This document shows positions 1-64,000 of a stretch of DNA of 64,000 nt, in pieces. The stretch's first letter is position 1. The number at the start of each line of letters is the position of its first letter. Source of the DNA: Hymenobacter baengnokdamensis. GTDB lineage: Bacteria > Bacteroidota > Bacteroidia > Cytophagales > Hymenobacteraceae. Under the pieces are notes generated by a model, which saw only the letters and a list, made by a program, of their open reading frames with translations, was not told the DNA's origin and did not search any database. The DNA lies in the NCBI RefSeq assembly GCF_008728635.1, contig NZ_CP044285.1, forward strand, positions 3,410,001 to 3,474,000, read 5' to 3'. Both the position numbers and the translations under genes were made by a program.

Positions 1-844
1 GTGGATTACACTCGTACATAAGGCGTAGCTTCCCGTTCTTATCCTTGGCCGTGGCGGGGTAGATGTAGATACCGCCCTTCAGCAGGTTGCGGTGAAAGTC
101 GGCCACGAGCGAGCCGATGTAGCGGGCCGAAAAGCTCGAGTCTTTGCAATGCTTGACAAAAGCCGCCACGCCGGGCGAAAACGACTCCGATGAGCCCTCG
201 TTGATGGAATAGACCTTACCGGTTTTGGGCGTCTGGATATCGGGGTGCGAGAGGAAAAACTCGCCCAGGCTGGGCTCGTAGGTAAAGCCGTTGACGCCAT
301 TGCCGGTGGTGTACACCAACATAGTGCTGGAGCCATATATGACGTAGCCGGCGGCCACCTGGTGGGTACCGGGCTGGAGGCAGTCGGCGCTGTTGCCCTC
401 GCGGCCGGTGGGCGAAATGCGGCGGTAGATGCTGAAAATGGTGCCGATACTGACGTTGACGTCGATGTTGGAAGAGCCGTCGAGCGGGTCGATGGCCACC
501 ACGTATTTGCCCTGGGTGTTGCCGGTCTGGATGATATCCTCATCCTCCTCCGAGATAATGGTGCACACCTCGCCGCCGTTGCGCAGCGCCCGGATGAAGC
601 GAATGTTGGCAATCACGTCGAGCTTCTGCTGGTCTTCGCCCTGCACGTTGCGGTTGCCGTAGGCCCCGGCAATGTCGATGAGGCCCGAGCGGTTGATTTC
701 GCGGTTCACGATTTTGGCCGCCAGCGCAATGTCCCGCAGCAGTTGCGAAAGCTCGCCGGTGGCGTACGGAAAATCTTCCTGCTTGCGCATGATGAAGCGG
801 TCGAGGGTGGTGCCGACGGGCAGGGCGAGTCTGTTGTGGTCCAT
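1..844 (-). CDS. fbp: Class I fructose-1,6-bisphosphatase (C-terminus outside window)
   Basis: Hydrolyses fructose-1,6-bisphosphate to fructose-6-phosphate in gluconeogenesis; cytosolic. The 281 residues visible start at ATG 844 and run off the window edge, so roughly the last 50-60 residues are missing. The class I metal and phosphate signature [13 protein letters not shown] lies near residues 113-125, preceded by the acidic SEEDED stretch. The N-terminal allosteric-type region and the [15 protein letters not shown] segment also fit FBPase I. It is divergent from aspartate kinase across about 90 bp. The long open frame on the opposite strand over this gene is antisense shadow. Confidence 0.95.
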
Positions 845-937
845 GAAGGGTGGCTAGGGAATCGGAAAGAGCTAGCACAAAGCTACCATTGCCGGGCCGA
901 GCGCCCAAAAGCGGCGCATGGGCTAGTTTTGGGGCTT

Positions 938-2251
938 ATGGGAAAAGAACTAACGGGCTTGCAGGTCTACAAATTTGGCGGCGCCTCGGTGAAAGACGCG
1001 GCGGCGATTCTCAACCTCTGTCGCATCGTGCGCGACTTTGGGCCTCAGGGTCCGCTGCTGATTGTGGTATCGGCGATGGGCAAGACGACGAATGCGCTGG
1101 AGGAGCTATATGATTTGGGTTATAAAGGACAAGACTACTATCATAAAGAGGTAACTACTCATCGGTACCACGCGCTCATTGGACAAGAGGTTGTCCAAAA
1201 AGTACCAATGGAGCGGATTCGACCATTTGGTCCGGTTGAAGGAATTTTAAAGTATCATTTCAGTGCATTTGCCTCCGCATTCTTTGGCCGCGTAAAAGCT
1301 GACTATGATGAGGGTTACGACCAGATTGTGAGCCTGGGAGAACGTATTTCCGCCGAGTTTGTACGTATAGCTTTGCTAACTGAATTCGAGCCGTCAGAAG
1401 TAACTCACCTGGCAGCCACCACCATGCTCCGCACCAATACAAGCTGGCGCGAAGGCCGCGTAGATTGGCCGGAAACCGAGCGTCTTACACGGCAAGCCGT
1501 AACCAAGGCCGTAAAATCCGGAGCTAGAATCATTGTAACAGAAGGCTTTATTGGTGGCACCGCCGACGGTCGCACCACCACCCTCGGCCGCGAGGGCTCC
1601 GACTACTCGGCCGCCATCTTCGCCTATTGCCTGAATGCCGAAAGCGTCACCATCTGGAAGGACGTGCCGGGCCTGCTCAACGCCGACCCTAAAATATTTC
1701 CTGACACGGTGCTGTACCCCGAAATCAGCTACCAGGAAACCATCGAGATGGCGTTTTACGGGGCCAGTGTCATTCACCCCAAAACCCTGAAACCGCTGGC
1801 CGAGCGTCACATTCCGCTACGCGTAAAGTCGTTTCTGAACCCCGAGGCGCCGGGCACGCTCATCCACGACTGCCAGCACCCGCCGCTGGTGCCCGCGTTT
1901 ATCTGCAAGGCGGGACAGTGTCTGCTGTCGTTCGAGAGCAAGGATTTCGCGTTTATCTCGGAAGAAAACCTGGAAGTGATATTCGGCGCGCTGGCCCAGG
2001 CGCGGCTCAAAATCAACCTCATGCAGAACTCAGCCATCAGCTTTTCGGTGTGCACCGACTACAATGCGCTGCGCGTGCAGCGGCTTTTGGAGCTGTTGCA
2101 CGCGCAGTTTCGGGTGCAGTATAATACTGATTTGACGCTCTTTACAATTAAGCATTACGACCAGGCCAGCATTGAGCAGCTCACGGCCGGGCGCACGCTG
2201 CTGCTGGAGCAGCGCACGCGCAGCACGTTTCAGTTTTTAGTGCACAAATAA
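938..2251 (+). CDS. lysC: Aspartate kinase (monofunctional)
   Basis: Phosphorylates L-aspartate, the first step to Lys, Thr, Met and diaminopimelate. The 437-residue protein has the N-terminal KFGGASV motif (residues 12-18), the TTLGREGSDYSAA nucleotide-binding segment (about 213-226), KDVPGLLNADPK and a HPKTLKPLAE helix near 279. The C-terminal 110 residues form an ACT regulatory region, so Lys or Thr feedback is likely. ATG 938 is chosen because the motif follows directly. The frame stays open upstream to 245, but that part is antisense to fbp. The middle (about 1110-1540) is visibly more AT-rich than either end. Confidence 0.93.
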   Translation: MGKELTGLQVYKFGGASVKDAAAILNLCRIVRDFGPQGPLLIVVSAMGKTTNALEELYDLGYKGQDYYHKEVTTHRYHALIGQEVVQKVPMERIRPFGPVEGILKYHFSAFASAFFGRVKADYDEGYDQIVSLGERISAEFVRIALLTEFEPSEVTHLAATTMLRTNTSWREGRVDWPETERLTRQAVTKAVKSGARIIVTEGFIGGTADGRTTTLGREGSDYSAAIFAYCLNAESVTIWKDVPGLLNADPKIFPDTVLYPEISYQETIEMAFYGASVIHPKTLKPLAERHIPLRVKSFLNPEAPGTLIHDCQHPPLVPAFICKAGQCLLSFESKDFAFISEENLEVIFGALAQARLKINLMQNSAISFSVCTDYNALRVQRLLELLHAQFRVQYNTDLTLFTIKHYDQASIEQLTAGRTLLLEQRTRSTFQFLVHK

Positions 2252-2324
2252 CTATGCCTACCAATTACCGTTTAGAGGTCGTTGGGTAATCCAGGCCGGC
2301 CGCCATAACTACCTAATCCAGCGT

Positions 2325-2362
2325 CATTAACCACTACTCATTAACCATTAACTACTAAGTAA
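2325..2362. repeat. Direct ATTAACCA-type repeats before the peroxiredoxin start
   Basis: Three imperfect copies of CATTAACCAnTA lie directly upstream of ATG 2363. The same word, on both strands, builds the palindrome at 6418-6509, so this looks like a dispersed intergenic repeat family in this genome. No arm of opposite orientation is present here, so a hairpin is not expected. Confidence 0.6.
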
Positions 2363-2953
2363 ATGTCCGTTCTCGTTGGCAAGCGCGCGCCTGCTTTTAA
2401 GGCGTATGCCGTTATCGGCCAGCAGGTAGAAGCTGATTTTTCGCTCGACCGCTACCTCGGCAAGCGCTACGTGCTGCTGTTTTTTTACCCCGCCGACTTT
2501 TCGGGCCTCTGCCCTACCGAGCTGCTGGCTTTTCAGCAGATGCTGCCCGAGTTTGAGCGGCGCGGCGTCGCCGTTATCGGGTGCAGCACCGATTCGCACC
2601 AGGTGCACCAGGCCTGGTTGCGCACGCCGCTCGATGAGGGCGGCATCGTGGGGGTAACGTATCCGCTCGTGGCCGACGCGACCAAGACCATATCGGCAAA
2701 TTACGATGTACTGGCTGGTCACTACGACTACAACGAATCGGGCGAAATGGTCTTCATAGGCACCGCCCAGGCCTACCGGGGCCTGTTTTTGATTGACCGC
2801 GACGGTATTGTGCGCCACCAGCTCGTGAACGACCGCTTTCTGGGCCGCCGTATCTCCGATGCCCTGCGCGTGGTAGATGCCCTGCGTCACTTTGAGGAGC
2901 ACGGCGAAACCTGCCCGGCTAACTGGGAAGCGGAGGAGGGAATTATCGGCTGA
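2363..2953 (+). CDS. 2-Cys peroxiredoxin, AhpC/Prx1 type
   Basis: Reduces hydrogen peroxide and organic hydroperoxides using thiols; cytosolic. The 196-residue length is typical. The peroxidatic Cys is C50 in FSGLCPTE, and the resolving Cys is C184 in GETCPANW near the C-terminus. The FYPADFS and STDSHQVHQAW segments are family-typical. No AhpF or thioredoxin reductase gene is next to it, so its reductant is encoded elsewhere. It stands alone between aspartate kinase and waaA, with short AT-rich repeats in its leader. Confidence 0.92.
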   Translation: MSVLVGKRAPAFKAYAVIGQQVEADFSLDRYLGKRYVLLFFYPADFSGLCPTELLAFQQMLPEFERRGVAVIGCSTDSHQVHQAWLRTPLDEGGIVGVTYPLVADATKTISANYDVLAGHYDYNESGEMVFIGTAQAYRGLFLIDRDGIVRHQLVNDRFLGRRISDALRVVDALRHFEEHGETCPANWEAEEGIIG

Positions 2954-3012
2954 AAGTCAGGAGCTAGCTAGTTGGCCGATGCCAGGCCAGCCCCATAACC
3001 CCTCGAAAGCGT

Positions 3013-3020
3013 TAATTTTG
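3013..3020 (+). promoter_or_regulatory. Candidate -7 element TAATTTTG for waaA
   Basis: Matches the Bacteroidota -7 consensus TAnnTTTG and lies 40 bp before the waaA start. I do not see a clear -33 TTTG at the expected distance, so this is a motif match only. Confidence 0.4.
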
Positions 3021-3060
3021 GGACCGCAGCCGGACTTTTACTTTCCGGGTACGGTCTTTT

Positions 3061-4305
3061 TTGCGCTTTCTCTATTCGTTAGGACTTTCGCTTTATGCGC
3101 TGCTGCTGCGCCTGGTAGCTCCGTTTGTGCCCAAGGCGGCGGCCTGGGTAGCGGGCCGCGCCGGGCTGCTGGCGCGCGTTGAGCAGGCGCTGGCCGGCGA
3201 TGCTGCCCCGCGCCTGTGGGTTCATTGCGCCTCCTTGGGCGAGTTTGAGCAGGGCCGCCCGCTTATTGAGGGCCTACGGCAGCAATACCCCGGCCACAAA
3301 ATCGTGCTCACGTTTTTCTCACCCTCGGGCTACGAGGTGCGCAAAAGCTGGCCGGGAGCCGACTACGTCTTTTACCTGCCGCTCGATACGGCCGGCAATG
3401 CCCGGCGCTTTGTGGCGGCGGTGCAGCCGCGGCTGGCAGTCTTTGTCAAGTACGAATTCTGGTATTTCTTTCTGCGCGAATTGCGCGCGCAGGGTATTCC
3501 GGCAGTAGTTGTGGCGGCTATCTTCCGGCCTCAGCAGCCATTCTTCCGGCCCTGGGGAGGTTTTTTTCGGCAGATTCTCGGCCAGCTGACGCACATTTTC
3601 ACGCAGAATGAGGCCTCCGCCGACTTGCTGCGTGGCATCGGCCTCACGCGGGTAAGCGTAGCCGGCGATACGCGCTTCGATACCGTGGCAGCAACGGCGC
3701 TGGCCCCCGCCCGCCCCCTGCCCCTGGCCGAAGCCTTCGTGGCCGACGGCGCGCCGGTGCTCGTGGCCGGTAGCGTGTGGCCCGAAGACCTGCCCGCGCT
3801 GGCGCCGCTGCTGCGCAAGCACGCCCGCACCATGCGCTTTATTGTGGCCCCGCACGAGGTATCGGAGGCGCATTTGCAGGAGATAGAAGCCGCCATGCCG
3901 GGCCTTACGCTGCGCTACTCGCGGGCCGTGCCCGGCACGGTAGCCGAGGCCCGGCTGCTGCTTATCGACAATGTAGGGATGCTCAGCCAGCTTTACCGGT
4001 TTGGGCAGTTTGCCTACATCGGCGGGGCCTTTGGGGCGGGGCTGCACAACACGCTGGAAGCGGCGGCCTTTGGGCTGCCCGTGTATTTCGGGCCGCGCTA
4101 CGCCCGGTTTCAGGAAGCCGTGGAGCTGGTGCAGCTCGGCTGCGCGTTTCCGGTGCAATCGGCCCGGCAGCTGGAGGCGGCGTTCGACCGGCTCTATTAC
4201 AATGAAGAAGCGCGGCTGAAGGTCCAGGACCTTTGCCTCGACTACGTGCACCAGCACGCGGGGGCCACAAGCCGCATTCTTAGGGAGTTAAAAGTGAAGG
4301 GTTAA
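3061..4305 (+). CDS. waaA: 3-deoxy-D-manno-octulosonic acid (Kdo) transferase
   Basis: Transfers Kdo from CMP-Kdo to lipid IVA in lipid A-core synthesis, at the inner face of the inner membrane. The protein has 414 residues. An N-terminal hydrophobic anchor (about residues 3-25) is followed by the HCASLGEFEQGRP motif (about 55-68), which contains the catalytic-base Glu of WaaA enzymes. The C-terminal CMP-binding half has GGAFGAGLHNTLEAAAFGLPV at about 320-340. The start is TTG at 3061; the ATG at 3094 is out of frame. The stop codon lies inside the short inverted repeat that follows. Confidence 0.93.
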   Translation: MRFLYSLGLSLYALLLRLVAPFVPKAAAWVAGRAGLLARVEQALAGDAAPRLWVHCASLGEFEQGRPLIEGLRQQYPGHKIVLTFFSPSGYEVRKSWPGADYVFYLPLDTAGNARRFVAAVQPRLAVFVKYEFWYFFLRELRAQGIPAVVVAAIFRPQQPFFRPWGGFFRQILGQLTHIFTQNEASADLLRGIGLTRVSVAGDTRFDTVAATALAPARPLPLAEAFVADGAPVLVAGSVWPEDLPALAPLLRKHARTMRFIVAPHEVSEAHLQEIEAAMPGLTLRYSRAVPGTVAEARLLLIDNVGMLSQLYRFGQFAYIGGAFGAGLHNTLEAAAFGLPVYFGPRYARFQEAVELVQLGCAFPVQSARQLEAAFDRLYYNEEARLKVQDLCLDYVHQHAGATSRILRELKVKG

Positions 4306-4401
4306 AAGTTAGAAGTTGTGGGGCGGCCTCTGGCAAGGCAGTCTTTAACTTCTCAGAACAGCCTATTCAACTCCTGACTCTTACCTCCTAACTTTTAACT
4401 C
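4285..4401. repeat. Inverted array of GTTAAAAGTTAG words between waaA and rsgA
   Basis: A 12-bp left arm at 4301-4312 has a perfect inverted copy at 4388-4399, with a second partial left copy at 4285-4294. The left copy overlaps the waaA stop and the right copy ends 6 bp before the rsgA ATG. The spacer is about 75 bp, so it is a weak terminator candidate and is better described as a head-to-head repeat pair. Confidence 0.65.
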
Positions 4402-4405
4402 AAAA

Positions 4406-5332
4406 ATGACTGGCATCGTCGTTAAATCTACCGGCTCGTGGTACGTGGTGCGCGACACTACCAGCGGACAGCTGCACCGCTGCCGGCTCCGGGGCAAGTT
4501 TAAAAACAAGGGGCTGAAAGTGAGTAACCCACTGGCCGTGGGCGACGTGGTGGAGTTTGACCTGCCGGAGCAGTCGGAGGGCGCGGGCGTGATTCATACT
4601 ATCCGGCCGCGCCGCAACTACATCATCCGGCGCTCGGTACATAAGAGTGAGCACGCCCACATTGTAGCCGCTAACCTCGACCAGGCGCTGCTGGTAGTAA
4701 CGCTGGTGTCGCCGGCCACCTCGTTTGGGTTTATCGACCGATTTTTGGTTACGGCCGAGGCGTACCACATTCCGGCGCAGCTTATTTTCAATAAATCTGA
4801 CTTATACGACGACGATACGCTCGACTATCAGCGCCAGATTGCCGGCATGTACGCCAGCCTGGGCTACCCCAGCGTGCTGTGCTCGGCCGAAACCGGGGCC
4901 AACGTAGCGGCCGTGGCCGCGCTGCTGCCGGGCAAGACCTCGCTGCTGTCGGGCCACTCGGGCGTGGGCAAAAGCACGCTGATAAATGTGCTGGTGCCCG
5001 ACCTGGATTTGAAAACGGCCGAAATCAGCGCCTTTTCAGATAAGGGCAAGCACACGACGACCTTCGCCGAGATGCTGGAAGTATCGCCCGAAACCTATAT
5101 TATCGATACGCCCGGCATCAAGGAGTTGGGCCTGGTGGACGTGCCCGCCGCCGAGCTGGCCGGCTACTTCCCCGAGATGCGCGCCCTGCTGGGCCAGTGC
5201 CGCTACCACAACTGCCAGCACGTGCACGAGCCCGGCTGCGCCGTGCGCGAAGCCGTGGATAAGGGCCAGCTGGCCGTGCCGCGCTACGAAAGCTACGTGA
5301 GTATGCTCCACGATGAGGACAACCGGCACTAG
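4406..5332 (+). CDS. rsgA: Ribosome small-subunit-dependent GTPase A
   Basis: Late 30S-subunit maturation GTPase. The 308-residue protein has an N-terminal OB-fold (about residues 1-70). The circularly permuted GTPase order is diagnostic: G4 NKSD near 128 comes before G1 GHSGVGKST (183-191) and G3 DTPG (234). The C-terminal zinc knuckle CRYHNCQHVHEPGC (about 265-278) follows. ATG 4406 gives a full-length product. It is the last clear rightward gene before the 18-bp repeat tract. Confidence 0.95.
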   Translation: MTGIVVKSTGSWYVVRDTTSGQLHRCRLRGKFKNKGLKVSNPLAVGDVVEFDLPEQSEGAGVIHTIRPRRNYIIRRSVHKSEHAHIVAANLDQALLVVTLVSPATSFGFIDRFLVTAEAYHIPAQLIFNKSDLYDDDTLDYQRQIAGMYASLGYPSVLCSAETGANVAAVAALLPGKTSLLSGHSGVGKSTLINVLVPDLDLKTAEISAFSDKGKHTTTFAEMLEVSPETYIIDTPGIKELGLVDVPAAELAGYFPEMRALLGQCRYHNCQHVHEPGCAVREAVDKGQLAVPRYESYVSMLHDEDNRH

Positions 5333-5346
5333 GTTTTTAATGTAGG

Positions 5347-5522
5347 AGAATGTGAGGAATGTGAAAGATGTGAGAATGTGGAAAATGTGAGGAATAGAAA
5401 GAAGCAGCTTCCACATTCTCACATTCTCCACATCTCCCACATTCTACACTTCTCCCACATTCTACACTTCTCCCACATTCTTCACATCTCCCACATTCTG
5501 CACTTCTCCCACATTTTCCACA
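5347..5522. repeat. Head-to-head CACATTCT array with an 18-bp tandem unit
   Basis: The right half (about 5409-5522) holds roughly five imperfect copies of an 18-bp unit, CCCACATTCTACACTTCT. The left half (5347-5391) holds about four short inverted copies (GAATGTG words). A 13-bp perfect arm pair, 5371-5383 with 5409-5421, would close a hairpin. It lies between rsgA and the dehydrogenase and ends about 20 bp before the latter's ATG, so it probably forms part of that gene's 5' untranslated region. Confidence 0.8.
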
Positions 5523-5540
5523 TATCCTCTATTAAAAATA

Positions 5541-6422
5541 ATGAAAATTGCTTTTCTGGGCCTGGGCAGCATGGGTGCCGCCATGGCGGCCAACCTGCTT
5601 AAAGCCGGCTTTCCCCTTACCGTTTATAACCGCAGCGCCGACAAGGCCGAGCCCCTGCGCCGGCAGGGCGCTACCGTGGCGGCCACGCCCGCCGAAGCCG
5701 TGCGCGAGGCCGATATCGTGTTTACGATGGTTACCGACGACCACGCGCTTACGGACCTTACCACCGGCCCCAACGGCATCCTCACCACCCTGCGTAAGGG
5801 CGCCATCCATGCCTCGTGCAGCACCGTAGCGCCCGATACCAACCGCCGCCTGGCCGAGGCGCACGCCGCGCACGGCTCCTTCTTGGTAGCCTCGCCGGTG
5901 TTTGGCAAGCCCGACGTGGCGGCCGCCGGTAAGCTCTGGATTGGCTCTTCGGGGCCGGCCGAAGCCCGCGAGCGGCTCAGACCGGCGCAGGCCGCCATCG
6001 GCCAGGGCACCCACGACTTTGGCGACGACCCCGGCGCGGCCAGCGTGGCCAAGCTCTGCGGCAACTTCCTGCTCGGCACCGTGATTGAAGGGATGGCCGA
6101 AGCCCTGACGCTGGCCGAAAAGTGCGGCCTCGACCGCGTGGGCTTCTACGAGATGCTAACCAGCACCCTCTTCAACAACCCGATTTATAAAAGCTACGGC
6201 AAGCTCATTGCCGAGCAGCACTACCAGCCGGTGGGCGCGCCGCCCGCCATTATCCGCAAAGACATGAACCTGGTGGTGCAGGAGGCTTATAAGAATGAGG
6301 TGCCCATGCCCTTTGCCAACCTCATCCGCGACCGCCTCACCGCCACCGTGGCCCTGGGCGAGCCCGACGTGGACTGGGCCAGCTTCGCCAAAAGAGTATC
6401 GGAAGACGCGGGACTTCATTAA
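5541..6422 (+). CDS. NAD(P)-dependent 3-hydroxyisobutyrate-type dehydrogenase
   Basis: A beta-hydroxyacid dehydrogenase of the 3-HIBADH / tartronate-semialdehyde reductase / GLYR1 family, 293 residues. The Rossmann motif FLGLGSMGAAMAANL is at residues 5-19, followed by VYNRSADKAEPL. The substrate-binding segment is ASCSTVAPDTN, and the catalytic Lys is in SVAKLCGN near residue 170. The all-alpha C-terminal domain is complete. NR in the VYNRS loop is typical of NADP(H)-binding members, but the exact substrate cannot be assigned. Its stop codon is inside the palindrome shared with the convergent fasciclin gene. Confidence 0.88.
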   Translation: MKIAFLGLGSMGAAMAANLLKAGFPLTVYNRSADKAEPLRRQGATVAATPAEAVREADIVFTMVTDDHALTDLTTGPNGILTTLRKGAIHASCSTVAPDTNRRLAEAHAAHGSFLVASPVFGKPDVAAAGKLWIGSSGPAEARERLRPAQAAIGQGTHDFGDDPGAASVAKLCGNFLLGTVIEGMAEALTLAEKCGLDRVGFYEMLTSTLFNNPIYKSYGKLIAEQHYQPVGAPPAIIRKDMNLVVQEAYKNEVPMPFANLIRDRLTATVALGEPDVDWASFAKRVSEDAGLH

Positions 6423-6509
6423 TGGTTAATGCATGAATAGTTAATGGTTAATGATTAATATACTCAACGTATCGGAGCAACATTAACCATTTATGCATTA
6501 ACCATTAAT
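6418..6509. terminator. ATTAATGGTTAATG palindrome between convergent genes
   Basis: A 17-bp perfect arm pair (6418-6434 with 6493-6509) is extended by a second pair (6444-6453 with 6481-6490). The left arm contains the stop codon of the dehydrogenase, and the right arm stops 2 bp before the fasciclin stop codon. It may work as a bidirectional terminator, although the stem is AT-rich and no T-tract follows. The same word occurs before the peroxiredoxin gene. Confidence 0.65.
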
Positions 6510-6511
6510 GT

Positions 6512-7147
6512 CTACTTCGCCAGCGGGAGCACCACGGTATCAATGATGTGCGTCACGCCGTTCTTGGAAATCACGTCGGCAATCTGCACCGTGGCGGGGG
6601 CGTCTTTGCCGTTGCCTACCATCACTTTGCCATCCTTCACCGAGATGTGCAGCTTCTCGCCGTTCACGGTAGTCAACTCCTGGCCGTCTTTGAGGTCGGC
6701 GGCCACGAGGCGGCCGGGGATAACGTGGTAGGTGAGCACGCCCTTAAGCTTAGCCGCGTTGGCGGGGTCTTGCAGGGCCGCCACGGCTGCCTTCGGCAGC
6801 TTGTTAAAAGCCGCGTTGGTAGGCGCAAAAACCGTGAAGGGCCCCGTGCCTTTCAGGGTCTCAACCAGGCCGGCCTGCTTCACCAATGCTACCAGCGTGC
6901 TTACGCTCTTGGCGGCAGCAGCATTGTCAACGATGTCTTTGTCGGCCGTCATGGCTACGCCGTCTACCAGTACGCCCTTGGGCTTGGCCATGCGGGCCGA
7001 GTCGCCGGCCATCGCGGCTACCGAATCGGCGGGGTTAGCGGTGCTTTTTTCAGTAGTCGTGGTGGTTTCGGTGGTTTTGTCGCCGCCGCAGCTTGTGAAA
7101 CCAAGACTGAGGGTAAGGGCGGCCAGCGGGAAGAATAGCTTCTTCAT
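6512..7147 (-). CDS. Fasciclin (FAS1) domain lipoprotein
   Basis: Exported 211-residue lipoprotein. The signal peptide ends in LGFTSC with the lipobox Cys at residue 20. A Thr/Glu-rich linker follows, then one FAS1 domain (about residues 75-211) with TGPFTVFAPTNAAFNKLP and LTYHVIPGRL. FAS1 domains mediate adhesion or carbohydrate contact; the partner is unknown. ATG 7147 is chosen because it begins the signal peptide. The frame remains open upstream to 7774, but that stretch is antisense to the cyclophilin gene. Confidence 0.92.
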   Translation of the reverse strand: MKKLFFPLAALTLSLGFTSCGGDKTTETTTTTEKSTANPADSVAAMAGDSARMAKPKGVLVDGVAMTADKDIVDNAAAAKSVSTLVALVKQAGLVETLKGTGPFTVFAPTNAAFNKLPKAAVAALQDPANAAKLKGVLTYHVIPGRLVAADLKDGQELTTVNGEKLHISVKDGKVMVGNGKDAPATVQIADVISKNGVTHIIDTVVLPLAK

Positions 7148-7312
7148 GAAAAAATAGAAAGGAGGAAAAAAGTGGAACTCTGGCGCAAGATTACGTAATA
7201 GCCAGGGCCTTCGGTTTAGCAAACCCCAACCCGACACGGCCTGTTTTACCTTCGCAGGGCCTACGGCATATGCTGGGCCATTTTCCCACCCTTCACACCG
7301 CTTATTTTTTCG

Positions 7313-7771
7313 ATGAAAACCGCTGAAATCCACACGCCTAAGGGCATCATGAAAGTCGAGTTCTACGAGCAGGACGCGCCCAACACCGTGAAAAACTTCA
7401 CCGACCTGGCCAAGAAAGGCTTCTACGACGGCACCAAGTTTCACCGCGTTATCCCGAATTTTGTGATTCAGGGCGGCGACCCCAACACCAAGCCCGGCGC
7501 CAAAGGCGCGCCCGGCACCGGCGGCCCCGGCTACAAAATCGACTGCGAAACCAGCGGCGGCCACCAGTACCACGAGCGCGGCGCCCTTAGCATGGCCCAC
7601 GCCGGCAAAAACACCGGCGGCTCGCAGTTTTTTATCGCCCACTCGCGCGACAATACCGCCCACCTCGACCGCGTGCATACCGTGTTCGGCAAAGTGGTAG
7701 AGGGCCTGGACGTGATTGACCAGATTCGGGGCAACGACGAGATTACCAGGATTGTAGTAAAAGACGAGTAG
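7313..7771 (+). CDS. Cyclophilin-type peptidyl-prolyl cis-trans isomerase
   Basis: Catalyses proline isomerisation in folding proteins. The 152-residue protein is a minimal cytosolic cyclophilin (no signal peptide) of the PpiB size class. FHRVIPNFVIQGGD (about residues 42-55) supplies the catalytic Arg. GSQFFIA (about 102-109) and the VHTVFGKVVEGLDV strand-helix complete the fold. It is divergent from the fasciclin gene and is followed by a strong terminator. Confidence 0.95.
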   Translation: MKTAEIHTPKGIMKVEFYEQDAPNTVKNFTDLAKKGFYDGTKFHRVIPNFVIQGGDPNTKPGAKGAPGTGGPGYKIDCETSGGHQYHERGALSMAHAGKNTGGSQFFIAHSRDNTAHLDRVHTVFGKVVEGLDVIDQIRGNDEITRIVVKDE

Positions 7772-7812
7772 CACACTGGTGCCCCTTACACCAATTTGGA
7801 AGCTGCTTTAAG

Positions 7813-7851
7813 AAAAAGCCCCGCGTACCAGACTGGTACGCGGGGCTTTTT
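7813..7851. terminator. Strong intrinsic terminator after cyclophilin
   Basis: An 18-bp perfect stem (AAAAAGCCCCGCGTACCA and its complement) with a 3-nt loop, A-tract before and T-tract after. It can serve the cyclophilin gene on one strand and the AAA+ gene on the other. Confidence 0.92.
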
Positions 7852-7890
7852 ACTACTCACGCGCGGACTCGCAGAGTCCACGCTACCTTG

Positions 7891-9408
7891 CTACCGGCGG
7901 CGGCGGGGCTTTTCCTCTTCCTCGTCGTCATCATCGCCGAAGCTGGGCATGGTGAACATAGAGGAAAGCAAATCTTTGAACTGGGCGCCGCCCGTGAGGC
8001 GGTTGCGCGAGATGAGCGAGTGCTCGGCCAGGCCGTGCAGCAGGAATTCCATCAGGAAATAAGTCGTTTCGGCATCGTCCTTGGGGTGCAGCTCGGTTAC
8101 GATGGCGCGCAGGCCGGGCACTTTGTCGAGGGCGGCGCGGTAGTCTTCGGTGCTGGCGTCGTGCAGGATATCGAGCGTGTTGCCGTTGCCAAACCACTCC
8201 TGCACCGTTTTGTAGGGCGAGGGGCGGTTTTTGAGCTTCTTAGCCTTGTCGGGGTCGGGGAAATAGTTCAGGAACAGCGTGCGGATGGCCTTGCCCATGA
8301 GCTTCTCGGCCACGATGCCGGCGCCCTCCTGTTCGCCCTCGTACACCAATTCGACCTTGCCCGTGATGGCAGGCACGGCCGAGATAAAGTCGGCCACGCG
8401 CACGTAGGTGCTGGTTTCACCGTTGATGAGCGCCCGGCGCTCGGCCCCGGCAATCACCTGCTCGTAGGCCGAGATGGTGAGGCGGGCCGATACGCCCGAC
8501 TTGGCATCGACAAACTCGGAGCCGCGCGCCTCAACGGCCACCTGTTCCACGAGGTCGTGGATGATTTCGTTGCTGGTTACCAGGCCTTTCTGCTCCTCTT
8601 TGATGCGGGCTTCCTGCTTGGTAATGCGCTTGCCGATTTCAATCGACTTGGGATAGTGCGTGATAATCTGGGCGTCGATGCGGTCCTTGAGCGGCGTTAC
8701 GATGCTACCCCGGTTGGTGTAGTCCTCGGGGTTGGCCGTGAACACAAACTGGATATCGAGCGGCAGGCGCACCTTGAAGCCGCGAATCTGGATGTCGCCC
8801 TCCTGCAATATATTAAATAGCGAAACCTGAATACGGGCCTGTAAGTCGGGTAATTCGTTGATTACGAAAATGCCCCGGTGCGCGCGCGGAATCAGGCCGA
8901 AGTGAATAACCCGCTCATCGGAGTACGGCAGTTTGAGCGTGGCGGCCTTGATGGGGTCGGCGTCGCCGATGAGGTCGGCCACCGACACGTCGGGCGTCGC
9001 CAGCTTCTCGGTGTAGCGGTCGTTGCGGTGCATCCAGCTCACGGGCGTGTCGTCGCCCTTCTCGGCAATGAGGTTTTTGGCAAATACCGACAGCGGCTGC
9101 AACGGGTCGTCGTTCAGCTCCGAGCCTTCGACCACGGGCATATACTCATCGAGCAGGTTGATGAGCAGGCGCGCGATGCGCGTCTTGGCCTGGCCGCGCA
9201 AGCCCAGCAGGTTGATGTGGTGCCCGGCCAGAATAGCGCGCTGCAACTCGGGTATCACGGTTTCCTCGTAGCCGAAGATGCCGGGAAACACATCCTCTTT
9301 GTTTTTGAGTTTAGAAATGAGGTTGTCCCGCAGCTCTTGTTTCACGGTGCGGGGCTGGTAACCACTGGCGCGGAGCTGGCCCAGGGTGCGGATAGTTTCG
9401 TGCTTCAT
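7891..9408 (-). CDS. AAA+ ATPase of the magnesium-chelatase/MoxR type
   Basis: A 505-residue AAA+ protein related to magnesium-chelatase subunit I and MoxR chaperones. The P-loop GLRGQAKT is at residues 69-76. The Walker B region reads GIFVINELPDL (180-190), so Asn184-Glu185 replaces the usual Asp-Glu. Sensor 1 is in FVFTANPEDY, and the Arg-rich LKDRIDAQI follows. The tail is acidic then basic (DDDDEEEE then KPRRRR). The upstream gene encodes a VWA-domain protein, the usual partner of such ATPases. I infer a two-component metal-insertion or protein-remodelling machine; its client is unknown. Confidence 0.87.
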   Translation of the reverse strand: MKHETIRTLGQLRASGYQPRTVKQELRDNLISKLKNKEDVFPGIFGYEETVIPELQRAILAGHHINLLGLRGQAKTRIARLLINLLDEYMPVVEGSELNDDPLQPLSVFAKNLIAEKGDDTPVSWMHRNDRYTEKLATPDVSVADLIGDADPIKAATLKLPYSDERVIHFGLIPRAHRGIFVINELPDLQARIQVSLFNILQEGDIQIRGFKVRLPLDIQFVFTANPEDYTNRGSIVTPLKDRIDAQIITHYPKSIEIGKRITKQEARIKEEQKGLVTSNEIIHDLVEQVAVEARGSEFVDAKSGVSARLTISAYEQVIAGAERRALINGETSTYVRVADFISAVPAITGKVELVYEGEQEGAGIVAEKLMGKAIRTLFLNYFPDPDKAKKLKNRPSPYKTVQEWFGNGNTLDILHDASTEDYRAALDKVPGLRAIVTELHPKDDAETTYFLMEFLLHGLAEHSLISRNRLTGGAQFKDLLSSMFTMPSFGDDDDEEEEKPRRRR

Positions 9409-9479
9409 TAGGTCTTAAACCCGCTTAACGGGCGTGTGGTTCAGCCGGGCAGCGGCGAGTTGAACGTGGATAGTATTCA

Positions 9480-9522
9480 AAAAACGCTTCCCATTTCCCG
9501 GTTAGAAATAGGAAGCGTTTTT
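9480..9522. terminator. Stem-loop between the VWA and AAA+ genes
   Basis: AAAACGCTTCC pairs with GGAAGCGTTTT, with a second short ATTTC/GAAAT stem inside and a T-tract. It lies between two functionally paired leftward genes, so either they are transcribed separately or this stem attenuates the second gene. Confidence 0.7.
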
Positions 9523-9540
9523 GCAGCGACAAGCAGTAGC

Positions 9541-10650
9541 TTACAACGACTTGCGCCGGTTCTTTTTATAGTCTTCAAATACCAGGTGCCCCAGCCCTTT
9601 CAGGCCCGAGTAATAGGCCTTGCCCTGGTTTACTTCCGTAAACTCCTCCACGAATTTTTGCAAATACGGGTCGGAGGTAATCATGAAGGTGGTAATCGGA
9701 ATCTTGATGCGGCGGGCGGCGGCGGCCAGGTTCAGCGTCTTGTTCACCACCTTGCGGTCGAGGCCAAACGAGTTTTTGTAGTAGCCGTTGCCTTCCTTAA
9801 GGCAGGTCGGCTTGCCGTCGGTAATCATGAAAATCTGCTTGTTGGGCGTTTTACGCTTGCGCAGCAAATCCATCGCCAGCTCCAGGCCGGCCACCGTGTT
9901 GGTATGGTAGGGGCCGACCTGCAGATAGGGCAAGTCCTTGACCTCAATCTGCCAGGCGTCGTTGCCGAACACAATCACGTCGAGCGTGTCCTTAGGGTAT
10001 TTCTGCTTCACCAGCTCGGCCAGCGCCATCGCCACCTTTTTGGCGGGCGTGATGCGGTCCTCGCCGTAGAGTATCATCGAGTGGGAGATGTCAATCATCA
10101 GCACCGTGCTGGTCTGGGACTTATGCTCGTTTTCGCGCACTTCGAGGTCGCCCTCGGTCAGCATGAAATTGTCGCCGTCCATGCCGTGGTTGAGCTGGGC
10201 ATTGCGGATGGATTCCGACATCTGAATCTGCTCCAGCGAGTCACCGAAGCGGAACTCGCGCAGGTCGGTACTCTGCTCGTCGCCCTGTCCGGTGTGGGGC
10301 GTACGGTGGTTGCCGGTGCTGCTCTTCTTGAGCTTGCCGAAAATCTCCTCCAGCGCCGATTTGCGGATTTTCTGCTCGGTCTTGGGCGTGATTTTCAGCT
10401 CGCCCCGCTCCTGCTCATTCTCATCGATGTAGCCCTTTTTCTTGAGGTCGTCGATGAAGTTTCCCATGCCGTAGTCGTTGTCAGTGAGGCCGTACTGCTT
10501 GTCGAGCTCATTGAGCCACTGCAACGCCTCGCCCACGTCGCCGCTGGTGATGGTAATGAGCTGCATAAAGAGCTTGAATAACTGCTCAAATCCCTTATCG
10601 CCCGAGTTTTCATCGGGCACAAAATCACGAAAGCGAACCCCAATAGCCAT
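9541..10650 (-). CDS. VWA-domain protein, partner of the AAA+ ATPase
   Basis: A 369-residue cytosolic protein. The N-terminal 175 residues are helical and charged. A von Willebrand A domain follows with a complete MIDAS: MIDISHSM (D187, S189, S191), the Thr in HTNTVAG, and ITDGKP. It resembles BchD/CoxE-type VWA partners of MoxR and chelatase ATPases, which carry substrates to the AAA+ ring. It is transcribed ahead of the AAA+ gene, 132 bp away, with a stem-loop between them. Confidence 0.85.
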   Translation of the reverse strand: MAIGVRFRDFVPDENSGDKGFEQLFKLFMQLITITSGDVGEALQWLNELDKQYGLTDNDYGMGNFIDDLKKKGYIDENEQERGELKITPKTEQKIRKSALEEIFGKLKKSSTGNHRTPHTGQGDEQSTDLREFRFGDSLEQIQMSESIRNAQLNHGMDGDNFMLTEGDLEVRENEHKSQTSTVLMIDISHSMILYGEDRITPAKKVAMALAELVKQKYPKDTLDVIVFGNDAWQIEVKDLPYLQVGPYHTNTVAGLELAMDLLRKRKTPNKQIFMITDGKPTCLKEGNGYYKNSFGLDRKVVNKTLNLAAAARRIKIPITTFMITSDPYLQKFVEEFTEVNQGKAYYSGLKGLGHLVFEDYKKNRRKSL

Positions 10651-10713
10651 AATAATCTACGTAACGGTAGTGGTGGCAAAAACAACGGCCCGCGGGGCAA
10701 TGTTCATTATCCC

Positions 10714-10995
10714 ATGAAAGCCATCTGGAATAATACCGTCGTGGCCGAGAGCGACGACACCGTTGTGGTTGAGAATAACCACTATTTCCCCGCAAGCTCG
10801 CTCAAAAAAGAGTTTTTTGAGGACAGCATTGCCCACACCACCTGCCCCTGGAAAGGCCGCGCCAGCTACTACTCGCTGCGCGTAAACGACGCGCTCAACA
10901 AGGATGCCGCCTGGTATTACCCCCAGCCCAGCCCCGCCGCCGCCAACATTCAGGGCCGGGTAGCATTCTGGAAGGGCGTGAAGATTGAGGCGTAG
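10714..10995 (+). CDS. DUF427 family protein
   Basis: A 93-residue protein beginning MKAIWNNTVVAES with the conserved VVENNHYFP, TTCPWKGRASYYSL and WYYPQP blocks of DUF427, a small beta-barrel family sometimes called nucleotidyltransferase-like. Its biochemical role is not established. It stands alone, divergent from the VWA gene. Its TAG stop lies within the long palindrome that follows. Confidence 0.85.
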   Translation: MKAIWNNTVVAESDDTVVVENNHYFPASSLKKEFFEDSIAHTTCPWKGRASYYSLRVNDALNKDAAWYYPQPSPAAANIQGRVAFWKGVKIEA

Positions 10996-11056
10996 TAAAA
11001 AGCGTGCTGCCTCGACAAGCAGCTGCCTGTCGAGGCAGCACGTTTTTTACTACGCC
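10989..11056. terminator. 29-bp near-perfect palindrome, bidirectional terminator
   Basis: The left arm 10989-11017 and right arm 11028-11056 pair at 28 of 29 positions, with a 10-nt loop. The arms carry an A-tract and a T-tract on the outer side. The DUF427 stop codon is inside the left arm. The convergent MDR gene ends 28 bp further on, so one structure probably ends both transcripts. Confidence 0.9.
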
Positions 11057-11083
11057 CTAAACAGCTTCGTTAGCGTTTGCTCT

Positions 11084-12040
11084 TCAAGGAATTATCACCA
11101 CTTTGCCGGTGGTATGCTTCGACTCAATCTGCTCGAAGGCCTTTTTCACCTCAGCCAGCGGGAAGGTAGCCGCGATGGGCAGGTGCAGCTTACCGGCATC
11201 GGCCAGCTCGCGCAGGTGGTCGAGGTCGGGCACGCTGGGCTGGGCCATTACGTGCGTGAAATAGACGCCGGGGGGCAAGCTTAGTGCTTTACCATCGTTG
11301 AGCACCGAGATGAGCCGGCCGGCCGGCTTCAGCGCCGCCAGGCTCTGGGTAAGCGTGTCGCCGCTAATGGCGTCAAACAGTAGGTCAACGCCTTCCGGAG
11401 CTATTTTCTTTACCGATTCGGCTACCGGGCCGGCCGCGTAGTCGATGGTAAAATCGGCTCCGAGCTTACTCATATAGTCGGCATTTTGGGCGCTGGCCAC
11501 GGCTATCACCGTGGCTCCTACGCTTTTGGCCAGCTGAATAGCTACGCTGCCAACTCCGCCCGACGCCCCCAGAATCAGAACGGTTTCGCCGCTTTTCAGC
11601 TTACCGGCCGTGAAAACCGACTGATAGGCCGTGAGCCCCGCCAGCGGCAGGCCGCCGGCTTCTTCCCAGCTGAGGGTAGCCGGGCGCCGCGCCAGATAGC
11701 ATTCAGGAATTACTATGTATTCGGCAAAAGTGCCGTGCTGTACCACGGGGCGGCGCACGTAGCCATACACCTCGGCACCGTCAGCGAAGCGGGAAGCTCC
11801 GTGGCCGCGCTTTTCAACTACCCCGGCCACGTCCCAGCCCGGCACGGCCGGGAAAGCGTTGGGCACTACCTGCTGAAAATAGCCTTCCCGCACGATGTAA
11901 TCGACGGGGTTAATACCGGCGGCTTTTACGCGCAGCAGCACGTCGCCCTCGCCCAGTTCGGGCAGGTCAAGGGGGCCAACCTTTATTTTATCGATGCCGC
12001 CAAACTCGGTGTAGTAGGCGGCTTGCGTTTGCTTTGCCAT
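11084..12040 (-). CDS. MDR-family NADP-dependent quinone/enone oxidoreductase
   Basis: A 318-residue medium-chain dehydrogenase/reductase without the structural or catalytic zinc ligands, so of the quinone oxidoreductase type. The N-terminal GroES-like domain has GINPVDYIVREG and FPAVPGWDVAGVV. The Rossmann motif LGASGGVGSVAIQLAK lies near residues 157-172. It ends in HTTGKVVI, typical of the family. It probably reduces quinones or alpha,beta-unsaturated carbonyls using NADPH; the substrate is not predictable. Confidence 0.88.
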   Translation of the reverse strand: MAKQTQAAYYTEFGGIDKIKVGPLDLPELGEGDVLLRVKAAGINPVDYIVREGYFQQVVPNAFPAVPGWDVAGVVEKRGHGASRFADGAEVYGYVRRPVVQHGTFAEYIVIPECYLARRPATLSWEEAGGLPLAGLTAYQSVFTAGKLKSGETVLILGASGGVGSVAIQLAKSVGATVIAVASAQNADYMSKLGADFTIDYAAGPVAESVKKIAPEGVDLLFDAISGDTLTQSLAALKPAGRLISVLNDGKALSLPPGVYFTHVMAQPSVPDLDHLRELADAGKLHLPIAATFPLAEVKKAFEQIESKHTTGKVVIIP

Positions 12041-12111
12041 TGGAAAAGGAGAATTACGAGTGGTAAGTACCTGCTCATAACCAGGGCCCCGCCCAATAGT
12101 TAGGGCGCATG

Positions 12112-12149
12112 AAAAAGCTCCGGCTGCGCAGGGCAGCCGGAGCTTTTTT
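12112..12149. terminator. Intrinsic terminator of the desaturase gene
   Basis: AAAAAGCTCCGGCTGC pairs with GCAGCCGGAGCTTTTT around a short loop. It lies 23 bp past the leftward desaturase stop. Confidence 0.92.
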
Positions 12150-12171
12150 CGGTTTCAGCGCGGCCGGGCCG

Positions 12172-13158
12172 TTAGCTAATCCACTTAAACTTGTATTCGA
12201 GCTTGGGCACCGGCATGCGGTCGCTAACGCGGCGCAGGCGGTTGGGCAGGGCCATTACGTAGTCGCGGGCCTTCTCGGCGGCGGGCGTCAGGCCGGTATG
12301 GTCCGCAATTTTCCAGTCCGTGATGAGCGTATCCAGGATATCGGTATAGTCGCTGCTGGTGTATACCCCGAGGCGCTGAGCGGCATCGGTGAAGTGCCCG
12401 AAGGTTTTGCCCATATCCACGCCCAGCTCGCGCATGTAGTGCGCCGGCATCACGATTTTCTTGCGCATCATGTCCTCGAAGGCCAGCATCATCTCGCTGG
12501 GGTCCAGCTCGAAAATCTTTTCCACGAAGGTTTTGTAGGCGCGAGCGTGGCGGTTTTCGTCGCCGGCAATCATGCCGCAGATTTTCGAGAGCTGGTCGTC
12601 GCCGGCGGTGCGGGCCAGCTGGCCCACGCGGCGGTGCGAGATGTTGGTAGCCATCTCCTGGTAGCTCGTGTACACGAAGGCGCGGTACGGGTCGTTGGCC
12701 GTGCCCAGGTCGAAGCCGTCGTTAATCAGGTACTGCGTGCTGACCTCAAACTCGCGCATGTTTACGCGGCCGCAGAGGTAGAGGTAGCGGTTGAGCAGGT
12801 CGCCGTGGCGGTTTTCCTCGGCCGTCCAGCCCCGAATCCACTGCGCCCAGCCGTTATCGCGGTCGCGGTTGAGGTTGTCGAGCTCATGAAACCAGGCTTC
12901 GTAGTTAGGCAGCGCCTCTTCGGTGATGGTGTCGCCGATGAGCACGGCCAGCAGGTCGTAGCTGAGGGTAGAAGCCCGCTCGCGCAATTCCTTTACTTCC
13001 TCGAAGAAGGTGTCGCGGCGCGAGTCCGGCAGGTAATCAGCGGGTTGCCAGCTATCCTCTACCTTCTTAAGAAAGGTATAGATATTATCTTTCAGATAGC
13101 CTTCAAGTTGCTGAAGTACTTCGCCGCGCGAAATAAGAAGGTCGTTACTGAGTACCAT
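12172..13158 (-). CDS. Acyl-ACP desaturase (ferritin-like di-iron)
   Basis: Introduces a double bond into acyl-ACP, setting membrane unsaturation; soluble. The 328-residue product has the two di-iron ligand helices: EENRH (residues 114-118) and DENRH (200-204), plus an upstream Glu helix. This matches the plant stearoyl-ACP desaturase family rather than membrane desaturases. ATG 13158 is preferred over the in-frame start at 13173 because it directly precedes VLSNDLL. The desaturation position cannot be read from sequence. A stand-alone transcript with its own terminator. Confidence 0.9.
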   Translation of the reverse strand: MVLSNDLLISRGEVLQQLEGYLKDNIYTFLKKVEDSWQPADYLPDSRRDTFFEEVKELRERASTLSYDLLAVLIGDTITEEALPNYEAWFHELDNLNRDRDNGWAQWIRGWTAEENRHGDLLNRYLYLCGRVNMREFEVSTQYLINDGFDLGTANDPYRAFVYTSYQEMATNISHRRVGQLARTAGDDQLSKICGMIAGDENRHARAYKTFVEKIFELDPSEMMLAFEDMMRKKIVMPAHYMRELGVDMGKTFGHFTDAAQRLGVYTSSDYTDILDTLITDWKIADHTGLTPAAEKARDYVMALPNRLRRVSDRMPVPKLEYKFKWIS

Positions 13159-13435
13159 ACAAGGGAATGCCACCAGTGAGCGGCTGGTGAATGAACGCGC
13201 GAAGGTCGGGTTTTAGTTGAGTTTTACGGGTACATGATTTTGGCATTGTCGGGTTTTAGCCCATATCAGCAACTTATAATTGTTCCAGTCAGTGCTACCT
13301 TGCTTGTTTTCAGGCCGTAGCCGTAAGCAGGCCGCCGCAAGGCCGAGCCAGAGATGGAGGCTGCTGCGCCTTATCCGTCGTGGCTGGCCGAGATTTGCCG
13401 GATAGTGTCTTCTATCGAAACCGGTTTTTCTTTCC

Positions 13436-14074
13436 GTGCCCGCTCCTGCAACTGCCCCAGCCGCCGTGCCCCCACTCACTGAGTTTGCCAGCTTCTACCT
13501 CTACGGCCTTAGCAATAACCCTTACCGGCAATCGGCTGACGTCGAAAAGTTCGGGCAGTTGTATGACCTGGTAATTGGTGCCCACGGTGGCGTAAGTATC
13601 GGCAGCTCGTTTCATCCCTATCAGCTCATCGGCCCAGGTGGCGTAACGGTGTGGTACGCGGCGTATGCGCAGCTCTATAGTCAGCCCAACCGGGCCGCGC
13701 TGTTTGAGGCCATGACCGATGAGCAGGCGCGGTTTCTGGTAGCCCCGCCGGCCTCATTCAGCGCGTTTCACGTGTGGCCCGACACGCGCCTGACCAGCGA
13801 GGAAAACCCGGTTTTCAGCCACTATATTCCGTTTGTGCTGCCTTTTTTGGTGCGCAAAGGCCCGGCCGCGTTGCGCTGGGATGCCGAGTTTGCAGCGGCA
13901 GCGGCTGGCACCCCCGAGGGCATTCAGCCTTACCTGGAAGCCGTGGTAACCGCCCTACGGTTTGTGCAGCCCGCGCCGGCTTTCGTGCTGGGCTTCGCAG
14001 AGTTTGACGAACAGCAGCCCGAGCGCGTAATCGAGCGGTTTATGAGCTGCCGCGATACCCTGCTCACGCGCTAG
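13436..14074 (+). CDS. Hypothetical protein, 212 residues
   Basis: I do not recognise this protein. It starts at GTG 13436, with a Pro/Ala-rich first 15 residues. The rest is a compact, mixed alpha/beta sequence rich in aromatics (FYLYGLSNNPYRQ, GGVSIGSSFHPYQLIGPGG, FHVWPDTRL). There is no signal peptide or membrane span. Codon use matches neighbouring real genes. The rightward gene converges with GH1 across 42 bp. The true start may be slightly further downstream. Confidence 0.7.
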   Translation: MPAPATAPAAVPPLTEFASFYLYGLSNNPYRQSADVEKFGQLYDLVIGAHGGVSIGSSFHPYQLIGPGGVTVWYAAYAQLYSQPNRAALFEAMTDEQARFLVAPPASFSAFHVWPDTRLTSEENPVFSHYIPFVLPFLVRKGPAALRWDAEFAAAAAGTPEGIQPYLEAVVTALRFVQPAPAFVLGFAEFDEQQPERVIERFMSCRDTLLTR

Positions 14075-14116
14075 CCCAAGGCTCCGAAAATAACCTGTCG
14101 CAGGCAGTCATTTCGC

Positions 14117-15583
14117 TTACTGCTGGCTGAAGCCGGCCCGCCCGGCCCCGACCGTTACCGGTGCGCCACCCAAAAACTCGCCGTACCAGTGGCCCGAGTC
14201 TTTAATAATGCGCTCCTGGGTTTCATAATCGACGTGCACGAGCCCGAAGCGCGGACGATAGCCCTCGGCCCATTCGAAGTTGTCGGTAAAGCTCCAGGGG
14301 AAATAGCCGTTTACCTGAATATTGTCGCGGCGGGCCCGCAGCACCTGGCCGATGACCGCTTGCAGGTAAGCCCGACGAGCGGTATCGGGCACGCGGCCTG
14401 CCCGGGGCTGGTCGGCAAAGGCCGCGCCCGACTCCGTAACGAACAGCTCGGGTGCGCCGGGGTAGGTAGCAAACTGCTTCAGCATGTGGTAAACCGACTC
14501 GGGGTACACCTCCCAGCCCATTTCGGTGGTAGGCACGCCACGCCTGGCGGCCGGCACGAGGGCCGCGCCCAGCAGCGGCAGCCAGGGTGCCCGGCGCACC
14601 ACCTCGCGGGTATAGTTCTGAATACCCCAGAAATCGAAGTCGAACTGCATCCGCTGCTCGTCGCCGGGGCGCTGGTAGCGGCGCAGCAGCCATCCCAGGG
14701 CGGGCAGCTCGGCCGTTGGATAGCCCAGGCCGAGCGTAGGCTCCACAAAAAAGCGATTGAGCAGCGCATCGGCGCGGCGCGTGGCCGCCTCGCTGGGGCC
14801 GTGGCCCGGCCGGGCCGGCGTAAGGTAGGAGCACGAAAACGTGGTGCCGATGCGGGCAGTATCGGGCAGCGCCGCCCGCAGCGCCCGGCCGCCCTCGGCC
14901 TGGGCCAGCGTAGCGTGGTGGGCCGCCGCCAGAAAGGCGGGCAGACTGCGGCGCCCCGGCGCGTGAATGCCCAGCAGATGCCCCGCCCCCACAAATACCA
15001 TCGGCTCGTTGAGCACCATCCAGTGCTGCACACGGTCGCCGAGGCGGCGGGCCAGCACCTGGGCGTAGTCGGCCAGCCAGCCCACTACGGCACGGTTGGC
15101 CCAGCCGCCGCGCTGTTGCAAAGCCAACGGCAAATCCCAGTGATACACCGTCAGCCAGGGGCGCAGGTCGCGCTCCAGGCAGGCATCCACGAGGCGGTCG
15201 TAGAAATCGAGTCCACGCCTGCTGACCGCCCCGGTGCCCTCGGGCAGCACCCGCGACCACGCCACCGAGAGGCGGAAATCGGTTAAGCCCAGCCCCTGCG
15301 CCAGGTTTAAATCGTGCTCGTAGCGCGTGAAGAAGTCGGTACTGACGCGGGCATGCTCACCACGCTGAATAGCGCCCGGCCGGCGCGTAAACTCATCCCA
15401 GATGCTCGGGCCTTTGCCCTGCTGCTGCCAGGCCCCCTCTACCTGGTAGGCTGCGCAGGCTGCCCCCCAGTAAAAATCGGGCCCGAAGTCGCTGCGCGAA
15501 TAGCTGCTGGGAGTGGTGGCCGGGAAAAAGGCATCTGGCAATTCCAGCGGGGGCCTGCTGGCAACAAGAAGGTCGTTGGGCAT
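14117..15583 (-). CDS. Family 1 glycoside hydrolase (beta-glucosidase-like)
   Basis: Hydrolyses beta-glycosides by a retaining mechanism. 488 residues, a full (beta/alpha)8 GH1 domain. FYWGAACAAYQVEGAW marks the N-terminus, the acid/base Glu is in VLNEPMV (E193), and the nucleophile Glu is in FVTESGAAF near 385, where the more usual ITENG has Ser for Asn. DNFEWAEGYRPRFGLVHVDYET is the C-terminal aglycone-site block. ATG 15583 is preferred to the TTG directly before it. No signal peptide, so probably cytosolic. The sugar specificity is open. Confidence 0.92.
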   Translation of the reverse strand: MPNDLLVASRPPLELPDAFFPATTPSSYSRSDFGPDFYWGAACAAYQVEGAWQQQGKGPSIWDEFTRRPGAIQRGEHARVSTDFFTRYEHDLNLAQGLGLTDFRLSVAWSRVLPEGTGAVSRRGLDFYDRLVDACLERDLRPWLTVYHWDLPLALQQRGGWANRAVVGWLADYAQVLARRLGDRVQHWMVLNEPMVFVGAGHLLGIHAPGRRSLPAFLAAAHHATLAQAEGGRALRAALPDTARIGTTFSCSYLTPARPGHGPSEAATRRADALLNRFFVEPTLGLGYPTAELPALGWLLRRYQRPGDEQRMQFDFDFWGIQNYTREVVRRAPWLPLLGAALVPAARRGVPTTEMGWEVYPESVYHMLKQFATYPGAPELFVTESGAAFADQPRAGRVPDTARRAYLQAVIGQVLRARRDNIQVNGYFPWSFTDNFEWAEGYRPRFGLVHVDYETQERIIKDSGHWYGEFLGGAPVTVGAGRAGFSQQ

Positions 15584-15691
15584 CAAACGGAGCTACGGGA
15601 AGGCGGTAAATAGTGCGCAGCGAGTGGTAGTCACTGGACAGTAAGCGTGGTAGTTGGCGGCTTTGCCCCGGCGGGCTATTTCGGGGCGGGG

Positions 15692-16723
15692 CTACAACGC
15701 CAGGGCGGGCGGCCCCACGCCCAGCTGCTCGGCCAGCAGGCGGGCCAGCACGGCGCCGGTCTGGTCGGGATACTGCACGCGAATCGGCTGGCCCCGGTGC
15801 AGCCAGTCGTCGATGCGGTCGAGGTGCTTGTCTTTGAGGCCGCGCACCACGGGCACGCCCATTTTATCGAGCGCGGCGGCGTTGCACTGCTGCTCATACT
15901 GCTGCTTCATGGGCACTACCAGCAGCTTTTTACCTAAAAAAAGCGCCTCGGCGGGCGTTTCGAAGCCCGCGCCGCAGAGCACGCCGTGGGCGCGGGCCAG
16001 GCTCTGAAGAAAATCGTCGCTGCTCACGGGCCACACCCGCACGTTGCCGTAGTCGGCGGGCTGCTGGCTGTGCTTCGAAAACACCTCCCACTGCACCGAG
16101 CGGCTGAGGTAGCGCAGGCGCTCAACCAGCCTTTGCTCGTCGAAAGCCGGCAGATACACCGTGTAGTAGCCCTCGTCGGTGGGCGTCAGCTCGCGCACCT
16201 GCCGCCGAATAACGGGCGTGCTGATACCCGGCGCATACTCCTGAAAGTGAAAGCCATACTGCGCCGTGCTCGGTGCGTAGTAGCGCAGCACGGCGCGGCC
16301 GGCGGGGTCTTCCTGCGCGGGGCGGGGCGCGGCAGGGTGCAGCACGGCGCTCTGGTGGCTCAAGGCTACGCACGGGCGGTGGCGCAGCCGGCAGGCCCAG
16401 GCCGACACCGGCTCAAAATCGTTGATTACCAGATTGTAGCGCTCTACCGGCAACTGCCGGATATCGTACACGAAACCGGCCGAGTTGAATTGCCGAAAGG
16501 TCTTCACAAAGTTGATACCGCCCTTCTTGCCAAATACAAAACCCATGCCCCCTACCCGGTACTGTACCGAAAAGGGCAGCGGCAAATCGGCGGGCGGACC
16601 GCTCACCAGCACGTCGAGCTGCCCGCCCAGCGCCTCCACTTGCTGCCGAAGCAGGGGCACCACGTCGAGAGCCCGCATCAAGTGCCCATTGCCAGTGCCC
16701 TGAATAGCATAAAGAATATGCAT
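15692..16723 (-). CDS. MurG-like glycosyltransferase (GT-B fold)
   Basis: A 343-residue GT-B enzyme. The N-terminal GTGNGHLMRA loop (residues 9-18) and C-terminal GAGFETPAEALFLGKKLLVVP block are typical of nucleotide-sugar-binding GT28-like proteins (PF13528 type). It starts 58 bp after the LpxH-like phosphoesterase gene on the same strand, so the pair is probably co-transcribed. That suggests a glycolipid or envelope-sugar step, but donor and acceptor cannot be read. The last 10 residues are low complexity. Confidence 0.78.
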   Translation of the reverse strand: MHILYAIQGTGNGHLMRALDVVPLLRQQVEALGGQLDVLVSGPPADLPLPFSVQYRVGGMGFVFGKKGGINFVKTFRQFNSAGFVYDIRQLPVERYNLVINDFEPVSAWACRLRHRPCVALSHQSAVLHPAAPRPAQEDPAGRAVLRYYAPSTAQYGFHFQEYAPGISTPVIRRQVRELTPTDEGYYTVYLPAFDEQRLVERLRYLSRSVQWEVFSKHSQQPADYGNVRVWPVSSDDFLQSLARAHGVLCGAGFETPAEALFLGKKLLVVPMKQQYEQQCNAAALDKMGVPVVRGLKDKHLDRIDDWLHRGQPIRVQYPDQTGAVLARLLAEQLGVGPPALAL

Positions 16724-16781
16724 TTTACACTATATTAAACAGCTAATCAGCCCATCTTCTAGCTGCTGTACGCAGCGGGGC

Positions 16782-17681
16782 TTATTTCAACTTAAACTCG
16801 GCCAGCAAGCCGGCCAGCAACGTGGCGGGCGCGGCATCGGCAGCGAGGTCGGTGGCTTCGGGCGGCTCGGCGGCATCGGCGGGGGGCTGCATGAGCGGGT
16901 CTTCGGCGTAGCGGTAGAGGGTCCAGCCCGTGTCGGCGGTGTATTCGAGGGCGGTAAGATTTTCCACCCAATCGCCCGAATTAAGATACGTAACTTCCCC
17001 CTGCGGCGTGGTCAGAGTTCGGATTTCGGGCTGGTGAATGTGGCCGCAGGCCACGTAGCGGTAGCCATTGTCGGCGGCAATGCCGACGGCCGTCTGCTCG
17101 AAGTCGCTAACCAGGCTCACGGCACTTTTCACCCGGTCTTTCACGGCTTTCGACAAAGCCACCCTGGGCTGGCCCAGCTTTTGCAACCCAAAGTTTACCA
17201 GTCTGTTAAGCAAGATAAGCAGGTCGTAGCCCTTGCCGCCTAGCCTGGCAAGCCAGCGCGCGTGCCGCATGCTTACGTCAAACACATCGCCATGAAAAAG
17301 CCAGGTGCGGCCGTGGGGCAGGTCGAGCACCAGCTTATTATCGAGCTGAAAATGCCCGAGCTTGAGGCCCGCAAACTTGCGCAGCAGCTCGTCGTGGTTG
17401 CCGGTGAGGTAGCAGATGCGGGTGCCTTTGGCAGCCAGCCCGGCCAGGTAGCGCACCACTCGCATGTGCGAAGCCGGCCAGTAGTTTTTCGAAAACTGCC
17501 AGATATCGACAATATCGCCATTGAGGACCAGCACTTGCGGCCGAATAGTCTTAAGATAGCGCAGCAGCTCGGCGGCATGGCAGCCGTAGGTGCCCAGGTG
17601 CACATCGCTGACTACCGCTACAGCGAGGCGGCGCTTTTTGCGACGGCCGGCCTCTGGCAGTGGCCCGGTTGGCGTGCTCAT
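16782..17681 (-). CDS. LpxH-like calcineurin-type phosphoesterase
   Basis: A 299-residue metallophosphoesterase of the UDP-2,3-diacylglucosamine diphosphatase (LpxH) type, a lipid A step at the membrane. Metal ligands are visible: DVH (D26, H28), GDIVD (D56), GNHD (N95, H96), FHGD and GHIHQPE near 214. The C-terminal 50 residues are an Ala/Pro-rich extension beyond the domain. The start codon overlaps the stop of a possible upstream small gene as ATGA. The MurG-like transferase follows in the same operon. Other UDP-sugar or nucleotide phosphoesterase roles are possible. Confidence 0.82.
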   Translation of the reverse strand: MSTPTGPLPEAGRRKKRRLAVAVVSDVHLGTYGCHAAELLRYLKTIRPQVLVLNGDIVDIWQFSKNYWPASHMRVVRYLAGLAAKGTRICYLTGNHDELLRKFAGLKLGHFQLDNKLVLDLPHGRTWLFHGDVFDVSMRHARWLARLGGKGYDLLILLNRLVNFGLQKLGQPRVALSKAVKDRVKSAVSLVSDFEQTAVGIAADNGYRYVACGHIHQPEIRTLTTPQGEVTYLNSGDWVENLTALEYTADTGWTLYRYAEDPLMQPPADAAEPPEATDLAADAAPATLLAGLLAEFKLK

Positions 17682-17923
17682 GCGGCAGAGGAGTAAGGTA
17701 ACCGGGGCTGGCTTGGGCGCGGGCTGGTCCGGGGCCGGCGGGGCTTGGTGGGGGGCCCGTCAGCTGGCCAATGCGGCGCGGCACTGCCGAGCGCCGAGCG
17801 CAGGCTGCGGCGCAACGGACGCCCCAGCACCTGCCACCACGCTAGGGCCAGCAGCCACGAGAGGTAGCCGCGCGTGGGCCGCCAGTCCAATAAAAAGCGG
17901 GTTGATTGAGCGGGATTTAGCAT
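17678..17923 (-). CDS. Possible small membrane-associated protein, 81 residues
   Basis: An unrecognised short reading frame. A hydrophobic, Trp-rich N-terminal segment (GYLSWLLALAWWQVLGRPL, about residues 19-37) is followed by a Pro/Arg-rich tail. Its stop overlaps the start of the LpxH-like gene as ATGA, a common sign of translational coupling. The low-complexity tail and high local GC mean a chance frame is also possible. Confidence 0.4.
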   Translation of the reverse strand: MLNPAQSTRFLLDWRPTRGYLSWLLALAWWQVLGRPLRRSLRSALGSAAPHWPADGPPTKPRRPRTSPRPSQPRLPYSSAA

Positions 17924-18097
17924 ACCCCAAAGCTCGCGCCGCTAGATAAAGCAGGCGTTACGCCCGCATTACATTTTCATAAAGCAACGGGGCACCAGGG
18001 CAGTTTAGCGAATAAAACGAAGCATTTGGCGCGGCCTGCCGTTCTTTGTAGCGGATTTATTCCTATCCAACGAAGTATTATTTATTTTCTCAGTAAA

Positions 18098-18673
18098 ATG
18101 CAATTTTCTACTACGCTGCGGGCTGGACTGCTATTGTTGCTGGTGGCTGGCGCTACGGCCGCCCAGGCCCAGACGCCCAATGGCCCGGCGCGCAAGCGCT
18201 ATCTGTTTGCCCAAAAGAATCCGGAGTGCCCGGTAGTAGCGAATATCACCAAGAATACCGATGAGGATGCCGACGTAACCGGTACCTATACCCACATCTG
18301 CTACCGCTCGCCCGAGGAAATGCTGGCCGAAATCAACGAGCTGCGTAAGATTCACGACTGGGCCGACTCGACCTATCAGCGACGGCTGAAGCTACTGCCC
18401 GCCGGCGGGGCCCTGGTGCTCAACATCCGCCGCCAGGGTGCCAAGTTTGCCGACCCGTCGCTGCTCACGCTCTCGGCCCGCACGAAAGATGGCAAGGAGG
18501 TTTTTGCGGCCACGCCCAAGCCCGGCTTTGGCCGCTTCTTCGGCCGCGACCTGTATCAGAGCCAGCAGCTTATCCCGTTCATTAAGCTCGACCCGGCCGC
18601 TGGCCCGCTCACGCTCGTGATTACGGATACCCACCTGCGCCAGCAGTTTGAGTACCAGCTCACGCCGCAGTAA
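18098..18673 (+). CDS. Hypothetical exported protein, 191 residues
   Basis: Unknown family. ATG 18098 is chosen because it begins a clean signal peptide (TTLRAGLLLLLVAGATAAQA, cleavage likely after AQA). The mature part has about 167 residues with Cys in NPECPVV and HICYRS that could form one disulphide, and a region rich in beta-strand residues near the C-terminus. The frame is open upstream to 18026 but gives no plausible signal. A GTCATTGCGAGCGC hairpin follows. Confidence 0.8.
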   Translation: MQFSTTLRAGLLLLLVAGATAAQAQTPNGPARKRYLFAQKNPECPVVANITKNTDEDADVTGTYTHICYRSPEEMLAEINELRKIHDWADSTYQRRLKLLPAGGALVLNIRRQGAKFADPSLLTLSARTKDGKEVFAATPKPGFGRFFGRDLYQSQQLIPFIKLDPAAGPLTLVITDTHLRQQFEYQLTPQ

Positions 18674-18686
18674 GGGCTACCCTGCC

Positions 18687-18727
18687 TGTCATTGCGAGCG
18701 CAATGCAGTGAAGCGCTCGCAATGACA
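18687..18727. repeat. TGTCATTGCGAGCGC inverted repeat
   Basis: Two perfect 15-bp arms (18687-18701, 18713-18727) around an 11-nt loop, between the convergent exported-protein and Nudix genes. GTCATTGCGAGC is a palindrome word I know as a dispersed intergenic repeat in many bacterial genomes. A terminator role is possible, though there is no strong T-tract. Confidence 0.8.
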
Positions 18728-18736
18728 AACTTTTTC

Positions 18737-19255
18737 TTATGCCTTATGCAGCTGCGCCCACTGCACGGCCAGCAGCGTTTTGGCGTCCTGGATTTTCTCC
18801 CTGGCTAGTTCCTCCCGCGTGAGGTGCACGATTTCGATTTGCTCGTGCTCTTCGGCCAGCCCGCCGCCGGGACCGGTTTGCCGGCTCACCTCGGCGTAGT
18901 ACACTCCGATGGTTTCGGCGCTGGTGCCCGGCGAGGGCCACATGGTTACGATTTCGGTGAGCTGGTCGGTTTCGTAGCCCAGCTCTTCGTGGATTTCGCG
19001 GCGGATGGCCGCTTCGGGGGTTTCGCCCTTGTCAATCATACCGGCCGCAATTTCCAGCAATTCGTGCTCCGGCCCTATTCTAAACTGCCTGGTCAACAGG
19101 TAGTTGCCCGCCTGCATATCGAAGACCAGGGCCGCCACGGCGTGGCCGGGGGCAAACTGCTCGCGGGGTAATTCTTCCCCTTGCGGTGTTTTGAGGGTGA
19201 GCTTGTTGAGCTTGAAATGGCCGTCGTAGGCGCGTTGGCGGTGAACTATCTGCAT
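18737..19255 (-). CDS. Nudix hydrolase, ADP-sugar/GDP-mannose type
   Basis: Cleaves a nucleoside diphosphate linked to another moiety. 172 residues; the Nudix box GMIDKGETPEAAIRREIHEEL (from about residue 72) has the Gx5Ex7REUxEE pattern. The N-terminal strand set and the MWPSPGTSAETIGVYYAEV block fit the ADP-ribose/GDP-mannose pyrophosphatase (NudF/NudK) group. A housecleaning or sugar-nucleotide role is likely. Confidence 0.88.
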   Translation of the reverse strand: MQIVHRQRAYDGHFKLNKLTLKTPQGEELPREQFAPGHAVAALVFDMQAGNYLLTRQFRIGPEHELLEIAAGMIDKGETPEAAIRREIHEELGYETDQLTEIVTMWPSPGTSAETIGVYYAEVSRQTGPGGGLAEEHEQIEIVHLTREELAREKIQDAKTLLAVQWAQLHKA

Positions 19256-19466
19256 GAGTTAGGGATTTAAGCGGTACCTTTGCCGCCGAAGGCAGCCTGG
19301 CAATCGGACCAGCTGCCCGCCGTAAGTATACGGCCGCCGGCCCGCCGCGTCGTGATTTGTGCGTGAGGCGCGGGCTTATCCCTTCTTCTTTTCCTGTATT
19401 TGCGAGGGCAGCCGATGGCCTCCGCCCCGGCCACCACCCCACCGGGCGGGTGGCTCCTACACCCCC

Positions 19467-20918
19467 ATGACTTTTAACGACCTCAACCTGATTGAGCCTA
19501 TCCTGCGCGCCCTGAGCGAGGAAGGCTACACCACCCCTACGCCCATTCAGCAGCAAGCCATTCCGCAGGTGCTCGAAGGACACGACCTGCTCGGCGTGGC
19601 CCAGACCGGCACGGGCAAAACGGCGGCTTTCTCGGTACCGATTCTGCAGATTCTGCACCAGACCTCCCAAACCCAGAAAGCAGCCCAGGGCCCCAAAGGC
19701 CGCATTCGCTGCCTCGTGCTGACGCCCACCCGTGAGCTGGCCATCCAGATTGGCGAGAGCTTTAAGGCGTATGGCCGCCACTTGCCGCAGCTGCGCTCGA
19801 CGGTCATTTTTGGCGGCGTGGGCCAAAACCCGCAGGTGCAGGCCTTGCAGCGCGGCATCGAGATACTCGTAGCTACGCCCGGCCGCCTGCTCGACCTGAT
19901 GAACCAGGGCTACGTCAACTTGCAGCACGTGGAAGTATTTGTGCTCGATGAGGCCGACCGTATGCTCGACATGGGCTTCATTCACGACATCAAGCGCATT
20001 CTGCCCAAGCTGCCGACCGGCCGCCAAAGCCTGTTCTTCTCGGCCACCATGCCGAACGTTATCAAGGAGCTTTCGGCCACCATCCTGCGGCCCAACCCCG
20101 TGCAGGTAGCCGTAACGCCCGTGTCGAGCACGGCCGACACGGTAACCCAGTCGGTGTTTCTGGTTGACAAAAACGACAAGCCGGCTTTGCTTCGTCACGT
20201 GCTGAAAGACCCCGCCATTAAGCGCGTGCTCGTGTTTACCCGCACCAAGCACGGCGCCAACAAGGTAACCGAAACGCTGGAAAAGGCTCAGATTACGGCC
20301 GAAGCCATCCACGGCAATAAAAGCCAGAACCACCGCCAGCGGGCGCTCAGCAACTTCAAGGCGGGTACCACCCGCGTGCTGGTAGCTACCGACATTGCCG
20401 CGCGCGGTATCGACGTGGATGAGCTAACCCACGTTATCAACTACGAAGTGCCCAACGAGCCCGAAACCTACGTGCACCGCATCGGCCGCACTGGCCGGGC
20501 GGGGGCGTTCGGCACGGCGTTTACATTTGTTGAAGAAGAGGAACGTGCTTATTTGCAGGACATTCAGAAGCTGATTCGCAAGCAGCTTGATGTGGATAAA
20601 GAGCATCCCTACACGACTAACAGCGTAGCCCCGGTATCGCTGACCGGCAATGAGCGTATTATCCGGCCGAAAGGCCCGGCCGGCCGGCCGGCTCGTGATG
20701 GGCGCGGCGGGAGCGGCCAGGGCCGAGGCGGAGCTCCACGCGCCGCCAGTGCTGGCTCGGGTAACGGGCGGGGCGAACACCGCAGCAGCGGCCGTCCGCA
20801 GGCGGGTAGCAGCGAGCGCGCCGGCGGCGGACGCTCGGCGGCCGGCGGGGGCGGCCAGCGCTCCAGCCGGCCCTTCCAGGCGGGCCGTAGCGGCGAGGGT
20901 GGTCGTCGCCCGCAGTAG
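19467..20918 (+). CDS. DEAD-box RNA helicase, RhlE-like
   Basis: ATP-dependent RNA unwinding in ribosome assembly, RNA decay or cold adaptation. 483 residues. Q motif TPTPIQQQAIP, motif I AQTGTGKT (45-52), Ia PTRELA, II DEAD in VLDEADRML, III SAT, V ATDIAARGID and VI HRIGRTGRAG are all present. The last 80 residues are a disordered RG/SG-rich tail that likely binds RNA. ATG 19467 is chosen at the Q-motif domain; the frame is open to 19359 without homology. A strong terminator follows. Confidence 0.95.
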   Translation: MTFNDLNLIEPILRALSEEGYTTPTPIQQQAIPQVLEGHDLLGVAQTGTGKTAAFSVPILQILHQTSQTQKAAQGPKGRIRCLVLTPTRELAIQIGESFKAYGRHLPQLRSTVIFGGVGQNPQVQALQRGIEILVATPGRLLDLMNQGYVNLQHVEVFVLDEADRMLDMGFIHDIKRILPKLPTGRQSLFFSATMPNVIKELSATILRPNPVQVAVTPVSSTADTVTQSVFLVDKNDKPALLRHVLKDPAIKRVLVFTRTKHGANKVTETLEKAQITAEAIHGNKSQNHRQRALSNFKAGTTRVLVATDIAARGIDVDELTHVINYEVPNEPETYVHRIGRTGRAGAFGTAFTFVEEEERAYLQDIQKLIRKQLDVDKEHPYTTNSVAPVSLTGNERIIRPKGPAGRPARDGRGGSGQGRGGAPRAASAGSGNGRGEHRSSGRPQAGSSERAGGGRSAAGGGGQRSSRPFQAGRSGEGGRRPQ

Positions 20919-20974
20919 CCACTTATTGGCTCTGCGAGCTACGTACGCCGTTATATATTAAATATTTAATATTT

Positions 20975-21016
20975 CCGGTAGCTGCCCTCTTTCAGAAGGG
21001 CAGCTACCGGATTTTT
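20975..21016 (+). terminator. Intrinsic terminator of the DEAD-box gene
   Basis: CCGGTAGCTGCCCT pairs with AGGGCAGCTACCGG around a short loop, followed by ATTTTTT. It lies about 55 bp after the helicase stop. Confidence 0.93.
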
Positions 21017-21105
21017 TACGAATACTGGAAACAAAACCGGGGCGGGCCGACTTCTGTCAGCAGTTCTTGGTCACTATTTTAACGCTGTTTTCCTAGCTTA
21101 CCGGC

Positions 21106-21579
21106 ATGACTTCCCGCGTTTCTCTTCCGCTCATTCAGGCCCTGCGCGATACCGCCCACCGCCTGGCCACCGAAGCCCCGTATCAATGGGGCCACATGGG
21201 CAGCTGCAACTGCGGCCACCTGGCCCAGACCATTACCCGCCTTACCAAAGCTGAAATCCACACTCAGGCCCTGCAGCGCTACGGCGACTGGGAGCGCCAG
21301 CTCGTGGACTACTGCCCCACCAGCGGCCTGCCCTTCGACCAGACCGTGGATGAGATGCTGGCCCTGGGCTTTTCGCGCCAGGACCTTACGCACCTCGAAA
21401 AGCTCGGCGACCCGGCCGTGCGCCGGGCTATTCCGTTTGAGCGGCGCAATACCCTGCGCCACAACCAGCGCGAGGACGTAGTGCTTTACCTGCGCACCTG
21501 GGCCGACCTGCTGGAGCAGCAGTTCGTAGCCTCGCTGCCCCTGCCAGCCTTTGCCCAGCCCGCGCTGGCTGGAGCTTAG
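21106..21579 (+). CDS. Conserved-looking hypothetical protein, 157 residues
   Basis: A function cannot be assigned. A helical, soluble protein with no signal peptide. The segment YQWGHMGSCNCGHLAQ (near residues 25-40) contains a CNC pair and two His that could bind metal, and DYCPTSGLPF adds another Cys. Codon use and the terminators on both sides support a real single-gene transcript. Confidence 0.8.
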   Translation: MTSRVSLPLIQALRDTAHRLATEAPYQWGHMGSCNCGHLAQTITRLTKAEIHTQALQRYGDWERQLVDYCPTSGLPFDQTVDEMLALGFSRQDLTHLEKLGDPAVRRAIPFERRNTLRHNQREDVVLYLRTWADLLEQQFVASLPLPAFAQPALAGA

Positions 21580-21597
21580 GCCTACTTCAGCTTATAC

Positions 21598-21636
21598 AAA
21601 AGCCCCGGCTACGCAACGTGCGTAGCCGGGGCTTTT
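21598..21636. terminator. Intrinsic terminator between convergent genes
   Basis: AAAAGCCCCGGCTACGCA pairs with TGCGTAGCCGGGGCTTTT. It serves the 157-residue protein gene and, on the other strand, the small lipoprotein gene. Confidence 0.93.
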
Positions 21637-21674
21637 GCCTGTATAGCCCGGCAGTAAAGCCCGAGCTTAAGTAC

Positions 21675-21851
21675 TTAGTAGCTGACGTTGCTGCGCTGCG
21701 CCTCGCGGTAGCCTTCGGTACGGTGGGCCCGCTTATAAGCGGCGTCGGCGCTGGGGTCTTTCTCCGCGTCGGGGGCCGTGGAGCAGGCAGCGGTCAGAAA
21801 CAGGGCCGCGCTGGCGGCCAGCAGCAGGGAGTAGGTGCGCAAGCTTTTCAT
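21675..21851 (-). CDS. Small lipoprotein, 58 residues
   Basis: Found by reading the minus strand from ATG 21851 to TAA. It begins MKSLRTYSLLLAASAALFL, with the lipobox LTAAC and its Cys at residue 23. The mature part is a short charged peptide (APDAEKDPSADAAYKRAHR and onwards). No family is recognised. The convincing signal peptide, the lipobox and the shared terminator at 21598-21636 support it. Confidence 0.72.
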   Translation of the reverse strand: MKSLRTYSLLLAASAALFLTAACSTAPDAEKDPSADAAYKRAHRTEGYREAQRSNVSY

Positions 21852-22767
21852 GCCGCGAAGGTACGGAACGAAGGTCTAAAGCTGAAAGCCAAGCGCTGCC
21901 TATTTTCTCTAACTGCTTGCCGGAGGCACCAGCAACTATATCAATAATAAGGCGATTTGGCCCATCTCAGACCAAGGCAAATGCTTGTTAAGCGGGCAAA
22001 GAACCCACGTTTACATTTGATAAAAGGGGCATATTTATCCTTTTTTCCTGCCAATAGCCTTGGCAGCCGGCCAGCTTGATGGCCAACTTCATTGGGCAGG
22101 AATTACCAGTCCCTGGTAGCGAAGGATGTAGCTCGCAGACCCAACAAATAGGCCTTTTCAGGCGGGCAGGCTGCCCACCAGCTTAGCGAAGCAATTTTAG
22201 CTTTTATCAGGCAAGCAGACGGGCAACGCGATTAGCATAACCGTACTGCCTGACAAGTCAGGATGCGAACAGCAAAGGTTGTATTAAAAAAATATCTTAC
22301 ATACCGCAAATGAAGAGGTTTTAGCCAGCATAATACCTTTAATATACTCAACACAACCTTTTGATAAACAATGTTTTATAACGAAAAACATGCTATACTT
22401 AAAGCCTCATTCATAACCCACAAAAAAGTATAATTATCCCCAGACAGCATATCCTTTTACTACTTACGCTCATCAGGTAGTTAAGGACCTATAAAACGCT
22501 TGCTAACGAGCTTGATAAGCTGGCTTGTCAATTGCATTTTATTGGCAAAGTGGTAAGCAAACGCAATTAGCTTATCCCTCTTATTAGGCAAGGTAGCAGC
22601 TTAGCTGCTATTTGTACTACGCGCTACAGCTATTAGCAGAAATTTAACTTGCTTACGCCCTTGCTTGCTTGTAATAGTATACGAGCTTCTACTCCCATTG
22701 TTCAGGCCAGGGTCACAGGCAGGCAGCTAGCTTGAGCGGGCTACCAGCAAGACCGTTACCTGCTAAA

Positions 22768-22815
22768 AGAGGTAGCCCCGAGCCTGGCAAAATAGCCAGG
22801 CTTGGGGCTACCTCT
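22768..22815. terminator. Long stem-loop downstream of the XRE gene
   Basis: AGAGGTAGCCCC and AGCCTGGC pair with GCCAGGCT and GGGGCTACCTCT with one mismatch, giving a stem of about 21 bp and a short AT loop. It lies some 160 bp beyond the leftward XRE stop, past the nested repeat. Confidence 0.75.
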
Positions 22816-22840
22816 ATTGGTAGCTTATAGCTTATCTTAG

Positions 22841-22961
22841 AGCGAATTCTGGGTCAGTATACGGGTTCTGTTCTTGCGTTCGCCTCACCCCCCGGCCCCC
22901 TCTCCGAAAAGGAGAGGGGGAGCCATTATGGCAAAAAGCGTACACTGACCCAGAATCCGCT
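22841..22961. repeat. Nested inverted-repeat element (121 bp)
   Basis: Outer arms of 23 bp (22841-22863, 22939-22961, core TTCTGGGTCAGT) match with two differences. Inside is a second perfect hairpin, CCCCCTCTCC with GGAGAGGGGG (22896-22920). It begins 12 bp past the XRE stop. The layout, with terminal inverted repeats and an internal GC-rich hairpin but no open frame, suggests a MITE- or BIME-like element. Confidence 0.75.
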
Positions 22962-22972
22962 TTAGGCAGGAG

Positions 22973-23749
22973 CTACTGCTCAGGGCAGTAATCGGCGAAG
23001 GAGCCGTCGCGGTAAAAGATAACGATACGCCGTATCGCCTTCCCCGGCTCAGTCAGGGAGGGCAGCGGAGCCGCTGCGGCCGGGGCAGAAACGGGCACGG
23101 GGCTTGGTGAGCGCTCGGCTGGCACAACAGGCGGGGGTGTACCACCTTCCAGCGCTGGGGTATTAGCAGCTAATGAGTCCTTATTAGTGGCCGTGGTGGC
23201 AGTTGAAGCTACTACTGTGGAGGCCGGGGCGGTCGGGGTAAAGCGAGTCGGCCGGAATGGCTTAAAAGCCGCGATTGCCGGCTTCTCAGGCGATAGTTCG
23301 GCTACTGCCGGCAGCGGCGCCGCTGCCGGTACATTGGCTAAAGGAGGAGCTGCGGCTGAGGCAGGGGCTGGTGATACACGAACGGATACCGGCTCAGCCA
23401 CAACTGCCGTTTGCCTTACCCCTGAGGGGACTACCTTGACTGGTAATTCACCTTCAGGAAGCGCTGGCGCTGGCGTCGGAGCAGGTATTGCATTATCTGC
23501 GTTGGTCGCTGCCGGGCTTTTTGGGTCAGTAGCCACCTCTTCTGCGAGCATAGCGCCGGCCCCGCTCAGCAGCCAGGGTATTGATATTTCGGGCATTGCG
23601 CTGATAATACGCTGCACTACCTCCAGGCTAGGCTTGTTGCGCTCGCTTAAAATATGACTCATAACCGGCCGCCCGACTCCAATCAGGTCGGCGAATTGGG
23701 TTGGCGAGAGCTGTTTGTGCTCCAACAGAGTCCGGATACGGGTTACCAT
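22973..23749 (-). CDS. XRE-family HTH regulator with a long Pro/Ala linker
   Basis: A 258-residue protein. The N-terminal 60 residues are a lambda-repressor-type helix-turn-helix (LLEHKQLSPTQFADLIGVG, then RPVMSHILSERNKPSLE). Then come about 170 residues rich in Pro, Ala, Val and Ser, with no predictable fold. The end is a short ordered strand motif, RRIVIFYRDGSFADYCPE. DNA binding by the HTH is likely; the function of the tail is unknown. ATG 23749 is chosen at the domain start rather than the TTG at 23770. Confidence 0.85.
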   Translation of the reverse strand: MVTRIRTLLEHKQLSPTQFADLIGVGRPVMSHILSERNKPSLEVVQRIISAMPEISIPWLLSGAGAMLAEEVATDPKSPAATNADNAIPAPTPAPALPEGELPVKVVPSGVRQTAVVAEPVSVRVSPAPASAAAPPLANVPAAAPLPAVAELSPEKPAIAAFKPFRPTRFTPTAPASTVVASTATTATNKDSLAANTPALEGGTPPPVVPAERSPSPVPVSAPAAAAPLPSLTEPGKAIRRIVIFYRDGSFADYCPEQ

Positions 23750-23980
23750 ATGAAACCTTTTAGGGCACAAATGTGCGTAACAATTCTCAACTTCCCTACC
23801 TGCTACATGCCAAACAAATGTATAGACGCAATTTAAAACAACTGTAACAAGGTTTTATTTACACTTGTTATTCCGAAAATTGTTGCTCGTACTCCTCTGG
23901 GAATACGCTTCTGCAATACAAATGTATTCAAAACTATTGGTGACTTCTCGTTCAGCCTCCTTGGCAAACTGGCATTAAAA

Positions 23981-24019
23981 CCACTAAAAAGGCCCGGCCA
24001 TTTTAGTGGCCGGGCCTTC
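23981..24019 (-). terminator. Terminator of the L,D-transpeptidase gene
   Basis: AAGGCCCGGCCA pairs with TGGCCGGGCCTT around a 6-nt loop. The flanking CACTAAAA/TTTTAGTG could form a competing pair. It lies about 75 bp beyond the leftward transpeptidase stop. Confidence 0.85.
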
Positions 24020-24092
24020 TTGGAAAGCAAATAGGAAAGTAGCTTGGGAACGTTTATAGCTATTCCTACCAGTTCCGCCAGAGTCGCAGAAG

Positions 24093-25838
24093 CTAATCGA
24101 AATATTCTTTTGCCAGCGCTTTATCGTGGCCGTAGATATCATCGCGGAAGTGTGGATGCCCGTTGGCATCAGCCCAGGCCGTGAGGTAAACCAGGTACAC
24201 CGGCAGCTTTTGCTTCAGGGTAATATATTTTTCGCGCCGCTGGGCAATAGTATCCTGAATGGTCTGCTGGCTCCAGTTGGGGTCTTTGCGCAGCAAGTAC
24301 GTAGCCAGCTTAATGGGCTCCTCTACCCGCACGCAGCCGTGGCTGAAATTACGCTTGGTTTGCGAAAACAGCTCATCGTGGGGCGTGTCGTGCAGGTAGA
24401 TATCGTTCGAGTTGGGGAAGATGAATTTCACATCTCCCAGGTCATTTTTAGGGCCGGGGCGGCGGCGCACGGTGTACTTGAAGTTGTCCTGCGTGACATT
24501 GGCCCAGTCGATGGTAGCGGGGTCGATAATAGTAGCTTTGCGACCGTACCCCTTCACTACTTCCATATCGAGTCGATTGAGGTAGCCGGGGTCGGCCACC
24601 AGCTTCGGACGCAGCTCCTTGTCGATAATGCTGTAAGGCACGTTCCAATAAGGAGCAAGCACTACATATTCCATCTTATCGGAAAAAACGGGCGTTGCCG
24701 TCAGCGTTTTGCCGACGATGACGCGCATCGTCAGGGCCTCCTTGCCCTTCTCATACACCCGTAGCCGGTATTCGGGAATATTCACAATGAGGTAGTCGGG
24801 CTCAAACTTTTTGGGCAGCCAGCGCCAGCGCTCCATATTCAGAATAACCTGGTTGATGCGCTCGTGAATGGGAACATTCAACTCGCGTAATGTTTCCCCG
24901 CTGACCAGGCCGGTAGGTGGCAGGCCCAGGTCCTGCTGAAAACTTCGTACCGCCTCAACCAGCGCCGGGTCATACGTAGTGGCAGCCGGCGAGGAAACGT
25001 TGTTTACCGGCCGGGCAGTAGCGGCCGGGGCAGGACCGCTATTCTCGGTACCCAGCAGGCGCTGGCGGAGCAGGCCTACTACGGGCAGGACATCGCCGGG
25101 CTTGAGGTGCGTGGTGCCGGACAGCGTGGGCCAGCCACCGGCGGCCTGCCGGGCCCGCAGCAGGGCCAGGGCTTTTTTGAGGTTGTTGTACTCGGGGTGC
25201 AGCGGGGCAAAGTCGTAGTAGGGATAGGTGCTTTCGCGCTCGCGCAGAATGGTCATCAGCGCGTGGTCAAGCTTAATCTTATTGCGCTTAACCTTCCAGG
25301 CATCGTTCCTGGTGTCGCGGGGGTTGGCTACGCCGCGGTAGTAGTCGGAAGCCCAGGCGAAGTAGCTGCCCGACAGCGTAACGTCGAGCTTGCGCTCCAG
25401 CTGGTTACGGCGCGCAGTATCAGGGCCCACGCTCTTGAGCTGGACCAACATATCAGTTATCTTCTTGGTATCATACCGTTTAGGGTCAAGACCATCATCC
25501 TTTGCTTTATCTACTACGGAAAGAAAGGTAGTGGCCTGCGGCACGAGCTGATGCTGCCGGAACCAGCCCAGCCGGAACTGCCGCTCGCGGTAAAATTTGC
25601 GCGCCCAACGCTCCTGCGCCTTGAAGCGGGCATCGGCCTGCATGGTCCGGATAACGAAGACGCTGTCGACGCGGGGCTCGGGGCCGGTAACGTTACCCGT
25701 AGTTGGGGTGCCGGTTTTGGAGCTGGCCTGGTCGGCCGAAGTGCCGTTGCCGCCGCACGAAGCCAGCAGCACGGGCAGACTAAGCAGGCCCAGCAAGCAG
25801 GCCGCGGTGAAGAAATGAAGTCGGAGCTTAAGCAGCAT
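24093..25838 (-). CDS. L,D-transpeptidase lipoprotein, YcbB-like
   Basis: Cross-links peptidoglycan between meso-DAP residues in the periplasm. 581 residues. The signal peptide ends in LLASC with the lipid-modified Cys at 28. A large scaffold/alpha domain (about 60-280) comes before a peptidoglycan-binding repeat (VEAVRSFQQDLGLPPTG). The YkuD catalytic domain follows, with the signature HDTPHDELF and the active-site SHGCVRVE, Cys near residue 502. This order matches LdtD/YcbB. Divergent from the aminopeptidase gene. Confidence 0.93.
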   Translation of the reverse strand: MLLKLRLHFFTAACLLGLLSLPVLLASCGGNGTSADQASSKTGTPTTGNVTGPEPRVDSVFVIRTMQADARFKAQERWARKFYRERQFRLGWFRQHQLVPQATTFLSVVDKAKDDGLDPKRYDTKKITDMLVQLKSVGPDTARRNQLERKLDVTLSGSYFAWASDYYRGVANPRDTRNDAWKVKRNKIKLDHALMTILRERESTYPYYDFAPLHPEYNNLKKALALLRARQAAGGWPTLSGTTHLKPGDVLPVVGLLRQRLLGTENSGPAPAATARPVNNVSSPAATTYDPALVEAVRSFQQDLGLPPTGLVSGETLRELNVPIHERINQVILNMERWRWLPKKFEPDYLIVNIPEYRLRVYEKGKEALTMRVIVGKTLTATPVFSDKMEYVVLAPYWNVPYSIIDKELRPKLVADPGYLNRLDMEVVKGYGRKATIIDPATIDWANVTQDNFKYTVRRRPGPKNDLGDVKFIFPNSNDIYLHDTPHDELFSQTKRNFSHGCVRVEEPIKLATYLLRKDPNWSQQTIQDTIAQRREKYITLKQKLPVYLVYLTAWADANGHPHFRDDIYGHDKALAKEYFD

Positions 25839-26134
25839 TACAGAGGGAAAGCGGGCGGCATACCGGAAGCCGGGTAAGACCCGCTCCCCGGCGATGCCGC
25901 GCCTGGTTGACGCGGAAGGTGCTCATTTTACTGAGCCGCTACCCGGCAGGTTGTGCTGGGGCATACCACGCCAACGCAAATAACGCGCCTAAGGTAACAG
26001 AAATAGTCGACCCACCTGGCCGCAGCCGCGTACTTTATTGGCGGCTGCCTCCTTAATAACACGCCGGTTGCGGATAAGACGGCAGTTAATCATAACTACC
26101 CAAGCCGGCTCATTTAATTTTCATTCTGCTTTTC

Positions 26135-27949
26135 ATGCCCAGCTCGCCTGCTTCTACTCCACTCGTCCCGGCCGACCCGCACAGCTACGCGCAGGGCCCG
26201 CCCCTGCTGCACCTGCACCTTGAGCTGGCCATTGACTTTGCCAGGCAGACACTCAGCGGCTCGGCTACCTGGCTGCTGGCTGAGCCGCTGACAACGGCTC
26301 AGGACCTGGTGCTCGATACCCGCGAGCTGCTCATTGAGCAGGTGCACGCGGGCGACGTGGCCGGCGGCGAACCCCTTGCCTACTCTCTCAGCGCCCCCGA
26401 CGCGGTGCTGGGCCAGGCCTTGCGGGTAGCGCTGCCAGCCGGCGCGACAGCGTTGCGCATCAGCTACCGCACCAGCCCCGGCGCGGCGGCGCTGCAATGG
26501 CTGGCCCCGGCGCAGACGGCCGGTCAGCACCCGTTTCTATTTACCCAATCGCAGGCTATCCTGGCCCGCACCTGGCTGCCTTGCCCCGACTCGCCCGGCT
26601 GCCGCTTCACCTACGAAGCTGCGGTAGAAATCATGGGCCCGGAGCGTGGCCAGCTCCTTGCGCTGATGAGTGCCGAAAACCCCCAGGCCACCGCGCCGGA
26701 CGGCCGCTATCGCTTTCGCCAGCCCCAGGCGGTGCCCGCGTACTTGCTCGCGCTGGCAGTTGGCCGGCTCGACTTTACTCCGCTGAGAGGCCGCACTGGC
26801 ATTTATGCCGAGCCGGCCACCCTGCCCCTGGCCAGCGCCGAATTCAGCGAGCTAAACCGAATGGTAGAAGCCGCCGAACAATTGTATGGAGCTTATCGCT
26901 GGGGACGCTACGATTTGCTGGTACTACCGGCAAGTTTTCCATTTGGCGGCATGGAAAACCCGTGCTTAACATTTGTAACGCCCACTATCCTGACGGGCGA
27001 CCGCAGCCTGACCAGCCTGGTGGCCCACGAGCTGGCCCATTCGTGGAGCGGCAACCTGGTTACAAATGCAACCTGGAACGATTTCTGGCTGAACGAAGGC
27101 TTCACCGTTTATTTTGAACGCCGTATTATGGAGCAGCTCTATGGCCGGCCCTATGCCCAGATGCTGCAAGTGCTGGGGGAGGCCGACCTGCGCCACACCA
27201 TACAGGAGCTGGGTCCCGACAGCCCGGCCACTCACCTGCGGCTGCACCTGGCCGGCCGCGACCCCGATGACGGCCTCACTGACATCGCCTACGAAAAAGG
27301 CTGCCTGCTGCTACTGACGCTGGAGCAGCTGGTGGGGCGCCCGCGCCTCGATGCCTTTATTACGGAGTACTTCGCCCGGTTTGCTTTTCAGCGCATGGAT
27401 ACCGACCGCTTCGCTGCCTACCTCACCCAAACCTTGCTCACCCCCGCCGAAGCCCGCCACCTCAACCTGCCCGCCTGGCTCGACGGCCCCGGCCTGCCGC
27501 CCGATGCCCCCCGAACGCAGTCGGCCCGCTTCACAGCGGTGAACGACACGCTGGCTCGCCTGGCGGCGGGCACAGCGCCCGCCGCGCTGCGCCCTATCAC
27601 TACGGAGTGGAGCAGCCAGGAGTGGGAGCACTTTCTGCGCGGCCTGCCGCCTACCCTCACGGCCGACGACCTGGCCCGGCTCGACGCAACTTTCCATTTT
27701 ACGGCTTCCGGCAATGCCGAGCTGCTGGCCGCCTGGTTTCCGCTGGCGTTGCGGGCCGGCTACCAACCGGCCGACGCGGCCCTCGAAAACTTTCTGCGGC
27801 AGGTGGGCCGCCGCAAGTTTCTGGTGCCCCTCTACCGCGCCCTGCTGGCCGCGCCGGGCGGCCGGGCGCGGGCGCAAAAAATTTATCAGCAGGCGCGTCC
27901 CAACTACCACTCGGTTGCCACTACCACCCTCGATGCGCTGCTACGCTAG
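26135..27949 (+). CDS. M1-family zinc aminopeptidase
   Basis: Removes N-terminal residues from peptides; 604 residues, leukotriene-A4-hydrolase-like layout. The substrate exopeptidase motif GGMEN is near residue 270. The zinc site HELAH (about 297-301) is followed 18 residues on by the third ligand in LNEGFTVYFERR. A C-terminal HEAT-like helical domain is present. No signal peptide is visible, so it is probably cytosolic. The gene stands alone. Confidence 0.93.
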   Translation: MPSSPASTPLVPADPHSYAQGPPLLHLHLELAIDFARQTLSGSATWLLAEPLTTAQDLVLDTRELLIEQVHAGDVAGGEPLAYSLSAPDAVLGQALRVALPAGATALRISYRTSPGAAALQWLAPAQTAGQHPFLFTQSQAILARTWLPCPDSPGCRFTYEAAVEIMGPERGQLLALMSAENPQATAPDGRYRFRQPQAVPAYLLALAVGRLDFTPLRGRTGIYAEPATLPLASAEFSELNRMVEAAEQLYGAYRWGRYDLLVLPASFPFGGMENPCLTFVTPTILTGDRSLTSLVAHELAHSWSGNLVTNATWNDFWLNEGFTVYFERRIMEQLYGRPYAQMLQVLGEADLRHTIQELGPDSPATHLRLHLAGRDPDDGLTDIAYEKGCLLLLTLEQLVGRPRLDAFITEYFARFAFQRMDTDRFAAYLTQTLLTPAEARHLNLPAWLDGPGLPPDAPRTQSARFTAVNDTLARLAAGTAPAALRPITTEWSSQEWEHFLRGLPPTLTADDLARLDATFHFTASGNAELLAAWFPLALRAGYQPADAALENFLRQVGRRKFLVPLYRALLAAPGGRARAQKIYQQARPNYHSVATTTLDALLR

Positions 27950-28038
27950 GTCGAATTTCTAAGCCGGCAGTACATAGAAAAAAGCATATGTACTTCCGGC
28001 TATCTGCCTTTCGCCTCGGCATCCCCTGGGCTGCTTCG

Positions 28039-28046
28039 TACTTTTG
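28039..28046 (+). promoter_or_regulatory. Candidate -7 element TACTTTTG for cyanophycinase
   Basis: Fits TAnnTTTG and lies 29 bp before the TTG start. No clear -33 element was found. Confidence 0.45.
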
Positions 28047-28074
28047 TCTTCCTAAATCAGATTAGCAGTTAGCG

Positions 28075-28959
28075 TTGAAAAATCTTATCCCGCAAGGCAA
28101 GCTTATTGCCATCGGTGGCAACGAGGACAAGGGCACCTACCCCACCGTTCGCAGCAAGCGCCAGTACTACCTTAATTTTTTCGAGCTGGGAATTCTAAAG
28201 CGGGTCGTGTCCGAATCGGGCAAGCTTGACCCGCGTATCGAAGTAGTAACTACGGCTTCCATGATTCCGCAGGAGGTGGGGCCTATCTACACGGCCTCCT
28301 TTGCGATGCTCAGCTGCCATAATATCGGCATTATGGATATTCGCACCCCCGACGATGCGCGGCAGCCCGACTACCTGGCCCGCCTGCTCGCCGCCGATGT
28401 GGTGCTGTTTTCGGGCGGCAACCAGTCGCGCCTGCGCGAGATGTTCGGCGAAACCGATTTTCTGGACACGCTCACCCGCCGCTACTACGCCGAGCCCAAC
28501 TTCGTCATTGCCGGCACCAGCGCCGGGGCCATGGCCATGTCGCAGCACATGATACGCGGCGGCTCCGTACCCGATGCTTTATTAAAGGGAGCCGTGAAAA
28601 TGGGTACCGGCCTGAACCTGCTGCCGGCCGCCATCATCGACTCGCACTTTGTGAAGCGCGGGCGCTTTGGCCGCCTTATCGAAGCAGTGGCTCTGCACCC
28701 CAAGCTCATCGGTATCGGGCTGGGCGAAGACACGGGAGTGCTTATTACCGATGGCCGCCTGGTTGAAACCATCGGCTCGAACCTGGTGATAATATTAGAT
28801 GGCTACGATATTGCGCACAACAACGCCGCCGCCGCCAAAAAGGGCACCACGCTTTCCATCGAAAATATCAGGATGCATGTGCTGGCCAAGGGCAATGTAT
28901 ACTGCATGACTGAGCGCAAGTTTTACGCCAGCAAGGAAGCTGCCCGGCCGGTAAGCTGA
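28075..28959 (+). CDS. Cyanophycinase (peptidase S51)
   Basis: Hydrolyses cyanophycin, multi-L-arginyl-poly-L-aspartate, to beta-Asp-Arg dipeptides. The 294-residue protein carries the S51 nucleophile motif GTSAGAMAMS (Ser near 149), the early IAIGGNEDKG strand, VVLFSGGNQSRL and DSHFVKRGRFGRL. These are the blocks that separate cyanophycinase from dipeptidase E. It starts at TTG 28075; no ATG is suitably placed. No cyanophycin synthetase is in the window. An isoaspartyl peptidase gene, the next step of the pathway, lies 2.8 kb downstream on the other strand. Confidence 0.88.
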   Translation: MKNLIPQGKLIAIGGNEDKGTYPTVRSKRQYYLNFFELGILKRVVSESGKLDPRIEVVTTASMIPQEVGPIYTASFAMLSCHNIGIMDIRTPDDARQPDYLARLLAADVVLFSGGNQSRLREMFGETDFLDTLTRRYYAEPNFVIAGTSAGAMAMSQHMIRGGSVPDALLKGAVKMGTGLNLLPAAIIDSHFVKRGRFGRLIEAVALHPKLIGIGLGEDTGVLITDGRLVETIGSNLVIILDGYDIAHNNAAAAKKGTTLSIENIRMHVLAKGNVYCMTERKFYASKEAARPVS

Positions 28960-28986
28960 CATTCTACTTCCGTTTTTTAGCAAGCG

Positions 28987-29015
28987 CAGCCTCCCAAACG
29001 GGAGGCTGTTTTTTT
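28987..29015 (+). terminator. Terminator of the cyanophycinase gene
   Basis: CAGCCTCCC pairs with GGGAGGCTG around an AAAC loop, followed by seven T. Confidence 0.92.
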
Positions 29016-29105
29016 GCATCCTGGTGCATAATCCAATTTTATAACTATTAGCAGAAAATATTCTATTTATCCTTTTTCAAGCGAATCGTGCCCTGACGCA
29101 CCCTT

Positions 29106-29113
29106 TATCTTTA
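29106..29113 (+). promoter_or_regulatory. Candidate -7 element TATCTTTA
   Basis: Near match to TAnnTTTG, 61 bp before the T9SS protein start. Confidence 0.35.
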
Positions 29114-29174
29114 CCGCGTATAGAAATTTTCAACCTTTTCTTTTATTCCACAAGCTTCATCCTTAATCTGTTTC

Positions 29175-31571
29175 ATGAAAAAAGTCTACTTTATAGGAGC
29201 ACTGCTGTTGAGCTGGCTAGGCACCTATCCGGCCTGGGCTCAGTACACTTTTACTGATGCGACCCTTCAACCTTATGTACAGGACTTCAATACGCTGAGT
29301 GGCAGCGTGGCCATGAGCGGCAACCACCTGGCAGCGCCGGCCGAGGTGTACACGGAAGCTACCTTTCCGACCGGCATCCTCGATTATACGCCTACGACGA
29401 TTGAAGCCAACGACGGCTCCAACTCAGCTTCCAATTATTATCACTTCGGCTATAGCAGCGGGGCTACTACCGACCGCGCCTTCGGGGGTATTGCCGGCAC
29501 TTCGTACAGCTACGATGGCACGGGCTACGTCGGTATCCGGCTCAAAAATGGCTCTTCGGTCACCATCAAAAATTTGGAAGTGATGTATGCGATGGAGCAG
29601 TGGTACAACTCGGGCAAGCAGGATGCCGCCCGGATAGATGTTTCTTACCAGACCGGCAGCGCGATTACCAGCCTGCTGGCCGGCACCTGGACCTCCGTAC
29701 CGGCCCTGGGGGTTAATGCGCCCTCGACGGCCACCGTTATTGCCAGCCGCGATGGCAACTCGGCCACCAACCGCCGGGTAGCGGCTACCACCCTGATGGG
29801 CCTCAACCTGGCACCCGGCCAGGAAATTATGCTGCGCTGGGGCTATACCCTCAACTCCACGACCAACGGCAACGGCCTGAGCATTGACGATGTGGTGGTA
29901 ACGCCGGAAACCGGCGTGTTTTATTCCAATACCACTGGCGATTTGGGCCTGCTGGCCAACTGGGACCAGTCGCCCTGGACTACCGGGCAAGCAGCTGCGG
30001 TCAGCCCGCCGGCCAGCTTTACGGCCGATAACCAGGTATTCTACGTTATGAGCCCCGCCCCCTCGGCTTCGGCTAATAACGAAGACCGGATTTTGTCGGG
30101 TACCGTCGCCAGCAATGTTACTACCTGGGCCGTGAGTGGGGCGAACTCCAAGATTGTGGTGGGTACTGCTGCCAGCCCGGCCACGCTGAAAGTAGCGTAC
30201 AACAAGAATATCGCCGGTACCATCGACGTAGCTGCCGGCTCTTACTTCACGCACAATCAAGCTCAATCGCCGGCGTTCACCTTGGGCTCGCTAGCGACCA
30301 CCAGCACGGTTGAATACACTACCACCGACAACCAGATTCCGGTGCAGGCTACGCAGTATGGTAACCTGACCATCAGCGGCAGCAACGCCGACCGCAGCCT
30401 GAATGCCCGCCTCCTGACCGGCCCCACGTTGCTGGCCGGTAACCTGAGCATCGCGCCGGGCGCCAACCTGGTACTGGGCAACTACGACCTCACCATCCTC
30501 AGCCCGGGGAGCATTACTACCAGCTCGGCCACGGGCTACGTCGTTACCAATGGCACCGGCCGCCTGCGCTTGCAGGTACTTCGCGCCAGCGGCTCGGCCT
30601 CGGGGCCGGCTGTTAGCTTCCCGGTGGGTAGCAGCTACACTTCCTATACGCCCGTCACGCTGCAGCAAACGACATCAGTAAGCGACGACGTATTTGAGGC
30701 CAGGGTGCTCGACGGCGTTTCGACAGCCTACGATGCCAGCTATAACCCGACCGGCAGTGCCGTTCTGTACCAGAATGCGCTGAAAACCTGGCTTATCAGC
30801 AAAGAAGTGCCGACCAATGCGTCAAACGTGACGATGGCGCTCCAGTGGAACGCGAGCGAAACCACGGCTGACTTCGCTCCGGCTACCGCTCACATCAACC
30901 ATTATACCGGCGGGGCCTGGGATACCAATACCAATGCCAGCGAATGGGGCGTAGGCTCCACTACCGGGCCTTATGTCGTTACGCGCTCCGGCATTACCTC
31001 TTTCTCGCCCTTTGCGGTTTCGTCGCGGGCCAATGGGGTGCTGCCCGTAGTGCTCACATCCTTCACTGCGCAGCGCACGGGCAGCGCCGTTCGCTGCGCC
31101 TGGACTACCGCCAGCGAAGCTAACAGCCGCAGCTTCAGCGTAGAGCGCAGCCTCGATGGCGAGTCGTTTAGTACGCTAGGCAGCGTAGCAGCGGCCGGCA
31201 CCTCGGCCCAGGCCCACAGCTATATCTTCCTCGACAGCCAGCCCGCGCTTACTACCGCCTACTACCGCCTGCGCCAGACCGACCTTGATGGGACAACCAG
31301 CTACTCGCCCAGCGTAGCGGTAGCGGGCAATGCGCTGGCTGGCACCACCATCGCAGTTCCCAACCCCACTACCGGGCCGCTCGACGTATGGGCCACTGCG
31401 GTTTCGCGGGTAGAAGTGCTCAATATGCTGGGCGTTCCGGTGCTGACGCAGCAGTTGGCCGCCCCTGCCCAGCACGCCTCACTCGACCTGAGCGGCCTGC
31501 CTACCGGCGTATATCTCCTACGTCTGGCTACCGCCCAGGGCCAGCAGGTAGTACGCGTTACGAAATACTAA
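29175..31571 (+). CDS. Secreted protein with T9SS C-terminal sorting domain
   Basis: A 798-residue surface or extracellular protein. A Sec signal peptide (about residues 1-22, ending AWA) is followed by a region with Gly/Ser/Thr-rich beta strands, including repeated ALGVNAPSTATV-like segments. The C-terminal 80 residues form a type A sorting domain: VPNPTTGPLDV, VEVLNMLGVPV, LSGLPTGVYLLRL, final QQVVRVTKY. A segment before it (LTSFTAQRTGSAVRCAWTTASE, around 625) is common in Cytophagales secreted proteins. No catalytic motif is recognised. Confidence 0.88.
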   Translation: MKKVYFIGALLLSWLGTYPAWAQYTFTDATLQPYVQDFNTLSGSVAMSGNHLAAPAEVYTEATFPTGILDYTPTTIEANDGSNSASNYYHFGYSSGATTDRAFGGIAGTSYSYDGTGYVGIRLKNGSSVTIKNLEVMYAMEQWYNSGKQDAARIDVSYQTGSAITSLLAGTWTSVPALGVNAPSTATVIASRDGNSATNRRVAATTLMGLNLAPGQEIMLRWGYTLNSTTNGNGLSIDDVVVTPETGVFYSNTTGDLGLLANWDQSPWTTGQAAAVSPPASFTADNQVFYVMSPAPSASANNEDRILSGTVASNVTTWAVSGANSKIVVGTAASPATLKVAYNKNIAGTIDVAAGSYFTHNQAQSPAFTLGSLATTSTVEYTTTDNQIPVQATQYGNLTISGSNADRSLNARLLTGPTLLAGNLSIAPGANLVLGNYDLTILSPGSITTSSATGYVVTNGTGRLRLQVLRASGSASGPAVSFPVGSSYTSYTPVTLQQTTSVSDDVFEARVLDGVSTAYDASYNPTGSAVLYQNALKTWLISKEVPTNASNVTMALQWNASETTADFAPATAHINHYTGGAWDTNTNASEWGVGSTTGPYVVTRSGITSFSPFAVSSRANGVLPVVLTSFTAQRTGSAVRCAWTTASEANSRSFSVERSLDGESFSTLGSVAAAGTSAQAHSYIFLDSQPALTTAYYRLRQTDLDGTTSYSPSVAVAGNALAGTTIAVPNPTTGPLDVWATAVSRVEVLNMLGVPVLTQQLAAPAQHASLDLSGLPTGVYLLRLATAQGQQVVRVTKY

Positions 31572-31590
31572 GCTCATCCTTCTTTCTGCC

Positions 31591-31627
31591 AACAAGGGCC
31601 GGCTAGCAGTGCTAGCCGGCCCTTGTT
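31591..31627. terminator. Terminator of the T9SS protein gene
   Basis: AACAAGGGCCGGCTAGCA pairs with TGCTAGCCGGCCCTTGTT with a minimal loop; a T-rich stretch follows. Confidence 0.88.
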
Positions 31628-31733
31628 GCTTATTTCTTCTAGTTAAGGCTATCAGGAAATAAGTGGTACCCAATACTACCCCAACGCCTGCCAAGGCCTC
31701 ACCAGCACGCAAATAATAATATACAAGTATTTT

Positions 31734-32669
31734 TTAATATATTGAAACGACTTCCTCACCCGCTGCATTACGGCTAGCCCGATACATGCCTTCCGAGTTG
31801 AAGGGCAGTGCCAGCTGGCCAGCGGCATCTACGGCAATAAGCCCGCCCTCGCCGCCAATGGGAGCCAGCTTGTCGTGCACCACCACGCGGCAGGCTTCGG
31901 CCAGCGAGAGCCCTTTGTATGCCATCAGGCAGGCGATATCGTGGCCGGCTACGGCCCGAATAAAAAACTCACCGTGCCCGGTACAGCTGACGGCGCAGCG
32001 CTCGTCGGCCCAGGTGCCCGCCCCGATAAGCGGCGCGTCGCCGATGCGCGAGTAGCGCTTATTGGTCATGCCGCCGGTGCTGGTGGCGGCGGCCAGGTGG
32101 CCCCGCACATCGCGGGCTACGGCTCCCACGGTACCTTTTTTCCAGTTGGGGTCGGGCACTGAGGCAGTTGCGGCAGCATGGTCGAGCTGCACCCGGCCGG
32201 CCGCAATAGCCTCCTGAAGCTGGTCGAAACGCTGCTGGGTAAAAAAATAGGCGGGCGGCTGCAAGGGCAGGCCGTGCTCGCGGGCCAGCTCATCGGCCCC
32301 AGGGTAAGCCAACAATACGTGCTCCGTGGCCTCCATCACGAGCCGGGCGGCCCGGATAGGATTCTGGACCGTGCGCACGCCGGCTACGGCTCCGGCGCGG
32401 CGCGTGGCCCCGTCCATAATCGCAGCATCCATCTCATGATGGCCATCGTGGGTGAACACGGCCCCGCGCCCGGCATTAAAGAGCGGGCAGTCTTCGAGGC
32501 TGCGCACGGTAGCTTCCACGGCATCGAGTGCGGGCGCGCCCCCGGCCAGCAGAGCCGTGCCGGTAGCCAGGGCAGCCCGCAGCGCCGCGCGGTAATCGGC
32601 TTCGAGGGCCGGGGTGAGCGCGGTACGGGCAATGGTGCCGGCACCGCCGTGCAAAGCAAGAGCGAACAT
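31734..32669 (-). CDS. Isoaspartyl peptidase / L-asparaginase (Ntn hydrolase)
   Basis: Cleaves beta-aspartyl dipeptides and asparagine after self-processing. 311 residues, plant-type (IaaA) family. The autocatalytic and nucleophile Thr is in KKGTVGAVARD (about T179). ALHGGAGTI starts the alpha subunit; GRGAVFTHDGHHEMDA and STGGMTNKRYSRIGDAPLIGAGTWAD are signature blocks. Complete, with no signal peptide. It could finish cyanophycin breakdown begun by the nearby cyanophycinase. Confidence 0.92.
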   Translation of the reverse strand: MFALALHGGAGTIARTALTPALEADYRAALRAALATGTALLAGGAPALDAVEATVRSLEDCPLFNAGRGAVFTHDGHHEMDAAIMDGATRRAGAVAGVRTVQNPIRAARLVMEATEHVLLAYPGADELAREHGLPLQPPAYFFTQQRFDQLQEAIAAGRVQLDHAAATASVPDPNWKKGTVGAVARDVRGHLAAATSTGGMTNKRYSRIGDAPLIGAGTWADERCAVSCTGHGEFFIRAVAGHDIACLMAYKGLSLAEACRVVVHDKLAPIGGEGGLIAVDAAGQLALPFNSEGMYRASRNAAGEEVVSIY

Positions 32670-32895
32670 ATTCTAATTTGCTAATTAACCAGGTTTCTTT
32701 CGCAAGAACGGCACTTTCCGCCCTTAAAGTGGGTCTAAATAAGCGCCCGCGAGCAGTAATTTAGTACCCATCAGTAGTTTATAGCCAGTACTATCAGCTA
32801 TTTTTTTTAGCCAAACGCGTGGTAAGTGCCTGAAAGCTGCTTCTCAAACGCCGGGTTTTCGTAGCTAAAGCCCGGCTTCCTTCAGTTTTTTTTCG

Positions 32896-32903
32896 TAGGT
32901 TTG
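32896..32903 (+). promoter_or_regulatory. Candidate -7 element TAGGTTTG
   Basis: Exact TAnnTTTG match, 38 bp before the DUF3127 start. Confidence 0.5.
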
Positions 32904-32940
32904 GCCTCTAGTTTTCTTCATTTCAACATTCCCCTTTCCG

Positions 32941-33363
32941 ATGGCATACGACGTAACCGGCCGCCTGCACGAAATCTTTGACGAACAGCAGGTAAGCGAA
33001 AAATTCCGCAAGCGTGAGTTCGTCCTCGAAGTACAGGATGGCCAATATCCTGAGCAGATTAAGTTTCAGCTGGTGCAGGACAAAACTGCGCTTATCGACC
33101 CGTTTAAAATGGGCGACGAAGTAAAAGTGACCTTTAACCTGCGCGGCCGGGGCTTTAACAAGAATGGCCAGATGCTGTATTTCACCAACCTTGAAGCCTG
33201 GCGCATCGAGCCAGCCACGGGTGGTGCGCCGGCTGGCGGCGGGGGCTCATCTTACAGCCAGCAGCCTGCTGCGCGCCCGGCCCAAAACCAGAATCCGAAC
33301 CTGCGCGCGCAGCCTACGGCTCAGCCCATCGCCGGCGACGACGACAACGACCTGCCTTTCTAA
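32941..33363 (+). CDS. DUF3127 OB-fold protein with an SSB-like acidic tip
   Basis: A 140-residue Bacteroidota protein. Residues 1-95 are the DUF3127 domain (GRLHEIFDEQQVSEKFRKREFV, later VKVTFNLRGRGF), which resembles a small OB fold. A Gly/Gln/Pro-rich linker of about 40 residues follows and ends in DDDNDLPF. That layout, with an acidic tip ending in -PF, matches the C-terminal protein-docking tip of single-stranded DNA-binding proteins. I infer single-strand nucleic acid binding with partner recruitment; this has not been shown by the sequence alone. Confidence 0.85.
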   Translation: MAYDVTGRLHEIFDEQQVSEKFRKREFVLEVQDGQYPEQIKFQLVQDKTALIDPFKMGDEVKVTFNLRGRGFNKNGQMLYFTNLEAWRIEPATGGAPAGGGGSSYSQQPAARPAQNQNPNLRAQPTAQPIAGDDDNDLPF

Positions 33364-33481
33364 AACGCCCAGGCGGCGCCTTGCGCCTTGCTTTGCGCTG
33401 TAAGCTTCAGAACACAGCTGGTTTGTGCCGCCTCCTTTCCTGGGGGCGGCACATTTGCGTTCGGGCCTACGTTAAAGCGCC

Positions 33482-34111
33482 ATGAACTTACGCGCACTTA
33501 TCAGCCAGGGCGAGGGCGAACGGCTCGAATTCAAGAAGAAAACTACTCACCCTACCCGCATTGCGCGCACGCTGGCCTCGCTGGCCAACACGCACGGCGG
33601 CCAGGTACTGGTAGGCGTCGACGATGATGGCCGCGTGGTGGGCGTGCGCGACGCCGAGGAAGAAATGTTTGTGCTGCGCGAGGCGGCTGCCCACTACATC
33701 GACCCACCCCTGACGCTGGAATTTCGGGAAATTGAAACGGAGGGCGAGCATATCGTCTTGGTAGTCAAGGTAGCCGAAAGCCACAACAAGCCGCACCGCG
33801 CCCAGATAGCCCCCGGCGAGTGGCGGGGCTACGTGCGCGTTCGCGACGAAAGCGTGCAGGCCAGCGCCCTCACCGAGAAGGTTCTGGAGCGCGAGCAGCC
33901 CGCGGCCCGACTCGAAAAAATTCCGCTTAACAAGGATGAGCTGCGCGTGCTCGACTACCTCAAAACCTCCCAGCCGCGCATTACGGTAGCGCAGTACACC
34001 AGGCTTATCAACGTGAGCCGCCGCCGCGCCTACCGCACCCTCATCAAGCTCGTGCTGCACGGCTACCTGCGCTACCACGACAAGGAAAAGGAACCTTACT
34101 ATACGTTATAG
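33482..34111 (+). CDS. AlbA_2 (Schlafen-type) domain HTH protein
   Basis: A 209-residue protein. The N-terminal AlbA_2 domain (about residues 1-120) has GEGERLEFKKK, TLASLANTHGGQVLVGVDDDGRVVGV and the charged strand IVLVVKVAES. The C-terminal 60 residues resemble a winged helix (LRVLDYLKTSQPRITVAQYTRLINVSRRRAYRTLIKL), suggesting DNA-binding regulation. It follows DUF3127 by 118 bp on the same strand; a functional link is not certain. Confidence 0.83.
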   Translation: MNLRALISQGEGERLEFKKKTTHPTRIARTLASLANTHGGQVLVGVDDDGRVVGVRDAEEEMFVLREAAAHYIDPPLTLEFREIETEGEHIVLVVKVAESHNKPHRAQIAPGEWRGYVRVRDESVQASALTEKVLEREQPAARLEKIPLNKDELRVLDYLKTSQPRITVAQYTRLINVSRRRAYRTLIKLVLHGYLRYHDKEKEPYYTL

Positions 34112-34307
34112 GCAGGATTACTTACCCGTAAGCTCTTTATAATCAGTTATTTATTATAATTATAAAGATAAATATATTAATGATAATATGAACCCCTGCC
34201 ACCTCGCGAAGCAAGCAGTAGCACCACTTCGATGAGGGGAAGTCAGAGGAGCCGGACGCGCTGCGTTGGTTTATCCTGCTTCCTTAACTGCTCCTTCGTT
34301 TTAAGAC

Positions 34308-34342
34308 AAAAAACGCCCCCAAGTGTGTTGGCGGCGTTTTTT
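34308..34342 (-). terminator. Terminator of the Lys-rich micro-ORF
   Basis: AAAAAACGCC and CCAA pair with TTGG and GGCGTTTTTT across one mismatch. It sits 31 bp beyond the leftward micro-ORF stop. Confidence 0.85.
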
Positions 34343-34373
34343 AAGCTTAAGCAACTTGTCAGTAAGACTTACA

Positions 34374-34490
34374 TTAATCCTGCTTGCGGGCACGGGCAAC
34401 TTTCTTTTCCTCCTTTTCGGCTTTCTTTTCCTTGAGCGACTTGGTAGGCTCTTTCTTTTTCTCTTTACGGGCGTCCTGGGCTTTGGCCAT
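34374..34490 (-). CDS. Lysine-rich microprotein, 38 residues
   Basis: Reads ATG 34490 to TAA 34376. It starts MAKAQDARKEKKKEPTKSLK and continues with Lys/Glu/Ala, ending RARKQD: about 40% Lys and Arg, helical, with no hydrophobic core. A strong terminator is correctly placed behind it, which argues for a real transcript. Possibly an RNA- or ribosome-associated charged peptide; no family is recognised. Confidence 0.6.
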   Translation of the reverse strand: MAKAQDARKEKKKEPTKSLKEKKAEKEEKKVARARKQD

Positions 34491-34595
34491 GAGTGAAAAC
34501 TGGTTGGGGGTGAAGGTGATAAAACGTAGCTGGAGCGGCAAATTAACGCAGGGCGCCCGTCTGATGTTGTGCAGCGGAGCGCAGCCAAGCGGCCT

Positions 34596-36119
34596 TTAGG
34601 CAGGGGGCAAAGCCGGCCAGTAGCGCTCGCGCAGAATGCGTAAGTGATGCTGCTCGTGGCCGGTTACTATATAGAGCAGCGACCGCACGGTAACCGGGCC
34701 ACCGTTGGCGCGCCCGGCCCGGTCGAGCTGCCCGCCATTGAGGCCGCCGAAGAAAGCCAGCGTAGCTGCCCGCACGGCCTGGTACTCGGCCAGCAAGTCG
34801 CTCATTGGCCGGTCATTGGCTTCGCTATGAGCTGCAAACTCATTTTCGTCGAAGCCCGGCAATTCCTGGGCGTCGGCACGGGCAAAGCGCAGGGCACGGT
34901 ACGTAAAAATGCGCTCGGCATCCAGAATGTGCAGCAGCACTTCCTTGGGCGTCCATTTGCCGGGGGCATAGCGCATCAGCGCCTGGGCTTCGGTGAGGCT
35001 GGCCAGGTCGCGGTGCAGCTCGGCAGCCTGCTCGCGCAGCTGGACCAAGGGGTCGGCCCCGGCCGGAATAAGGTCGATATACGCCTGGGTGTAGGGCAGG
35101 TAGGTGCCGGGCGCCGGGCGCACTTGGGTAATAGCAGGAGCAGCAGACATGGCGGCAAAGGTAGCCGCCCGCCGCAGATACCGAAACTTCAGGCTGGCCG
35201 CACCCTGGGGGCGGCGGGTTAGCGCCAACCCACCAAGCTGGGTACGCAGGGGTAGCTTTTCGGTAGCGGCCACCTGCGGCGCTTCCAAGCCCCTGGTGCC
35301 AAATGCCCAGCGCAGAAAATCGGGCATGATAGCGCCCCAGGTGCCGGGGTGGTGATGGCCACCCGGCACCTCCACGTAGCGCGCTGCGGCCGGGGGCAAG
35401 CCCTGGGCCGCCAGGGCCGCGAGCATATCCAGGGTATCGTCGATGGCATCGATAATGCCATTGTTGTTGCGGTCACTGGTTTCGTCGTCGGTGCCGGCTT
35501 GCAGCCAGAACTGCTGGCCCGGCCGGGCCGGCCGGGCCGCTACCAGGCTGTGCATCAGGCGGTCGGCGTCGGTATAGCCGTCGTGCAGCCCCCTCCCCCG
35601 CCACCAGAACGAGCCGCTGAATACGCCGGCGCGCAGAAATGCCTCGGGGTGATGCCAGGCCAGGTCGAAGGCCATCAGGCCGCCCAGCGACATACCGGCC
35701 ACGGCTGCCTGGGCTGGGTCGGCGCTGGCGTGGTAGCGGCCCTGTACGTAGGGCAGCAACTCCTTGAGCATAAACGTGGTGTAGCGCCCGGCGCGGCTGC
35801 CCCGGCCCAGGTAATCGGGGCGCGCCGCCACGCCATACTCCTGCAGGCGGTCGGCCGCGTGAATAGCAACTACCACGAACGGCCTTACCTCACCGGCCCG
35901 AAACATCCGGTTGAGCGTAGCCGGCAACTGCAGACGCGCCAGGTCCTGGCCATCATTCAGATACAGTACCGGATACGGGGTAGCTGCCCGGCTCGAAAAA
36001 CCCGGCGGCAGCACCACGTCGAGGCGCACCACGCGCCCCAGCGCCACCGAAAATAACGACTCGTCGTGGCGCACGGCTACCGTGGTGCCGCGGGGCGATT
36101 GAAAGCGGGAAAAGGCCAT
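34596..36119 (-). CDS. Esterase-D-like hydrolase fused in frame to a DinB-family domain
   Basis: One open frame of 507 residues. Residues 1-275 are an alpha/beta-hydrolase esterase (PF00756 type): VLPPGFSSRAATPYPVLYLNDGQ, nucleophile in AGMSLGGLMAFD, and HHHPGTW late. A junction of about 45 residues looks non-domain-like. From ATG 35150 (184 residues) the frame encodes a DinB-like helical domain with GKWTPKEVLLHILDAERIF and VTGHEQHHLRILRERYW, whose His residues bind metal. A TACCTTTG promoter element sits 6 bp before ATG 35150, so DinB may also be made alone. The start ATG 36119 is preferred over an upstream in-frame ATG at 36149. Confidence 0.75.
   Translation of the reverse strand: MAFSRFQSPRGTTVAVRHDESLFSVALGRVVRLDVVLPPGFSSRAATPYPVLYLNDGQDLARLQLPATLNRMFRAGEVRPFVVVAIHAADRLQEYGVAARPDYLGRGSRAGRYTTFMLKELLPYVQGRYHASADPAQAAVAGMSLGGLMAFDLAWHHPEAFLRAGVFSGSFWWRGRGLHDGYTDADRLMHSLVAARPARPGQQFWLQAGTDDETSDRNNNGIIDAIDDTLDMLAALAAQGLPPAAARYVEVPGGHHHPGTWGAIMPDFLRWAFGTRGLEAPQVAATEKLPLRTQLGGLALTRRPQGAASLKFRYLRRAATFAAMSAAPAITQVRPAPGTYLPYTQAYIDLIPAGADPLVQLREQAAELHRDLASLTEAQALMRYAPGKWTPKEVLLHILDAERIFTYRALRFARADAQELPGFDENEFAAHSEANDRPMSDLLAEYQAVRAATLAFFGGLNGGQLDRAGRANGGPVTVRSLLYIVTGHEQHHLRILRERYWPALPPA
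35156..35163 (-). promoter_or_regulatory. Internal -7 element TACCTTTG before the DinB part
   Basis: Reads TACCTTTG on the minus strand, 5 bp before ATG 35150. A weak TTTC sits 19 bp upstream, at the Bacteroidota -33 position. This is strong positional evidence for separate DinB expression. Confidence 0.55.
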
Positions 36120-36187
36120 TGGCTTGCAAATAAACATACCTGCCGGCATTCCAAAGAAAACTTGGCCGTTCAGTTTTTCTGCTTAGT

Positions 36188-36940
36188 TTGCGGCCGGTTC
36201 CGGCGCATGTCATCCCCGCCGGGCCTTGCCCCTTGCACGAAGAATACCGCCGCTTTTATTCCCAGCATTTGGGCGTTGACATGGAAATGCTGGTCGTGGG
36301 CGACTACGGCTACCCGGTTATTATTTTCCCGACTTCCAACGGCCGCTACTTCGAGGCCCGCGACTTTCACCTCACCGACTCGGTACGCTGGTTTGTGGAA
36401 AACCGGCTGCTCAAGCTCATCTGTATCGACAGCGGCGACAAGTGGAGCTGGTACGCCAAGCACTTGCACCCCGGCACCCGCGTGCACAATCACGGCCTCT
36501 ACGACCGCATGATAACCGACGAGCTGGTGCCGCGCTTCCAGCAGGAGTGCCAGGTAGATAAGGTAGGCGTAGCCGGCTGCTCCTTAGGCGGTTATCAGGC
36601 CCTAAACTTCGCCTTTCGCCATCCCGACCAGGTAGCGCATCTTTTCTCGATGGGGGCTTCGTTCGACATTCGGATGTTTCTGGACGGGCACTACGACGAG
36701 CAGGCCTATTTCCACAATCCGCCCGATTATATGCCTGATGCGCAGAATGCTGACTTCTATAAAATGAACATCATTCTGGGTACTGCCGAGCACGACTTCT
36801 GCAAAGAGGCCAATTACCGGATGTCGGATATTCTGGCCCGCAAAGGCATTGCGCACCGCCTCGACGTGCGCCCCTACGGCACCCACGACTGGCCCGTGTG
36901 GCGCGATATGTTTCCGGACTATGTATCCTCTATCTTTTAA
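36188..36940 (+). CDS. Alpha/beta-hydrolase esterase family protein
   Basis: A 250-residue cytosolic serine hydrolase. The nucleophile is in GVAGCSLGGYQALN (about residue 137). The acid residue is likely in GTAEHDFC and the His in GTHDWPVWRDMFP. The family is esterase-like (PF00756), with a typical early DMEMLVVGDYGYPVIIFPTSNG. The start is uncertain: TTG 36188 gives 250 residues, while TTG 36233 gives 235 and fits family N-termini better. It is the first gene of the ligase cluster, 63 bp before the ATP-grasp gene. Confidence 0.78.
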   Translation: MRPVPAHVIPAGPCPLHEEYRRFYSQHLGVDMEMLVVGDYGYPVIIFPTSNGRYFEARDFHLTDSVRWFVENRLLKLICIDSGDKWSWYAKHLHPGTRVHNHGLYDRMITDELVPRFQQECQVDKVGVAGCSLGGYQALNFAFRHPDQVAHLFSMGASFDIRMFLDGHYDEQAYFHNPPDYMPDAQNADFYKMNIILGTAEHDFCKEANYRMSDILARKGIAHRLDVRPYGTHDWPVWRDMFPDYVSSIF

Positions 36941-37003
36941 ACCGCTTCTTCCGTAGAAGTAGCGCACTTACCTACACCTTCGCACTTACGCTCAGCTTTC
37001 ACC

Positions 37004-38182
37004 ATGAAAAAAATCGGCATCTTGTTCGGCCAGGAAAATACCTTTCCCCAGGCTTTTGTAGACCGCGTCAACCAGAAGGCCGTTGATGGCATCACGGCCG
37101 AGTTTGTCCGGATTGAGGAGGTCGAGCAGGCCGTAGCCACCGACTACGCGGTTATTATTGACCGCATTTCGCAGGACGTGCCCTTTTACCGCGCCTTCCT
37201 CAAAAATGCTGCCCTCACGGGCACTGCGGTGATTAACAACCCCTTCTGGTGGAGCGCCGACGAGAAGTTCTTCAACAATGCCCTGGCCGTGCAGCTTGGC
37301 GTGCCGGTGCCCAAAACCCTGTTGCTGCCCAGCAAAGCCCGCCCCGACGATACGAGCGAAAACTCGTTTCGTAATCTGGCGATGTTCGACTGGCATAAGG
37401 CCTTCGAAAAAATTGGCTTCCCGGCTTTTATGAAGCCCCACGCCGGGGGTGGCTGGAAGAGCGTGTACAAGGTTGATAACCCCGAGGAAGCGTGGCGCGC
37501 CTACGACGAAACCGGCCAGCTCGTGATGCTGTACCAGGAGGCTATCGACTTCGACGACTACTTCCGCTGCTACTGCCTCGGCGGCAAAGACGTGCTCATT
37601 ATGCCTTATGAGCCGCGCAATGCCCCTCATCAGCGCTACCAGACGGAAATGAAAACCCAGGGCGAGGCCGGCGAAAAGCTGCTTGCTACTATCCGAGACT
37701 ATGTGCTGCGCTTGTGTCAGGGCCTGGGCTATGACTTTAACACCGTGGAATTTGCCGTGCGTGACGGTATTCCGATTGCCATCGATTTTGGCAACCCCGC
37801 TCCCGATGCCGACATCAACTCGGTTGGCGCCGAAAACTTTGAGTGGGTGGTAGAGCACGCGGCCAACCTGGCCATTGCGCGCGCCCAGGCCCAGCGGCCG
37901 GGCCAGGACAACCTGACCTGGGGCACGTTTGTGCAGAAATCGGCCCGGCAGCAATCTGCCTTCCCGGCTACGAAAGGTCCAGTAGAGGTTGGGACTGCGG
38001 TGCACGAAACCAACGACTTAGGCACCAATCCACCCAAGGCCGCTAAAAAAGCGACCACTTCTACCAAACCAGCAGCCTCCGGCATTGTAGCCCCCGCCGG
38101 TGAAGTGCCCAAGCCAACTGCTGCTCCTAAAGCCGCCAGCTCAGGCGCTAAGCCCAAAAAACCAACAACTAAAAAATCGTAA
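37004..38182 (+). CDS. RimK-like ATP-grasp ligase
   Basis: A 392-residue ATP-dependent carboxylate-amine ligase by fold. The ATP-grasp parts are visible: AFMKPHAGGGWKSVYKV (ATP Lys and Gly-rich loop, about 145-160), LYQEAIDFDDYFRCY and VEFAVRDGIPIAIDFGNP with the metal-binding Glu and Asn. Residues after about 320 are a Pro/Lys/Ala-rich disordered tail (KPTAAPKAA and similar) ending KKPTTKKS. Substrates are unknown; by neighbours it makes a peptide-like bond. A terminator follows, so it may be split from the next gene. Confidence 0.82.
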   Translation: MKKIGILFGQENTFPQAFVDRVNQKAVDGITAEFVRIEEVEQAVATDYAVIIDRISQDVPFYRAFLKNAALTGTAVINNPFWWSADEKFFNNALAVQLGVPVPKTLLLPSKARPDDTSENSFRNLAMFDWHKAFEKIGFPAFMKPHAGGGWKSVYKVDNPEEAWRAYDETGQLVMLYQEAIDFDDYFRCYCLGGKDVLIMPYEPRNAPHQRYQTEMKTQGEAGEKLLATIRDYVLRLCQGLGYDFNTVEFAVRDGIPIAIDFGNPAPDADINSVGAENFEWVVEHAANLAIARAQAQRPGQDNLTWGTFVQKSARQQSAFPATKGPVEVGTAVHETNDLGTNPPKAAKKATTSTKPAASGIVAPAGEVPKPTAAPKAASSGAKPKKPTTKKS

Positions 38183-38207
38183 CAGCTAGTTATTGCGCGT
38201 GCTTTTT

Positions 38208-38245
38208 AAAAGGGCTGCCCTCGCCATCAGGAGGCAGCCCTTTTT
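38208..38245 (+). terminator. Stem-loop after the ATP-grasp gene
   Basis: AAAAGGGCTGCC pairs with GGCAGCCCTTTT around a 13-nt loop, with a T-tract. The ligase cluster continues on the other side. Confidence 0.85.
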
Positions 38246-38308
38246 CTGGTACTTGCGCTAAACAGGTGGCCGGCGTTTAACCTACTTTCATTACATATAC
38301 TTTTAGCT

Positions 38309-39412
38309 ATGTCCCGCCCCGTTTTCACCCTCGGCATCGAGGAAGAGTTTCAAACCATCGACCCCACGACGCGCGACCTGCGCTCGCATATGTCGAAGAT
38401 TGTGGAGGACGGCAAGATTACGCTCCACGAGCAGGTGAAGGCCGAAATGCACGAGTCGGTAGTGGAAGTAGGAACGGTTATCTGTAAAAATATTGAGGAG
38501 GCCCGCACCGAAGTACTGCACCTGCGCCGCCAGGTAGTGGAGCTGGCCGACCGCGTGGGGCTGAAAATAGCGGCGGCGGGTACGCACCCCTTTTCGCGCT
38601 GGCAAGACCAGCCTATTACGCCCGACGCCCGCTACGACAAAATAGTGGAAGAATTGCAGGAGGCTGCCCGCTCGAATCTGGTTTTTGGAATGCACGTCCA
38701 CATTGGTATCGAAAACCGTGATTTGGGCGTGTATATGATGAATGCGCTGCGATATTTTTTACCCCACCTGTTTGCGCTCAGTACCAACTCTCCTTTCTGG
38801 GAAGGCCGCGAAACAGGTTATAAGTCATTCAGAACTAAAGTATTCGAGCGGTTTCCGCGCACTGGCATTCCCGATTATTTCAGCAGTGCATCTGAATACG
38901 ACGAGTTTATTGCGCTGCTTATCAAAACTGGCTGCATTGATAACGGCAAGAAAATATGGTGGGATTTACGGCTACACCCATTTTTCGACACCATCGAATA
39001 TCGCATCTGTGATATGATGATGCGGCCTGACGAAACTATTGCGGTAGCAGCCGTGATGCAGGCCCTGGTAGCCAAGATTTACAAGCTTAAGTGCCAGAAC
39101 CTGAACTTCCGGCTTTACCGCAGCTCGCTCATCAAGGAAAATAAATGGCGGGCTGCCCGGTATGGTATTGATGGCCAGCTAATTGATTTTGGTACTGAAG
39201 AAGAGAAGCCGGCTCGCCAGCTTATCTTGGAATTACTCGATTTTGTGGATGACGTGCTCGACGAGCTGGGTAGCCGCCACGAGGTGGAATATATTCTTAA
39301 AATGCTTGAGATGGGCACCGGTGCCGACCGCCAGCTCGCCGTATTTCAGCAGACCGGCGACCTGACCAAAGTAGTGGATTATATCCTGAGCGAAACGATT
39401 TATGGGCTGTAA
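38309..39412 (+). CDS. GCS2-type carboxylate-amine ligase (YbdK family)
   Basis: Glutamate-cysteine-ligase-like enzyme that joins a carboxylate to an amine using ATP. 367 residues. TLGIEEEFQTIDPTT (residues 7-20) is the N-terminal signature, VFGMHVHIGI (His metal/substrate) lies near 130, and YRICDMMMRPDETIAVAAVMQ is the C-terminal block. YbdK-type proteins are weak gamma-glutamylcysteine ligases, so the natural substrate is open. It is 73 bp upstream of the amidotransferase gene, suggesting a shared transcript. Codons in the middle (about 38740-39090) are AT-richer. Confidence 0.88.
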   Translation: MSRPVFTLGIEEEFQTIDPTTRDLRSHMSKIVEDGKITLHEQVKAEMHESVVEVGTVICKNIEEARTEVLHLRRQVVELADRVGLKIAAAGTHPFSRWQDQPITPDARYDKIVEELQEAARSNLVFGMHVHIGIENRDLGVYMMNALRYFLPHLFALSTNSPFWEGRETGYKSFRTKVFERFPRTGIPDYFSSASEYDEFIALLIKTGCIDNGKKIWWDLRLHPFFDTIEYRICDMMMRPDETIAVAAVMQALVAKIYKLKCQNLNFRLYRSSLIKENKWRAARYGIDGQLIDFGTEEEKPARQLILELLDFVDDVLDELGSRHEVEYILKMLEMGTGADRQLAVFQQTGDLTKVVDYILSETIYGL

Positions 39413-39484
39413 GCAGCCCGTTGCCCGTATTTAGTAGCTATGCCGGTAAATAATCGGCAAATTTCTGAAAGTCACCCAGAGTTT

Positions 39485-40309
39485 ATGCCTACCATAAGAA
39501 TCGCCCTGCTAGATATGTATAATAATTTCCCGAATGAGGGAATGCGTTGTATTCGCCAGCTATTACAACAAGCCGAAGCCGCTAATCATGTCCGTTTTGA
39601 GGTCGATACCTTCAACGTTCGGGCAACTGCCGAACTACCTGACCTCGAATATGATATCTATATTTCTACAGGCGGGCCCGGCAGTCCGCTGCCATCGAAT
39701 GAGCCGTGGGAGCCGCGCTACTTCGATTTTATTGATGCCTTATTTGCGTATAATGCTACGGCCGAGCGCAAGAAGCACGTATTATTAATCTGTCATTCCT
39801 TTCAGCTGGTAAGCCGGCACCTGGGGCTGGGAGAAATCAGCAAGCGTAAGTCTACCTCTTTCGGCGTGTTGCCTGTGCACCTGACGCCGGCCGGCCACGC
39901 CGACCCCATTTTTGCCCAGCTGCCGGAGCCTTTTTACGCGGTTGACTCCCGCGATTATCAGCTTACCGATTTGCTGCCCGAGCGCCTGCGCGAGCTGGGC
40001 GTAGACGTGCTGTGCCTCGAAAAGGAGCGGCCCCACGTTCCGTTGGCGCGCGCCATTATGGCGCTGCGATTTTCACCCGAGATACTCGGTACGCAGTTTC
40101 ATCCGGAGGCTGATGGGGAAGGCATGCTGCGCTACATGCGCACCGACGAGCGTAAGCAGCAGGTTATCACAGCGTATGGCGAAGAAAAATACCACGAGAT
40201 GGTGCGCCTGCTGGCTACTCCCGAGGCCATTGCGCTAACTGAGGCGACGATAGTGCCCTCTTTTTTACGGCGGGCCCTGGCAGCCACTAGCGAGCCTGTA
40301 CTTGCCTGA
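39485..40309 (+). CDS. Class I glutamine amidotransferase domain protein
   Basis: Stand-alone glutaminase domain, 274 residues, releasing ammonia from Gln for a partner. The nucleophile Cys is in LLICHSFQLVSRHLG (about C103), and the catalytic His and Glu are in LGTQFHPEADGEG (about H205). ATG 39485 is preferred: residues before it from ATG 39440 are not conserved-looking and the Rossmann-type start IRIALLDMYNNFPNEG follows at once. It sits between GCS2 and the ATP-grasp-like protein, so an amidation partnership is likely. Confidence 0.85.
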   Translation: MPTIRIALLDMYNNFPNEGMRCIRQLLQQAEAANHVRFEVDTFNVRATAELPDLEYDIYISTGGPGSPLPSNEPWEPRYFDFIDALFAYNATAERKKHVLLICHSFQLVSRHLGLGEISKRKSTSFGVLPVHLTPAGHADPIFAQLPEPFYAVDSRDYQLTDLLPERLRELGVDVLCLEKERPHVPLARAIMALRFSPEILGTQFHPEADGEGMLRYMRTDERKQQVITAYGEEKYHEMVRLLATPEAIALTEATIVPSFLRRALAATSEPVLA

Positions 40310-40387
40310 TTAAGAATTTAGCCCCGCATTTAGCAGTGGCGCGAACCGGCTTGCGCGCGTACTTATTTCTTTCTTCCCGTTGCCGTT

Positions 40388-41578
40388 ATGATTCCTGCTC
40401 CGCGTCAGTTATTTAATGCTGCTTTTTCTCCGCAGCGCTACCAGGAAATGCTGGCCGATATCAACCAGCAGCTTCCCGGCCAGCTCGACTTCAGAGTAGC
40501 CGAAACGCCGGTTTTCGTACCTGCCGAATTACGCGATAAACTAATCCGGGCCGGCCAGGATATTATCCGCGTAATTCAGCAGCCTACTTTCAAGCAGCTC
40601 ACGGAAGGCGCTATTCCCGACAGGCAGCGCGTGCCGAATGAAGATGCCCACGCTGAGTTTTTGACTTTCGATTTTGCAGTATGCCGCAACAACGCCGGCG
40701 AGTTGGAGCCGCAGCTAATTGAAATGCAAGGCTTTCCTTCGCTCTATGCGTTTCAGGCCTACCTACCCGAATTATTTGCCAGGCACTACCCAATTGCCGA
40801 TTCAGTTTCACCGTTTATCGACGTGCCCGATTCGGATGCTTATAAAGCAGCGCTTAGAAAGCTGATTCTGGCGGATGAAAACCCAGAAAACGTAATTTTG
40901 CTGGAGCTTTTTCCGGAGCGCCAGAAGACCCGCATCGACTTTGCGTTATCGAAGAACTACTGGGGCATCGAAGCCGTTTCGCTGCCCGATATACGCAAGC
41001 GGGGCAGGCAACTATTTTATGAAAAGGACGGCCGGGAAATCGTAATTAAGCGAATTTATAATCGTATTATTTTTGACGAGCTGGCCAGGTATCCAGACCT
41101 GAACCCGGAATTTAATCTGACTGATGAGGTCGATGTAACCTGGGTGGGCCACCCCAACTGGTTTTTTCGAATCAGCAAATATACGCTCCCTCTTATTTTC
41201 AGCGAGTTTGCTCCGCCCAGCTACTACTTACACGAGTTGAATACGTATCCGGCCGATTTGGAAAACTACGTTTTGAAGCCGTTGTTTTCGTTTGCTGGCG
41301 CGGGCGTGCGCCTGCACATTACAGCCAGCGACCTCGATGCGCTCCCCGACAAGCATAATTATTTATTGCAGCGTAAAGTAAAATACGAGCCCGTAGTGCA
41401 GTCGCCCGATGGCTTGGTGAAATGCGAAATCCGGCTGCTCTACATCTGGCCGCCTACTGCCCCTGAGCCCAAGCTGGTGGCAGGTCTGGCCCGCCTGAGC
41501 CGCGGAGAGATGATTGGGGTAGATTTTAATAAAAATATGGATTGGGTAGGCGGCACTACTCCTTTGTTTGAAAAATAA
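40388..41578 (+). CDS. ATP-grasp-like protein of unknown function
   Basis: A 396-residue protein without signal peptide. Its second half has features of an ATP-grasp domain: NYVLKPLFSFAGAGVRL (Lys and Gly-rich loop, about 294-310), LLQRKV, then CEIRLLYIW and RLSRGEMIGVDFNKN with Glu, Arg and Asn metal-ligand spacing. EMQGFPSLYAFQAY is a conserved-looking N-terminal block. The order recalls glutathionylspermidine-synthase-type ligases. The call rests on weak motifs and on its place in the cluster. Confidence 0.6.
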   Translation: MIPAPRQLFNAAFSPQRYQEMLADINQQLPGQLDFRVAETPVFVPAELRDKLIRAGQDIIRVIQQPTFKQLTEGAIPDRQRVPNEDAHAEFLTFDFAVCRNNAGELEPQLIEMQGFPSLYAFQAYLPELFARHYPIADSVSPFIDVPDSDAYKAALRKLILADENPENVILLELFPERQKTRIDFALSKNYWGIEAVSLPDIRKRGRQLFYEKDGREIVIKRIYNRIIFDELARYPDLNPEFNLTDEVDVTWVGHPNWFFRISKYTLPLIFSEFAPPSYYLHELNTYPADLENYVLKPLFSFAGAGVRLHITASDLDALPDKHNYLLQRKVKYEPVVQSPDGLVKCEIRLLYIWPPTAPEPKLVAGLARLSRGEMIGVDFNKNMDWVGGTTPLFEK

Positions 41579-41665
41579 AGCACTCGCTAGGTTAAGCTGG
41601 CGCGCCAACTTAGGCGGTAAGGCTGCGTATCAGGTTGCCATTGCTTTTATCTAAAGCCAACCACC

Positions 41666-42157
41666 ATGTCGACTCTTACTGAGCAGGGCCTCCGAATTTC
41701 CAAGAATGCAATTTTCAATTTATTTATTCGTAGAGCTGGCCGGCTGCTGGGCCGGCCGTTTAAAGTTATTACTATTCTTAATGAAACCGCTGACAAACTA
41801 GCGGATGAAAATAGTAAAGCTAATAAATTCGAGCAGCTTTTTGCTGCCGGAGCAACGCTTATCCGACTGGTTCGCAGCTACGTTACCGGAGAATACCGGG
41901 AAATCAAGACCAGTACGATTGTGGCTGGGCTCGCCGTGTTACTTTACGTACTGAGCCCGATTGATTTAATCCCTGATTTTATTCCGGTGCTGGGCTTTCT
42001 GGACGACCTGAGCTTAATAAGTTGGTTTGCCGGAAAATTTCAGGCAGAATTGGGGCGATTTCGTGATTGGGAAGGCCGGAATGCGCACCTGCAGGCGTCG
42101 GCTCCGGCCCAGGGCGACCGTAGCCTGCCCGCCACGGCAGAGTTGGGCCATTCCTAA
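41666..42157 (+). CDS. DUF1232 (YkvA-like) membrane protein
   Basis: A 163-residue protein. The diagnostic DUF1232 block VLLYVLSPIDLIPDFIPVLGFLDDL is at about residues 93-118, a hydrophobic hairpin that probably inserts in the membrane. An N-terminal helical, basic region precedes it and the last 30 residues are low complexity. Its role is not known. It follows the ligase cluster by 88 bp on the same strand. Confidence 0.85.
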   Translation: MSTLTEQGLRISKNAIFNLFIRRAGRLLGRPFKVITILNETADKLADENSKANKFEQLFAAGATLIRLVRSYVTGEYREIKTSTIVAGLAVLLYVLSPIDLIPDFIPVLGFLDDLSLISWFAGKFQAELGRFRDWEGRNAHLQASAPAQGDRSLPATAELGHS

Positions 42158-42240
42158 ATACGTTATCGTAGCCTTTGCTAGCCAGACCTCCCGCTTTTTC
42201 TACGCGCTGCGAGGCCCGAGCAATCCGCCTTATTTTGCTT

Positions 42241-42540
42241 ATGCCGACCTTTTCTGTTTCCCTGCGCCTGCCGGCTATATTCGACGAAGCATTTTTTGCA
42301 CTTATTCCGCAGCACCGCACTTTTATTAATCGCTTAATTGCTGAGCAGGTTATTCAGGCTTACGCCATTACTGCTGACCGTGGGCGCGGCTGGGTCGTGC
42401 TCAATGGGGAAGATGAACTAGCCGTTCGACGCATTGTAGAAAGCTTTCCCCTCTACGCTTTTTTGGAGATACTTGAAATAGACGAGCTGTTTATTTTTGA
42501 CATCGCCGCCGCCCAGTTTCCCACTATCAGCCTGAATTAA
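42241..42540 (+). CDS. Small hypothetical protein (YciI/muconolactone-isomerase-like fold possible)
   Basis: A 99-residue cytosolic protein starting at ATG 42241; the upstream in-frame extension to 42175 has no coding character. The sequence alternates short strands and helices (PTFSVSLRLP, VIQAYAITADRGRGWVVLN, VRRIVESFPLYAFLEILEIDELFIFD), as in dimeric alpha-beta barrel proteins such as YciI. No active-site residue can be named. Confidence 0.6.
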   Translation: MPTFSVSLRLPAIFDEAFFALIPQHRTFINRLIAEQVIQAYAITADRGRGWVVLNGEDELAVRRIVESFPLYAFLEILEIDELFIFDIAAAQFPTISLN

Positions 42541-42587
42541 CTATATTCGGCAGATTCAATAGTAGTTGCACCTCACTTAGTTACGCA

Positions 42588-43433
42588 GTGATTATCCGCT
42601 CCTTATTTTTTGCCGGCTTATTTATCTGCAGCTCAGCCGGCTGGGCGCTGGAGGCAACTCCTATTACCACGCAGCAGCTCACTACGGGGCTGATTTCGGC
42701 TATTCAGGGGCTCAAAACACTGCGCGTCGCTACTGAGCTGCGCGAGCGCGTCGGCACGAGTACAACGCACGACTACACCCAAATGAAGCTTGCCTTCAAC
42801 CCCTATCGCGTATACCTGAAAAACCAGAAAGGGGTGGAAGTATTGTACGTAACCGGGCAGAACGACAATGAGGCCTGGGTGTATCCGGCCGCTTTCCCCT
42901 ACATCACGCTGAGCCTTAACCCAGCTGGTACTTTAATGCGCAAAGGCCAGCACCACACGGTTTTGCAGGCCGGCTTTTCCTTAATTGCCAACCTGCTGGG
43001 TGGTCCCAATGGCCGGGGCGACAACGCGTTCAGCCAGTCGTTTCGCTATGTGGGCGATACTACCATCCAAGGGGAGCGCGGCTATATCTTGCGTTCCGAC
43101 TACCCTCAGTTTCGCTATATTGCTTATCGGGTTGGCAAAAATGAAAGTATTGAATCGATAGCAACTCATTTCAGCTGCGGCGAATACCGGATTATCGAAC
43201 GCAACAAGCTAAGTGCTGATAGCAAGCTCAGCGAGGGCCAGGTACTGCAAGTACCTACTGCCTATGGCCGGCGCGTATTAGTAACGGTAGAGGCAAAAAG
43301 CTACCTACCGACTTCCGTCACAGTATATGATGACCGCGGCTTATATGAGAAATATATGTTTTCTGCTATTATAGCCAACCAGCCAATTTCTCCGGCCGAG
43401 TTTAGCAAAGGCTACAAAGGCTATAAACTCTGA
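42588..43433 (+). CDS. Exported DUF1571-like protein with an inserted LysM domain
   Basis: A 281-residue exported protein with a GTG start. A short signal peptide (FFAGLFICSSAGWA) precedes the DUF1571-type region (LKTLRVATELRERVG, MKLAFNPYRVYLKNQKGVEVLYV). A LysM motif, YRVGKNESIESIATHFSCGEY to LSEGQVLQVPTAYG (about 182-225), interrupts it. The C-terminal part (LVTVEAKSYLPTSVTVYDDRG) resumes the DUF1571 pattern. LysM implies peptidoglycan binding. Its stop is next to a 52-bp palindrome arm. Confidence 0.78.
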   Translation: MIIRSLFFAGLFICSSAGWALEATPITTQQLTTGLISAIQGLKTLRVATELRERVGTSTTHDYTQMKLAFNPYRVYLKNQKGVEVLYVTGQNDNEAWVYPAAFPYITLSLNPAGTLMRKGQHHTVLQAGFSLIANLLGGPNGRGDNAFSQSFRYVGDTTIQGERGYILRSDYPQFRYIAYRVGKNESIESIATHFSCGEYRIIERNKLSADSKLSEGQVLQVPTAYGRRVLVTVEAKSYLPTSVTVYDDRGLYEKYMFSAIIANQPISPAEFSKGYKGYKL

Positions 43434-43624
43434 CCACTGATTGGCGCGGATTTTAACGGATTTCACGGATTTTGTGGACGATTCGCTTACTTTCTGCTTA
43501 GCATCGGCTGAACGCTCGTACAAGTATACCCAAAAAGGCCACCTACCCGGTAGCCTTTTTTCCTTAGTGACAAATCGTCCACAAAATCCGTGAAATCCGT
43601 TAAAATCCGCGCCAATCAGTGGTC
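43432..43624. repeat. Perfect 52-bp inverted repeat between convergent genes
   Basis: Left arm 43432-43483 and right arm 43573-43624 are perfectly complementary (core GATTGGCGCGGATTTTAACG). The left arm begins inside the TGA stop of the LysM gene; the right arm ends at the first base of the SDR stop codon. The 89-bp spacer contains a terminator-like hairpin. The tight stop-codon fit suggests either a mobile palindrome inserted at the junction or a selected bidirectional terminator. Confidence 0.92.
43532..43561 (+). terminator. Terminator-like hairpin inside the palindrome
   Basis: AAAAAGG and CTAC pair with GTAG and CCTTTTT with a small bulge, followed by T residues. Confidence 0.7.
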
Positions 43625-44496
43625 TAGCGGCGCATGGTTTTCTCGATGGTATCCCACATATCGGGAGTAAGCATTTCGAGCTTGTTGAACTCGCCGGCCC
43701 CGTTGAGCCACTCGCCCCCGTCGATGGTGACGACTTCGCCGTTTACGTAGGCCGAGAAATCAGACACGAGGTACGCTGCCAGGTTGGCCAGCTCCTGATA
43801 CTGGCCCACGCGCTTGAGCGGCACGCTAGCGGCGGGGTCGAGCTTGCTGGCCAGCGGTTCGGGAAACAGGCGACTCCAGGCGCCCTCCGTAGGAAACGGG
43901 CCGGGGGCAATCGCATTGGAGCGGATACCGTACTTGGCCCACTCCACGGCCAGCGAGCGGGTAAGTGCCAGCACCCCGGCCTTTGCGGCGGCCGAAGGCA
44001 CTACGTAAGCCGAGCCCACGGAGGCATAGGTAGTCACGATATTGAGGATGGTGCCGGGCTGCTTTTCGGCTATCCAGCGCTTGCCTACGGCCAGGGTGCA
44101 GTTGTAGGAGCCCCGTAGCACAATATCGACTATCACATCGAAGGCCTTATGACTGAGGCGCTCCGTGGGACTGATAAAATTTCCGGCAGCATTATTGAGC
44201 AAGACATCAACGCGCCCAAACTCTTCATACGTGCGCGTCAGCATTGCTTCTACTTCATCGTATTTGCGCACATCGCAGGCCAGGGCCAGTACCCGCCCAC
44301 CCGTCTGCTGGCGCAGTTCGACCGCTGTTTGCTCCAATACAGCGAGTTTGCGGCTGGTGATGGTCACATTGGCACCTAATTGCAGAAAATACGTCGTCAT
44401 GGCCCTGCCCAAGCCTGTTCCACCACCCGTTACAATGATGGTTTTACCAGCCAGCGCATTATCGCGCAGCATCGGTTGTGCAAAAGAATTTGTCAT
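43624..44496 (-). CDS. SDR oxidoreductase, 2,4-dienoyl-CoA reductase-like
   Basis: A 290-residue short-chain dehydrogenase. The Rossmann motif is VTGGGTGLGRAM (about 23-34). The active-site region reads TYASVGSAYVVPSAAAKAG, in which the usual YxxxK is replaced by the Tyr-Ser-Lys arrangement of 2,4-dienoyl-CoA reductases. APGPFPTEGAWSRL and ELANLAAYLVSDFSAYVNGEVVTIDGG also fit that group. Likely NADPH reduction of dienoyl-CoA in unsaturated fatty acid oxidation. Convergent with the LysM gene. Confidence 0.85.
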   Translation of the reverse strand: MTNSFAQPMLRDNALAGKTIIVTGGGTGLGRAMTTYFLQLGANVTITSRKLAVLEQTAVELRQQTGGRVLALACDVRKYDEVEAMLTRTYEEFGRVDVLLNNAAGNFISPTERLSHKAFDVIVDIVLRGSYNCTLAVGKRWIAEKQPGTILNIVTTYASVGSAYVVPSAAAKAGVLALTRSLAVEWAKYGIRSNAIAPGPFPTEGAWSRLFPEPLASKLDPAASVPLKRVGQYQELANLAAYLVSDFSAYVNGEVVTIDGGEWLNGAGEFNKLEMLTPDMWDTIEKTMRR

Positions 44497-44655
44497 CAGG
44501 CAAATGGGATTAAGCAGTACGCAGCTAAGGTTGAGAAACGCCCGAAGGTAAGTAGTAATTCTTACCAGGTTGAAATAGCTGATACAGGGTTTATCGATTC
44601 ATGTGCAACTTGCAGCCTTTTTACATAGGCACCTAGTAATCAAGAATAATATTTT

Positions 44656-45516
44656 ATGTCTATTACCACGCTTATCAATCCGGTAGCCGAGTCTTCTACG
44701 GTAGCCGTATTGGGCTGTGGCTGGCTGGGGATGCCGTTAGCAAAGAAGCTGTTAGCCCAGGGCCACCGGGTGCTGGGCTCAACCACTACTGCCGAGCAAG
44801 TGCCGCTACTGGCTGCCGCCGGCATCGAGCCTCAGCTGCTTCAGCTGGGCAGTAGCTTTACGCTGGCCGACGAGGCCAGCCTCACGCACTGGCTGTCGCA
44901 AGCCGATACGCTGGTCTTGAATGTACCGCCCCGCGCGGCGGTGGCTGGCGGGTACCCCACGCTGCTGCGCCCCGTGCACCGGGCAGTAGCCGCCGCACGC
45001 CTCAAGGCCGTTTTATTTGTCTCAACCACGGGGGTTTACCCCGACGAGCCCCGGATAATGCGCGAAACGGATGCTATCAGCACCCGCGATGCGGCGTCGG
45101 ATGTGCTGCGCACCGAAGGGCATTTTGTGCCGCGCTATGGTCAGTGGCAAAGCTCGGTAGTGCGCCTGGGCGGCCTTTTTGGGCCCGACCGGGCACCGGG
45201 CCGCTTTCTGGCCGGCCGCCGCGACCTGCCGCAGGGCGACGCACCCACCAACCTGCTGCATCTCACCGATGCGGTAGGCGTGTTAAGCACCATTATTGGC
45301 CAGCAGATTTGGGGGCACACGCTTAATGTTTGCGCCCTGCAACACCCGCTGCGCCGCGACTTTTACCCCGCCGCCGCGGCCTATCTGGGTCTGGAGCCGC
45401 CAACCTTTCAGGCAACTGGCAGTGGGGGTAAAACCGTTGATTCCAGCCGGCTGCGCGCCCTGTTCCCCTACACGTTTCAGCACGACGATGTGCTGGCCGC
45501 CCTGCCCTATTGCTAG
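44656..45516 (+). CDS. NAD(P)-binding SDR-family epimerase-like protein (YeeZ type)
   Basis: A 286-residue extended-SDR relative. The dinucleotide site is VAVLGCGWLGMPLAKKLLAQGH (about 16-37). VSTTGVYPDEPRIMRETD and SSVVRLGGLFGPDR match the YeeZ/epimerase-like proteins. TxxY is present at the VYP step, but the active-site Lys is not obvious, so it may not be a classical epimerase. Substrate unknown. Confidence 0.82.
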   Translation: MSITTLINPVAESSTVAVLGCGWLGMPLAKKLLAQGHRVLGSTTTAEQVPLLAAAGIEPQLLQLGSSFTLADEASLTHWLSQADTLVLNVPPRAAVAGGYPTLLRPVHRAVAAARLKAVLFVSTTGVYPDEPRIMRETDAISTRDAASDVLRTEGHFVPRYGQWQSSVVRLGGLFGPDRAPGRFLAGRRDLPQGDAPTNLLHLTDAVGVLSTIIGQQIWGHTLNVCALQHPLRRDFYPAAAAYLGLEPPTFQATGSGGKTVDSSRLRALFPYTFQHDDVLAALPYC

Positions 45517-45547
45517 GCCGCGAGCAGCGGAGCACTGGTCGGCAGGT

Positions 45548-45555
45548 TATCTTTG
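45548..45555 (+). promoter_or_regulatory. Candidate -7 element TATCTTTG
   Basis: Exact TAnnTTTG, 3 bp before ATG 45559, implying a nearly leaderless transcript if used. Confidence 0.5.
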
Positions 45556-45558
45556 TGC

Positions 45559-46839
45559 ATGCCTTCGTCTCTTGCCGCTGCCCCAACCCAGCCTGAAGTA
45601 GTGGCGGTGCTGGGCGGAGGAGCCGCCGGCTTTTTCGGCGCCATTGCCTGCGCCGAGGCCAATCCGCAGCTAACGGTTCTGCTGCTGGAAAAAAGCCCGA
45701 AGCTGCTGGGCAAGGTGCGCATCTCGGGGGGCGGGCGCTGCAACGTAACCCACGCCTGCGAGTCGGCCGCGCAGCTGGTGCAGCACTACCCGCGCGGCGG
45801 CCGGCAGCTAAAAGAAGCATTCCGCCGGTTTGGGGTACCCGACACCATTGCCTGGTTTGCGCAGCGCGGCGTAGCGCTCAAAACCGAGGCCGATGGCCGC
45901 ATGTTTCCAACCACCGACAGCAGCGAAACCATCGTCCGCGCGCTGGAAGATGCCGCCCGGCGGGCCGGAGTACGGGTACTCACGCGCACCGCCGTTGAGC
46001 AAATCAGGCCTTTGGCGGCGGGAGGCTTTACGCTGACATTCAGCGAAGTAAACCCGCTCCTGGGCAAGGAGCTGCACGTAAGCCGGCTACTGGTAGCCAC
46101 GGGCGGCAACCCAAAACCGGCGGCCTACGACTGGCTGCGTGAGCTGGGCCACACCATTGCCGAGCCAGTGCCCTCGCTCTTTACCTTCAACGTGCCTACC
46201 TCGCCCCTGCGCGAGCTGCCGGGCGTCAGCGTACCTCAGGCGCGGGTAGTGCTGGCGGGTGAAAAGCTGCAATACGAAGGCCCGCTGCTGGTAACGCACT
46301 GGGGCGTGAGCGGGCCGGCCGTGCTCAAGCTCTCGGCCTGGGGTGCCCGCCGCCTGCACGAACTGGGCTACCACGGCACGGCGCTGGTAAGCTGGGTGCC
46401 CATTCACACCGATGAAACCCTGCGGCCCTGGGCCCAGGAATTTCGGCTTGAAAACGGCAAAAAGCAGGTGGCCGCTCATCCGCAGTTTGGCCTGCCCGCC
46501 CGGCTATGGCGCACGCTGGCAGCCGAAGCCGGCATCGGGCCCGAAACCCGCTGGAGCGACTTGCCAGCTAAGGCCCAAAACCGCCTGCTGGAGCTGTTGC
46601 TGCGCACGCCGTTGCAGGTGCAGGGCAAAACCACGCACAAAGACGAGTTTGTGACCTGCGGGGGCGTTCCGCTCAGCGAAGTAAGCCTGACTACCCTGGA
46701 AAGCCGCCGCGTGCCCGGACTCTATTTTGCCGGCGAAGTACTTGACATAGATGGCATTACCGGCGGGTTTAATTTTCAAGCGGCCTGGACGACCGGTTTC
46801 CTGGCAGGGCAGGCGATTGCCAGGCCGACTAAGGGGTAG
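45559..46839 (+). CDS. HI0933/BaiN-type flavoprotein oxidoreductase
   Basis: A 426-residue FAD enzyme. The FAD motif GGGAAGFFGAIACAEANP (about 18-35) and the family-specific ISGGGRCNVTHAC (about 56-68) identify the HI0933 group. ATGGNPKPAAYDWLRELGHTI and the C-terminal GLYFAGEVLDIDGITGGFNFQAAWTTG complete it. ATG 45559 is used because the first Met of the longer frame is not an ATG. Physiological substrate unknown. Confidence 0.9.
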   Translation: MPSSLAAAPTQPEVVAVLGGGAAGFFGAIACAEANPQLTVLLLEKSPKLLGKVRISGGGRCNVTHACESAAQLVQHYPRGGRQLKEAFRRFGVPDTIAWFAQRGVALKTEADGRMFPTTDSSETIVRALEDAARRAGVRVLTRTAVEQIRPLAAGGFTLTFSEVNPLLGKELHVSRLLVATGGNPKPAAYDWLRELGHTIAEPVPSLFTFNVPTSPLRELPGVSVPQARVVLAGEKLQYEGPLLVTHWGVSGPAVLKLSAWGARRLHELGYHGTALVSWVPIHTDETLRPWAQEFRLENGKKQVAAHPQFGLPARLWRTLAAEAGIGPETRWSDLPAKAQNRLLELLLRTPLQVQGKTTHKDEFVTCGGVPLSEVSLTTLESRRVPGLYFAGEVLDIDGITGGFNFQAAWTTGFLAGQAIARPTKG

Positions 46840-46955
46840 GCAAACGGTGCCGAAGCCGGAGAATAGAATTTGGGCATCTTCGGGCCAATTGTAACCTTGT
46901 GGGCAGTTGAGTAGTAAACTCACTCACCTTTTCCAACTAAATTTCTTTTCCACTC

Positions 46956-47402
46956 ATGGAAGCCAAAGCCACTCAAGCCCTGCTCAACGAACTCGTAGAA
47001 ACCCTTAAGGATGGCCAGAAAGGCTATTCGGATGCGATGACCGATGTGGAGGACACCAAGCTGAAAGACACGTTTAAAAAATATGCCGCCCAGCGCGCCA
47101 GCTATGTCACGGAGATTGAAGACCAGATGTTTAAGCTGGACCTTAAGCCCGACGAAAGCGCCTCAGTGACCGGCACCGTACACCGCGCCTGGATTAATTT
47201 AAAATCGGCGCTTACCAGCAAAGACAACCACGCCGTTCTTGCTGAGTGTGAGCGCGGCGAAGACTACGCTAAAAAAGCCTACGAAACTGCCCTTAAGGCA
47301 CAAGACCTGCCCAGCGCCCTGCACACGGTACTGACCAAGCAGGCCGCTGGCGTAAAGCAGGCGCACGATGAGATTAAAGCGCTGCGCGACGCTACTAAGT
47401 AG
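46956..47402 (+). CDS. PA2169-type four-helix-bundle protein (DUF2383)
   Basis: A 148-residue all-helical protein. LNELVETLKDGQKGYSDAMTDVEDTKLKDTFKKYAAQRASYV is the family-typical first helix pair with a possible ferritin-like metal-site Glu pair. VHRAWINLKSALTSKDNHAVLAECERGEDYAKKAYE follows. These small proteins are often stress-related; the function is not proven. A terminator follows. Confidence 0.85.
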   Translation: MEAKATQALLNELVETLKDGQKGYSDAMTDVEDTKLKDTFKKYAAQRASYVTEIEDQMFKLDLKPDESASVTGTVHRAWINLKSALTSKDNHAVLAECERGEDYAKKAYETALKAQDLPSALHTVLTKQAAGVKQAHDEIKALRDATK

Positions 47403-47448
47403 AAGCGTAGAACTATCTCTACCTACTGAGTAGGTGATGTTTGCCAAT

Positions 47449-47492
47449 CAACAAAAGAGGGTTACCCATAATTGGGTAACCCTCTTTTGTTG
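47449..47492. terminator. Bidirectional terminator, CAACAAAAGAGGGTTACCCA palindrome
   Basis: About 20-bp arms around a very short loop, with A- and T-rich outer ends. It lies between the DUF2383 gene and the convergent VIT gene. Confidence 0.92.
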
Positions 47493-47499
47493 ACTACTG

Positions 47500-48213
47500 C
47501 TAGATGCTTTGCCCCTGCACCAGCCGGGCTACATAAAAGGCTGCGGCGGCGGCAGCAGCTCCGGTAGCCGCCATCTTTATTGCGCCGGCAATGGGTGCCT
47601 GACCGGTCATGCGGCTCTTGAAAAAACCAAATACGAGCAGGCAAACCAGCGTAATCAGCCCCGACCACAGCAAGCCCGCGTGCGGAGTGGCAGTCAGGAA
47701 ATACGCGCTGAGCGGAATGAGGCCGCCTACGGCGTAGGCCCCGGCGATGGTAATAGCGCTCTTGAAAGCCTGCTTGGGGTCGGGCTGCTCAAGGCCCAGC
47801 TCATACTTCATCATAAACTTGACCCACTGCTCAGGGTCTTTCACAAGCTCATTGGTAGCCTGGGTGGCAGTTGCTTCGGAAAGACCCATCTCGACGAACA
47901 GCTCCTGCACCTCCCGGTGCTCGACGTCGGGCACGGTGCGAACCTCCTCGTGCTCACGGGCCAGCTCGGCCGCGTAGTGGTCGACTTCGGTGCGGCCGGC
48001 CAGGTAGCCACCCAGCCCCATTGCAATAGAGCCAGCCACTATTTCGGCCAGCCCCGCCGTGATGACGAGGCCCGACGACTGCACGGCCCCACTCAAACCC
48101 GCCGCCAGGGCAAAGGGCACGGTGAGGCCATCGGAGAGGCCGATAACTATATCCTGCAAAATAGCCGAGCTGGTGAGGTGCTTTTCGGCCGCAGGCGCAG
48201 TGATGGGATTCAT
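47500..48213 (-). CDS. VIT1/CCC1-family metal transporter
   Basis: A 237-residue membrane protein of the VIT1/CCC1 iron/manganese transporter family. Two N-terminal spans (IVIGLSDGLTVPFALAAGLSG and a second with GSIAMGLGGYLAGRTEVDHY) carry the family blocks. A cytosolic metal-binding helical loop (AREHEEVRTVPDVEHREVQELF, with many Glu and His) follows, then three C-terminal spans. It is the last gene of the leftward metal/redox run. Confidence 0.9.
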   Translation of the reverse strand: MNPITAPAAEKHLTSSAILQDIVIGLSDGLTVPFALAAGLSGAVQSSGLVITAGLAEIVAGSIAMGLGGYLAGRTEVDHYAAELAREHEEVRTVPDVEHREVQELFVEMGLSEATATQATNELVKDPEQWVKFMMKYELGLEQPDPKQAFKSAITIAGAYAVGGLIPLSAYFLTATPHAGLLWSGLITLVCLLVFGFFKSRMTGQAPIAGAIKMAATGAAAAAAAFYVARLVQGQSI

Positions 48214-48226
48214 AAGCGGCAGCTGC

Positions 48227-49504
48227 TTAGGGCATGGTGAAAGACAGGTCGGCGCTTACTACGTTGGCCGTGAGGCCGGTGCTTTGACGATAGTAGCCAT
48301 AGCGCAAATCCAATGACTTAAACTTGGTGATGCGGCCCCCAAACGGCGCTTTGAAGCGGCCCAGCCCATAAAGCGGCGCGTAGCGGAAGCCCAGGCCGAC
48401 TTTATTAGCCGAAAAGGCCGACAGGTCGTAGTCGGAGGTGAAATACTCTTCTGTCGAAACGTGCGCCAGATAGGGCGCAAAGTAGTCGGCGGCCGTTTGG
48501 GTATGGTAGCGATAAAACGGGTAGAGCGTAAAGAAAGGACTCACCTTCACCGGCACTTCCAGCTCGAAAGTGTGGGCCCGGATGCCAAAATTGTCGTTGT
48601 AGAAGCGGTAAAAGCCGCGCAGCTGCACCAGGTCGGTGGCGTAGTACGTTAGGCGCAGGCTGGCCGGGTACTTGTAGCGCAGGCGCGGCAGCACCTCGGC
48701 CAGGGCCGTACCGAGCGTGCCGAGCTGGCCATTGGCATCGGGCCGGTCTTTAAAGTACACCCGCTGAAACGGCGTGCTCAGCAACCCGCGCTGCACCACC
48801 GGCTCTACGCTGACGGAAGCCTGCAGGCGCTTGCTGAGCACCTGCGCATAAACGAGCGACAGCGTGAAGCTCTGGCGGGTGTCGGAGCCATAGTTGTGGT
48901 TGCGCGTGCCGCCCACCCGCAGCTCGGCGGGGGTTACGAGCTTTATCTGGTCGAAGAATGCCTGGCCGCTCACGCTTAGCTGGCGGTTGCCATCGAGCGA
49001 AGTGCGCGCCCAGGAGCCAACCAGGTTAAACGACAGATAGTCATACTCTTTCGACACGCCCGCACCGGCCCCCAGCGTGGTAAGCTTATCGGCCAGCAGG
49101 TGCGAGAGGCCAAAATCGGCATGGTAACGCACGTCGGAAGCCGAGGGCGACGACATCACCTGGTCGATTTTATCGGAAGAGGCCGAGGCGTAGTAGTCGA
49201 TGCCGACATTAGCCGAGAGGCGCGTGGTAGAGTCGAGCGGCACGTTGAGCAGGATGGTCGGCGCCGTATCGGTAAGGTGCTGGCTGCCAATACCGCCTTC
49301 CACGGCGCTGTGGTCGCCGTTTTGCTGGTAGTAGCTACCCAATATATCCACTTCCGTTTCGCCGTAGCGGGCCGGCGTGGGCAGTTGCGACGCGTTGACG
49401 GGTGAAATACCTGAGCCATCGAGGCGGTTGGGCGTGGGTGTAGCCTGAGCAAAGGCAGCAAGCGGGGCCGTGCAAATGAGCGCAAGGAGGATTAGCTTTC
49501 TCAC
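48227..49504 (-). CDS. DUF3570 outer-membrane beta-barrel protein
   Basis: A 425-residue exported protein with a signal peptide (LILLALICTAPLAAFA). The mature part is rich in alternating aromatic strands (e.g. YDYLSFNLVGSWARTS), as in an outer-membrane barrel, and ends in an aliphatic/aromatic strand, ANVVSADLSFTMP. The DSTTRLSANVGIDYYASASSDKID segment is the DUF3570 hallmark. No canonical flavinylation site (a DxxSGAT-type motif) was seen. It ends the ApbE module. Confidence 0.88.
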   Translation of the reverse strand: MRKLILLALICTAPLAAFAQATPTPNRLDGSGISPVNASQLPTPARYGETEVDILGSYYQQNGDHSAVEGGIGSQHLTDTAPTILLNVPLDSTTRLSANVGIDYYASASSDKIDQVMSSPSASDVRYHADFGLSHLLADKLTTLGAGAGVSKEYDYLSFNLVGSWARTSLDGNRQLSVSGQAFFDQIKLVTPAELRVGGTRNHNYGSDTRQSFTLSLVYAQVLSKRLQASVSVEPVVQRGLLSTPFQRVYFKDRPDANGQLGTLGTALAEVLPRLRYKYPASLRLTYYATDLVQLRGFYRFYNDNFGIRAHTFELEVPVKVSPFFTLYPFYRYHTQTAADYFAPYLAHVSTEEYFTSDYDLSAFSANKVGLGFRYAPLYGLGRFKAPFGGRITKFKSLDLRYGYYRQSTGLTANVVSADLSFTMP

Positions 49505-49554
49505 AAATTAATTTATTATATTCAAAATTTACTATACAATGAGCCTCCTTCTCC

Positions 49555-49788
49555 TTAATTGCAGCCGCAGCCACCGCCTACTTTGCCCCCATTGGCGCCG
49601 CCGGCGCCTTCACGGTAGCTTTCAAAGTTTACTTCCGGGGTTTCAACTTTTTTCGTTGCGAGCTTCATATCCTCGTCGTTGAGGTAAGCTTTCTGGTAGG
49701 CGGCTACCGAAACGCAGCTGGGCAGTGCGGCACTGCCTGCCAGCAGCAAACCCAGCAGCGCCGGGCGAAAAACAACAGAATATCTCAT
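49555..49788 (-). CDS. DUF4266 small lipoprotein ending in GGGCGCN
   Basis: A 77-residue lipoprotein with lipobox ALPSC (Cys about 25). The mature part has VAAYQKAYLNDEDMKL and YREGAGGANGG, then a Gly-rich tail with two Cys, GGGCGCN. The ATG overlaps the ApbE stop as ATGA, so translation is coupled. The Cys/Gly tail may bind a metal or be modified; this is inference. Confidence 0.88.
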   Translation of the reverse strand: MRYSVVFRPALLGLLLAGSAALPSCVSVAAYQKAYLNDEDMKLATKKVETPEVNFESYREGAGGANGGKVGGGCGCN

Positions 49789-50876
49789 GGCTTTGGGGGG
49801 TGAGGCACGTTAGCAGCGGCGGGCGCTGCGCTATGGTATGGATTGAGTTGCATACCCCTGGAAACCAGGGTTTGCCCCTCGTCGGTAATGAGGGTGCAGT
49901 TGATGCCTTTGAGGCGGTTTATCAGGGCCAGGCCTTCTACGGGGCCGAGCACGAACACGGCATCGTCGAGGGCATCGGCCAGCTCCACATCGGGGCAGAT
50001 AATCGTAACGGAGCGCAACCCGGTAGCGGGGTAGCCCGTGTGCGGGTTGATGATGTGGCCATAATACCGGCCCTTGACGGTGAAGAACTGCTCGTAGTTG
50101 CCGGCCGTTACGACCGCCAGGTCGCTCACCGTCAGCCAGGAGGAAACGGTATGCGGCCGGGCCGGGTCACCAATGGCAATGCGCCAGGCCGAGCCGTCGG
50201 GCTGGTGGCCCCAGCAATACACGTCGCCCGAGCCGTTGATGAGGCCACCCGTGATACCCATTTTTTTCATCAGCTCCTGGGCCCGGCGCACCCCGTAGCC
50301 TTGCAGAATGCCAGCCAGGTTGAGGCGCATGCCTTTTTCGGGCAGGAAAACCGAGTGGGTAGCCGGGTCGAGCTTTACCTTTTGCCAGCCAATGCGCTTG
50401 ACCGAGCGCCGCACCACGGCCGAATCGGGCAAGCTGGCATGCTCCTGGCGGTCAAACTGATATATCTTATCGCCGCTGGCAAAGGTGATGTCAAAGGCTC
50501 CGCCGCTCAGGGCCGATATTCTGAGGGTACGCTGGATAAGGTCGTACACTTCCTGGTCTACCACCACCGGCCGGATACCGGCCATCCGATTGATTTTCAC
50601 TACCTGAGAAGTAGAGTCCCAGTACGAGCACAGGCGGTCGATGCGCTGGGTTTCGCGCAGGCCCGCCCGCACGGCCCGCCAGGCCAACGAGTCATCGGCC
50701 GAGACGGCCGTGAACGTGAAGTGCGAGCCCATGAGGTGGGCTTCGCGGGTGTAGGTGCGGGCGCGGGCCGGGGCTACGGGCTGGGCCGCGGCCGAGCCTG
50801 CGCTCAGGGCCAAGAGGCCCGCGCCGAGTAGTATTCCGCTTTTACGCCACCAGGCAGGCAAGCCAAAAATGGGCAT
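49785..50876 (-). CDS. apbE: FAD:protein FMN transferase (ApbE)
   Basis: Attaches FMN covalently to Thr/Ser of envelope proteins using FAD; exported. 363 residues, with an N-terminal signal segment (LLGAGLLALSAGSAAA). LMGSHFTFTAVS (about residues 48-60) is the start of the ApbE domain. INRMAGIRPVVVDQEVYDL, GGAFDITFASG and the C-terminal NPHTGYPATG (about 272-281) fit. It sits between thioredoxin and DUF4266, so its client is likely in this cluster. Confidence 0.92.
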   Translation of the reverse strand: MPIFGLPAWWRKSGILLGAGLLALSAGSAAAQPVAPARARTYTREAHLMGSHFTFTAVSADDSLAWRAVRAGLRETQRIDRLCSYWDSTSQVVKINRMAGIRPVVVDQEVYDLIQRTLRISALSGGAFDITFASGDKIYQFDRQEHASLPDSAVVRRSVKRIGWQKVKLDPATHSVFLPEKGMRLNLAGILQGYGVRRAQELMKKMGITGGLINGSGDVYCWGHQPDGSAWRIAIGDPARPHTVSSWLTVSDLAVVTAGNYEQFFTVKGRYYGHIINPHTGYPATGLRSVTIICPDVELADALDDAVFVLGPVEGLALINRLKGINCTLITDEGQTLVSRGMQLNPYHSAAPAAANVPHPPKP

Positions 50877-50881
50877 ACTGC

Positions 50882-51346
50882 TTATTTTTTAGCGAGCAGC
50901 TGCTCCAGATAGGTATCGTAGGCGGCAACTCCGCCGGGCCGGTAGCCCGTGCGCGCCAGAATTTTGCCTTCGGGCGATACCAGCACTACGGCCGGAAACG
51001 AGCCTTCCTTGTTGAGCCGGGCGGCGGCATCTTCGTTGAGCTTGGTTTGCGCGTCGGGCAATCGGTTTTTCTTGTTGCGCGGGAAGTCAAAGCGCGCCAG
51101 CACAAACTTGTCTTTGGCAAACTGCGCAAACTCGGGCTGGTCAAATACTTCCTGCTTGAGCATCATGCAGGGCTTGCACCAGTCGGAGCCCGAAAAAACG
51201 ACTAATACTGGCTTCTGGCTGGCTTTAGCCTGCTCCAGCGCGGTGGGCAACGAGGCGTTCCAGGTAGGAGCCGAAGCTGTTTGGGCCTGGGCCGGAGCAG
51301 CCGTGGCCACGACAGCCACGCTGCTGATTAACAAAAATGAGCGCAT
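50882..51346 (-). CDS. Exported thioredoxin-fold protein with a CKPC motif
   Basis: A 154-residue periplasmic thiol protein with a signal peptide (FLLISSVAVVATAAPAQA). The active site SDWCKPC has C57 and C60. KPVLVVFSGSDWCKPCMMLK and SFPAVVLVSPEGKI are thioredoxin-fold blocks. It ends 6 bp before apbE and probably reduces a cluster partner, such as the Cys of the DUF4266 protein. Confidence 0.88.
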   Translation of the reverse strand: MRSFLLISSVAVVATAAPAQAQTASAPTWNASLPTALEQAKASQKPVLVVFSGSDWCKPCMMLKQEVFDQPEFAQFAKDKFVLARFDFPRNKKNRLPDAQTKLNEDAAARLNKEGSFPAVVLVSPEGKILARTGYRPGGVAAYDTYLEQLLAKK

Positions 51347-51421
51347 TAGAAGGAGAAATTAAAAGGTAATTACGTAGGCAACGCGTGCCTCACCAGACGA
51401 GTGCGGAGTAAGGGAAAACAC

Positions 51422-51934
51422 TCATCCTCCGGCGCCGATGCGACCCAGCCATAGACCGATACCAAAAACGATACCGCCCCCTACGATTACTTGAAAAATA
51501 GTAGAAGCCAGCGGGGTTTTCATAAACCGAAAGCGGATGTATGCTATCAGCAGCAGCTCTACCCCTACTACGATATAGGCCACGCGCAGGGCCAGGGCCA
51601 GGTCGCTAATCAGGAAGGGCAGCGTGTGCAGCATTCCGCCCAGCGTCGTGGCTCCGCCCGTGATGAGGCCGCGCATCCAGGGGTTGCCGCGCCCCGTTAC
51701 GGCCCCGTCGTCGGAGAGCGCTTCGGCCAGGCCCATGCTGATGCCGGCCCCTACCGACGCGGCCAGCCCCACAAAAAACGCGGCATGCGCCGAATGGGTC
51801 AGGCCGGCCGCCGCAAAGAGCGGGGCCAGCGTCGAAACCGAGCCATCCATGAGCCCCAGCAGGGCCGGCTGCACTTTTTGTAAGACGAAGGTTGCTTCTT
51901 CAGCCGCTGGGCTGATAACTAAGGGAGATTCCAT
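51422..51934 (-). CDS. VIT-like integral membrane protein
   Basis: A 170-residue membrane protein with about five spans. [20 protein letters not shown] and [14 protein letters not shown] resemble the first half of VIT1/CCC1 transporters. It lacks the acidic metal-binding loop of the longer VIT gene at 47500. It lies between thioredoxin and the efflux adaptor on the same strand. A second metal or membrane role is likely. Confidence 0.82.
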
Positions 51935-52003
51935 ATACTTGGTTTGGGGGGTACTAGCCAGCCGTAGGTCGGCAAATCCGGCGGGGTTATATAAGACAAG
52001 GTT

Positions 52004-53206
52004 TTAGTCGCCCCCGGCTCCTTTGCGCAGCTCGGCATCGAGAAAATAGGCCCCGCGCCGCACCAGCTGCGTGGTATCGGGCAGCGGGTCGAGCACGGTC
52101 ACGGCTACGTCGCCGTGCTGGGGCTGGCCGGCCCGCACTTTCACGCGCCGAAAAACGGTGCGGCCCGAATCGGTACCTACCCGCTGGAAGATGTAGCTCA
52201 GGTCGCCGGCCTGAATGAGGGCCGCCTCGGGCAGGGTGCGCACCCGCGCCCCGGCCGTCTGAATGCGGGCCGCTACAAACTGGCCGGGCAGCAAATCGGA
52301 GCGCTCGGGCTCCAGGTGGGCGTGCACGCGCACCGTGCGGGCATTGTCGTCGAAGGCTTTGCCTACCAGAAAGACGCGGGCAATCAGCTCCTCGGGCCGA
52401 CCGGTGTTCTGCACGTTGAACAGGATTTTCTGGCCCGGCTTCACGAAGGCCACGTCTTTTTCGAACACCTTAAGCTCCAGGTGCAGGTCGTCGCGGCTCA
52501 GCACTTCTACCAGCACATCCTGCGGGTTTACATATTGGCCGGGGTTGATATTCACCGCTTTTACGTAGCCGGCGATGGGCGTAGTGAGCGGCACGCTGCT
52601 TACGATAGTGCCCGCGTCGAGGCGGGCGGTAGAGATACCCAGCAGCCGCAGCTGTGCGGCCGTCGTGCGTAGCGTAGCCTGCTCGGTGGCGTAGTCGGCG
52701 CGGGCCTGCTGCAGCTTGCGCTTGGCGCCTACATCCTCCACGTCGAGGATACGCTGGCGCTCCAGGTCTTCGGCCAGAAACCGCACCTTGGCCTTGCTCT
52801 GCAAATAGGTCTGCTGCATGGTCAGGTACTCGGGCGAGCGCAGCGTAGCCACCACCGAGCCGGCCGCTACGTGCTGGCCGGGCAGCACGGGCACGGTTTG
52901 CACGTAGCCCCCCATAATAGCCGTGATGGATACGCGGTTCTGGGGCGGCACCTCTACCGAGCCGTTGGCCTGCACCTCGGTGGTCATGTTCTGGCGCTCG
53001 AAGCTGCCCAGCTCAATGCCGGCGGCCTGCGCCTGGGCGGGACTTACGGCTACCTGGTCGGGGTTGGTGGGGGCAGCGGCGGCGGCCGGCTTGGCATCTT
53101 TGCCGGCGGGGGCATCCTTGCCAGCCGCCGCATCGGGCTTCGAATGACAGGCAGCCAGCAGCGCCAGCGTGCCAATAAAAGAGTAAAGCTTCGGGTTGAA
53201 ATACAT
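52004..53206 (-). CDS. RND efflux membrane-fusion (periplasmic adaptor) lipoprotein
   Basis: A 400-residue HlyD/CusB-type adaptor linking the pump to an outer-membrane channel. A short signal with lipobox LLAAC (Cys 20) is followed by a Pro/Ala/Lys linker, then the barrel-sandwich parts: [23 protein letters not shown], [21 protein letters not shown] and [23 protein letters not shown] 53206 is chosen at the signal. It is 46 bp downstream of the pump gene. Confidence 0.9.
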
Positions 53207-53251
53207 TATAATAAAAGCGACTAAGCGCTTGGGCGTTAGCAAAAATGACTA

Positions 53252-56200
53252 CTATTTGGCAGCTACCGGCTCGGTACCCACCACGGCCAGCAGGCTCACC
53301 ACCAGGTCGTCGTACTGGCGCACCTGGTCGAGGTAGCCTTCCTGAATTTGCCAGGCTGGCTGGGTGTTCACCACATATTCAACATACTCTATATCTCCGG
53401 CACGAAAGCTTTTTTCGGCGGTGTCGAGAATGAGGCGAGCCTGCGGCAGCGCGGCCTGCTCGTAGTACGTGAGCGAGGCCCGCGCCCGCCTTAGCTGCTG
53501 GCGCAGCGTGGTGAGCTGGGTAGTAAGCTGGCTTTGAGCATAGGTAAGCTGCTGGTCGGCTACCTGCTGGCCCAGGCGGGCGGCAGCTACCCGGGCTTTC
53601 TGCACACCCCCGAGCAGCGGCACGGCTAGGCCCACCTGCCCCACGTTGAAGCCCTTTTCCAGGTTGATGGTCTGGTTGAAATAGCCCACCCGCACGTCGG
53701 GCAGGCGCCGCAGACTCTCTACTTTAAGCTGCTGTCGGCTCACGGCTACCTGCTGGCGCAGTAGGCCCAGCTGCGGGTTGCTCTCGGGCGAGAGGGCCAG
53801 CGTGTCGGCGGGCGTGAGGAGTGCTACGGGGCTGGCCGTGGTATCGAAGCGGGCCGGCTGCCCGCTACCCAGCAGCTGCCCCAGCTGCCGCTCCAATACC
53901 TGAATATCGACCCGCAGCGTGGCCAGCCGGTTGCGCAGCTCCTGGCTGCGCGCCTCGGCCGATACCTGCTCGAGACGGTTGGTTTCGCCCACCTGGTAGC
54001 GAATGCGGGCCGCGTGGGCAGCCCGGCGGTACAGGCTGTCCTGGCGGCGTAGCACGGCGGCCCGCCGGTAAGCTACCAGCAGCTGGTAGTAGTTGCTGCG
54101 AATAACCTGGGCCACATCACGGCGCTGCTGCCGGGCGCGCTGCTCGGCCGTCAGGGCCTGCGTTTGCAGCAGCCGGCGCTGGGCCGCGTACACGCTGGGC
54201 AGGGCCGTTTGCTGAATGATATTGATACTGTGGTCGTTGTACGGGCCCGAAATCTGGCCGTACTGGTAATCGACTATCGTGCGCGGCACATCGTAGCCGG
54301 TGCGGTTGAGCGCCCGCTGCTGCTCCACCTGCAAGCTGGAAGTTTGCAGCGAAAGGTTCTGGCCGGTAGCCGTTTGCAGCGCCTGGCTCAGGCTCAGCGG
54401 CTGGCCGGCGGTAGAGCCCAACGTGTTCTGAGCCTGAGCCAAGCCGGCGCACCCCAGCAGCCCGCCCAACAACAGAATAGCGGCCACTACCGGGGCCGGG
54501 CTGGCCTTCGGGCCGCCTTCCTGAACCGGGTCGGCGGGCACCTCTCCTACTTCGGCAGCGTGCTTGGCTTTTTCCTCGGCCTCGGCTACTTCTTCGGGGT
54601 TAGGCTCGCCATCCTTGGTAAAGAAGGTGTAGAGCACCGGCAATACGACCAGCGTCAGCAGCGTGGCCGAAATCAGCCCGCCGATAACCACCGTGGCCAG
54701 GGGCTTCTGCACTTCGGCCCCGGCCGAGGTGCTAAGCGCCATCGGCAAAAAGCCCAGCGAGGCGACGCTGGCCGTGAGTATTACCGGCCGGAAGCGCTCC
54801 TCGGTGGCGCGCAACACGCGCTCACGCACCTTCTTCACGCCTTCGGCCGCCAGCTCGTTGAGGCTGGCCAGCAGCACAATGCCATTGAGCACGGCTACCC
54901 CAAACAGGGCAATGAAGCCCACGCCCGCCGAAATACTAAACGGCATGCCGCGCAGCCACAGCGCCACAATGCCGCCAATGGTAGCCAGCGGCACTCCCGT
55001 AAAAATCAGCAGCGCCTGCTTCACCGACCGGAACGAGAGGTAGAGCAGCATAAAAATCAGCGTCAGCGAGACCGGCACGGCTACCGACAAGCGCTTTTTG
55101 GCCTGAATCAGGTTTTCGAACTGCCCGCCGTAGCTCAGGGTGTAGCCGGGCGGCAGCTTGAGGCCGGTACTGAGCTTGCCCTGAATCTCTTCGACCAGGC
55201 TCTGCACGTCGCGGCCCCGCACGTTGATGCCGATGTTGATGCGACGGCGCGCATCGTCGCGCGAAATCTGGATGGGCGCGTTGTGGTAGCTCACCTGGGC
55301 CACCTCATCGAGCGGAATTTTCTGGCCGCCGGGCGTATCCACGTACAGGTCTTGCAGGCTGCTGAGGCCGGCGCGGTGCACGCTGTCGAGCCGCACTACC
55401 AGGTCGTAGCGGCGCTCACCTTCGTACACCTGCCCCGCCACGTCGCCGGCGAAGGACGAGCGCAGCAGGGTATTCAGGTCACTCACTTTCAGCCCGTACT
55501 GGGCCAGCTTCTGGCGGTCGTAGCGCACGCGCATCTGCGGCAGGGCCGCAATCTGCTCCACCTTCAAATCGCCCACGCCGGCCAGGGGCCGAATCAGGTC
55601 AGCCGCGTCGTTGGCTTTCTCGAAGAGCACGGCCAGGTCGTCGCCATAAATCTTGATGCTTACGTCCGACTTCACGCCCGAAATCAGCTCGTTGAAGCGC
55701 ATCTGGATGGGCTGCTGAAACTCCAGGGTCACGCCGGGAATACCGGCCAGGGCGGCCTGCATCTTATTGGCCAGCTCCTCGCGCGAGGTGGCCGACGTCC
55801 ACAGGCTGCGGTCTTTAAGAATCACCATCTCATCGCTGTCTTCGAGCGACATCGGGTCGGTCGGAATCTCGGAGGTGCCGCTTTTGCCCACAATCTGCTC
55901 GATTTCGGGGAATTTCTTCAGCAAAATCTGCTGCACGCGGGTATTGGTGGCTACCGTCTGGCTCAGCGATGAGCCGGGGGCCAGCGTCACGTTCAGGGCA
56001 ATGTCGCCCTCATCGAGCTGCGGAATAAACTCGCCGCCCATGCGCGAAAAAATGAATCCCGCCAGCACCAGCAGTCCCACGGCCGCGCCCACCACCACCC
56101 AGCGCGCCCGCAGCGCCGCCCGGATAACCGGGTCGTAGCCCCGGTGCAAAAACTTCATAATACGGTAAGAAATCGTGCCTTCCTCTTTTATATCCTTACG

Positions 56201-57706
56201 CAGCGCCCAGGCCGTAACGGCCGGCACGTAGGTGAGGCAGAGTAGCATGGCCCCCACAATAGCGAAGCTGACCGTGAGCGCCATCGGCCGGAACATCTTG
56301 CCCTCAATGCCGGTGAGCGACAGAATGGGGAAGTACACGATAAGAATGATAAACTGCCCGAACAAGGCCGACGACATGAGGCGCGTAGCGGCAGCTTCGG
56401 TCATGTCGTCCATCGTTTCGTGGGCGGCCTGGTCGCGCTGATGCACGAGGTGGTAGATAACGGCCTCCACGATAATCACGGCTCCATCCACGATAAGCCC
56501 GAAGTCCAGTGCGCCCAGGCTCATCAGGTTGGCCGATACCCCAAACAGGCTCATCATACCCAGCGCAAAGAGCATGCACAGCGGAATCATGGTGGCCACT
56601 ACCACGGCGGCGCGCCAGTTGCCGAGCAGCAGTAGCAGCACAAATAGCACAATCACGCCGCCCTCAATCAGGTTGTGCTCGACGGTGGCAATGGCTTTGT
56701 CAACGAGCTTGGTGCGGTCGAGAAAGGGGGTGATAACGAGGCCCTTGGGCAGCGTTTTCTGAATGGCCGCCACCCGCGCCTTCACGCTTTTAATCGTATT
56801 CTCGGAGCTGGCACCCTTGAGCATCAGCACAATGCCGCCCACGGTTTCGCCCTGGCCGTTGCGGGTCATGGCCCCGTAGCGCACGGCGTGGCCCATGCGC
56901 ACGGTGGCCACGTCGCGCACCAGCAGCGGCGCGCCCGCAGCGGCCTGCTTAATAACGGTAGCGCCCAGGTCCTGGAGCGAGGCTACCCGCCCCTCACCCC
57001 GAATAAAGTAGGCATTGGGGCCGCGCTCCAGGTACGAGCCGCCGGTGTTGGCATTGTTGTCCTGCAACGCCTGATACAGCTCAACCATCGTTACATTATT
57101 GGCCGCCAGGCGGTTGGGGTCGACGGCCACTTCGTACTGGCGCACAAAGCCCCCGAAGCTGCTTACGTCCACCACGCCCGTTACCCCGGCGAGCTGGCGC
57201 TTCACTATCCAGTCCTGCACGTCGCGCAGTTGGGCCAGGGAGAAGTTCTTTTCGTAGCCCGGCAGCACCCGAATACTGTACTGATATATCTCGCCCAGGC
57301 CGGTAGTAATGGGCGCCATGCCGGGTGTGCCCGAGCCGGCTACCAGGTCGGCCTGGGCATTGGTGAGCTTTTCGGCCACCAGCTGCCGGGTACGGTAGGT
57401 GTCGACGTTGTCGGGAAACACTACGGTTATCACCGACAGGCCAAAGCGCGAGATGGAGCGAATTTCCGTTACGCCCGGAATGGTACGCAGCTGCAATTCG
57501 AGCGGGATAGTAAGCATCTGCTCCACTTCCTGCGCCGCCAGCGCGGGGCTTTGGGTAATAACCTGCACCTGGTTGTTGGTGACGTCGGGGATGGCGTCGA
57601 GCGGCAGGTTGGCTGCCGAAAAGCCGCCCCAGGCCAGCAGGCCCAGCATCAGCAAGCCCACAATGAGCTTATTGCGGACGCTGGCCGCAATAATTTTGGA
57701 AAGCAT
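53252..57706 (-). CDS. CzcA-type heavy-metal RND pump fused to a TolC-type outer-membrane factor
   Basis: A 1484-residue fusion. Residues 1 to about 1050 are a CzcA/CusA transporter, with the proton-relay segment DFGLIVDGAVIIVE near 405, which matches divalent-cation (Zn/Co/Ni) HME pumps. A second signal-like hydrophobic segment (VVAAILLLGGLLGCAGLAQA, about 1065-1085) is followed by a 400-residue outer-membrane-factor domain with long coiled-coil helices. Such fusions occur in Bacteroidota. ATG 57706 is chosen because 57742 reads a non-domain leader. The upstream gene is a His-rich exported protein. Confidence 0.93.
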   Translation of the reverse strand: MLSKIIAASVRNKLIVGLLMLGLLAWGGFSAANLPLDAIPDVTNNQVQVITQSPALAAQEVEQMLTIPLELQLRTIPGVTEIRSISRFGLSVITVVFPDNVDTYRTRQLVAEKLTNAQADLVAGSGTPGMAPITTGLGEIYQYSIRVLPGYEKNFSLAQLRDVQDWIVKRQLAGVTGVVDVSSFGGFVRQYEVAVDPNRLAANNVTMVELYQALQDNNANTGGSYLERGPNAYFIRGEGRVASLQDLGATVIKQAAAGAPLLVRDVATVRMGHAVRYGAMTRNGQGETVGGIVLMLKGASSENTIKSVKARVAAIQKTLPKGLVITPFLDRTKLVDKAIATVEHNLIEGGVIVLFVLLLLLGNWRAAVVVATMIPLCMLFALGMMSLFGVSANLMSLGALDFGLIVDGAVIIVEAVIYHLVHQRDQAAHETMDDMTEAAATRLMSSALFGQFIILIVYFPILSLTGIEGKMFRPMALTVSFAIVGAMLLCLTYVPAVTAWALRKDIKEEGTISYRIMKFLHRGYDPVIRAALRARWVVVGAAVGLLVLAGFIFSRMGGEFIPQLDEGDIALNVTLAPGSSLSQTVATNTRVQQILLKKFPEIEQIVGKSGTSEIPTDPMSLEDSDEMVILKDRSLWTSATSREELANKMQAALAGIPGVTLEFQQPIQMRFNELISGVKSDVSIKIYGDDLAVLFEKANDAADLIRPLAGVGDLKVEQIAALPQMRVRYDRQKLAQYGLKVSDLNTLLRSSFAGDVAGQVYEGERRYDLVVRLDSVHRAGLSSLQDLYVDTPGGQKIPLDEVAQVSYHNAPIQISRDDARRRINIGINVRGRDVQSLVEEIQGKLSTGLKLPPGYTLSYGGQFENLIQAKKRLSVAVPVSLTLIFMLLYLSFRSVKQALLIFTGVPLATIGGIVALWLRGMPFSISAGVGFIALFGVAVLNGIVLLASLNELAAEGVKKVRERVLRATEERFRPVILTASVASLGFLPMALSTSAGAEVQKPLATVVIGGLISATLLTLVVLPVLYTFFTKDGEPNPEEVAEAEEKAKHAAEVGEVPADPVQEGGPKASPAPVVAAILLLGGLLGCAGLAQAQNTLGSTAGQPLSLSQALQTATGQNLSLQTSSLQVEQQRALNRTGYDVPRTIVDYQYGQISGPYNDHSINIIQQTALPSVYAAQRRLLQTQALTAEQRARQQRRDVAQVIRSNYYQLLVAYRRAAVLRRQDSLYRRAAHAARIRYQVGETNRLEQVSAEARSQELRNRLATLRVDIQVLERQLGQLLGSGQPARFDTTASPVALLTPADTLALSPESNPQLGLLRQQVAVSRQQLKVESLRRLPDVRVGYFNQTINLEKGFNVGQVGLAVPLLGGVQKARVAAARLGQQVADQQLTYAQSQLTTQLTTLRQQLRRARASLTYYEQAALPQARLILDTAEKSFRAGDIEYVEYVVNTQPAWQIQEGYLDQVRQYDDLVVSLLAVVGTEPVAAK

Positions 57707-57934
57707 GAAAACAAAGGGATGCGGCCCTGGGCTGCGAAGCATAGCGCTTCACATCAGCGCGGCGCGTGCCAACGGCACGGCCAGCGCATTCCCAAAAGCC
57801 AGAATTACCAATACAACCGCGCGGGGCGCACTGCCCCAACAAACGACCGGCCCGTGCGCAAGGGGCAACCGGCACCTCAACTCGCAAGCGAGGTGCTGCT
57901 ATCCGCGCACACTGCCCCCAGGGGCACAGCCGGA

Positions 57935-58351
57935 CTACGCTCGTGGGGGTTGCAGCAGGGCCGCATCCGGCCCGTCCTGGTAAAGGGTATGAGCGGCGGG
58001 CCGGTAGGCCGGGCCTCCCAGCGCCAGCGGCTGCCTCAGCAGCAATGAAGCCGGCAAGTATACCAAAAATGATATATGACTACTATCGCCGTGCTGCCCG
58101 TGTAAGGGCAGCCCCTGGTGGTCTTGCTGGTGCTGAGCCGAAAAGGTGCAACCAAAATGCTGCTTGGTACCCGAGCCATAGTGCTCGGCCAGAAACTGGG
58201 CCAGCGACAAGCCGCCGCCCGCCGCCGAATGGTGAAAGCGGTAGTGCTCCAGCAGCTGCGGCAGCTTGCTCAGCTCCGACAGGTCGTTCTGCGGAATGAA
58301 GCTACCTATCAGCATCAGGCAAGCAAGAAAAAAGGCAACCACCGCTTTCAT
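57935..58351 (-). CDS. His-rich exported protein at the head of the metal-efflux operon
   Basis: A 138-residue exported protein with a signal peptide (VVAFFLACLMLIGSFIPQ). The mature part has many His (EHYRFHHSAAGGG, FGCTFSAQHQQDHQGLPLHGQHGD), plausible metal ligands. It is separated from the pump gene by 228 bp with no obvious terminator. A metallochaperone or metal sensor role is inferred from position and His content. Confidence 0.75.
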   Translation of the reverse strand: MKAVVAFFLACLMLIGSFIPQNDLSELSKLPQLLEHYRFHHSAAGGGLSLAQFLAEHYGSGTKQHFGCTFSAQHQQDHQGLPLHGQHGDSSHISFLVYLPASLLLRQPLALGGPAYRPAAHTLYQDGPDAALLQPPRA

Positions 58352-58486
58352 ATCAGGCCCAAAACGCTGTCGGCTACCGAAAGTTTGTCCGGAAGCCCTG
58401 ATTTACAAAATTCAGAGCTTTTCTAAACAAGCGGCACCCTGGGCTTACTCAAAACATTTCGCGGGCCGCCGTATTCTTGGCTCACT

Positions 58487-59119
58487 ATGCAACTACTTCC
58501 CCTTTTCCCGCTCAACCTGGTAGCCTTTCCGGGCGAGAAGCTGAATCTGCACATTTTTGAGCCCCGCTACCGGCAGCTGGTGCGCGACTGCCTCACCGAG
58601 GACCAGCCCTTCGGCATCATCCCTTTTCTGGATGATGCTGTGCAGGAGCTGGGCACCCGGATGCGCCTGCTAAGCGTGGAAAAAACCCACCCTGGGGGCG
58701 AGATGGACATCCGCACGCAGGCCGTGAGCGTGTTTCGGGTGCAAAAGTTTTACCGCCAGGCACCCGGCAAGCTCTACGCCGCCGGCCAGGTAGAGGACGT
58801 GGGGCAGGATGAGGAATCGGACCCGGCTTTGCGCGCTACCATTACCCGGCAGGTGCGCCAGCTATACGAGGCGCTGGGTTTGCGCAAGCTGCTGCTGGAG
58901 CTGGACCCCGCCTTTCGCATTTTCGACGTGGCCCACCACCTTGGCCTCAGCACCGAGCAGGAATATCAGCTGCTGGGCACCACTGCCGAGCTTGAGCGCC
59001 AGGAGCTGGTACGCGAGCACCTCGAGCGCCTGCTGCCGGCCGTGCTCGAGGCCGAGCGCCTCAAAGAGCGCGTGCGCCTCAACGGGCATTTCAAAAACCT
59101 GCAGCCACCCCAGTTTTAA
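58487..59119 (+). CDS. Stand-alone Lon N-terminal (LON substrate-binding) domain protein
   Basis: A 210-residue protein with the LON substrate-binding fold alone: LPLFPLNLVAFPGEKLNLHIFEPRYRQLVRD at the start, then FGIIPFL. No AAA+ or protease domain follows. Its own substrate- or partner-binding role is inferred. It is divergent from the His-rich metal gene. Confidence 0.87.
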   Translation: MQLLPLFPLNLVAFPGEKLNLHIFEPRYRQLVRDCLTEDQPFGIIPFLDDAVQELGTRMRLLSVEKTHPGGEMDIRTQAVSVFRVQKFYRQAPGKLYAAGQVEDVGQDEESDPALRATITRQVRQLYEALGLRKLLLELDPAFRIFDVAHHLGLSTEQEYQLLGTTAELERQELVREHLERLLPAVLEAERLKERVRLNGHFKNLQPPQF

Positions 59120-59251
59120 GCTGAGCGCTAGCAAATTATTATGGAAATAATGCCAGTTTTTTCATCCTGCTGATGCGCAAATTCGTACCTTAGCCCAGCC
59201 GACACAGCACGGCAGCAGAACAGAACTTAAGTACCTATATTTTAACACGTT

Positions 59252-62188
59252 ATGGAAAAAATTTCCTCTGTCATGTTGCGAACTCGCCGTTGGCTAGGTG
59301 CGCTTGTGGTACTGCTACTCGCAGCCGGCGCGTCGGGCCTCCATGCCCAGCCCACCATTATCTATGGACTGGGTGTGTACACTCCAGGAGCGGTTTATGG
59401 TGGCCAAAACCTGGCTGGCAATCAAAACCTGGTTAGTATTGACCCGGCCAACCCGAGCAGCGCCAGCGCGCCGGTAGTTGCAATCACGGGCCTTACCCCA
59501 GGGCAGGTGCTGGCAGCCATTGAGGTGCGGCCCTATACGGGGCAGCTTTATGGGCTGGGCTACGACGCTGCCACCAACGGCAACAACGTCCAGCTTTATA
59601 CCTTAAACCCAGCTACGGGCCTGGCAACCAGCGTAGGCGGAGCCTTTCGCCTGGAGCTGGCCGGCAATAATTCCAGCAATACCTCAGGCATTGTGCCGGT
59701 AGTGGGCTTTGCTTTCAACGCCCGTACCGACCGCATTCGGGTAGTAGCGCCCAACGGCAACAACTACCGCCTCGACCCCAACACCGGCACCCTGGTTGGA
59801 ACGGATACGCCGCTGAAATACGTAGCCAATCCGGCCGGGGTAACGCTGCCACCCGCGCCTTACATCGGCGCAGTCGCCTATACTAACTCCAGCATCGGGC
59901 TATCGGCCCCCACGCTCTACGACTTCGACGATACCAATACGAACGGTATTCTCTCTATTCAAGGGATGCCGTCGCCTAATGATGGCCAGCTGACCACGGT
60001 AGCCCCGGCTTCATTTTACATTACCGGCTCGTCGCAGCCCGGACCTTACCCCCTGGCTTCGCCTACGGCAAATATAGATATTGACGTATTTTATGACCGC
60101 CCGACTCGCAGCAACCAGGCCTTTTTGCTGGAAGGGCGGCCGGGCCCCGGCACCATTGTTACGTATGCCTCCAACCTGTACTCGCTGAACCTGACAACCG
60201 GCCGGGCCACGCTGATTTCTAATATTTCGGGCAAGGTGCCATACGTAATTTTCAATATTGCCGTGGCTACCGTGATGCCGCTAACCTGGAACGGCAGCGT
60301 AAGCACCGCCTGGAACCTGCCGGCCAACTGGACGCCCGCCCGGGTACCTACGTCGGCCGATGACGTGCTGATTCCGGGCAACACGCCCCGGCAGCCCGCA
60401 GTAAGCGACAACGAGTTTGCGCTTTCGATAACCCTGGATGGCGGCGCCTCCCTCACCACAGCTGACGGCGGCACGCTCAACGTCAGCAGCAATTTTATTA
60501 ATAACAATGGTACCGTGCTGGGTAGCGGCAGCGGCACCGTAGCCCTGGTTGACACCCTGCGCCACGAGATTGCCGGTCCGAGCCTTTCGGCCTTTCAGAA
60601 CCTGGTGCTGGGCGGCACCCTAAATGGGCGCAGCGGCGGGCGCACGTTCACCACCGGGCCGGTGAGCGTGCAAAGCGGGCTCACGCTTATTGGCAACCTG
60701 GCTATTGGTCCCAACCAGCCATTTACTCTCCTCTCCAACGCCAGCGGCACAGCCTACGTGGTTAACAGCGGCGGCGTGGCTACGGGCTCGGCTACCGTAC
60801 AGCGCTATATCACGCCGACCAACCCTGGCCTGGGCTATCGCCACTATTCGGCTCCGGTAAGCAATACCACGGTGGGCGACCTGGCCACCAGCACCTTTAC
60901 GCCGGTTTTCAATGCCAGCTACAATACCAGCTCCACGCCGGGCACTGTGCGGCCCTACCCTACCGTTTATGGCTACAGCCAGGCGCAGTACGAAAGCTCG
61001 CCGGCCAGCGCCGCCACCCCCGATTTTGACAAGGGCTACTACTCGCCCACCGATGGTACTACGCCGTGGGTGCCCGGCACGGGCTACACCGTAAACCTGG
61101 GCGGGAATGAGCTGGTTGATTTTAATGGCACGCTTACCAACGGCGACATCAGCACGGCCGGCCAGGGCCGCAGCGCCAAGGCCAACGCGGGCTGGCAGCT
61201 GCTGGGCAACCCCTACCCCAGCTCGCTCGACTGGGACCAGGTAGTAGCTACCGGCGGCCTGGTTAATATTCGAAATGCAGTATATGTGTTTAAAAGCAAT
61301 AGTCAGTACGGGGGCATTTATGCCAGCTACATAAACGGGCAGAGCACTAATGGCGGTACCAATGTTATTCCGGTCGCTCAGGGTTTCTTTGTGCAAACCA
61401 GTGCGGTCGGGGCTACGGGCAATATCAACTTTAAGAATACCCAGCGCATCACGACGGGCGCTACGGCTCCGTTTCAGCGCACAGCCGCCGACGCGCGCCC
61501 GCAGCTGCTGCTGGAGCTGAGCAATGGCCAAACGGCCTCGCAAACGGATATCTATTTCCAGAATGGCGCCACCGCAGGGTTCGACAACGCCTACGATGCA
61601 ACGGCGCTGCCTTTCCTGAATGGCTTGCTGCTGGCCACGGAAGCCGGCACTGACGTACTGGCTATCAATGGTCAGCCAGCGCTGGCGGGCAGCGTTGCCA
61701 TTCCGCTGCAAGTGGGCGTGGCCGCGGCCGGCACGTACTCGCTGCGGGCGGCTACCCTCGCCAACCTGCCCGCCGGCTACCACGCCTACCTGCGTGATGC
61801 CATCCTGAATACGTACACCGACCTGAGCCTCACGCCCAGCCTTACGCTCAGCTTAACCGCTACGCCATCTAACGGGCGGTTTGCTATCCTATTCAGCCCG
61901 ACTGCTCCACTGGCTACGGCGCCGGCCGCGCTGGCTGCCCTGGCTTCGGTATATCCTAACCCTGCGCATGGCACGGCCACGCTGCTGCTGCCACAGGCGC
62001 TGCGCGGGGCAGGTAGCTGCTCGGTGCAGCTAGTAAATGCGCTCGGCCAGACTGTGCTCACCCGCACAGTAGCGGCCGGTGGCCCCGACACCTTTGAGCT
62101 ACCCCTTGTGGGCATTGCCGCGGGTGTCTATACAGTGCGCGCTACTACTACCAGCGGCCAGGTTACCAAACGATTAGTTGTGGAATAG
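59252..62188 (+). CDS. DUF4394 surface protein with a T9SS sorting domain
   Basis: A 978-residue secreted protein. The signal peptide (about 1-32, ending LHA) is followed by DUF4394 (about 33-330; TGLTPGQVLAAIEVRPYTG, GFAFNARTDRIRVV, LYSLNLTTGRATLI). Then comes a beta-rich region, and the C-terminal type A sorting domain with VYPNPAHGTATLLLP, CSVQLVNALGQTVL and GVYTVRATTTSGQVTKRLVVE. DUF4394 proteins are often extracellular; catalytic function is not known. Confidence 0.88.
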   Translation: MEKISSVMLRTRRWLGALVVLLLAAGASGLHAQPTIIYGLGVYTPGAVYGGQNLAGNQNLVSIDPANPSSASAPVVAITGLTPGQVLAAIEVRPYTGQLYGLGYDAATNGNNVQLYTLNPATGLATSVGGAFRLELAGNNSSNTSGIVPVVGFAFNARTDRIRVVAPNGNNYRLDPNTGTLVGTDTPLKYVANPAGVTLPPAPYIGAVAYTNSSIGLSAPTLYDFDDTNTNGILSIQGMPSPNDGQLTTVAPASFYITGSSQPGPYPLASPTANIDIDVFYDRPTRSNQAFLLEGRPGPGTIVTYASNLYSLNLTTGRATLISNISGKVPYVIFNIAVATVMPLTWNGSVSTAWNLPANWTPARVPTSADDVLIPGNTPRQPAVSDNEFALSITLDGGASLTTADGGTLNVSSNFINNNGTVLGSGSGTVALVDTLRHEIAGPSLSAFQNLVLGGTLNGRSGGRTFTTGPVSVQSGLTLIGNLAIGPNQPFTLLSNASGTAYVVNSGGVATGSATVQRYITPTNPGLGYRHYSAPVSNTTVGDLATSTFTPVFNASYNTSSTPGTVRPYPTVYGYSQAQYESSPASAATPDFDKGYYSPTDGTTPWVPGTGYTVNLGGNELVDFNGTLTNGDISTAGQGRSAKANAGWQLLGNPYPSSLDWDQVVATGGLVNIRNAVYVFKSNSQYGGIYASYINGQSTNGGTNVIPVAQGFFVQTSAVGATGNINFKNTQRITTGATAPFQRTAADARPQLLLELSNGQTASQTDIYFQNGATAGFDNAYDATALPFLNGLLLATEAGTDVLAINGQPALAGSVAIPLQVGVAAAGTYSLRAATLANLPAGYHAYLRDAILNTYTDLSLTPSLTLSLTATPSNGRFAILFSPTAPLATAPAALAALASVYPNPAHGTATLLLPQALRGAGSCSVQLVNALGQTVLTRTVAAGGPDTFELPLVGIAAGVYTVRATTTSGQVTKRLVVE

Positions 62189-62210
62189 TCCAGCAGCCTG
62201 CATTTAGTAC

Positions 62211-62245
62211 AACAGCCCCGCCAGATAGCTCTGGCGGGGCTGTTT
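62211..62245. terminator. Terminator after the DUF4394 gene
   Basis: AACAGCCCCGCCAGA pairs with TCTGGCGGGGCTGTTT around a short loop. Both orientations can use it. Confidence 0.9.
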
Positions 62246-62301
62246 GCAGGTAGTGGGTATTAATTCGGTGCTCCATCAGATTATCCCGCGCATGCCGCCG
62301 C

Positions 62302-62805
62302 TCAGCGCCGGGCAATGCCACGAGTGCCAGGCCACAACAAAGGCAGCAGCAGCATGACGGGTAGGGGTGAAACCAGAAAGTCGATAATGCGCCGGCTCAA
62401 CTTAAATGCCCAGGCAATATTGCCCCCAAGCCGGCCTCCCAGTACCAGCAGCGCATAAAGCACCAGCAACACCAAGTAAAACTGAATCACCCAGCGTGTT
62501 CGCTGTGGGTTACGCAGCAGCACATGCAATAGCAGAATACAGCCCCCAACGTAGAGAATACTATAGCTCACCATGGCCGGAATACTACGGGTAGTAACTA
62601 GGTTACTCGTACCGCGCTGCCAGCGGCTAATAGCGCCGCTTAGGCCCAAACCCTCAAATAGCGCCTGCCAGGCACGCGTCAGGGCCGCAAAAACAGCCTC
62701 CGATTCCATACCTGCCCAAAATATAAGCCCGGCCAAAAGCCCAGCCAGCATCAGCTGCCCAGGTTTGAGGGGAGTAACCGGTCCTAATACCACCCGACCA
62801 CTCAT
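62302..62805 (-). CDS. Exosortase-associated small membrane protein
   Basis: A 167-residue protein with four or more membrane spans (LMLAGLLAGLIFWAG, then ILYVGGCILLLHVLL, FYLVLLVLYALLVLGG, LLLPLLWP). The start ATG overlaps the exosortase stop as ATGA, so they are co-translated. No catalytic residues stand out; by context an exosortase partner. Confidence 0.78.
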   Translation of the reverse strand: MSGRVVLGPVTPLKPGQLMLAGLLAGLIFWAGMESEAVFAALTRAWQALFEGLGLSGAISRWQRGTSNLVTTRSIPAMVSYSILYVGGCILLLHVLLRNPQRTRWVIQFYLVLLVLYALLVLGGRLGGNIAWAFKLSRRIIDFLVSPLPVMLLLPLLWPGTRGIARR

Positions 62806-63359
62806 GCTTCAGAGGCGGCCGGTGACCCAAACCAGCGTACCCACTGCATCCAGAGAAGACAGATGAAGGCGTACACCACGAAGGAAAACGTGTAGTGGTG
62901 ATTAAAATCAACCGAGCGATGGGCGTAGTGATGATTCAACGCCAGCGCTGCTACGCGCACTATATTCAATAAATATAATGTAACAACTCCCAGCGGAATA
63001 AACCAAAGCTTGGGCCGTAACGGCCCCGGAAAAGCGATAATAAAACCCGAGAACAGCGCGTAGAGTACCAGCCCATCGCACTGGTAGCCTACCAGCACAG
63101 CGGGCTGACCATCCACCGCCAGCGTAGTAGAGCCCGCAGCGGCCGTAGCCGCAAAGCCCAACAGGCGCAGCAGTCCGGCACTGGCCGCCGCGATATTCAC
63201 CGAAAGCCAGCTGTCGAGCCGGCCATCGGGACCAATAAAGCCTTCGTAGCCAATGAGCCATACCAGGTAGAGGCTGGCGGCCACTAGTAGAAACTGCCAG
63301 CGGGGGGCTAGTCGTTGCCAGCTCGTCGGCGCAGAGGTAAGTTCAGGAAGCATAGGCAC
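62802..63359 (-). CDS. Bacteroidota exosortase (Xrt family)
   Basis: A 185-residue membrane cysteine protease/transpeptidase candidate that processes C-terminal sorting signals. The triad is visible: C94 in GYQCDGLVLY, R135 in LNIVRVAALA and H154-H155 in DFNHHYTFSF. About five hydrophobic spans surround it. No PEP-CTERM-like target protein is nearby, and the target is unknown. The subtype (XrtF, XrtN, XrtX) cannot be set from here. Confidence 0.85.
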   Translation of the reverse strand: MPMLPELTSAPTSWQRLAPRWQFLLVAASLYLVWLIGYEGFIGPDGRLDSWLSVNIAAASAGLLRLLGFAATAAAGSTTLAVDGQPAVLVGYQCDGLVLYALFSGFIIAFPGPLRPKLWFIPLGVVTLYLLNIVRVAALALNHHYAHRSVDFNHHYTFSFVVYAFICLLWMQWVRWFGSPAASEA

Positions 63360-63388
63360 AAATATATTGGCCCGGCTCCCACAAACTA

Positions 63389-64000
63389 CTATTGTTTTAG
63401 CCCACTCGGTATTCCCTGCGGGTAATCCTGCTGAATATCTTTTTGTAGCTCCTCAATGCGGTTGCCCGGGTTGGGGTGCGTACTCAGAAACTCGGGCGGG
63501 TTGCTGCTACCAGCCTGCTTTTCCAGCATCTGCATCACGTTAATCATGGCGTGAGGGTCATAACCAGCCTGGGGCGTAAACTTCACGGCAAAATTATCGG
63601 CCTGCAACTCGTCGTTGCGGCTAAAGCGCAGGGTTACGAGCTTAGCAATCATGGCGGCGGCGGCGGCGCGGGCCACACTGCTACCGGGGCTGTTGGGGTC
63701 GTAGGCCGCGATGGCCGCCGCGCCGGTCAGGCCCTGCGTCAGCTGGCTTTGGGCTACCTGCTCGGCCGAGTGCCGGGCCACTACGTGGCCTATCTCATGG
63801 GCCAGCACGCCGGCCAGTTGCGCTTCCGAGGTCAGGTTTTTCAGCAAGCCCTGCGTAATAAACACCTGGCCGCCCGGCAGGGCAAACGCGTTGATTGTTT
63901 GGTCATCAGCCAGCAGGTGAAACCGGTATTGATACTTGGTCTTCTGGTCGAGGGCATTGGCCTGCACGATGCGCTGGCCCACCTGCTGCACGGCGGCCGT
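63389..64000 (-). CDS. M48-family metalloprotease (N-terminus outside window)
   Basis: Zinc protease of the Ste24/HtpX/BepA type. 203 residues are visible, running out of the window at the right edge. The zinc motif HEIGH (in VLAHEIGHVVARH) and downstream FALPGGQVFITQGLL are family-typical. ELQADNFAVKF supplies the third ligand Glu. STHPNPGNRIEEL fits TPR-less M48 ends. Probably periplasmic or membrane quality control. Confidence 0.93.
   Translation of the reverse strand, partial: TAAVQQVGQRIVQANALDQKTKYQYRFHLLADDQTINAFALPGGQVFITQGLLKNLTSEAQLAGVLAHEIGHVVARHSAEQVAQSQLTQGLTGAAAIAAYDPNSPGSSVARAAAAAMIAKLVTLRFSRNDELQADNFAVKFTPQAGYDPHAMINVMQMLEKQAGSSNPPEFLSTHPNPGNRIEELQKDIQQDYPQGIPSGLKQ

What the first reader, a model, noticed from the sequence alone, without database searches (positions are those of the whole stretch)
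36188..41578. Five-gene cluster with three ligase-type enzymes and a glutaminase: candidate undescribed amide-bond pathway
Seen: an esterase, a RimK-like ATP-grasp ligase, a GCS2 carboxylate-amine ligase, a stand-alone class I glutamine amidotransferase and a second ATP-grasp-like protein lie head to tail on one strand, with intergenic gaps of 63-130 bp, one of which carries a stem-loop. Known: ATP-grasp and GCS2 enzymes form peptide-like bonds and class I glutaminases supply ammonia. Inference: a pathway building or amidating a small peptide, amino-acid conjugate or polymer. No adenylation, PKS/NRPS or RiPP precursor gene is present. The disordered C-terminus of the first ATP-grasp could itself be a substrate or scaffold.
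Basis: partly seen in the sequence, partly recalled or inferred. Interest (0 to 1): 0.85.

Follow-up and report, generated by a model that had tools for sequence, protein, structure and literature searches.

The report
Widespread, uncharacterised peptide-ligase gene cluster
A set of genes for three bond-forming enzymes and several bond-cutting enzymes stays together in many related bacteria, and most likely builds and trims a small glutathione-like molecule that has not yet been identified.

The parts
34596..36149 (-). second esterase (PF00756) fused to a DinB_2 domain; divergent from the cluster
   Evidence: PF00756 99.9 bits and DinB_2 75 bits; a related esterase divergently within 1.5 kb upstream of EST in 49 of 56 named loci and 9 of 24 phylum-draw loci that hold EST
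36188..36940 (+). EST, alpha/beta-hydrolase of the PF00756 'putative esterase' family; start uncertain, perhaps 36233
   Evidence: PF00756 44.5 bits; nucleophile Ser132 in 18 of 20, Asp203 in 20 of 20, His233 in 18 of 20
37004..38182 (+). RIMK, RimK-fold ATP-grasp ligase
37922..38179 (+). low-complexity C-terminal tail of RIMK (86 residues after W306)
   Evidence: pLDDT under 50 for residues 327-386; tail 30 aa or longer in 11 of 25 sequences
38208..38244 (+). stem-loop in the RIMK-GCS2 gap, 12 exact pairs, 3' arm ends in T residues; perhaps a terminator or attenuator
   Evidence: not listed by the terminator scan; in 11 of 11 Hymenobacter loci the same gap folds into a hairpin of different sequence, without shuffle control
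38309..39412 (+). GCS2/YbdK-type carboxylate-amine ligase
   Evidence: PF04107 229.8 bits; PRK13515 equivalog 536.4 vs cut-off 371; PDB 1tt4 and 1r8g (YbdK) E about 2e-52
39440..40312 (+). GAT, stand-alone class I glutamine-amidotransferase-like protein; start may be 39485
   Evidence: PF00117 33.1 bits; C118, H221, E223 in 22 of 22
40388..41578 (+). CPG, circularly permuted ATP-grasp of the glutathionylspermidine synthetase / glutathione synthetase fold

Best explanation
The locus is one functional unit that makes and trims a small amide-bonded molecule without ribosome or NRPS. Proposed order (inferred): GCS2 activates the side-chain carboxylate of glutamate (or a similar acid) as an acyl phosphate and joins it to an amine, giving a gamma-glutamyl-type dipeptide. 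RIMK activates a free carboxylate of that or a related intermediate and adds an amino acid. CPG, with the fold of glutathionylspermidine synthetase and eukaryotic glutathione synthetase, activates the terminal carboxylate and caps it with an amino acid or amine. GAT acts as a cysteine amidase that trims or recycles the product, as the amidase domain does in E. coli glutathionylspermidine synthetase/amidase. The two PF00756 hydrolases cut an ester of the substrate, product or a carrier form. Shown: genes, folds, conserved catalytic residues, conserved order, co-occurrence. Inferred: substrates, reaction order, the hydrolytic role of GAT, the role of the esterases, the product.
Against: No substrate-binding residue was assigned; the product is unknown. 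CPG lacks two features of the GspS site: R316 is A/Q/T/V/I and N332 is Gln in all 33, and the PF03738 score is below cut-off (14.3 vs 29.3). Of 60 CPG genomes, GCS2 is missing from 4, RIMK from 2, GAT from 21. Against a GAT-CPG pair: of 39 genomes with both, 12 have GAT away from CPG (G031, G033, G035, G051, G066, G070, G116, G124, G126, G148, G178, G184; places). The esterase nucleophile is lost in 2 of 20 sequences. GAT's triad would serve ammonia supply as well as hydrolysis. P values ignore shared ancestry.
Confidence: 0.47

Rival explanations
1. Ammonia-supply model: GAT releases ammonia from glutamine and CPG or RIMK uses it to form a terminal amide.
For: Triad C118/H221/E223 in 22 of 22; PF00117 over cut-off; a GAT hit lies in the neighbourhood of CPG in 74 of 80 named and 26 of 58 phylum-draw loci.
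Against: GAT absent in 21 of 60 CPG genomes and away from CPG in 12 of the 39 that have both; an M29 peptidase occupies its place in 2 of 58 loci; known enzymes of CPG's fold use amino acids or polyamines as amine (recalled, and PMC12568646 passages for Cp1B, homoglutathione synthetase and YgiC/YjfC).
Confidence: 0.22
2. Protein or ribosome modification: RIMK extends the C-terminus of a protein, as RimK does on RpsF, and the other enzymes extend or remove that tag.
Against: The two other ligases resemble small-molecule enzymes; RIMK scores far below the rimK_fam cut-off (31.7 vs 143.4).
Confidence: 0.12
3. A stand-alone low-molecular-weight thiol that replaces glutathione or bacillithiol (GCS2 as gamma-glutamylcysteine ligase, CPG as a glutathione-synthetase-like enzyme).
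For: GCS2 and CPG belong to the fold families of the two glutathione ligases; a DinB_2 domain with a weak YfiT bacillithiol-transferase hit is fused to the divergent esterase.
Against: A BshC-family match is present in 196 of 198 genomes, the window's own included, so a replacement thiol does not seem needed (the other bacillithiol genes were not searched); a DINB hit is seen in 13 of 80 named loci.
Confidence: 0.12
4. Siderophore-type metabolism: the esterases release iron from a conjugate, as enterochelin esterase does.
For: The divergent esterase's best NCBIfam hit is enterochelin esterase PRK10439 (51.6 bits, cut-off 222).
Against: The score is far below cut-off. None of the recurring neighbours that I scanned is an adenylation enzyme or receptor, but most recurring families were not scanned.
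Confidence: 0.04

Closest known systems
E. coli glutathionylspermidine synthetase/amidase (Gss), YgiC/YjfC peptide-spermidine ligases, trypanothione synthetase
   Different: Sequence below the PF03738 cut-off; R316 and N332 equivalents replaced; the amidase is a separate class I GATase and not always beside CPG; two further ligases in the locus
Glutathione biosynthesis (GCS2-type gamma-glutamylcysteine ligase + eukaryotic-type glutathione synthetase)
   Same: Same two fold families, GCS2 and a circularly permuted ATP-grasp
   Different: A third, RimK-fold ligase plus GAT and esterases; a BshC (bacillithiol) gene already present; no evidence for Cys or Gly as substrate
E-64 pathway ligase Cp1B (PMC12568646, passages read)
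   Different: Fungal; partner is an ANL enzyme; no GCS2, RimK or GATase named in the passages read
Predicted ATP-grasp/amidoligase neighbourhoods of Iyer et al. 2009 (doi 10.1039/b917682a; recalled, not held)
   Same: Surveys ATP-grasp and related amidoligases by gene neighbourhood, circularly permuted ATP-grasps included (recalled)
   Different: I could not read it; whether this exact cluster is in it is not known to me

Membership tests
Glutathionylspermidine synthase family (PF03738) / glutathione synthetase superfamily, for CPG | circularly permuted ATP-grasp fold over the full length | tested here: met
Glutathionylspermidine synthase family (PF03738) / glutathione synthetase superfamily, for CPG | PF03738 score over the curated cut-off | tested here: not met
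   14.3 vs 29.3 bits for the window protein; 12 of 33 sequences hit at E<=1, best 3.7e-4
Glutathionylspermidine synthase family (PF03738) / glutathione synthetase superfamily, for CPG | Mg/ATP residues equivalent to GspS D318, E330, K498, K533 (residue roles recalled) | tested here: met
   D95, E112, K264, K297 in 33 of 33; alignment with YgiC, YjfC, Gss
Glutathionylspermidine synthase family (PF03738) / glutathione synthetase superfamily, for CPG | R-x-D ... E-x-N motif (GspS R316, N332; Cp1B R139, D141, E163, N165 per PMC12568646) | tested here: not met
   A/Q/T/V/I at the Arg position, Gln at the Asn position in 33 of 33
Glutathionylspermidine synthase family (PF03738) / glutathione synthetase superfamily, for CPG | glutathione and spermidine as substrates | not testable with these tools
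   needs enzyme assay
YbdK-type GCS2 carboxylate-amine ligase, for GCS2 | PF04107 and an NCBIfam equivalog over cut-off | tested here: met
   229.8 vs 21; PRK13515 536.4 vs 371
YbdK-type GCS2 carboxylate-amine ligase, for GCS2 | gamma-glutamylcysteine ligase activity | not testable with these tools
   needs enzyme assay
RimK family alpha-L-glutamate ligase, for RIMK | RimK-type ATP-grasp fold | tested here: met
RimK family alpha-L-glutamate ligase, for RIMK | TIGR00768 score over cut-off | tested here: not met
   31.7 vs 143.4 bits
Class I glutamine amidotransferase, for GAT | Cys-His-Glu triad and PF00117 over cut-off | tested here: met
   33.1 vs 22.8; C118/H221/E223 in 22 of 22
Class I glutamine amidotransferase, for GAT | a synthetase partner that uses the ammonia | tested here: inconclusive
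   a GAT hit near CPG in 74 of 80 and 26 of 58 loci, but GAT absent in 21 of 60 CPG genomes
Bacillithiol replacement thiol pathway | found in genomes without bacillithiol genes | tested here: not met
   BshC family in 196 of 198 genomes, G000 included; other bacillithiol genes not searched
Graspetide RiPP pathway | precursor peptide gene in the locus | not tested
   ORFs under 80 aa were not searched

The most novel reading that the evidence does not exclude
Bacteroidota and related Chlorobi/Kapabacteria lineages make a still unknown gamma-glutamyl-type peptide or peptide-polyamine conjugate, a third branch beside glutathionylspermidine and trypanothione. It would be built by GCS2, a RimK-fold ligase and a new circularly permuted ATP-grasp family with a Q-for-N, Arg-less active site, coexist with bacillithiol, and be recycled by a dedicated amidase and paired esterases.
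Probability: 0.25. Interest if true: 0.85.

Novelty: new variant of a known kind. Interest (0 to 1): 0.62.

Why it matters
Genes kept in a fixed order across several families of a phylum, with different enzymes filling the same slots, point to a metabolite that matters to these bacteria and that, as far as I could search, no one has named. If it is a glutathione- or polyamine-type conjugate, it would add a class of small molecule to bacterial redox or polyamine chemistry. It would also supply stand-alone amide ligases of use for biocatalysis. Patchy presence within one genus (63 of 101 genomes) suggests that it is dispensable and so testable by deletion and metabolomics.

Tried and rejected
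Considered and set aside. Chance arrangement: rejected, conserved order and co-occurrence. RIMK tail as substrate: unlikely, variable. Replacement thiol: weakened by BshC in 196 of 198 genomes. Plasmid spread: no CPG match in the plasmid collection at E<=1e-5. Promoter patterns: sigma-70-type 4 found against 5.1 in shuffles of 36000-42700; Bacteroidota-type 1 in the whole window, at 878-909, against 0.65. Sequence alone hardly placed CPG: no Pfam hit at E<=0.01; a profile against PDB sequences gave YgiC at E 0.0099; a profile-profile comparison with YgiC/YjfC aligned 63 columns, probability 38%, E 0.00033. The full-length match rests on the structure model.

Literature: ten searches of the held PMC library listed no paper whose title or abstract start describes this cluster. 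Read as passages only: PMC4431377, PMC12568646, PMC8939145, PMC11036162, PMC12506659. Other papers were seen as search listings only. Iyer et al. 2009 is not held and may contain part of this.

Limits of the counts. For GAT I dropped 20 genomes whose best hit was 36.9 bits or less (70 listed, 50 kept; none of the 20 is a CPG genome); for GCS2 and RIMK all listed genomes were kept, distant ones included. EST and the divergent esterase were not searched genome-wide. Of 11 genomes with RIMK and GAT but no CPG I fetched 9. Of the 60 CPG genomes I fetched wider neighbourhoods for 58: the window's own was at hand, and the split one, G066, was left out. Alignments A1-A4 hold 33 of 59, 25 of 34, 22 of 27 and 20 of 25 sequences at hand (window plus the lists). 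Genomes of other phyla were not searched: the attempt failed.
Full report
WHAT IS THERE. The window is part of a 4.43 Mb single-contig genome; its closest named relatives are Hymenobacter. I call them EST, RIMK, GCS2, GAT and CPG. Pfam places EST in PF00756, GCS2 in PF04107 and GAT in PF00117, all over cut-off; RIMK and CPG have no Pfam hit at E<=0.01. NCBIfam puts GCS2 over the cut-off of the equivalog PRK13515 'carboxylate-amine ligase' (536.4 vs 371), RIMK only weakly in rimK_fam (31.7 vs 143.4), and CPG nowhere. GCS2, RIMK, GAT and CPG each have one match in this genome; EST was not searched genome-wide.

CONSERVATION. In 80 named loci found through CPG, 56 have EST-RIMK-GCS2-GAT-CPG in that order and on that strand, some with other genes in between. 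These were the best 80 of 582 relatives, so close relatives are over-represented. In 58 neighbourhoods from an even draw over the phylum the exact order is seen in 15, with shorter versions such as EST-RIMK-GCS2-CPG or RIMK-GCS2-CPG in others, and CPG without the rest in some. Of 198 genomes in that draw, 60 have CPG, 62 GCS2, 72 RIMK and 50 a strong GAT. Shared and discordant: CPG/GCS2 56 and 10; CPG/RIMK 58 and 16; RIMK/GAT 49 and 24; all three ligases in 54, all four genes in 34. The P values there (1e-15 to 1e-37) ignore shared ancestry. The three ligases co-occur even where the genes are scattered: in families f21, f23 and f27 every genome with CPG also has GCS2 and RIMK except G144, which lacks RIMK. 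GCS2 is missing from 4 of 60 CPG genomes, all of family f8. In the window's genus 63 of 101 genomes have CPG and 62 of 101 RIMK, and all 62 are among the 63; the one exception, G224, is 82% complete. The other genes were not searched across the genus.

A SIXTH GENE. The divergent gene at 34596-36149 is a PF00756 esterase fused to a DinB_2 domain. A related esterase lies divergently within 1.5 kb upstream of EST in 49 of the 56 named five-gene loci, and in 9 of 24 EST-bearing loci of the phylum draw. A DINB hit is seen in 13 of 80 named loci.

MODULES AND SUBSTITUTIONS. In G190 the locus is split into GAT-CPG and EST-RIMK-GCS2 on two contigs (L033, L181). But of 39 genomes with both CPG and GAT, 12 have GAT elsewhere, so the two are not always a pair. 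Eleven genomes have RIMK and GAT but no CPG. In 9 of 9 that I fetched, a protein of about 450 aa, K7, lies between RIMK and GAT; the two scanned hit PF14403 'circularly permuted ATP-grasp type 2', one above cut-off (37.5 vs 32), one below (25.8). A PF00756 esterase of another subfamily (K6) is found there in 6 of 9, and EST in 5 of 9. So a circularly permuted ATP-grasp seems to be a kept slot that different families can fill. GAT is missing from 21 of 60 CPG genomes. In L050 and L074 an M29-type peptidase stands between GCS2 and CPG; in 9 of 58 loci an Amidohydro_3-like protein is directly upstream of CPG, and in L067 one lies between GCS2 and GAT (the domain was scanned in L084 and L067). Hydrolases of three kinds thus occur at or near this place.

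MECHANISM. Ligases of these three fold families activate a carboxylate as an acyl phosphate and join it to an amine (established knowledge; for Cp1B shown by ADP release in PMC12568646). GCS2 would make a gamma-glutamyl-type bond, RIMK would extend it, CPG would cap it. GAT with CPG resembles, as separate proteins, the E. coli glutathionylspermidine synthetase/amidase, where a cysteine amidase domain is fused to the synthetase (recalled; the annotation of gss names both). Ammonia supply is not excluded, since the triad is intact in 22 of 22. The esterases imply an ester somewhere in the pathway; 2 of 20 EST sequences have lost the nucleophile. Only the parts list, folds, residues and conservation are shown; substrates, order and product are inferred.

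RNA AND CONTROL. The RIMK-GCS2 gap (126 nt) folds with z -2.33, 4 of 200 shuffles as good, with 12 exact pairs at 38208-38244. In 11 of 11 Hymenobacter loci the same gap folds into a hairpin, with different sequences; this was not compared with shuffles. Four of these 11 have a perfect stem of 10 or more pairs. The whole window has 14 such stems against 0-3 in three block shuffles, so such hairpins recur in this genome. It may be an internal terminator or attenuator, though the terminator scan with its shorter loop limit did not list it. No promoter pattern stood out.

WHAT IT IS NOT. Probably not a replacement for bacillithiol: a BshC-family match is in 196 of 198 genomes. No plasmid match in the collection searched. 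I searched no ORFs under 80 aa, so a small precursor gene is not excluded.

NOVELTY. All enzyme folds are known; the combination, the CPG family and the product are, as far as ten searches of the open library go, undescribed. The survey most likely to mention the neighbourhood, Iyer et al. 2009, could not be read. I rate it a new variant of a known kind.

Noticed in passing
34596-36149 (-): Esterase fused to a DinB_2 domain; weak hit to YfiT bacillithiol transferase, 33.8 vs cut-off 160.
   Followed up: partly
38208-38244: Hairpin inside the operon; in 11 of 11 Hymenobacter loci the same gap folds into a hairpin of different sequence (no shuffle control).
   Followed up: partly
41666-42157 and 42588-43433 (+): DUF1232 protein and DUF1571-LysM protein follow the cluster; each is found in 11 of 80 named loci, all Hymenobacter by the rows and the titles.
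   Followed up: partly
L059:6637-9237 (+): CPG lies in one open frame of 867 aa whose first part looks, by eye, like a sodium:solute symporter; in L060 a symporter (PF00474) is a separate gene directly upstream. Fusion or missed stop not tested.
   Followed up: no
G224, G241 (CPG) and G260, G277 (RIMK): Gene split into two matches in these genomes of the same genus: decay or assembly error.
   Followed up: no
31734-32669 (-): By eye an isoaspartyl-peptidase/asparaginase-like protein upstream of the cluster; no profile was run.
   Followed up: no
33482-34111 (+): SLFN_AlbA_2 domain with a weak C-terminal HTH_IclR hit below cut-off.
   Followed up: no
L170:10136-11311 with L061, L063, L069, L172, L176: A further ATP-grasp protein (cluster k8; PF13535 scanned in L170 only) lies near this locus in six neighbourhoods.
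   Followed up: no
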